A stretch of 34,430 nt of DNA, taken from positions 1-34,430 of the forward strand of contig CAJXJP010000007.1 of the NCBI GenBank assembly GCA_913055215.1. The letters run 5' to 3'. Under the pieces are notes generated by a model, which was not told where the DNA came from, did not search any database, and saw only the letters and a list, made by a program, of their open reading frames with translations. Origin of the DNA: an uncultured Candidatus Altimarinota bacterium (GTDB lineage: Bacteria > Patescibacteriota > Gracilibacteria > BD1-5 > UBA6164). Shown here piece by piece: positions 1 through 34,430 of the stretch (the first letter of the stretch is position 1; the number at the start of each line of letters is the position of its first letter). A program made the position numbers and the translations under genes.

Positions 1-28
1 AAATATTTTTCAAGATATTAAAATAAAA

Positions 29-57
29 TAAAAGCATATTTTTAAAATATGCTTTTA
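29..57 (-). terminator. Terminator of the fermentation operon
   Basis: A near-perfect palindrome, AAAAGCATATTTT and its complement around a one-base centre, lies just past the ackA stop. On the minus strand it forms an A/T-rich stem running into a U-rich stretch, as expected for an intrinsic terminator. The stem is weak in G/C, which is normal for this base composition. Confidence 0.75.
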
Positions 58-63
58 TTAAAA

Positions 64-1248
64 TTATTTTACTAAGTTGAAAGTATCGTTTGCGATTACA
101 AATTCTTCATTTGTAGGAATAACCATAACTTTAACTGGAGAGTTTTCTGTTGAGATAACTCTTTCTTCACCTCTGAAATCATTTACTGATTCATTTAATT
201 CAATTCCTAAGAATCCAAGTTTATCTAAGATAAGTTTTCTCATAACTCCAGAATTTTCTAATGCTCCAGCTGTAAGAGTGATAACGTCAACACCTCCCAT
301 AAGAGCTGTATATGAACCAATATATTTAACGATTCTGTTAATATAAACGTTCATTGCATTTGTAGCTTTTTCATCTCATTTTTCCATTCCTTCTTCAATA
401 TCTCTCATATCAGAAGAAATTTCAGAAAGACCTAGAACACCTGATTTTTTATTTAAAATTGTATCCATATCATCAGCTGAAAGGTTTTCTTTTTTTTGTA
501 CAAATGAAACAATTGCAGGATCCATATCACCAGCTCTTGTCCCCATAACTAATCCTTCAAGTGGAGTGAATCCCATAGAAGTTTCAACTACTTGTCCAGC
601 ATTGATTGCAGCAACTGATGCTCCATTCCCTACGTGACAGTTAATAATTCTTAATTCTTTGTTTTCAAGAAGTTCTGCAGCTCTTTCAGATACAAATTTA
701 TGTGAAGTACCGTGGAAACCATATCTTCTTACTCCATATTTTTCATACCAGCTATATGGTACAGCGTATAAGAAATTTTCTGGTTTCATAGTTTGGTGGA
801 AAGCTGTATCAAAAACTACAACTTGAGGTTTTGTTGGCATAATTTCTTGCATAGCAAGAATCCCTTGCATATTAGCTGGATTATGAAGAGGAGCTAATTC
901 TGTACATTCTTCGATTCCTTTAATAACTTCTGGAGTAACAATTACAGAGCTTGTAAATTTTTCACCTCCGTGAACTACTCTATGACCAATTGCATCGATT
1001 TCTTCGATGTTTGAAACTACAGCTGTTTCACCAGTTGTAAGTAATTCTAAAACTGTATTTAATGCTTCTTTGTGATCAGCTAATTCTTTTTTGAATTTAG
1101 TTTTTTCACCATTTGCTTTATGAGAAAAGTTCCCTCCTTCGATTCCAATTCTATCAACTAACCCATCTGCTAAAACTGCAGCTTCTGGCATAGTTAATAA
1201 TTGATATTTAAGAGATGAACTCCCACTGTTTAATACTAAAACTTTCAT
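64..1248 (-). CDS. ackA: Acetate kinase
   Basis: 394 residues, close to the usual ~400. It transfers phosphate from acetyl phosphate to ADP in the cytosol, giving acetate and ATP, and is the ATP-yielding last step of the operon. Visible motifs are the N-terminal VLVLNSGSSSLKYQL phosphate loop, GHRVVHGGE, VFDTAFHQTM, RRYGFHGTSHK, NCHVGNGAS and MGFTPLEGLVMGTRAGDMDP, then GGVDVITLTAGALEN near the C terminus. One in-frame TGA, after GMEK near position 376, would cut the protein at 290 residues under the standard code; read as Gly the frame continues to TAA. It is the last gene after pflB, pflA and pta. The ATG at 1248 gives the canonical N terminus. No SD sequence is visible. Its Gly codons are nearly all GGN, unlike most neighbours, as expected for a highly expressed gene. 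Confidence 0.97.
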
Positions 1249-1347
1249 ATAATATATATTATGTTATTAAAATTATTTTATTCACTCATTTTTCCCTTTT
1301 TCTTCTCATAAAAAGAAGGTAACTGAAAGACTGATGAGATATTTATT

Positions 1348-2250
1348 TTATTGACTTTTTTCTGCTTGAAGTACTGTGATAGAATGTAAAACCATAATAT
1401 CATCAACACTACAACCTCTCGATAAATCATTCCCTGGTTTGTTTAATCCTTGAATAATCGGCCCAACAGCTTGTGCTCCACCAAAATATTGCATAAGTTT
1501 ATAACCAATATTTCAAGAATTTAAATCAGGAAATATAAGAATATTTGCATCTCCACCCCATGATCCATCAGAAACTTTCTTTTTTGCAACATCTGGATTA
1601 ATTGCTGCATCAAGTTGAAGTTCCCCTTCAATTTGAACATCAGTAATTCCTTCAGCTTCAAATCTTGCTTTTGCTAATTGAGTTGCCTCTACAACTTTAT
1701 TAGACATTTCATGTTCCGCTGATCATTTTGTTGAGAAACTGAGCATAGCGATTTTTGGTTCAATTCCAAATGTTCTTGCACTTTTCGCTGATAAATATGC
1801 AATTTCAGCTAATTGTTCAGCGTTAGGATTTGGTTGAACTGCACAATCTGCAATCAACATTAATCCTCTCAGTGTGTTCATTAAGAAGTATCCAGATATT
1901 CTTTTTACTCCTTCTTGAGATCCAGTATTTTTAATTAATGCTCTGAGTGTTTGTCCTGTTGTGTTAACTGCGCCAGATATAAAACCACCAACTTTTCATT
2001 CAGCAAGCATTCTTGCTGCATAAACAGTAGGATTTTCACTATCTGGACATACTATGTATTCGAATTTTTCAAGATTTACGCCAAATTCTCTATCAAGCAC
2101 TTCTTGAGTATGACATAAAACTGGTGAAAATCCTTGATGTCTTAATGCAAAAACTGCATCTTTAATTCTTGGATCTTCTAATTCATCATAAATAATTTTT
2201 TGATTATATTCTTTTGATTCTTCGATAAACTTCGTAAAGAAATTTTGCAT
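1348..2250 (-). CDS. pta: Phosphate acetyltransferase
   Basis: 300 residues, the short single-domain form. It converts acetyl-CoA and phosphate to acetyl phosphate, linking pyruvate formate-lyase to acetate kinase. The N terminus reads [13 protein letters not shown], a form of the Pta opening that usually has E-x-x-D-x-R. The middle has the GGF(I)[10 protein letters not shown]-type segment, read on the minus strand near 1940-1990, and the C terminus has [11 protein letters not shown]. Several TGA codons read as Gly within conserved Pta segments. The start at 2250 leaves 90 bases to the pflA stop. About 100 bases separate it from ackA, where no other gene is visible. It is slightly shorter than most Pta proteins (~330), mainly at the N terminus. 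Confidence 0.93.
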
Positions 2251-2340
2251 TTTATAATTATTAATTTTATAATTTTTTCATTAATTTATCTCTATGTGTA
2301 TAAGAAATTAATGATTTTTTTTGGAAGAAATAGATTATTT

Positions 2341-3069
2341 CTAGCCTCTTATTTTTACTACTTGTAAATAATTTTCAAGTATTGATTTTGCAGATAATTG
2401 TTGTTCTAAAGTTGGTGACTTTACATGAGAGAGTTTGTATTCCCATCACATATTTTCCCATTTATGAACTCAAAGAGTATGATAAGGTAGAATTTCAAAT
2501 CTTTCTAAATTTTTGAAATTTTTGAAATACATTCACATATCTTCTAAATGTTCTTTATCATCTGTAAAGTTTGGAACTAATACATGACGAATCCAGAATT
2601 TTTTATTATTTTTTTCTAAATAATTTGCAAAATCTAGTGTGTGTTTATTTGAAACTCAAGTAATTTCTACATGATCTGGATCATGTAAATGTTTAATATC
2701 CAATAAAACAAGATCTGTATATTCGAGTAATTCTTCTACATCTTTACTCCAAATATAACCATTTGTATCAAGGCAAGTATGGAAACCTTCATCTTTTAAT
2801 CTTTTAAATAATGGAATTAATTCTTTTGCTTGCAATAAACATTCTCCACCGGAAATAGTAACTCATCATTTTGTTCAAAAATACCCTTTTCACTTATAAA
2901 CAGTTTGCATAAGTGTTTCAACTTCATAGTTTTTTCATCCATCCAATGGAATAGTATCAGGATTATGACAATAGAGGCACTTCATTAAACATCATTGAGT
3001 AAAAAATACTACTCTAATTCATGGTCACTCATGAGCTCAAAATGTTTCAATTGAATGAATTTTTATCAT
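2341..3069 (-). CDS. pflA: Pyruvate formate-lyase activating enzyme (radical SAM)
   Basis: 242 residues, typical for PflA. It uses S-adenosylmethionine and a [4Fe-4S] cluster to install the glycyl radical on PflB in the cytosol under anaerobic conditions. The protein opens MIKIHSIETFGAHEGPGIR, then FFTQGCLMKCLYCHNPDT, which holds the CxxxCxxC cluster motif. Several Gly residues (FGAHEGPG, TQG) are TGA. The start at 3069 gives the expected start just before the SIETFG segment. It lies 86 bases downstream of pflB with a stem-loop between them, and upstream of pta. It stops at TAG. No SD sequence is visible. Confidence 0.95.
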
Positions 3070-3096
3070 TTTTTTTCTTTTTTTATCTCTTCACCC

Positions 3097-3130
3097 AAAC
3101 TGCTTCCCTTTATCGAAAGGAAAGCAGTTT
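3097..3130 (-). promoter_or_regulatory. Stem-loop between pflB and pflA
   Basis: A stem of about 15 pairs with one mismatch (AAACTGCTT outer arm) closes an ATCG tetraloop between the pflB stop and the pflA start. No U-run follows on the minus strand, so it is a poor full terminator. By inference it could stabilise the pflB transcript or partly attenuate pflA, since much less activase than lyase is needed. Confidence 0.55.
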
Positions 3131-3155
3131 TATTAAGGTTTAGATATTTGTAAAA

Positions 3156-5342
3156 TTACATTTTTTCATGGAAAGTTCTTTCAATAACTTCTTTTTGGTG
3201 AGCTCTTGAAAGTTTGTTGAAAATAACAGCATATCCAGAAACTCTAATAGTTAATTGTGGATATTTAGTTGGATTTTCGTATGCATCCATTAATAATTCT
3301 TTGTTCATAACATTTACATTTAAATGATGAGCTGAATTATTAAAATAAGCATTCATCATTGTTACTAGATTTTCAACTTGTTCTTCTTTATCTCCACCAA
3401 GAGCAGTTGGAACCACTGAGAAAGTATTAGAAATACCATCTTGAGCAGATTCATAGTTTAATTTAGCAACTGAGTTTAGTGATGCAATAGCACCATTATG
3501 ATCTCTTCCGTGCATTGGATTTGCACCTGGAGCAAAAGCTTCACCTTTTTTTCTACCATCTGGAGTAGAACCTGTAGCTTTTCCGTACATTACATTTGAA
3601 GTAATAGTAAGAAGTGAAAGTGTTGGAGTTGCATTTTTATATGCAGTATGTTTTTTTAGTTCTGAGAAGAAATAATCTGAAATTTCTTTAGCAATATCAT
3701 CTACTCTATCATCATCATTACCAAACATTGGATATTCACCATCAATTTGGAAATCATGAGCAATACCATTTTCATCTCTTACAGCAGTTACTTTCGCGTG
3801 TTTAATTGCAGAAAGTGAATCAGCAATAATTGAAATACCAGCCGCTCCATAAGCAATATCTACTCCATAATTTGTATCCATGAATGCCATTTGAGCTTTT
3901 TCATAGTAATATTTATCATGCATGTAGTGAATTGTATACATAGCTTTTGCATAAACTCTTGCAGTTTCTGCCATAGTTTTTTTGAAGTTTGCCATAACTT
4001 CATCATAATTTAACACTCCTTCAGTTACTGCTGAGATTTCAGGCATAACTTGTTTTGCGTGTTCTTCTTCTCTCCCTTCATTGATTGCTAATAATAATGT
4101 TTTAGGAAGATTACATCTTGCACCGAAGTGTTGAATTCTTTTCCCAATTTCTTGATAAGAAACACAACAAGCAATACCATAATCATCTCCTCCTCTTGTT
4201 CCTCTCATTAAATCATCATTTTCGTATTGGATAGATGAAGTATCGATAGAAACTTTTGAACAATATTCTTTAAATCCTTGTGGAAGTGAATCAGCCCATA
4301 ATACTGTAAGATTAGGTTCTGGTGAAGGTCATAGGTTATAAAGAGTTTGTAAGAATCTGAATGAAGATTTTGTAACTTTTGTAGTTCCATCGTTAAACAT
4401 ACCACCAATTGATTCAGTTACCCAAGTTGGATCTCATCCAAAAATTTCATCATATGCTCCTGGTCTTAAGTGTCTAACAACTCTTAATTTCATAACAAAA
4501 TGATCAATCATTTCTTGTGCTTCTTCTTCAGTAATATCTCCCGAAGCTAAATCTTTTTCGATATAAATATCAAGGAAAGATGAAACATTCCCTAAACTCA
4601 TTGCAGCACCATCTTGTTCTTTAACTGCAGCTAAGTATGCAATATATACCCATTGAACTGCTTCTCTCGCATTTGTTGCTGGAGCAGAAACATCAAACCC
4701 ATATGATTGTGCCATTTCTTTAATAGCCATAAGAGCAAGAACTTGTTTTGTAATTTCTTCTCTTAGTCTGATTTTATCATCAGTAAGTGGATCAGAAATT
4801 GTTTCAAAATCTGCTTTTTTTTCTTCAATTAATGCATCAGCACCATATAATGCTAATCTTCTATAATCACCAATAATTCTCCCTCTTGCATAGTTATCTG
4901 GAAGTCCAGTAATAATATGTGTAGATCTATATAATCTTGTTTCTCTATCATATGCTGAGAAAACTGCATCATTGTGATTTTGAGTATATTTGAAAATATC
5001 TGCTACTCTTTCAGGTAATTCAAATCCTTTTTCTTTTAAAGCATTTGCAACTACTCTCACCCCACCAAATGGTTTAATTGCTCTTTTTAGTAGTTCATCA
5101 GTTTGTAAACCTACAATAACTTCTAAGTCTTTATCAATATATCCAGCTGCATGAGATGTAATTGTAGAAATAGTTTCTGGGTCAATATCTTTACATCCGC
5201 CATTTGCTTGTTCTTCTTTTAAAGCATTGAGACATTTATCCCAAAGTTTTGTTGTTTTTTCAGTTGGTCCTGCTAGGAAACTATCATCACCAGTATATGG
5301 AGTTATATTTTCACGGACATAATTTCTAACGTCAATTTCCAT
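3156..5342 (-). CDS. pflB: Pyruvate formate-lyase (glycyl radical enzyme)
   Basis: 728 residues, close to the usual ~750. It cleaves pyruvate with CoA to formate and acetyl-CoA in the cytosol. The active-site cysteine pair is in [11 protein letters not shown]. The C-terminal glycyl-radical loop is [12 protein letters not shown], where the Gly is the radical site made by PflA. Other PFL segments are [47 protein letters not shown] and NLGPSPEPN. Two in-frame TGAs (IFG-G-DPTW and NL-G-PSPEPN) are read as Gly, both at conserved sites. It is first in the operon. A palindrome-rich upstream region faces the divergent xthA. The start at 5342 gives [16 protein letters not shown]. No SD is visible. TGA is rare, as in ackA. 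Confidence 0.98.
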
Positions 5343-5592
5343 AATTTATCGAGTTATAATGTAATAATACAAACTATGAAAAACTAAAAGGTTACAATAT
5401 TGGTAACACTATATCTTCTAAAAGATTACTAATTTAATCACAATATATTGTGTTCTTTAAAATTTTTTCATAGACAATAAAATATAAGTTTTTTCTTTTT
5501 TTTCAAGTTAAAAAAAATTTTTAAACAAGAATGTCTTTACTTTTCAGACAAAAGGATAAAATAAAAATAATTATACAATTAATTTATATAGA
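5343..5592. promoter_or_regulatory. Divergent control region between pflB and xthA
   Basis: 250 bases without a gene. It must hold the pflB promoter (minus) and the xthA promoter (plus). A perfect 14-base palindrome, CACAATATATTGTG, lies at 5439-5452. A second imperfect dyad with GTTAC and GTAAC arms lies near 5391-5408, closer to pflB. Several TATAAT-like boxes occur, but in such A/T-rich DNA I cannot assign them firmly. The palindromes are plausible operators for a redox or anaerobic regulator, but neither matches a Rex or FNR consensus closely. Confidence 0.45.
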
Positions 5593-6375
5593 ATGAAGAT
5601 TATTTCATGGAATGTCAACGGTATCAGAGCTGTTGCAAAAAAAGGTTTTAAAGATTTTGTAGAATCAGAACAACCAGATATTCTTTGTATTCAAGAAACA
5701 AAGGCATTTGAACCACAATTTTTAAAAGAAGTTTGAGAACTTGAAGGTTATAAATATATATGGCATACTGGTGAAAGAGCTGGTTACGCTGGAACTGCTA
5801 TTTTCTATAAAGAACAATTTGAAATTAAAGGGTATAAAAATCACTTTGATGATATAAATCACTTTCATGATGATGGAAGAATGACAGAAATTGATTTTGG
5901 TGATTTTGTATTACTGAATGGATATTATCCAAATGGTGGAACGAGAGCAGATGGAACTGAAATGGTTACATATAAATTAGAATTTTATGATCATATTATC
6001 AATTATTCTAACAAATTAGTAGAAGAAGGAAAAAACGTTATATTAACTGGTGATTTAAACATTGTTCATACTGAAATTGATATTGCTAGACCGAAAGAAA
6101 ATCAAAAATCTATTGGTTTTTTACCAATTGAAAGAGCAAAAGTTTCTGAGTTATTAGAAAACTGATATATCGATACTTTTAGACATTTTTATCCAGAACA
6201 ATTAGATACTTATTCATGGTGGAGTTATAGAGCTTGAGCTAGAGCTAGAAACGTGGGCTGGAGAATTGATTACTTTGTGGTAAATAAAGATTTTATTGAT
6301 CAAGTTGAAGATATTCAATATATGACTGAAGTAGAAGGTTCAGATCATTGTCCAATTATGCTAAAACTGAAATAA
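5593..6375 (+). CDS. xthA: Exodeoxyribonuclease III (AP endonuclease)
   Basis: 260 residues, normal for the ExoIII/APE family. It cuts DNA at abasic sites and removes 3' blocks in base excision repair. It opens [13 protein letters not shown] and has [10 protein letters not shown] (metal-binding Glu), [25 protein letters not shown] (catalytic Asp and Asn), [20 protein letters not shown] and GSDHCPIML (catalytic His). Four in-frame TGAs are read as Gly in the middle and C-terminal parts, including the conserved Gly of RAGAR. It is transcribed alone, divergent from pflB, and is followed by a strong terminator. Confidence 0.96.
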
Positions 6376-6388
6376 AATTTAACAAAAG

Positions 6389-6415
6389 AAAAAAGCGTAC
6401 ATTTGTACGCTTTTT
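6389..6415. terminator. Bidirectional terminator after xthA
   Basis: The hairpin GCGTAC-ATTT-GTACGC is flanked by an A-run on the left and a T-run on the right. It can stop xthA on the plus strand and the unknown gene at 6452-6904 on the minus strand. Confidence 0.85.
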
Positions 6416-6451
6416 ATTTTGTAGATAAAATACATGATTTTATATCAGATT

Positions 6452-6904
6452 TTATCCTACTTTTTCATTTTTTACATCCGGAATGATTGATTCAACATCA
6501 GCCATGTTTATATTTGACTCGAGCACGTCTGGTAAATCTTCAATTTGATTGAATTTTACTATCAAAGGAGCTTTGTCATGAAATTTATAAACCTTTAAAA
6601 TATTTGGTCGTAAAATTTCACAATATACATGTGAGTTTTCTTTTCTTAGTTGAATGATTTCCTCATCAACAAGGGGTACGATAGAAAATTCATTTTCACG
6701 AGTCCAGTCTAAAACATGCAATAGGACTTCGGGAACAAATTTCCTAATTGAAAGGTAAACATTTTTCTCAGCTTTCAGTTCTTTTATAGTTCCTTTATAA
6801 CTGAAATATTTATACAGAAGCAGACACCAAGTCAAAATAAAAAAACTCTGAATGACTACTCTATTTTGGGTATAAAAATCCAAAAAATTTATATCAAAAA
6901 ACAT
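6452..6904 (-). CDS. Single-pass membrane protein of unknown function, TGA-free
   Basis: 150 residues from the ATG at 6904. A TTG further upstream at 6928 would add eight residues, but the ATG is preferred because AAGGA sits six bases before it. One hydrophobic segment, about residues 18-34 (VIQSFFILTWCLLLYKY), follows a short N terminus. The rest is soluble and charged, with alternating hydrophobic residues suggesting a small alpha/beta domain. I do not recognise the family. The gene has no TGA codon, although it has only two glycines. It has a clear SD and a consensus TTGACA -35 box, unlike most neighbours, and it diverges from the next gene. Confidence 0.72.
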   Translation of the reverse strand: MFFDINFLDFYTQNRVVIQSFFILTWCLLLYKYFSYKGTIKELKAEKNVYLSIRKFVPEVLLHVLDWTRENEFSIVPLVDEEIIQLRKENSHVYCEILRPNILKVYKFHDKAPLIVKFNQIEDLPDVLESNINMADVESIIPDVKNEKVG

Positions 6905-7093
6905 ATTATTCCTTATTGGAAAGTTCAAAAAAAGTAAAAATACAATATAATTAATTCAGAAAATGTCAACATGAGTTAATTTCTAAAAATACCAACAATT
7001 ATATTATTAAAAATGAGTCGCCTATCTTCTCATTGACATTCATTGAATTGTTTTTAAGATAATTGAGTTAAATTTTGGAAAAAAGGAGAAAGA
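6905..7093. promoter_or_regulatory. Back-to-back promoters between two TGA-free genes
   Basis: Two consensus TTGACA boxes point outward: one on the minus strand at 6964-6969, serving 6452-6904, and one on the plus strand at 7033-7038, serving 7094-7483. SD sequences AAGGA (minus) and AAGGAG (plus, just before 7094) precede the two ATGs. The -10 boxes are less clear (TATATT on the minus strand, GATAAT on the plus strand, with non-ideal spacing). Confidence 0.6.
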
Positions 7094-7483
7094 ATGAATG
7101 CAGTTACGGAAATTTGCAAAACTGCAAATGATGATAGTTATTGTTTAGATAAGACCATTCAAAAGTGTGGTAAGAGTAAAATGGAAGTTATGGATCATAT
7201 TCTTAACAATACCCTACTCCACCATAAAAGAGGTCGGAATTTTTATTTTGCGCCTGAACAATTTGATATAAATGGTGAAATTCTTGAGATATTTCCTAAG
7301 TTTTTGAAAGAACTTCAAAAAATAGGAGAAACCGATATGAACACTATTTATCACAATCTTTCGTTAAAAGACGCAAACTTAGCAAACTATAGTTTTATGG
7401 AATATATCGTTCGCAATCGTGATGATGACGATATTTTAACAAGCATTATTCACTATTATAGAAATACTTATATGCAAAGTTAA
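7094..7483 (+). CDS. Small soluble protein of unknown function, TGA-free
   Basis: 129 residues with no signal peptide or membrane segment. Cysteines cluster in the first third (EICK, DSYC, KCGK), and the C-terminal half is helical-looking with an acidic NRDDDDIL stretch. I do not recognise the family. The start is well supported by AAGGAG seven bases upstream. All four glycines are GGN. With the divergent gene at 6452-6904 it forms a two-gene unit bounded by the xthA terminator and its own terminator at 7498. Confidence 0.72.
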   Translation: MNAVTEICKTANDDSYCLDKTIQKCGKSKMEVMDHILNNTLLHHKRGRNFYFAPEQFDINGEILEIFPKFLKELQKIGETDMNTIYHNLSLKDANLANYSFMEYIVRNRDDDDILTSIIHYYRNTYMQS

Positions 7484-7497
7484 TCTATAATTACACA

Positions 7498-7527
7498 AAA
7501 AATCAGACATTCGTCTGATTTTTTTTT
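7498..7527 (+). terminator. Terminator after the 7094 gene
   Basis: AAATCAGAC-ATTC-GTCTGATTT is followed by a long T-run, giving a strong intrinsic terminator just after the stop codon. Confidence 0.88.
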
Positions 7528-7593
7528 ATTACTAAATTTTAATTTTTCTTATAATTTGTTATAATAAATTAAACATTTCATATCTATTCTTTT

Positions 7594-8271
7594 ATGAATG
7601 CATTTGAAGCAAAATTCTACAATAAATACGTTCCACAAGGACAATCAATAGAAGAAATTGTGCACGCACATCCTATTAGTATTTTACATAAAATATTTTT
7701 ATGGTTATTTTTGGCCGTATTTCTTCCAGTTTTCTTTTACTATGTATCATTTAGTTTCAAAGAAATGGTTCCATTTTTGTATTTTGAAATCTACTTATGG
7801 ATAGTATTTTTAAAAATTATTTATGATATTTTCGATTGGTATAATGATGTATGGATTGTAACAAATCATTGAGTTATAGATTTAGACCGGACGTTGTTTC
7901 GCTCAAAAATGCAAACTATCTATTATGATGATATTGAATGAATGGAAGTTGATCAAAATGGGATTATCGATAAAATTATGAGAAAATGAGACTTAATTAT
8001 TCATAAAATTTGAGAAGAAACCTTTGGCCTTCCCGATTGTTATCATCCATATAAATACTTAAATGTAATCGAAGATCAAAGAAATAATCTTTTAGAATGA
8101 CCAGAAATTGAAGAACATGATACAAAATTTGATATTATTATGGATAGTCTTTGATGAGTCGTAGAGGAATATTTAAGTAGAAATATGGATATACACAATG
8201 AAGAAGAGCAAAAAGCTCAAGAACATATAAGTAAGTTTGAGAATTCAAAAAATTCAATTGATTTGAGATAA
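7594..8271 (+). CDS. Membrane protein with a bacterial PH-like domain
   Basis: 225 residues. Two hydrophobic helices at about residues 30-52 and 62-82 (FLWLFLAVFLPVFFYYVSF and FEIYLWIVFLKIIYDIF) are followed by NDVWIVTNHGVIDLDRTLFRSKMQTIYYDDIEGMEV. This is the typical layout of membrane-anchored bPH (YdbT/DUF304-type) domains: two helices, then a strand with ITN followed by the domain. The C-terminal third is acidic. Six TGA codons are read as Gly or near-Gly positions. It is followed after 22 bases by a lipoprotein gene, probably in one transcript. The molecular role is unknown; such domains are usually linked to membrane or envelope stress. Confidence 0.72.
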
Positions 8272-8293
8272 AAAAATATTTAATTATAAAACA

Positions 8294-8809
8294 ATGAAAA
8301 AAATTTTAATACTTGTTGTTTTTCTTTTATTAATATCATGCCAAAAATCTGATAACACACAAGATATTACTATTATAAAAAATTCAGCTGAAATAATAAA
8401 TTTATGATATTCCATAGATCCTAAAAGTGAAATGTATTTGGATCCGTCAAAAATTGAACATGTTCACAAAAGATGATGGAAACATTCTATTTATGATAAT
8501 CGGTGACTTTTAGCAAGAAACCCTGATTTTACTGAAGAATATTACACTGTAAATCCTCCTCAAAAATATTTAGATAAAAATAAAGTTGAAATTTATATTC
8601 AATGATGAGACTCTCTACTAACAAAAGAAGAGCGGGATCAATATATCCAAGATAAGAAAGAAAGCCTTAAAAGTATATTTATATTTTCTAAATGAGATGA
8701 AAAATATGTATTCTATCGATACCGTATAAGTCATTATGATCATTTTGAAGAATCTATGGATATCACTTTCAACCTAGGAAATTACAATATTGAAGAAATA
8801 CCGGAATAA
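8294..8809 (+). CDS. Predicted lipoprotein of unknown function
   Basis: 171 residues. The N terminus MKKILILVVFLLLISCQKS is a lipoprotein signal peptide with the lipobox LISC; the mature protein would be anchored at Cys16. The remainder is rich in Tyr, Asp and Lys, contains many TGA-encoded glycines, and shows no domain I recognise. It lies 22 bases after the PH-like membrane protein, followed by a terminator, so the two likely form an operon. Confidence 0.8.
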
Positions 8810-8815
8810 AAAAAG

Positions 8816-8841
8816 AAAAAAGTGCCTTTGGCACTTTTTTC
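8816..8841 (+). terminator. Terminator after the lipoprotein gene
   Basis: AAAAAGTGCC-TTT-GGCACTTTTTT hairpin with a T-run, starting seven bases after the stop codon. Confidence 0.88.
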
Positions 8842-8856
8842 TTTTTTTGCTCTAAT

Positions 8857-8885
8857 TTGAGTTTTTAAGAATATTCTTATAATAT
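8857..8885 (+). promoter_or_regulatory. Probable uvrC promoter
   Basis: TTGAGT at 8857-8862 and TATAAT at 8878-8883 (15-base gap), or overlapping TAATAT at 8880 (17-base gap), lie about 30 bases before the uvrC ATG and directly after a terminator. Confidence 0.5.
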
Positions 8886-8912
8886 TATAAATTTAATACA
8901 TTCGAAAAATAT

Positions 8913-10775
8913 ATGACTGAGCATATAGAAAATACATTAAAAACTATTCCGAAAAAACCTGGGATTTATAAATATTTCGACAAGAAATGAGAAATCATTT
9001 ATGTTGGGAAAAGTGTAAATCTTTTTTCGCGTGTGCACAGTTATTTTAATGGTAAATCAAAACTCAATTTTGCCAAGAAAAAAATGGTAACTCAGATTGA
9101 AAACATCGAAACTATTATAGTCGAAAATGAAACAGAAAGTTTATTGCTCGAAACTTCACTCATTAAGGAATATAAGCCAAAATACAATATTTTAATGAAA
9201 GATGATAAAAATCATATGTACATTAAAATAACTGGTGATTTTTATCCAAAAATTGTAAAAACACGTTTATCTCCAAGTAATACTTCGGTTATTCGTGGAA
9301 GGAAAAATGGTACGTATTTTGGTCCATACATTAGTACTGGCCACGTTAATAATATTCTTCATATTATAAAAAAATATTTCTGATACTGATGTTACAATAT
9401 TAATTTTTTTAAAGAATGATCAGGTTATAATTTAGATAAATATTTATTTAAAAATAATACTGCAGAAAAAAATAATATTCTCACGCAAGAAGAGATTCAA
9501 GCAGAATATTTATCACAAATAGAACAAATTAAATATTTTTTAAGAGGAAATTATCGTGAAGTAATCGAAAATTTACAAGAAAAAATGTTAAATTTTGCAA
9601 AAAATATGCAATTTGAAGAAGCTCAAAAAACAAAAGAACAAATTGAATCATTACAGAGTTTAGACATTTCTCAAAATGTGAGAGACAAGATTTTATGAAA
9701 CTATGATATTGTGCATTTTATAGAAAAATTTGAACATTTTTATATCTGACTTTTAGAAATCAGGGATTCAAAAATTATTGGTTATAATACGTATGAAGTG
9801 AAAGCTCAGCTTGAAGAAACCCCTACTGAGATTTTACAAAATTTCATAGAACAAAGATTTGCGTTACATCAGACAAATAATGAAAAAATATCATTTATTT
9901 CTCCTCAAGAAATTCCTGATATTTATAGTGAAATTAGTGTAGAAATCCCAAAGATATGACCAAAAAAAGATATTCTTATGATGGCATATAAAAATGCGTA
10001 TGAACATGCTTATAAAAAACATTTAGATTCGCTTTCAACAAAATGATTTACGAAAGCTACGATGCAAAATCTATTAAAAATATTAGATTATAAAGAAATA
10101 AATAAATCTCTTATTTTTGAATGTAATGATATTTCCCACTACTCTGGTAGCCATACTGTTGCCAGCAGAAGTATTATTGAAAATGGAAAATCAAATACGA
10201 GTAAATATAAAAAATTTAAAATAAAAACACTTGAAGAAAATAAAATTGATGACTTTTGATCAATGCGTGAAGTTATGACGAGAAGATTGAAAGAAATTGA
10301 AAAAACCTGAGTTTTACCTGATTTAATAATTATTGATGGTTGAAAATGACAATTATGATCTGTTATGGAAATAATTGATAATTTTAAAAAAAGCTCTCAA
10401 AATGATGAATTTTTAGAACTGTTAAAAGATTTACAAATAGTTTCAATTGCAAAACAAGAAGAAGAATTATTTCTTCCTGGAGAAAGCGAATCTATTCTTT
10501 TAGAAAAAGATAGTTTAGAATTGAGACTTACACAAAAAATCCGTGATGAAGCTCACAGATTTGCAATAACTTTTAATCGCGATAAAAGATTAAAAGCTAT
10601 GAAAAAAAATATTTTAGAATCTCTTCCTGGTTTTTGACCAGTAACGAGAAAAAAAATATTAAATAAATACTGAAATGTTGATAAACTTGCTGAAATTTCA
10701 ATCAATGAAATCTCAGAAATTCTCAACAAAAACCAAATACAAACACTTCAAGATCATGGATTGTTTCCTGATTAA
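8913..10775 (+). CDS. uvrC: UvrABC system excinuclease subunit C
   Basis: 620 residues, full length. UvrC makes both incisions around bulky DNA lesions in nucleotide excision repair. The order of parts is the N-terminal GIY-YIG nuclease (PGIYKYFD, IIYVGKSVNL, about residues 1-95), a UVR motif around residues 215-250 (NFAKNMQFEEAQKTKEQI), an RNase H-like nuclease with FECNDISHYSG and LPDLIIIDGGKGQLGSV, and a C-terminal helix-hairpin-helix (LPGFGPVTRKKILNKYG). DGGKGQL is near-invariant in UvrC, and two of its glycines are TGA here, strong evidence for UGA=Gly. UvrA and UvrB are not in the window. Confidence 0.97.
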
Positions 10776-10784
10776 AAATCAATA

Positions 10785-10814
10785 AAAAACAAGAAGACTT
10801 TTCTTGTTTTTTTA
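10785..10814 (+). terminator. Terminator after uvrC
   Basis: AAAAACAAGAA and TTCTTGTTTTT arms around a five-base loop, with a T-run, ten bases after the stop codon. Confidence 0.8.
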
Positions 10815-10815
10815 T

Positions 10816-10844
10816 TTGACCTTTTTTATAAAATCTATTAAAAT
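10816..10844 (+). promoter_or_regulatory. Promoter of the large secreted protein gene
   Basis: TTGACC at 10816-10821, a 17-base gap, then TAAAAT at 10839-10844, 45 bases before the ATG. It starts immediately after the uvrC terminator T-run, so the next gene is an independent unit. Confidence 0.65.
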
Positions 10845-10889
10845 TAACAATACTTTATATAAAAGTCAATATCATTTAACACCATTTTT

Positions 10890-13800
10890 ATGATCAGAAA
10901 AACAATAGCATTTTTATTGCTTCTGACATTCATTTTTTCAAATATTGGATTTATTTGAAATACGTATGCAATCGATACAAATAGTAGTCATACGCCATGG
11001 ACTATAGAAAAAGCTGAACATTTAGCAAAAAAAGCACTTTTTGGAGCAACACAAGAAGATATCCAAGAACTTTTTAATGCAGGCTCAGCTGAAAATGCTG
11101 TAAATATATTATTTCCTTCAAAAGAAGGTCCTGATAACACTAGTCTACAAACAAAGTTAAATGAATTAACTTCAGATCCAGATTTCAATCCTGCTGGATC
11201 AGATATGTACAATTATTATTTAGCAAAAAAATATTTCGATAATTATGAAGCAAAAGCTAAACTTTTCATGATTTTTGAAGATACTTTTTCTGTAAATCTT
11301 AATAATGGTAAAAAAATAGATTATCTAGAAATCGAGAAAACTCATGATCTTTTATATTCACACACTTTGTGAAATTATAAAGAAATGGTAAAAAGAAATC
11401 TCAATAATAATTGAAATGGTGGAGATTTTGTATTATGAGCATTTTTAGATTTATTTAATCAAACAAATCCAAAAAGACCTAACCAAAATTATTGAAGAGA
11501 ACTACTGCAATTAATGCTGATGTTAGAATATATTCCTACTGAATCAGAAGATACAAATGATGTTAGAAATTATTCTGAAAGTGATGTACAAGCTGCATCT
11601 AAGATCTTATTTGGTTTTGAATCTAATGAAAATACACACAGTGTAACTTTCAACGCTGATTCAAATACAAATGGAAAAATTGAATTTTTAGAATGAGCAT
11701 TAAAAACATGAGATTCGTTTAGTTTTTACGATTCAGATGAAAATACTGTTGATGTTCAAGGCATGAAACAATCAATTAATGGAAATAATGGTTTACCAGA
11801 TAATACTATTGATTATATTTTCTCAAAAAGAGAACATGCAATTGCTATGTTTTTAGCTGATAAATTTTATCGTTACTATATAGCTGAAAATCCAGAAAAA
11901 TCTGAATTAGAATCAATCGCAACAATAATTAAAAATAATGATTTTGAACTTTTCCCTACTGTGAAATATGTCTTAAATTCAGACATGATGTACAGTGAAA
12001 AATCAATGAATGCAAATATTTATAAAAATCCAATTGAATTAACAATTGGGGCATTAAAAAAATTAAATTACACAAATTTAACACCGTTTAAACATACAAC
12101 TCAAACATTAAATTGGAGACCTTATTATCCAGGAAGTATTTTTGGTAGAAACGGATTTGATGAAAATAAGAACTTTTACAATGCATATACTGCAACAAAA
12201 TGGGTTTCTGAAGCTTCTAGGATGTGATATTATTTAGATATTGATACTGCTATTAACACTTCCCTAACCTGAGCAGCTTTAGTAAATGATCTTGAAAATA
12301 AATTATATACATGAAGAAAATTATCAGCTGAAATTAAAAACAAACTCACTTCATTTATCACAAAAGATAAAGATGGAAATGATTTAATTATTGATAATTC
12401 AGATTCTACATACAGAAATTATTATATAAGAAATCTTGTTCATTTAATGCTCATTCAACCTGAATTTGTTTTACAAACTGGGCATGATATTCCTACACAA
12501 AGTCAATCTGAAAAAGATCCATTTTATACAAATGATAATAAATTGATTATTATTAAATATAGAGGTGGGTATGACTGGTTACATGGGATTATTCCAAAAG
12601 ACGAATATGATGTTTATACTGAAAAAAGATGAACTGGTTCAATGTTAAAATCAGAGCTATTAGATCTTGATGAAAATTATTATATTAATGAAAATTTAGC
12701 AGAATTTAAAAAATTACATGATTCTGGAGATTTAAAAATAATAAATAGAGTTGGAACACCCGTTCACTCAAGAGGTCACGACTCAGCTTCAAGAAAAATG
12801 ACATCAATTGATAATTCATATAGTAGTGATGCAGATGGAATAATTGGACGTTTTATTAAAAATGAAGATCCAACGAAAACTGCTGTGTTAGGTTCAAGTG
12901 CAAAATATGAAATGAGAGGATGACAATTTCTAAATATCTGATGAGATGCTTTATATAGAATTGCTGATCATACAAATCCAGAATTTGATACATACAAAGA
13001 AACTCTTATTAAAGACATTTATAATACGAGAGATTATTCAGATAATAACGCCTTTGTATTTAAACATTCTGTTACGTTACACGAAGTAGCGAAAAACTCT
13101 TCTGATAATTGAGGGAGAAGTGGTGCTGGGTACAATATGGCTGATAATTTTACATTTACTGAACATTTATTTAATTCAGACTTAACAAATGTAGTAAAAA
13201 TGTCTGCTGATGGTGGTTACGACACACACTGAAAACAAAAAGATAAACTCAATAGTAATCTTGCTAGAGTTGCACAAAGAACTGCTGATTTTTACAACAA
13301 AGTAAAAAATAAAGAGAACGTCACTATTGTTTTATATTCAGAGTTTGGGAGAACACTTAAATCAAATTCTTCGCTTTGAACAGATCATGGAAAATGAGGT
13401 TGAATGTTTATTCTTTCTAATAACCAACAATTTAAAGAAAAATTTCCAGAAAAAATATACGGGAATCTTTCATTTAAAAATGCAAAAAATAACCGGTTAT
13501 GAGTTTGAATTGATTATAGAACTATTTATTCTAATATTCTCAACTCACTTTATAATAAAGATGTAAGTGCTCAGTTATGAGCAACATATGATATGTGAAC
13601 ATATATCGATGAAACTGAGTCTGAAATTGATCTATTTAGAGTCGAATACAAAAGGCATTGAAGTTCATCAAATAGTTATGTTCAGTTTAAATTTGATATC
13701 GATGATAAAAATTTCTTCCCGGATCAATCTTCATATATTCGTTTAGATTATGGGACAAATAAAGATGATTTAAAACGTTATAGTCAATATTATATTGATA

Positions 13801-15683
13801 GGTATCATACTATCGAAAAAGATCATGCTGTAATAAAATTATGAGCAATAAGTAATAATAGAACATATTATTATAAACTTACGATTTTTGATAACCAATA
13901 TAACGAAAAAGTAATCGAAGGTAGTTTTGAATCTCCAACAGCACAAGCAACTGATAAAAATAAAGTACTAGATAAACAAATTACTCGTTTAACAAAGTTT
14001 GAAAATACTCAACTAAACGGAAAAAGAACATTAACTGAAAATGCTGGAAAATGAATCGAATTATCAGGAACATGATCAAAAATCTACCAAGGAAAAAATA
14101 ACCTAAAAATGCATACTGCTTCATGAACATATATTGAAGAATTAAGTGGTACATGAGTTACTTGGAATGGATCATTCTCACTACCAAAAGAAGTAAATAA
14201 AAAAACATTTTTCTCAAAAAAATCGAAATTCTCAAGTTTTGATATGGAAAATATAAAAGTTTCTCGTCTGATAAAAGTTGGGGCTGATACTCTTTGAGTA
14301 TGAATGAAACTAAATAAAAAAGTCGCTCTTGAAGTTGATTGAGTAAATGCCTCAAAAAATTATATAATTTTATGGAGTACTGATTGAGAAAAATGGGAAA
14401 AAATAGAAAATCCTGAAATTCAAAAAACAGGAACAAAATTAACATTTACGACTGATCATTTTACATATTTTGCGGTCGTAGAATCTAGTGCTGATGGAAC
14501 ACCAAGTTCAAATCAACCAGAAATTCCAACAACACCAACGACTCCGACAACACCATCATCGGGTGGATGATGAGGTTCATGAATTTCATTTGTAAAAGAC
14601 ACATGTCCATTTGGTGATTATTCTCCAAGTTATTATGATAACAGATGTGGACTTGATTCGGAAATTATTGATACAGCTAATGAAAATTCTTCAGAAAAAG
14701 AAGTAAGTTACACTGAAAAAAACACTGATAATTCTGCCAATATGGATAAAGATTTCGAAATTACATATCCAGATGAATATTCAGACAAAGTCATTACTAA
14801 TTTCCCTGATGAGTATGAAGAAGTTGAGTACGAAAAAGAAATGAAGCAAAATCCAAATATTAATGAATTTGGGGAAAGAATTTGAGAATCTCTTCAAGAA
14901 AGAGCAATTCAAGAACTAAAAGAAAAAGAAGAAAATAAAGCCGAAATTTATGAAGAAGTTTTTGCTTGAACTGAAATAAAAGATAAAGAGCTAGAAAAAG
15001 ATGTATTAGTTTTACTGAGAGAAAAATTATCAACTCAAAATGTTGGAAAATATAAAATTGTTTATATTAAAAAATCTAAATATAATAAAAATTTCAAACT
15101 ATTAACTGAAAAAATTATTCAATTAAAATTCAGTAAGAAAAATGAGTTAAAATTAATAAAAGCAATTAACAACTTTATCGTTGCTTTTGCCATTTATAGA
15201 TATATTGATCTTGATGAAAAGCAAAAAGGACAAGTAAGAGTTATTTTATTGAAAAAATTAGATACATTAAAAAAAGTTCTAAAACAAAGTATCAGAGATA
15301 AAAAATTTGCTCAAGAAAAAATAATAATTACAAATCCTGAACTTCCTAAAAAAGAAGTTATTCAACCAATTACTGATACAAAAACAAAAGAAGAATTATT
15401 AAAAGAACATCAAGAAAAGCTGCAAAAAGAAGCTCTTGATAAAAAAGTAGAAAAAAATGAAATAGAATGAGAAAATATTTATACTGTTGCTGTGCATTCG
15501 GTACAAGTTAAATATGATATTTCATGGAAGTATACAAATGCTTGGCTTTATAAATGAGATAAAGTAAAAGTTATTGAATGATTTAATAGATACTGACTTG
15601 GAAAAGTAGAAGTTATTTCAGCTAAACACGATAAGTTTATTTGAAAACAATGATATATTTTCAAAAAATATCTGAAAAAATAA
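10890..15683 (+). CDS. Secreted fusion protein: DUF1800 + DUF1501 + surface tail
   Basis: 1597 residues with dozens of TGA-encoded glycines. A signal peptide (MIRKTIAFLLLTFIFSNIGF, cleavage near TYA) precedes a DUF1800 region, about residues 30-545, with NYGRELLQL, YSESDVQAASKILFGF and LIQPEFVLQTG. A DUF1501 region (alkaline-phosphatase/sulfatase-like superfamily), about residues 550-915, has IIIKYRGGYDWLHG, RVGTPVHSRGHD, SADGGYDTHGKQ and YSEFGRTLKSNSSLGTDHGKGG. A beta-rich segment ends FTYFAVVES near residue 1200, followed by a PTTPTTPTTP/poly-Gly linker, a small Cys motif (DTCPFGDYSPSYYDNRCG), a long Lys/Glu-rich helical region and a C-terminal SH3-like domain (VKVIEGF, GKQGYIFKKYLKK). DUF1800 and DUF1501 proteins are usually separate adjacent genes in other bacteria. 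The biochemical function of both is unknown; export and surface location are inferred. Confidence 0.88.
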
Positions 15684-15685
15684 AC

Positions 15686-15715
15686 AAAAAACACTGGATA
15701 AATCCAGTGTTTTTT
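15686..15715 (+). terminator. Terminator after the fusion gene
   Basis: ACACTGGAT-AA-ATCCAGTGT hairpin with flanking A and T runs, three bases after the stop. TATAAT at 15718-15723 follows at once and may be the -10 box of the next gene. Confidence 0.88.
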
Positions 15716-15755
15716 GTTATAATAAAGTGAAATACTTACAAAACATCTTATTTAT

Positions 15756-17249
15756 ATGAAAAAATTAATTTTATTTATATTTTCGATTATTTTTATTTTT
15801 TGAAATATTCCGATGAGTTTTGCTCATCCTCTAGATATTTCTGTCTCAAATATGTATATAAATAAAAATCAACTCAAAACAACTACCTATTTTCATACAT
15901 TTGAAATAGAATATTTACTCAAAAAAAATTGAATAAATCCAGATTGAATTGATTATTATTTTAATCATGAAAATATTCTTAAAAAATATATTCAAGATAA
16001 TATCGAAATTAAAAATAATAATACCGTTTGTGAAATTTGAAAAATTGAACTTATTCAAGATGAGGCATATAGGATTTTAAGCGATTGATTATGAGTAAAT
16101 TATAGTTTTTCTTGTGATGAAAATATAGAACATCTTGGTATTTCGATAAAATATTTCTTAGAATTCCCTCTTCAAACAAATAGATTTACATTGCATGATA
16201 TTTCTCAATGATTTTCTCAATCAGAAACGATAGTCTACAAAGTGCTTACTTCAAAAATATTTCATTATAAAATAAACCTATTAAATAGAGAAATAATTGT
16301 ATCAAAAGATTCTGATAATGATTGATTATCAGATGAAGATGAAAAAATATACCAAACTAATCCAAATAAAGTAGATACAGATTGAGATAATTATCCTGAT
16401 AAAGAAGAAATTGAATATTGATGGAATCCAGTAAATCCTGAATTGTGACCAGATCAAAAATACAGAGAAAAACTCGATATCATATTATCGAAACAAAAAG
16501 TAGATGCACTTTCAAAAATTAATGAAAATATGAAAAATCAAAATCTGAGTGATTTTTGATATGGGAACGAGTATTTGCAATCCACTATGAAATATATAAA
16601 TGATTTTTTCACTAAAAATGAATGAAATGTATTTATTATTTTTATGATAATATTTTGATTATGAGTTCTACATGCTATCTGACCATGACATTCAAAAAGT
16701 CTTTTGATTGCGTATACTTTAGAAAAAAATAATGGTTATAAAAAAGGTCTTGTTTTTGCTCTTATTTTTACCATTACCCATATTTTAGATATTATCGCTC
16801 TATTTTTTATAACAAAAGTGATTATTAGTTTTGTCGATCCAAGTAAATATAATTATTATATTCAGGTTATCAGTTGAATTATTTTATTTTGTCTATCTAT
16901 TTATCTGATATATAAAGCAGTTAAAGAAAAAAGAAACATAGAGCAAAATAAAAAATCGGAAAATAAACAAAGCCTCGTAATTGCCTTTTTAGCATGACTA
17001 GCACCATGTAGTTTTGCATGGAGTATATTCTTATTATTAATCGCATTAGGGAAATCTCAGTGGGTAATTTTACTTGTTTTTGCCTTATGATTAGGTATTT
17101 TTACAACACTTTCTGCGGTTGTAATAACTACTGTATTTTTAAAAAATAAAATCTATCATAAAATACAATTTTTAGCTCAATATTCTACCCTATTTTCAGC
17201 AAGTATCATTTTTATAATTAGTTTTATACTTTTACTGAAAGTAATCTAA
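15756..17249 (+). CDS. NicO-type nickel/cobalt transporter with calcium-binding-type repeats
   Basis: 497 residues. A signal peptide (MKKLILFIFSIIFIF, cleavage after MSFA) exposes HPLDISVSNMYIN, like the HPLGN-type N terminus of actinobacterial and other NicO proteins. About 150 extracytoplasmic residues follow, then thrombospondin type 3-like motifs DSDNDGLSDEDE and DTDGDNYPDKEE at about residues 187-212, which bind calcium in other proteins. The C-terminal 220 residues hold about six membrane helices, with the NicO signature HAIGPGHSKSLLIAYT and a second half AGLAPCSFAWS. Direction of transport and metal cannot be told. A rcnA-like efflux role or an uptake role are both possible. A zinc ABC uptake operon lies 7.5 kb away. 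Confidence 0.8.
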
Positions 17250-17250
17250 A

Positions 17251-17282
17251 AAAACTCATATTCAAAATATGAGTTTTTTTTA
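17251..17282 (+). terminator. Terminator after the NicO gene
   Basis: AAAACTCATATT-CAA-AATATGAGTTTT with a T-run, starting two bases past the stop. Confidence 0.85.
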
Positions 17283-17290
17283 ATATTTTC

Positions 17291-17319
17291 TTTACAAAAT
17301 AGTATTTTTTTGGTACACT
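17291..17319 (+). promoter_or_regulatory. Promoter of the 17352 gene and tatD
   Basis: TTTACA at 17291-17296, a 17-base gap and TACACT at 17314-17319, 33 bases before the ATG. Confidence 0.55.
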
Positions 17320-17351
17320 AATATAAATAAATACTTCCTCATTTTTTACCT

Positions 17352-17870
17352 ATGGCAGATGTCCTAAAAAAATACAAAAAGCAAAAAAGAGTTTCAAATA
17401 TTTGAATTCTTGCTTTAAGCCTTGTAATGGCTGTTTGAGTTAACATTTTCTTAATTGATGGAACATCATTTGGTCAAAATATGAAAACATCAGTAATCGA
17501 AGCTACACAAGTTGAAGCAAAAGCTGATTTACATATATCTGGTGAAAAAGGTATCTACTCAGTTATCAATGGAAAAGAAATGAAAAATATTAAAAATTTA
17601 TCATTTACACTTGGTTATAACCCAGCTGTTCCCCCACAAGAAATAACAAGTAGATATGGTGAAGTTCAAACGTTAGAAAATAGCGAATGAATGACTACTG
17701 TATTAGTTGTTTTCCCAGAAGAAACAAGCTTAGATTTAGGAAGTGAAATTATTGATATAGAAGCAATTAAAAATGTAAAAACTGTATGAATATTCTCTAT
17801 TCTTAACGCAAATTTTAAAGATACGGCTAACGAAAACTATACACTTTCAACTTCATGAATTAGGTTTTAA
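17352..17870 (+). CDS. Membrane-anchored protein of unknown function
   Basis: 172 residues. A basic N terminus (KKYKKQKR) precedes one hydrophobic helix, about residues 18-38 (NIGILALSLVMAVGVNIFLID), so the ~130-residue remainder is probably outside the membrane. That part is beta-rich, with repeated short strands such as YSVINGKEM, TTVLVVFPE and KTVGIFSILN. I do not recognise a family. It is followed by tatD after 10 bases and shares its promoter. Four TGA codons. Confidence 0.75.
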
Positions 17871-17880
17871 TATTTCAAAA

Positions 17881-18678
17881 ATGCTTTTTGATACACATGC
17901 CCATCCATATATGGCAAAGAAAAAAAATATGGAAGACATTTTTCAAAACTTTCAGAGATCAGATAGTAATTATCTGGTCTCTATTTGAACTGACTTAAAA
18001 ACAAGTCAAACTTCAATAGATGTAGCAAAAAAGTATAAAAATACTTTTGCTACGATTTGAATCCATCCAACAGATGCTCAAGAATTATGAAATGATTTTG
18101 AGGAAGTAATGAAAACTCTTGAAAAACTATATATTGAAAATGAAAAATATATCGTTGGAATTTGAGAAACATGATTTGATTTTTATTGGATTTCGAAAGA
18201 AAATTTTCAAGATCAGAAAATTACACAGGAAAAATATTTTAGAGCTCATATACAACTAGCAAAAAAATATGAATTACCTGTAATAATCCATAATCGTGAT
18301 TCAGCTGATGCAATCCTTCAAGTTTTAAAAGAAGAAAATTATTGAAACTTTATTATTCATTGTTTTTCTGAAAACTTAGAGTTTGCAAATAAATGTTTTG
18401 AAATTTCAGAAAATGCTATGATGAGTTTCTCAGGAATCACAACATTTAAAAATGCTCCAGAAATTCAAGAAACAGCAAAAAATATACCGTTAAAAAATAT
18501 TTTAATAGAAACTGATTCTCCATTTCTCACTCCAGCCCCTTTTCGTTGAAAAGAAGAAAATGAACCAATTTTTGTAAAACATATACTTGAAAAAATTACA
18601 GAACTTAGATCTGAATCAGCAAACGAAATAGAAAAAACTATATATGAAAATTCTAAAAAGATTTATAAAATTTCTTAA
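17881..18678 (+). CDS. tatD: TatD-family metal-dependent DNase
   Basis: 265 residues, the normal length. TatD proteins are cytosolic TIM-barrel metal-dependent hydrolases with 3'-5' exonuclease activity in DNA repair or turnover. Metal ligands are visible: DTHAHPY at the N terminus, GIGETGFDF (Glu), PVIIHNRD (His), IIHCFS (His) and LIETDSPFLTP (Asp). Two glycines in GIGETG are TGA. It is co-transcribed with the upstream membrane protein. Confidence 0.93.
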
Positions 18679-18704
18679 ATCCATAAAATAATACTTTTTT
18701 ATAC

Positions 18705-18758
18705 AAAAGATATTGACTTTATTTATTATATTGCATAATAAAGTTAATATCTTTTTTT
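18705..18758 (+). terminator. tatD terminator overlapping the next promoter
   Basis: Arms 18705-18723 and 18737-18755 pair over 19 positions with one G-U pair and end in a T-run. Inside the hairpin lies a promoter-like TTGACT (18713-18718), a 17-base gap and TAATAA (18736-18741), 31 bases before the RNase gene. The same bases thus look like a terminator for tatD and a promoter for the nuclease, and the dyad could also act as an operator. Confidence 0.65.
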
Positions 18759-18771
18759 AATTTCCCCTACT

Positions 18772-20304
18772 ATGTACCTAAAAGAAAGTATTAAGGAGTA
18801 TCTTCCTCCCATTAGAACAAATATTCGTGACAAGTTTCCAAGTGCAGCAAAAAGGCAAGCTAACCGATTAGATATAAATGATCAAGCACCTAAAAGAGTT
18901 CATGTTGAATGAATCACAATTGATTGAGCTGAATCAAAAGATTTAGATGATGGTATTTTTTTAGAAGTTCTTCAAAATTGAAATTATTACTTAGAAGTTT
19001 CAATTTCTGATGTTGCTGAAGCAATTCATCCTCTCACTCCAATTGATATAGAAGCTATGGCCCGTTGTACAAGTGTATATTATAAAACACATAATATACC
19101 TATGATTCCAAGAAATTTATCTGAAAATCATCTTTCATTATTAGGTTGAACAACTAGGAATACACTGACATTTGAATTAGAATTAGATACTCAATGAAAT
19201 ATTTACAATAAAAATGTTTTTGAGTCTAAATTTACAAATACAAAACGTTATGATTATGAAAATTTCTGAGATGATTTCAATGATTCAGAAAATGAAAATC
19301 ATGAAATGCTTCGTAATATGCATAAATTAGCTAAAGTTTTAGAAAGAAAAAGATTCGCAAAGTGAGCAATTGATTTTAATGAAGCTGAGAGAATTATCCA
19401 ACTAGATGATCCTTACTTTCATCAATGATCAAAAAATACTGCTTCTGATATTATTAGAGAATTTATGATTCTCACAAATATGGAAAGTGCTAAATATTGT
19501 TTTGAAAATGAAATCGATGCAATAATGAGAAATCATATGCCAGAAATGGAATGAAAAAATGTTCATTTGTGTGAAAAAGCTTATTATGACGCTAAAATGG
19601 TTTACCATAGATGACTAGCAGCTAGAGATTATTCACACTATACTTCCCCAATAAGAAGATTGGTAGATTTAATAAATCACAGACAAATAAAGCAACATAT
19701 CAGATGAGAAAAACTTATTTATACTCCAAATGATATAATCTTAATTGCTGATCATACTAATATTGTTGTCTCAAGTATATTAACAAAGCAAAAAGAAATT
19801 ATTAAAAATAATTGAATGCATAAGTTATGAAGAGATTTACAAAAAAATGGTGAGTTTTCTATACAACATAAATGATACAAAAAAAGAGTTGAAAATCATA
19901 TCGAGCTTGATAATAAACTTCCAAATCATGTAGTAAAGAATCATATTTCTGCAATTGAAGAATCAAATGAAATCGATAGCTGGATGATAAAAAACTTTTT
20001 AGATTCAAAAGAAACGGAAATTATTGAAGCTATTTATAAAAAAATTCTATTATGAGTTTCTGCTTATAAATGATTAATCAACACAATTAATGCAACAAAT
20101 CAACTAGTAGATATTTATGAAAATATTACTGATACATATGTTGAAAATACATTTTATTATGATGGAAAAGAAATAACTTCACAAAACAGAGACATAAATC
20201 ATGCTACTTTGAGAGATAAAAGTAATTCAATACATGAAGTTCGAGAACAAACAATACATGATATTTTTCAATTTTTCATAAAAGAATCAAAAAAGAGACA
20301 ATAA
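18772..20304 (+). CDS. RNase II/R-family exoribonuclease, RNB domain
   Basis: 510 residues. It degrades RNA 3' to 5' with a metal-dependent RNB domain. The catalytic acidic cluster is in TIDGAESKDLDDGIF, at about residues 57-71, followed by YYLEVSISDVAEAI. The other signature, RDYSHYTSPIRRLVDLINHRQI, is near residue 285. The protein is shorter than RNase R (~750-800): I see no N-terminal cold-shock domains and no convincing C-terminal S1 domain. In their place are about 50 N-terminal residues and about 170 helical, Asn/Glu/Lys-rich C-terminal residues. Many TGA-coded glycines. It converges on the gene at 20318, 13 bases away. Confidence 0.88.
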
Positions 20305-20319
20305 ATTGTCTCTTTTTTT
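20289..20319. terminator. Shared terminator between convergent genes
   Basis: AAGAGACAAT and its complement, flanked by A-run and T-run, span the stop codon of the RNase gene and reach the stop codon of the minus-strand gene. The hairpin can terminate both genes. Confidence 0.82.
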
Positions 20320-21541
20320 ATGCGTACGATATCATTGGTCAATCAGTAAGTTCTTTATAATAATTAACATGTTCTATTGGTACCATTTCTATTTTTTCGC
20401 CATCTGAAAATACTCAATAATCTTCCAAAATTCATGTAAGTCTATGAGTAGCCATTCATGTTTGAATTGGCATTGTAATATATTTGTTATCAATAATATT
20501 CTTTTTAATTGGATCAAAAATACTAACAGCTACATCTTTTCATTTTTTTGAAACGAGTATTACTACTTCTTTTCATTGATACATTAACTCTTTTCAAACT
20601 TGAACATACTCGTGTTTATCCATAAGTGTTTGCATGTTTTTCACAGCATTAAAACGCATTTCGTTTGCTTTATTAACTGCAGAAGTTATTTTCATATCAG
20701 GTTTAGTATCATTGAGATTTCTTTTTACCGTTCTTGCTTTATCCTTTGCTCAACCTATCATATCAGCTACATATTTATCTGCTTTTGCTAATATTTTTGT
20801 TGGAACCGCTATTTTTAAAATTTTAAATACTTTTAATAATTTTGTTGGACTCACAGCTTGAAAAACCATTGGAACGGCAACACCAAGTGTATATTGTAAT
20901 CATTCGACAGCTCCACCTTTATTTTCAGCATTTTCTCAAATCAGAAGATAATCTCTTTTTATATCCTCAACTAAATCTACTCAAGAAGAAGCTAATCATT
21001 CAAGAAGCTCCATCATAAAATCTAATGGATCTGAGAATAATTTAGAATTTTTCAACCCATCCCATAATTGATCCATATCTCCAGGTCATAAGAAATCAAA
21101 CATAGTTTTGAAATCATTCCAAATTTTGTCTAAAGCAATAGATAATCATTCGACTGTTGCTTTTCATAAATCTAAATATCCTCCATCAATTCAAGTATCA
21201 ACAAGTCTTTCTCATGAAACAAGTTTCAATTCTTTCAATTCATCTAAAAGAATCATTGATGATTCTAAATAATCAAAATCAGAATTAATTTTAATATCAG
21301 TATGTTCTGCAAATCTATCCATAACTTTTGAATATTCTGCAACTAAATGTTTATTTTCTGAATCCTCACGAATAGCTGATTGAATTTGAAAATAAGCTAA
21401 ACGAATATCATCTGACACTCTATTTTCAGCTCATTGTAAATTTAATTGATCTTCACAATGTTCTAATCTATCTGTGATAACTTCACTTTTTCCTAATATA
21501 TTTGAGTCCTCTAAGGCATAAAAATCCTGAGCTTCTGTCAT
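20318..21541 (-). CDS. Protein of unknown function paired with a small coiled-coil protein
   Basis: 407 residues with no signal peptide. The N-terminal half is acidic and helical (EDQLNLQGAENRVSDDIR, DFDYLESSMILLDELKEL). A more hydrophobic stretch lies at about residues 230-270 (LQYTLGVAVPMVFQAVSP, LLKVFKILKIAVPTKILA), followed by a basic region and a beta-rich C terminus (KEVVILVSKKGKDVAVSIFD, GEKIEMVPIEHVNYYKEL). I do not recognise it. The architecture (helical front, amphipathic middle, compact end) would fit an exported effector or toxin, but no catalytic motif supports this. The 91-residue gene 14 bases upstream is likely co-transcribed. Many TGA glycines show it is native in code. Confidence 0.75.
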
Positions 21542-21555
21542 TATGCATTTGTTAA

Positions 21556-21831
21556 TTATAAATATAGTTCTTCCAATTTTCCTAATAATTTTTCTAATTC
21601 GTTTTCATCCTCCATATTCGCTTTTGTATTTTCAAAGTCTAACATTGATTTACGTAAACGATTTTGCGAATTTTTTACTTTCATAGAAATATCTTGATTT
21701 CTATCGGCATATTTTCAAAGTATTTCTACTAGTTGTTTCTGATCTATCTGCTCAATATTATCTATAAGCATGTTTTTTACCTCTTTTATAATAGGAAGTT
21801 TTCTGATGATCTGAATAATTCTTTCTGTCAT
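21556..21831 (-). CDS. Small coiled-coil protein of unknown function
   Basis: 91 residues, charged and predominantly helical, with heptad-like spacing in LLGKLEELYL and in ENTKANMEDENELEKLLG. One TGA, read as Gly in ILGKYAD, confirms the frame under code 25. It ends 14 bases before the 407-residue gene and is first in that unit, so it may act as a chaperone, adaptor or partner; this is inference from position and size only. Confidence 0.72.
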
Positions 21832-21897
21832 ATAAGAAGTTACATATTATTATCACTTATAATCGTATCATAAAATGATTTTATTAACAAAAAAAAC

Positions 21898-21929
21898 AAA
21901 AAAAAGCGGGTTGACCCGCTTTTTTTTTA
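21898..21929. terminator. Terminator downstream of the MCP gene
   Basis: AAAAAGCGGG-TTGA-CCCGCTTTTT with long A and T runs on both sides. It is one of the most G/C-rich stems in the window. On the minus strand it lies 28 bases past the MCP stop. Confidence 0.9.
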
Positions 21930-21956
21930 TTGTATTGTTTGTACATTCCTCCGATT

Positions 21957-23543
21957 TTATTTTATTTCGTTTGTTTTTTGTTGTAATACTGAAACTGTAT
22001 CAGAATTACTATTTGCGTGTTTTTTTACTTCCTTTGCTCCGTTAGAGATATCAGTAATATTTTGTGACATCTCTGCCATTACAGAGCTTTGTTCTTCAGC
22101 TGCAGTTGCAACTTGTGCACTTTGATCAGTTATACCAATGATACTTTGATCAATTTGCTCCATCCCCGTAATCACACCTTTAGCTTCTTCAGCTGATTTA
22201 TGGATAGTTTCAATTGTTTGCGCATTATTTGCAACCGTTAGATTAACGACATTTAATAATTCTGCAATTGATGTTTCTATGTTTTTAGTAGCTTCTTGTG
22301 TTCTAGAAGCTAACTGTCTCACTTCATCTGCAACAACTGCAAAACCACGTCCCTGTTCACCAGCTCTCGCTGCTTCAATGGCTGCATTTAAAGCCAGGAG
22401 GTTAGTTTGTTCTGCAATCCCACTGATAACGGATATTACATTTTCAATGCTCGATGCAACATCACTCAGCGACTCAATATTTTGAGTCCCATCTTGAGCT
22501 ATATTTACTACAACTTCCATAGTATTTTCAAGATCAACTAATGTTTTCGTAATACTCTTAACTTGTTCTTGAACATTTGAACAAGAATCAGCTGTTAATT
22601 GAGCATTTTGAGCAACTTCAGTAGCAGAAACACCAGTTTCATGTGCAGCAGCAGCAATTTGGTCAATATTCAACTCTTGTGAATCAGCTAGTGACATTAC
22701 TTGAGTTGAAGAAGATTGTAAATCACTCACAAGTGGAGTTACATCATTATCAAAATAATCTTGTAATCGAGACATTTGATCAGAATTTTTTTGAATAACC
22801 TTATTGAGTAGCTCAATAACAGGTAAAAATTCGTCTTTAGACTCCCAGTTAATTGTAGAAGCTCCATTTTGGTTTAAAAGATTATCAAGCGCAGTCATCA
22901 TTGTTGATAGACTCGATTTAAATCCTTTATAGAAAACGGAAGAAATTATAAGTATAAATATGAAAAATATAGCTACCGCAATAACTTCTTTAATGAAAAG
23001 TGCATCTAGACTTTCACTCAAAATATCTTCATAAAAACCTACACCGATAATAATATCTGAATTTGGTATTTTTTGAAAATAAGATAGTTTCTTTCTTGGA
23101 CTATTTTCATCAGCATTTTGCCATGAATACTCTAAGGTCGCAAAGTTGTTCGTAGACTGGGATAAATTACGATTCATCTCAACAAAAACTTTCACACCTT
23201 CTGTATTCTGAACAGACATTAAAGATTTACCATTTAAACTCGGTTTTACCGGATGGTAATACATCTTTATATTCTGGTCAGCAGTATGAGCCCATATGTA
23301 GTTATCACTATTTTTTGAGTGACGTTCTAGCATATTTGAAAAAATACTTTTCTTTTGCTCTAAGCTTAGATTATCATCTAAAGAGACATACGATGCAGAA
23401 ACATATTCTAATAATATCCTAGCATCTTTCGCGTTTGCTTTATGAACTTCATCTTTAGACAACTCTCCCATTGTGTAAACTAATGCCAAAACGGCAAACA
23501 ATAAAACACTTAAAAAAACGACACCTTTCTTAAAAATTGACAT
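21957..23543 (-). CDS. Methyl-accepting chemotaxis protein, likely transferred
   Basis: 528 residues. TM helix 1, about residues 7-25, is followed by a periplasmic Cache-type sensor (about 30-185, with [17 protein letters not shown] and [16 protein letters not shown]) and TM helix 2 (about 187-208, [20 protein letters not shown]). A long helical signalling domain carries the conserved tip with [20 protein letters not shown] and [18 protein letters not shown] near residues 375-420. This would signal to CheA/CheW, neither of which is in the window. The gene is intact, with all 17 glycines GGN and no TGA. A strong SD (GGGGGA), its own promoter and terminator, and phrasing typical of Vibrio-like gammaproteobacterial receptors point to horizontal acquisition. 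A native CPR receptor is less likely. Confidence 0.95.
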
Positions 23544-23572
23544 ATATTTCCCCCGTGTTAGTCAATGTTTGT

Positions 23573-23599
23573 ATTATAACCAATTTTTCCATTTGTAAA
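23573..23599 (-). promoter_or_regulatory. MCP promoter
   Basis: On the minus strand TTTACA (23594-23599) and TATAAT (23573-23578) are 15 bases apart; an overlapping TAATAC gives 17. An ACAAACATTGA leader follows, then GGGGGA five bases before the ATG. Confidence 0.6.
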
Positions 23600-23627
23600 G
23601 GTAATAATACTATTTTGAGAATGATTA

Positions 23628-23999
23628 TTAATTAGATGAATGCAATCAGATTTCATTTCATTCAGAATCTTCAACATATGCGATAAAACCATATCATTTT
23701 ATAGATTTTTTAGGCATGAGTATTTTTCATCCAGCTGGGATAATTCGTATGAGAATATCATCAATTATACCATCAGCATTTAGATATATTTTTATTCAGT
23801 TTTTTGAAATTTTTTGATTTGGGTCCGAATTAATACATCAGTTAATTTTTCAATCAGAAATATTTAAAAATGGCATAAATTCATATCAACCTGGATCGGA
23901 AATTCTTTCAAATTTTTTATCAAAAATAAAACAGTAAAATGCATATGCACGTTCGAAATGAACAACAGGAATACTAAACCAATTTATTGCGGTTTTCAT
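23628..23999 (-). CDS. VOC (glyoxalase/bleomycin resistance) family protein
   Basis: 123 residues, one VOC module of about two beta-alpha-beta-beta-beta units. It opens MKTAINWFSIPVVHFERAYAFY and ends YGFIAYVEDSEGNEIGLHS, the usual VOC ending with a metal-ligand Glu/His position. Eleven or so TGA codons read as Gly, several at conserved sites (DSEGNEIGLHS). The substrate is unknown. Small VOC proteins of this kind are often single-domain dimers. It follows an unknown gene at 24084-24683 by 84 bases and precedes the MCP on the same strand. Confidence 0.85.
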
Positions 24000-24083
24000 A
24001 ATAAATTATTTAAAAATATATTATAAATAGTTTATGACAGCAGCATTAAAAAAACCTTAATATTGATAATCTGGAAAACAAAA

Positions 24084-24683
24084 TTATAAAAAACAGTAAA
24101 AGTAATTAATAGAGTTATCATCTATCAGAGATTTTAAATTTACCTCTACAAGGCTATCTTTTTGTCAATCAAAACAATAATACGTATCTAATATATTAGA
24201 TGAATCCATGATTTTCACAAAGTTAGTCGCATGTTTTTCTCAATTTCAAAAATGAATTTTATAATCTATATATTCATCTATTTCTCAAATAACAAGTGAA
24301 TCGTAAAATTCACTTTTTAAATTAAATATTAAAATGAGAGCAAATCATTTTTTATAGTTAATTTCCCAGCTAGTTTTATTATTTTTGAATTTATGGATTT
24401 TTGGAATTTTCCAATTATTTTTTTCTGATTTTTCTGAAATAAAATCAATGATACACTGAAATGAGACTCTTATATTTGCTCATTTATGTGAATCAAATAA
24501 ATCATGATTCACCATATTTTGAACTATTTCATCAATATCATCTTTTGATAAATGAATACCACAATTATATTTCAAATTAACAGCTGCTGCAATTAAGTTG
24601 TTTAATATTTTTGTTTTTTTTGCTGGAGATGAGTTGATATGATGGAGTTTTTGGTATGTTTGATTTTTTGTTTTATCTGACAT
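24084..24683 (-). CDS. Hypothetical soluble protein
   Basis: 199 residues, with no signal peptide or membrane segment. The N-terminal third is helical and basic (DKTKNQTYQKLHH, AKKTKILNNLIAAAVNLKYN). The middle has a Trp/Lys-rich stretch and the C-terminal half looks like beta strands (FALILIFNLKSEFYDSLVIGEID, YKIHFGNGEKHATNFVKI). I do not recognise the family. Four TGA codons read as Gly. It is convergent to nothing and diverges from znuA across the operator region. Confidence 0.65.
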
Positions 24684-24762
24684 AGATTAAGATAATTTTT
24701 AAAGTGAATTTTTATTATATCCATATATCATTAACGCAACATTAACAAAATTGAGTTTTATT

Positions 24763-24811
24763 TTGACAAATAGTGATTTCAAAATAAAATGCAATTCAAT
24801 TGCATTTTATT
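24763..24811 (+). promoter_or_regulatory. znuACB promoter with overlapping palindromic operator
   Basis: TTGACA at 24763-24768, a 16-base gap and TAAAAT at 24785-24790 form a promoter. A perfect 29-base palindrome (24783-24811), with core AAAATGCAATT-C-AATTGCATTTT, overlaps the -10 box. A regulator bound there would block transcription, as Zur does for zinc uptake genes. The palindrome fits the size and dyad form of Fur-family sites, but I cannot match it to a specific consensus. Confidence 0.75.
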
Positions 24812-24828
24812 AATAATAACAAATTTTT

Positions 24829-25887
24829 ATGAAAAAATTATTATTTTCAATATTCGTTTTATCTATAGCCTTTTTAGCATCATGTTCAAAAGATACAAAT
24901 ATAGAAACAACTTCTGTAAATGAAGAAAAATCTATTAAAATAGTAGCGAGTGTTCCCCCTATTGCATCAATTGCAAATTATATTGGTTGAAAATATGTTT
25001 CAGTAAGTAGTTTAATTGAACCAGGTTTTTCTCCTCATACCTTTGATTTAAAACCATCTCAAATTATTGCGATGGAAAAAGCTGATTTTATTATTGCTAC
25101 AGGTCTTGGAATTGATAGTTTTATAGAAAAAAACACACAAGAAGATAAACACATTCTTCTGAAAGAATCAGTTCAGTTAATAGAATGAGAAGAACATGAT
25201 CACGACCACGGTGAACACGAAGCTCATACAGATGAACATCACGATGAACATTGACATGAAAACGAGCATCACGATGAACATTGACACGAAGCTGAACACC
25301 ACGATGAACACTGACATGAAAACGAGCATCATGATGAACATAGTAATACAGTGCACAATGAAAATGAAGAAGTATTTTTCGATCCACACTTATGGTTATC
25401 ATTAGAAAATGGTGAAAAAATTGCTGGAAAAGTAACTCAAATTTTATCAGAAAAAAATCCTGAAAATAAAATATATTTTGAAAAAAACTTAGAAGATTTT
25501 AAGAAAAAATCAGAAGAAATAAAAAATAATTTTTCTAAAAAAACAGAAAATAAACAATTAAATAATTTTGTAATTTTTCATGAAGCCTACGGATATTTAT
25601 TTCAAGAAATGAATATTGATGAAACAAAAGTTATAGTTTTACAAGAAACAGCAGGAAGAGAAACATCAGTTTCTGAAATGAAACATATCGTTGATGAAAT
25701 AACTGAACATAAAGTAAAAGTACTTTACAAAGAACCACAATTAGATACAAAATTAATTGATACGTTAGTAGAAAAACATAGCCTACAATTATCTGAATTA
25801 GACCCTCTTGGAAAATCTATTGAAAAAAATGGATATTTTAATACTATAGAATCAAATTTAAATAACCTTTTGATAAGTTATGAATAA
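24829..25887 (+). CDS. znuA: Zinc/manganese ABC transporter substrate-binding lipoprotein
   Basis: 352 residues. A lipoprotein signal (MKKLLFSIFVLSIAFLASC) anchors the protein outside the cell membrane. Cluster A-1 metal sites are visible: PGFSPHTFDLKPSQ, FFDPHLWLS (after the loop), FVIFHEAYGYLF and YKEPQLDTK near the end, with LDPLG. A His/Asp/Glu-rich loop of about 50 residues (about 122-172), with perfect ten-residue repeats, replaces the usual shorter zinc-sensing loop. It overlaps znuC by eight bases. The His-rich loop indicates zinc rather than manganese. TGA codes one Gly in each loop repeat. Confidence 0.94.
25231..25341 (+). repeat. 30-base tandem repeats coding the His-rich loop of ZnuA
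   Basis: Three full 30-base units at 25231, 25261 and 25291 and a partial fourth at 25321 encode DEHHDEHGHE, NEHHDEHGHE, AEHHDEHGHE and NEHHDEHS. The period is ten codons, so unit gain or loss keeps the frame. Units differ at a few bases, mainly at wobble sites and the first residue. Confidence 0.92.
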
Positions 25888-26584
25888 GATTCTTACCGTT
25901 GAAAAATTGTCTGTCTCGTTTTGAACAAAACAAATCTTAAACAATATCTCCTTTGAAATTAACAAAGGGGATATTGTTTCGTTAATAGGAAAAAATTGAT
26001 CTTGAAAATCAACACTCATCAAGACAATTACATGAATTGAAAAAAAATATACATGAAAGATAAATAAAAAATATTCTCGTATTTGATATGTTCCTCAAAA
26101 ATTAACTTTTGATACAACGATACCATTGACAGTAAGTGAGTTTTTTGAAATTTATCATCAAGGACATAAGCATGATATACATAAATATTTAGATATTTTT
26201 AAAGCAAGTGACTTACTTGAAAAACAAATCGCTAAACTCTCTGGTGGTGAATTACAAAAAATTCTAATCACTAATTCCCTTCTATGTCATCCTGAATTTC
26301 TTATCTTAGATGAACCAACAGCATGAATTGATACAATATGAGAAGAAATATTTTATGGACTTATTCATAAAGTTCGTGAAAAATTTCCAGATATAGCTAT
26401 TTTGATGGTATCACACAATATGAAAATGGTCTATGCTCATTCAAATAAAGTAATTTGTTTACACCAAAATTGTTACTGTACAGGTACTCCCGATGAGATA
26501 AATAATAATTCAGAATTTGAAAATATTTTTTGAGATTACGTTATCCCATATAAACATACTCACGATCATAAACATACACATTAA
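25880..26584 (+). CDS. znuC: Zinc ABC transporter ATP-binding protein
   Basis: 234 residues, one ABC ATPase domain acting on the inner face of the membrane. Walker A GKNGSGKSTL (two glycines are TGA), Q-loop YVPQK, signature KLSGGELQK, Walker B FLILDEPTAG and H-loop MVSHN are all present. It ends in a His-rich tail, YKHTHDHKHTH, which may bind zinc and add local control; that is inference. It starts inside the end of znuA (8-base overlap), indicating translational coupling. Confidence 0.95.
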
Positions 26585-26595
26585 AATCAATCCAT

Positions 26596-27399
26596 ATGGA
26601 AATATTATCATATAGCTTTTTTCAAAATGCATTAATTGCATGATTTTTTATAGCTATTTCTGCTTCATTATTATGAAATTACATCGTAGTAAGAAGAGAA
26701 GTTCAAATTGGGCATACCATTGCAAATGCTAGTTTTCTATGAATTATTCTTGGTCTAATATTTTCAGTTGAAAGTATAATTTCATGAATTCTTCTTGCAA
26801 TAATAGCATGAATTTCCATCTTCTTTTTAGAGAAGTCTAAAAAAATCACATCTGACTCAATTATGGAATTTGTTTCGCAAATGAGTATGGCTGCCGGGAT
26901 ATTTTTACTAAGCTTTCTTTCTGGTTTAAAAGTTGATATTTTATCATTTTTATTTTGAAATATCTTAGCAGTAAATACTACTGACTTATATATTTCTTGA
27001 ACATTAATGATTATAATCTCAGGATTTATTTATAAATACTGAAAAGATTTACTTGGACATGCTGTGAGTTTTGATATTTCAAAAGCAATTTGAAAAAAAA
27101 CTGATATATTAAATCTCAGTTTCTTATTAATTTGTAGTCTCCTTATTGCTGTTTCTATAAAAATATTTTGAATTTTACTCATCTGAGCTTTCTTAGTTCT
27201 TCCGGCTAATATTTGAAAATTAGTCTGAAAATCTTTTTTTCAAATGAGAGTTATCTCAATAATATCTTCTCTCTTTGCTGTAATTTCATGATTATTTATT
27301 TCATATTATTTCGATGCATCACCGTGAGCAAGTATTGTTTTAATACTTTGAATTTGAATAGTTTTTTCAGTAATATACTCAAAAATTTCCGAAAAATAA
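26596..27399 (+). CDS. znuB: Zinc ABC transporter permease
   Basis: 267 residues with seven or eight hydrophobic helices of the ABC-3 family. The conserved start FFQNALIAGFFIAISASLLGNYIVVRRE and the later LLIGAFLVLPANIGKLVGK, with the LPA motif, are clear. Of 23 glycines I counted, 17 are TGA, a good measure of native TGA use. It follows znuC by 11 bases and ends at a strong terminator. Confidence 0.95.
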
Positions 27400-27424
27400 A
27401 AACCGTCTAACGACGGTTTTTTTT
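27399..27424. terminator. Terminator after znuB
   Basis: AACCGTC-TAAC-GACGGTT with A-run and T-run. It lies between znuB and the convergent gene at 27433, so it can serve both. Confidence 0.87.
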
Positions 27425-27432
27425 GTTTATGA

Positions 27433-27708
27433 TTAATCTTGAATTAAAATATTCTTTTTAAACAAGTTTAATCTCAAAATAAAAATTGGCACAATTCCTT
27501 CTTCATTTTCTGTACCAATTCTCATATTTGTATTTTTTTCCACAGATACTAATCTTTGTAAAAAATTTCCCAGATGAACTTCGCCTGGGTTTTGTTCAGG
27601 ATGATCCTTACTAAAAGGAATTATTTTGTATCTTCCTTCTATCTTTTTAGGTGCTCCATCATCGTCTTTTACTTTTCTCTGCTCTAATATACCTTCTTCT
27701 GTAAACAT
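27433..27708 (-). CDS. Small protein of unknown function, related to its neighbour
   Basis: 91 residues, soluble, with no signal. It shares a C-terminal block with the next upstream gene (27779-28084): GEVHLGNF against GEVFLGYF, then VPIFILRLNLFKKNILI against VPLFVMQLYIMRKKIRI. I do not recognise the family. No TGA among seven glycines. AAGGGG lies eight bases before the ATG, and a consensus TTGACA promoter lies just past its neighbour's stop. It looks like a separately transcribed paralogue. Confidence 0.72.
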   Translation of the reverse strand: MFTEEGILEQRKVKDDDGAPKKIEGRYKIIPFSKDHPEQNPGEVHLGNFLQRLVSVEKNTNMRIGTENEEGIVPIFILRLNLFKKNILIQD

Positions 27709-27746
27709 ATTGAATTCCCCTTTTTTATATTCAACATTGTTTGTAT

Positions 27747-27773
27747 ATTATAAATAATATCATTATTTGTCAA
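27747..27773 (-). promoter_or_regulatory. Promoter of the 27433 gene
   Basis: Minus-strand TTGACA (27768-27773), a 15-base gap and TATAAT (27747-27752), or overlapping TAATAT with a 17-base gap. The leader after the -10 contains ATACAAACAATGTTGA, similar to the leader of the MCP gene. The -35 box is five bases from the end of the upstream gene. Confidence 0.65.
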
Positions 27774-27778
27774 TGTAA

Positions 27779-28084
27779 TTATTTTAACAAGTTATATAAA
27801 TATTCTGATGGGCGTATTCTAATTTTTTTTCTCATTATATATAACTGCATCACAAATAATGGAACTTCTTGTATTTTGTTTTTATTTCCGAGTCTGATAA
27901 ATTTTTTTACATTTAAACCTTCTACAACTTGTAAAGAAAAATATCCAAGAAAGACTTCCCCATTTTTTAATTCCGAGTGATTTTGATTCGGAACTATTAG
28001 TGATTTATATCCATCCCTGAGCATAAAAGAATCATCATATTCCCTTTCAAATAAATGATTTATAGTCTTATGCAAGGTATACAC
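27779..28084 (-). CDS. Small protein of unknown function, paralogue of the 27433 gene
   Basis: 101 residues from a GTG start at 28084, chosen because GAGG lies five bases before it and a stop lies just upstream in frame. It has no signal or membrane segment. The C-terminal two thirds align by eye with the neighbour at 27433 (see that entry), while the N-terminal third differs. Its five glycines are all GGN. The promoter is TTGACT at 28146-28151, a 16-base gap and TATAAA at 28124-28129 on the minus strand. Confidence 0.68.
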   Translation of the reverse strand: MYTLHKTINHLFEREYDDSFMLRDGYKSLIVPNQNHSELKNGEVFLGYFSLQVVEGLNVKKFIRLGNKNKIQEVPLFVMQLYIMRKKIRIRPSEYLYNLLK

Positions 28085-28123
28085 TTTTGCCTCATATTTG
28101 TATTTTAGAACTTTTGTATGAGA

Positions 28124-28151
28124 TTTATATAAAATTTACCATTAAAGTCAA
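28124..28151 (-). promoter_or_regulatory. Promoter of the 27779 gene
   Basis: Minus-strand TTGACT (28146-28151), 16 bases, TATAAA (28124-28129). It lies back to back with the promoter of the OLD-family gene at 28162. Confidence 0.55.
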
Positions 28152-28161
28152 ATAGTAAAAT

Positions 28162-28191
28162 TTGCTTAAATTCATAAAAATATGATAAAAT
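28162..28191 (+). promoter_or_regulatory. Promoter of the OLD-family nuclease gene
   Basis: TTGCTT (28162-28167), an 18-base gap and TAAAAT (28186-28191), 28 bases before the ATG. Confidence 0.5.
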
Positions 28192-28219
28192 AAGATAAAT
28201 TATTATTTCAGTTTCGTTT

Positions 28220-29749
28220 ATGTATCAAATCCAAACTATTCAGGTCAAAAATTACAAAAGTATCCAAGAGGAAACTATTGATTTTTGAGCGAATAAAAAT
28301 GTTTTTGTTTGAAAAAATGATACTGGAAAAACAAATTTCTTGAAAGCTATTCGTTGTTGATTTAATCATAAAAAAATCAAAAAATCTGATTTTTTAGAAA
28401 AGAATAAAAAAATTGAAATTACTTTATATTTTAGACATAAAGAAAAAAAATATGAAATTGTTTTAAAGTCTGAAATTGTAAATGAAAAAGTTATAACTCA
28501 TATCAATATTCCACCTGAGATACTGAAATATTACAAAAAAACGCAAATTGTATATATCTCTTCTGATAGAAAATATAAAAAAAAGGATAAAAAAAGTGGT
28601 TATCATACTCTAATTAATTTAATATTAGAAAATAAATCACAATCAAACTTAGAAAATATTTATCTTGATAAAATAAATGGATTATGAAACATCGCAAAAC
28701 TGAGTGCCTCAAAAAATACAACTCTGCTTATTTCTCTGCTTGAGTTGTACCTGCATACAATAAAACACGCAAAAAATGATTGATTTAAAATTTTCATACT
28801 CGATCAGCCAGAGAATTTCCTTCACCCACATGCAACGAAGTTGATTGATAATTTATTATTAAAAATATCTTCTTTGCAAAATACACAAATTTTTTATTCT
28901 ACTCATTCGCCGGATTTAGTAGCAAATTTTAAGAAAAATATATATGAACTTTCTGACGTAATTTTTGTACATAGAGAAAATAATTATTCAAAAGCAAAAA
29001 AATTACAAAATCCAAATAAGCGTTATAATAAAATCATGATTAATCTAATTTTTAAAAATGCTTCTATATTTTTTTCTGATGCAGTAATTTTAGTAGAGTG
29101 AGAAACTGAAAGAGTAGCTTTGCCAAATATTTATGAAAATTGGGATTGGAAAAACGAAAAGTTGCATATAAAACAAGATGATGATAATTTTAATCTTGAA
29201 CTCAAAAATATAAATATTATCGATGTTGGTTGAAAATGAGCTTTATCAGAATGGTATTCATTTTCGTGTGAAGTATTTTGAAAAGAAAATGTTTTTGCGA
29301 TGATTGATAAAGATCCTGATTATCAAGAAGACAAAGAAATGATTATCAGAACTATCAAAAAAGTTCATCGTATTGATAATGTATATGAAAGTGAATTTAA
29401 GAATTATAACTGGATTGTTTTAGATGGAGAATTTGAGGCTTATTATAAAAAATCTGTTATTCAGCAATTTTTAACAGAAACAATATACGAAAGGAGTGAA
29501 AAATTTTGAGATAAAAAAGACCCAAGAAAAATTCAAGAAAATATAGAAATACTAGAAACAAGAATGAAAAAATTAAATGATTCTAGTAAAATTTCAAAAG
29601 AGTATGCAAAATTATTTAAAAAATATTTTAATAAGTATTGAAAACCAACGATTGCGTTTAACTTATCGACATATTTATCAAAAAATAAATGATATAAATC
29701 ATGAATTATAGAAAATTTTAAATTTATTATCGAGAAATTAGAGAAATAA
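28220..29749 (+). CDS. OLD-family ATPase/TOPRIM nuclease
   Basis: 509 residues. An N-terminal ABC-type ATPase has Walker A VGKNDTGKTNFL (residues about 29-40), Walker B FKIFILDQPENFLHPHA (about 190-206) and the H-loop STHSPDLV. The C-terminal TOPRIM nuclease has VILVEGETE (about 288-296), GGKGALSEW and FAMIDKDPD (about 358-366). OLD proteins nick or cut DNA and act in phage defence or DNA repair. The protein has the domain order of class 1 OLD and of GajA, but no UvrD-like GajB partner is next to it, so I call it a stand-alone OLD nuclease. Many glycines, including the first of Walker A, are TGA. Confidence 0.9.
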
Positions 29750-29750
29750 A

Positions 29751-29787
29751 AAAATAAAACCAACAAAGTTGGTTTTATTTTTTTTTA
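29751..29787 (+). terminator. Terminator after the OLD gene
   Basis: AAAACCAAC-AAA-GTTGGTTTT with a long T-run, starting directly after the stop codon. Its 21-base core reappears in inverted form at 30919-30939. Confidence 0.88.
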
Positions 29788-29839
29788 TGTTATATTTATC
29801 ATAATTAATATATAACTAATTAAAATGGAGGAATTAATA

Positions 29840-30916
29840 TTGTATATGATTGGTACACTTTTTATTGGTGGAATATCCGGTTTATGAGTATTTCAAGAAA
29901 TTAATCACAACTCTCCTAGAGAGACTGTTGAAAAAAATATTCAGGCAAATTTAGTCTTAGATTCTATGTTCAGTAATCAATATTACTGAATTGAGAATTC
30001 TAATATTTTTCCACTTAAGGATAAAGAAGTTTCAAATACTATTTGAAAATTTAATAAAGAATGTTTACAAATACCAGGTATGGATATGTGTGAAGCAGTA
30101 GTAATGTCCTATGAATATAATCACTCAGAAAGTAGCTGTCAGATGGTACAAACTTGATGATGTAGTGACTGGTTACATTCATCTAAAAATAGCTGTCAAA
30201 ATAGCTGTAATTGGATAAAAACTTCAGAAAATTTATGACATTGATTTTTTCTTATCAATAAAAATGTATTTTATTATAATAAACCTGTTAATGGGCTTGA
30301 TAAAAATACATTTCAAATACTTGATGAATGATTAACCAAAGATAAAAATTATCTTTATATACAATGAGATAAAATAACACGTTTTTCACTTACAGATGTT
30401 TTAGCAATCGATAAAACTGAAGATTTTTATCATTATAATTATTCTATAGTAACAAAAAAATGAATTTATAAATATGGAAAAACAAATAAGTCTTGAGAGA
30501 ATATGAAATATTTATGATTAAACACTACAAGAGGAGAGAAAAAGCTTCAATATTTCTCAAAAGATTGGACGATTTGGAACAATACACTAAGATTTCAGAA
30601 CAAAAAACCTAATCTGTTCAAGAGTACAGTTTATTGAATAAATAGATGTTATGTATGAAATGATGAACAACTGTTATATCACTGAGATAGTTCATTTGAT
30701 ATTACTATAAATACTAATTTTGATATTAAAACACTCAAAATGCATGACTGTGATCTTCTAGAAGATGAAAAATGATATATTTATACATGAGAAAGAATTA
30801 CAAAAGAAAGTGAAAAATATATAAAAGAAAATCTGCATAACTATAACAAAAAAAATATAAAATATATAATAGACAATCAAAACGTAAAACATATTGATGC
30901 TTATGATTTTGAATAA
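29840..30916 (+). CDS. Exported or membrane-anchored DKNYY-like protein
   Basis: 358 residues from TTG at 29840, placed eight bases after GGAGG; the ATG at 29846 in the same frame is the alternative and is 14 bases from that SD. The first 22 residues (MYMIGTLFIGGISGLGVFQ) look like a signal anchor. A cysteine-rich segment at about 90-125 (SSCQMVQTGGCSDW, NSCQNSCNW) follows. The middle has DKNYLYIQGDKI and NKNVFYYNKPVNGLDKNTFQILD, as in DKNYY repeat proteins, whose role is unknown. About 20 TGA glycines show native coding. It is the only TGA-using gene here with a clear SD sequence. Confidence 0.75.
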
Positions 30917-30945
30917 AAAAAACCAACTTTGTTGGTTTTTTTTAT
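30917..30945. terminator. Shared terminator of the DKNYY and photolyase genes
   Basis: The core 30919-30939 is the exact reverse complement of 29756-29776. A-run and T-run on the two sides make it bidirectional. It stops the plus-strand gene and the minus-strand photolyase gene. Confidence 0.87.
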
Positions 30946-32258
30946 TCTCTATTTTCTCATTTATAATAAATTCTTGCTCTTTTTCATGATGATTTTTGGT
31001 CAATCATTGGAGGAAAATATCAATCTAGAGAATACTTTATTGGATCATGGATTTCCTGAGGAGAAAATCTATCTAATTCTGGAATATATTTTTTTACATA
31101 TTCACTATTTTTATCGAATTTTTGTGACTGTAAAATAGGATTAAAAACTCTTAATGGTTTTGGATCAGGTCAAACTGATGCTGACCATTGCCAATTTCAT
31201 ATATTTATTGTTTCATCATAGTCTAATAAATATTTTTTGAAAAAATTTTCTCACATCTTCCAATCAATAAGTAAATTCTTGGTTAAAAAACTAGCAACAA
31301 CCATACGAACTCTCCCGTGCATAAAATTTGTCTCTTTTAATTGAATTATAGCTGCATCAATAATTGGGTATCAAGTTTCTGCATTACAGAATTTTTCAAA
31401 ATCTTCTTTTTTATTAATCCAATCAATATTTCTTCTTTTTTCCTGAAATTCTAAATAATCAACTTCCGGAAAATTATAACGAATATGATGCCAGAATTCT
31501 CTCCAGGCAATTTCTTTTACAAAAGTTTCATTATAATCACGTGTTCTAAGAAATAACCATCTCGGGGAAATTTTTCAAAATCTGAGATATGGTGAAAGTT
31601 TTGATGTCCCAAGTTCTATTGCGGGAAAATCTTTAAAATCTTCATAAGTATCAAAATTGAATTCTGATAATGATTTTTTTATAGTATCCAATGTAAAATA
31701 TGGATGTTTTTTATTTGGAATTTCTATGTTGTTATTAATTGAAAATTCAGTATTAATTTTTTCTATTTTAAGTAGATCTAATTCTATAGAATCTAGCTCT
31801 CTTCTCCATATTTTATAAAATGGAGTAAATACTTTTCTGTATGGGATTTTTTCTGGTGGGAATATCAAAAAGTCATTATAATTAAATAATTGTATATTTT
31901 GACTATTACAAAAGTTTAATATATTTAAATCTCTATTTTTTCCATATGAACTATAAGAGTTATTTAAAAACACTGAATCAATGTTATATTCTTTAATTAA
32001 TTCTGGAAATATTATTTCTGGAACACCTTCAAAAACATATAAATCACTTCCCTTTTCTTGTAATTCTCTTTTTAAATCTGTCAGTAATTCATATAAAAAT
32101 AAAAATCGTTTATCTTCTTTTCAAAACTCATTTTGTAAGTTTTCATCAATTATAAAAATTGGTAATATATTTTCTGATTTTTGTACAGCATTGAACAATC
32201 AAATATTATCAAATGTTCTTAAATCCTGACGAAACCAAAAAATTGATTTTTTAAACAT
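30942..32258 (-). CDS. phrB: DNA photolyase (cryptochrome/photolyase family)
   Basis: 438 residues. It repairs UV-made pyrimidine dimers with blue light and FAD. The N-terminal alpha/beta domain opens [18 protein letters not shown]. The C-terminal FAD domain has [88 protein letters not shown] and [13 protein letters not shown]. The WREFW and NWQWS segments are strongly conserved. Several glycines are TGA. It follows the DUF523/DUF1722 gene by nine bases and is translated in the same unit. Its presence suggests a sunlit habitat. Confidence 0.96.
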
Positions 32259-32267
32259 ATTTTTTGG

Positions 32268-33236
32268 TTAAAGATTAATTTTTTTGCCTGAATCAGAAAG
32301 TTCAATTAAGTCTTCTGGGTAAGGTTGTAAAATTGATTGATTTAAAACATATTCTATATTATGTGATATTGCTTGTGATTTTAACAAATGAATAATTACA
32401 GACGTTGGGATTCTTCATTCTTTATACAATTCTAAAGTATTCAGAAAAAATTCTTTTTCTTCACTTGAAATATATTTTTTAAAATATCAAAAAATATGAA
32501 AAATTGCATTAAGGAAATTTTTCTGTGTTTTTCTTTCTAAAAATAATTCTTTTAGATGGCGTTCATATGCTTGTTCGATATCATCGTAATTTGTTTTATC
32601 GTAACAAGCTAATATATTTCATAACTTATTGAGTTCTGATTGAGAAAAAGACATAAATAAATATTTATGCTTTGCTTGAAAATTCATTAATGCTGATATT
32701 TTCTTTTCTGATTTTATTTCTCTAAATTCCGCGAGAGTAAAAATTTTCATTAAAAATTCGTCTCTAATTTGGAAATTTAAAATTCTCCCATCGTCTTCCT
32801 TTGGAATAAGTGGGAAATTTTTGTATAAATATTTTGCAAAAAATCATGCCTTGAGATGCTCAATTTTTTCTAATCAAGAATCTCAGTTATTTATTTTTGC
32901 ATCTCTTAATGCACAAGAAGGGCTGCGTGATTTTAAAATAGCTCAATCTAATTCTTCTAATTTTTCAAAAAAGTTTCATGAAAAATTATTCATTTTATCA
33001 GTTAAGTCTCTGTTTGTACCAAGTTCTTGTAATCTTAAATCTTTTTCGACATTAATCATACGAATTGGTGTGCGTGGAGTTCCAAGTCCAATCGCAACTT
33101 CTGGGCAAACAGGTATAAAATCTACAAATTTTTGTAATTTATAGACAAGTGGTGAATTTAATCTCATGCCGTTATAACGACAACTATCAAATTCTAAACA
33201 CTTACTCACTAATATTATTGGTCTAGCAAATTTCAT
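32268..33236 (-). CDS. DUF523 and DUF1722 domain protein (YbgA-like)
   Basis: 322 residues. The N-terminal DUF523 (about 1-150) has LVSKCLEFDSCRYNGM and FIPVCPEVAIGLGTPRTPIRM, with conserved cysteines. The C-terminal DUF1722 (about 190-310) has QAKHKYLFMSFSQSELNKLG. The ATG at 33236 is preferred over TTG at 33269 because it starts at the conserved segment. In E. coli the related ybgA lies directly upstream of phrB, and the same order is kept here. The biochemical role is not known to me; a link to photolyase is widely inferred from context. Confidence 0.87.
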
Positions 33237-33287
33237 ATTTTTATAAATAGAAAATAATACGCGTTCCAAATACAGAGGGTTCTTATA

Positions 33288-33315
33288 ATTATATAACTTA
33301 TAATCAATAATTCAA
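33288..33315 (-). promoter_or_regulatory. Promoter of the DUF523/DUF1722-photolyase operon
   Basis: Minus-strand TTGAAT (33310-33315), a 16-base gap and TATAAT (33288-33293), about 50 bases before the ATG. Confidence 0.5.
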
Positions 33316-33322
33316 GAAAATA

Positions 33323-33352
33323 AAAAAGATGAGAAATATTTCTCATCTTTTT
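33323..33352 (-). terminator. Terminator after the M29-like peptidase gene
   Basis: A perfect palindrome, GATGAGAAATATTTCTCATC, with A-run and T-run, reaching the stop codon of the minus-strand gene at 33351. Confidence 0.87.
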
Positions 33353-34376
33353 ATATAACAAATGCGTTATCCGAAAATATTAGTTTTTCATCATAATATA
33401 TTTTATCAACGTCTGGAAAAACATCTATATGAAATCTTTGTGTAACTTTTCTATGGAATTTCTTTCTATAAATTCAATGTTTTTTTCACATAGAAAAGTG
33501 AAAACCAGCTTTTCTTTCAAAAGCATTTACATCATTAAGGGGTTTATCATTTGAAATTTCAGGATTTAATCAAAAACCGAGTTCTCTCAAATACACAACT
33601 CATTCTTCACTTCCAGCTATTTTATCTAGGAATTCTCTAAAAACTGGTGGACATTTAGGATCGTCACATGTTATTAAAGATTTATTAATTTTAATAATAA
33701 ATGGCTCACAAAAATGAATATTAAAATTAAAATCTGGGTAACAATTTATAGATAATTCTCAGTTTACTTGATCAAAATCTACACTTTCTGAAAAGTTTTC
33801 TCACATTGGTAAAGTTGAACCTCTATTCCCTCATCTGTAATCTCAAATATTTTGCTTCATATCTTCAAAACCTCCTGAAATTTCTAAAGTTTTTCCATCT
33901 TTACATACAATTTTTGCTGTTTGAGCATTATCTGAAATATCTTTAAATACATTTGAAAGTCTTGAAAACTCTTCTCATTGGTAAGAAATTGCATTAATAT
34001 ATGTTTCACTCTCTGTCTCCTTCAGGTAACTTAAATGATTGTGTTCCAAACATCAAACTCATGCCTTATGAAGAGTCATTCTAATCCTAAAGTCATCTAA
34101 ACGAAAATTTGTTGATTGGACTAAAACTACTGTTGAATCTTTTACTAAAGATAATAATTTTTCTTTTAACTCTTCTTTATCAATTTCTCAAATATTAATT
34201 ACTTCTGAATTACTTATTGATTGTAAATTTTCTTTGTATGCTTCTCCAATTTCTTGAGCCAGAGTACATTCTGTATCATAAACAACTACGATTTTTTGCT
34301 CAGAATAAGGTATTTCATTAATCTGTAAATTTTTCTCAAGTATATCTTTTGTTGCTTGTAATATTTTTTGATTCAT
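33351..34376 (-). CDS. M29-like aminopeptidase or NicX-like metalloenzyme
   Basis: 341 residues, cytosolic. The C-terminal half has NRGSTLPMGENFSES, NGELSINCYPDFNFNIHF, LRELGFGLNPEIS, FERKAGFHFSMGKKHG and VTQRFHIDVFPD. These resemble the GE, E, H and HxD metal-site segments of M29 aminopeptidases and the related NicX dioxygenases. The N-terminal half is alpha/beta (KIVVVYDTECTLAQEIGEAY, STVVLVQSTNF). Substrate is unknown; a peptidase is the more common outcome for this fold. Many TGA glycines. The ATG at 34376 directly abuts a (TTTA)n tract, and no SD exists. Confidence 0.6.

Positions 34377-34430
<54 letters not shown>

Follow-up and report, generated by a model that had tools for sequence, protein, structure and literature searches.

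A chemoreceptor gene free of in-frame TGA, probably acquired, in a code-25 bacterium in which no chemotaxis kinase was found

The closest described counterparts of the chemoreceptor reported here are gammaproteobacterial MCPs with an sCache_2 sensor, receptors whose ligand class is small organic acids and which are represented among solved structures by PDB 2qhk/4exo from Vibrio parahaemolyticus and 5g4y from Pseudomonas syringae. Split energy receptors composed of a PAS protein and an MCP are known as the CetB/CetA type. Gene acquisition on a large scale, amounting to 126 genes, is reported for Vampirococcus, a related code-25 bacterium (PMC8080830), code-compatible phages of code-25 hosts have been reported (PMC10746230), and type IV secretion is repurposed in Patescibacteria (PMC12102498). 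For MCPs of Gracilibacteria or Absconditabacteria, including MCPs without a kinase, we found no description in the open-access library that was searched, which is weak evidence of novelty. The gene described here lies on a contig of an uncultured Candidatus Altimarinota bacterium (CAJXJP010000007.1, assembly GCA_913055215.1), of which positions 1 to 34,430 were analysed and are called the window. The assembly comprises 1.39 Mb in 83 contigs, with 94% completeness and 0.43% contamination (genome G000, window contig C7; G and L numbers are our own handles for genomes and loci). The receptor itself is of an ordinary kind, and the unusual part is its genomic setting.

A first-pass annotation, made from the letters of the window alone, had recognised a complete MCP with two TM helices, a sensor and a signalling tip, and Pfam, hydropathy and the full tip bear this out (Table 1). 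The protein combines a signalling domain and conserved tip with exactly two TM segments by hydropathy (approximately residues 1–29 and 177–210), which lie around a periplasmic-type sensor carrying the sCache_2 family motifs and aligning to 2qhk, 4exo and 5g4y. The nearest solved structures are 2ch7 for MCP signalling domains and the Cache domains 2qhk/4exo and 5g4y for the sensor. With its own GGGGGA site, a TAA stop codon and a 13-pair terminator, the gene looks from its sequence like a self-contained transcription unit. Directly after the stop codon of two of the genome's five MCPs stands AATCGGAGG (window 21948-21956; L037 16091-16099), of which only 3 copies occur in 749 kb of the genome; apart from this element common to two MCPs, no conserved border motif was found around imports.

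Table 1. Features of the receptor locus in the window and the other MCPs of the same genome
Feature	Coordinates	Strand	Description
MCP gene (contig C7, window)	21957..23543	-	528 aa; no in-frame TGA; 18 GGN glycines; sCache_2 sensor
TM helix 1	23466..23531	-	~residues 5-26; hydropathy
sCache_2 ligand-binding domain	23010..23441	-	residues 35-178; Pfam PF17200, E 9e-21; structure matches
TM helix 2	22929..22997	-	~residues 183-205; hydropathy
MCP signalling domain	22044..22487	-	residues 353-500; Pfam MCPsignal PF00015, E 8e-37
Hairpin tip	22296..22418	-	residues 376-416; fully conserved; CheA/CheW contact region in known MCPs
Shine-Dalgarno-like GGGGGA	23549..23554	-	5 bases upstream of ATG; sequence
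Intrinsic terminator AAAAAAAAGCGGGTCAACCCGCTTTTTTTT	21898..21927	-	13-pair stem, directly 3' of MCP gene
Downstream neighbour, native	20318..21541	-	407 aa; 18 in-frame TGA; no Pfam match
Small native ORF	21556..21831	-	91 aa; 1 TGA
Upstream neighbour, native, glyoxalase-like	23628..23999	-	8 in-frame TGA
Native ORF	24084..24683	-	199 aa; 6 in-frame TGA; no Pfam match
MCP on contig C20			no recognised sensor
MCP on contig C2			weak PilJ-like N-terminus
MCP on contig C3			PAS+MCP gene pair
MCP on contig C50			FIST-MCP

That the surroundings are those of a code-25 bacterium, as the first-pass annotation had read them, is upheld by the neighbouring genes, whose many in-frame TGA codons (18, 8 and 6) mark the contig as that of a code-25 organism; among these TGA-using neighbours the MCP gene is TGA-free. 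Across the 749 kb sampled from the genome (~54%), TGA makes up about half of the glycine codons in genes of ordinary expression, and it is also avoided by strongly expressed genes, among them those for RNA polymerase, EF-G and ribosomal proteins. Absence of TGA alone was thus rejected as proof of import and, since housekeeping genes are TGA-poor, each gene was compared with genes of similar non-glycine codon usage. In this comparison none of the 18 glycines of the window MCP is encoded by TGA against an expected share of 0.55 (P = 4.7e-7, q = 5e-5), a result matched by the other four MCPs. The TGA-poor genes fall into two sets, highly expressed housekeeping genes on the negative side of the codon-usage axis and a foreign set that includes all five MCPs. 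A native gene that is highly expressed and avoids TGA in the manner of ribosomal proteins and RNA polymerase would be in keeping with the TGA-poor housekeeping genes of this genome, but this is very unlikely given that the window MCP and RNA polymerase lie at opposite ends of the expression-linked codon axis (+0.15 versus -0.65), and that in the related genome G010 TGA is found even in genes for RNA polymerase and gyrase-like proteins, but not in the MCP. Outside glycine, the codons of the window MCP fall within the native spread (z -1.7, against -1.6 to -5.1 for the other imports); this mild atypicality would be accounted for by partial amelioration or an AT-rich donor.

Members of the same TGA-free class are mostly exported and include a subtilase, a frameshifted reprolysin-like metallopeptidase, lipoproteins, exported proteins without a Pfam match and one alkyltransferase-like gene. 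A terminator stands at the end of 9 of 10 foreign units versus 120 of 368 native genes. An exported protein on contig C50 has TGA only at codon 545 of 548, three codons before the end, and TGA is likewise confined to the old C-terminus in imports of related genomes (G010 MCP, 368/384; G041 MCP, 570/573; G054 CheW, 164/167), the pattern expected where a donor stop codon is read through. The metallopeptidase (L169 17958-18841, contig C18) is split by its frameshift, as in a decaying import.

Contamination or a chimeric assembly is extremely unlikely; the MAG is in 83 contigs, but its contamination estimate is 0.43%, all five MCPs lie between TGA-using genes on different contigs, and in G010 and G041 TGA-free genes sit inside 300-kb contigs with native genes around them. 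The first-pass annotation had named contamination as one outcome that would undo its reading, and the TGA-using genes on both flanks of the window MCP speak against it. In an empty-site test a homologue of the 407-aa downstream neighbour was found in 1 of 47 family relatives, and ZnuA was present in 22 relatives. At 24829-25887 the window encodes a lipoprotein-like, metal-binding protein; by eye it resembles ZnuA, and it carries histidine-rich HDEHGHE repeats in tandem.

Consistent with the gammaproteobacterial phrasing noticed at first, the best 80 of at least 594 confirmed relatives are nearly all Gammaproteobacteria, mostly at 27–44% identity, and the best full-length identity of the window MCP among the matches listed is ~30%. 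In a tree of 111 rows, obtained by a quick search and containing many open forks and long branches, the window MCP is unplaced among gammaproteobacterial MCPs and the five MCPs of the genome form no single group, while a G041 MCP groups with Geobacteraceae and Syntrophorhabdus (SH-aLRT 94). Different genera seem to have drawn on different donors, which would fit with different hosts. No relative of the sensor half was found in 84,980 genomes, a tblastn search of plasmids for donors gave the window MCP, among the best matches listed, no hit exceeding 31.5%, and the 151 relatives on viral contigs, many of them near contig ends, include none that is closely similar and revealed no vector. With no donor found, the case for calling this import recent is built on its lack of TGA and its codon usage.

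Besides being TGA-free, the receptor proved to be one of five MCPs above the Pfam cut-off in this genome, one on each of five contigs, neither of which had been noticed before. The other four differ from it in architecture and belong to no single clade, and no full native chemotaxis set accompanies them. The initial observation that the window holds no che gene extends to the whole contig and to the rest of the assembly: the search for CheA, CheW or Pil-Chp partners that had been proposed recovered no CheW/CheA C-terminal domain, no CheA dimerisation domain, no CheR and no CheB in the 94%-complete genome, that is, neither the CheA/CheW nor the CheR/CheB components of working chemotaxis. FlhA, the flagellar export gate and a mark of flagellar chemotaxis, was absent from 18 genomes including the window's and present in 4 controls. 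The surprise at a chemoreceptor in a CPR bacterium is justified for this lineage, where no CheA, CheW, CheR, CheB or FlhA was found, but its general premise does not fit six standard-code members of the class (G075, G146, G169, G236, G282, G288; L286-L293), which have MCP, CheW, CheA and CheB. FlhA was found in none of these six. One of their operons runs MCP-CheY-CheB-CheA-CheC (Pfam-confirmed), and in another of the genomes, G075, the Che genes adjoin a PilB-like ATPase gene, which suggests that pili in CPR bacteria can be under native chemosensory control. As the same searches find Che sets in these six relatives, such a system would have been detected in the window's genome.

The receptor might nevertheless control type IV pili or another output at home, by way of a divergent kinase or without a kinase at all. 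The genome encodes PilT- and PilB-like ATPases, its C2 MCP has a weak PilJ-like N-terminus, one class relative carries Che genes beside a PilB-like gene, and a relative discussed below (G033) has kept a recoded MCP. We consider such a home function unlikely, as the MCP- or CheW-bearing genomes of the order contain no detectable CheA dimerisation domain and have the CheW domain only in lone CheW or CheV-like proteins, in searches whose sensitivity was established with 7 controls and the 6 relatives from the class. Pil-Chp tuning of type IV pilus movement, one of the roles first proposed, is disfavoured, no ChpA/CheA-type kinase having been found.

MCPs recur across the window's order in genomes without CheA. 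On contig C3 of the window's genome and in G010 and G019, a PAS_3 protein gene overlaps a membrane MCP gene by 22–28 bases (L042 10709-12496, L268 6839-8393 and L269 6852-8769, respectively), and this shared two-gene layout led us to reject a frameshift in the C3 pair. The pairs in these three genera lack TGA, except that the one in G010 has a TGA close to the end that resembles a donor stop; the lone TGA of the C3 MCP is upstream of the likely start. In 361 kb of G010, where TGA accounts for 84% of glycine codons, a significant lack of TGA marks the MCP, the PAS gene paired with it and a gene for an exported glucosaminidase. In 389 kb of G041 (TGA 78%) it marks a lone CheW and two MCPs, with an exported SLT-domain protein (1 TGA) coming next. 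In these two high-TGA relatives (78–84%) hardly any other gene is free of TGA, so that chemosensory genes look selectively acquired or kept. G054 carries a lone CheW, and G038 a CheV-like protein in which the match to CheW is weak and that to a receiver domain clear. Evidence from TGA was left out for G038, G040, G045, G047 and G049 because TGA is sparse there generally. Of two MCP-less controls, G007 has zero TGA-free genes and G017 (L346, L348, L350) about ten over 200 kb, the longest of 1262 aa; no receptor signature occurs among these, and most lack an identification. G017 is another import-rich genome.

Chemosensory genes ordinarily make up ~1–3% of genes, which served as the baseline of an enrichment test. 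By our own unit counts, 6 of 16 imports are chemosensory versus the 1–3% expected (P <=5e-6, or <=6e-4 with the G017 genes added); as G010 and G041 were picked for holding receptors, the test sets aside one receptor per genome. Given these unit counts and the generic baseline, the over-representation is indicative only.

The window's family contains nine TGA-free MCPs and one that is fully recoded, that of G033 (L272 7937-9565), in which 47 of 60 glycines are TGA, codon usage is native and the tip is perfect; no CheA or CheW was found in that genome. In G005 and G023 the MCP-like proteins are rich in TGA and their tips have degraded, as expected under loss of selection on the tip. Vertical inheritance was considered for an MCP pair in genus g24 (88% identity in the tip, 41% in the sensor) and rejected, as the flanks differ. 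Homologous exported proteins of ~95 aa without TGA adjoin an MCP in G041 (L323 11447-11734) and lie near the lone CheW in G054 (L274 9706-9990). In three species of one genus, the same gene (MKKQKKQQI...LLKTLKKLE) adjoins three different MCP or MCP-like genes (L262 8419-10386, L265 94-2052, L275 8418-10400).

These patterns allow another explanation, namely that the receptors, together with the lone CheW or CheV-like adaptors of relatives, are kept for action in the chemosensory arrays of a host, which they would reach either as protein or as nucleic acid (DNA or RNA) that the standard code can read. In line with this, the MCP-bearing genomes of the order yielded only receptor, PAS-partner and adaptor genes and never CheA or CheB, the TGA-free state in the window's family is nearly all-or-none, chemosensory genes are in excess among TGA-free genes even beyond the gene behind each genome's choice, and the tip is intact in the long-resident, kinase-less receptor of G033. 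Type IV secretion systems of Patescibacteria are repurposed (PMC12102498), and TGA is avoided by phages of Gracilibacteria that are compatible with code 11 (PMC10746230). On the other side, any export signal or delivery route is hypothetical, the absence of CheA alone is not significant because donors have few CheA genes, and the G033 MCP, having TGA in its tip glycines, could be translated only at home. On balance we judge action in host arrays unlikely as well. Production for use in another cell, as first suggested, is conceivable. A bolder version, in which host-dependent code-25 bacteria would repeatedly take MCP, PAS-partner, CheW and CheV-like genes from host-like bacteria and keep them standard-code-readable and kinase-less, steering or disabling host swimming through host arrays, is more doubtful still. 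Both a home function and action in host arrays keep their weight mainly because of the G033 receptor and the chemosensory preference among imports.

We posit, with a probability of roughly 0.68, that the window MCP is an acquired gene without an output at home. It would have arrived by horizontal transfer as a standard-code receptor gene, a single transcription unit complete with ribosome site and terminator, and its donor would have been a gammaproteobacterium-like cell of high AT content, plausibly a host or a prey organism. Needing no recoding, the receptor can be translated at home; it is probably produced, placed in the membrane and capable of binding a small ligand, and its signal would stop at the hairpin tip because neither CheA nor CheW is there. 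As regards signalling at home, the acquired gene is most likely idle or retained only for a time, and the earlier suggestion of retention without function is compatible with this. Two observations count against an idle receptor: the long-resident receptor of G033, kept without a visible kinase, argues against it, and neutral uptake would not be expected to favour chemosensory genes. Since these are over-represented among imports, some selection on their acquisition or retention is likely. In-frame TGA acts in this order as a clock of residence, by which recent arrivals can be told from long-standing genes on the same contig with no tree needed. On this reading, chemosensory genes have been imported into several CPR genera that are without the kinase, which points alternatively to an unrecognised output, to action in another cell or to a steady flow of host genes that favours sensors and exported hydrolases.

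Compared with known systems, the window MCP shares the sensor, two TM helices and an intact hairpin with the gammaproteobacterial sCache_2 MCPs, but is only 27–31% identical to them overall and resides in a code-25 genome with no CheA, CheW, CheR or CheB found. The CetB/CetA type resembles not the window MCP but the overlapping PAS and MCP genes of contig C3, G010 and G019, which differ from that type in being without a kinase and TGA-free in their gene bodies, their PAS proteins being 34–46% identical among each other. The standard-code relatives with Che operons have in common with the window's genome an MCP in the same class and no FlhA, and differ in that their MCPs, which form a separate clade, occur with CheW, CheA and CheB. 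Like the code-11-compatible phages of Gracilibacteria and Absconditabacteria (PMC10746230), the imports lack in-frame TGA inside a code-25 host and have a TGA stop that is followed shortly by a backup stop; unlike those phages, they are single chromosomal genes amid native genes, with no adjoining phage genes.
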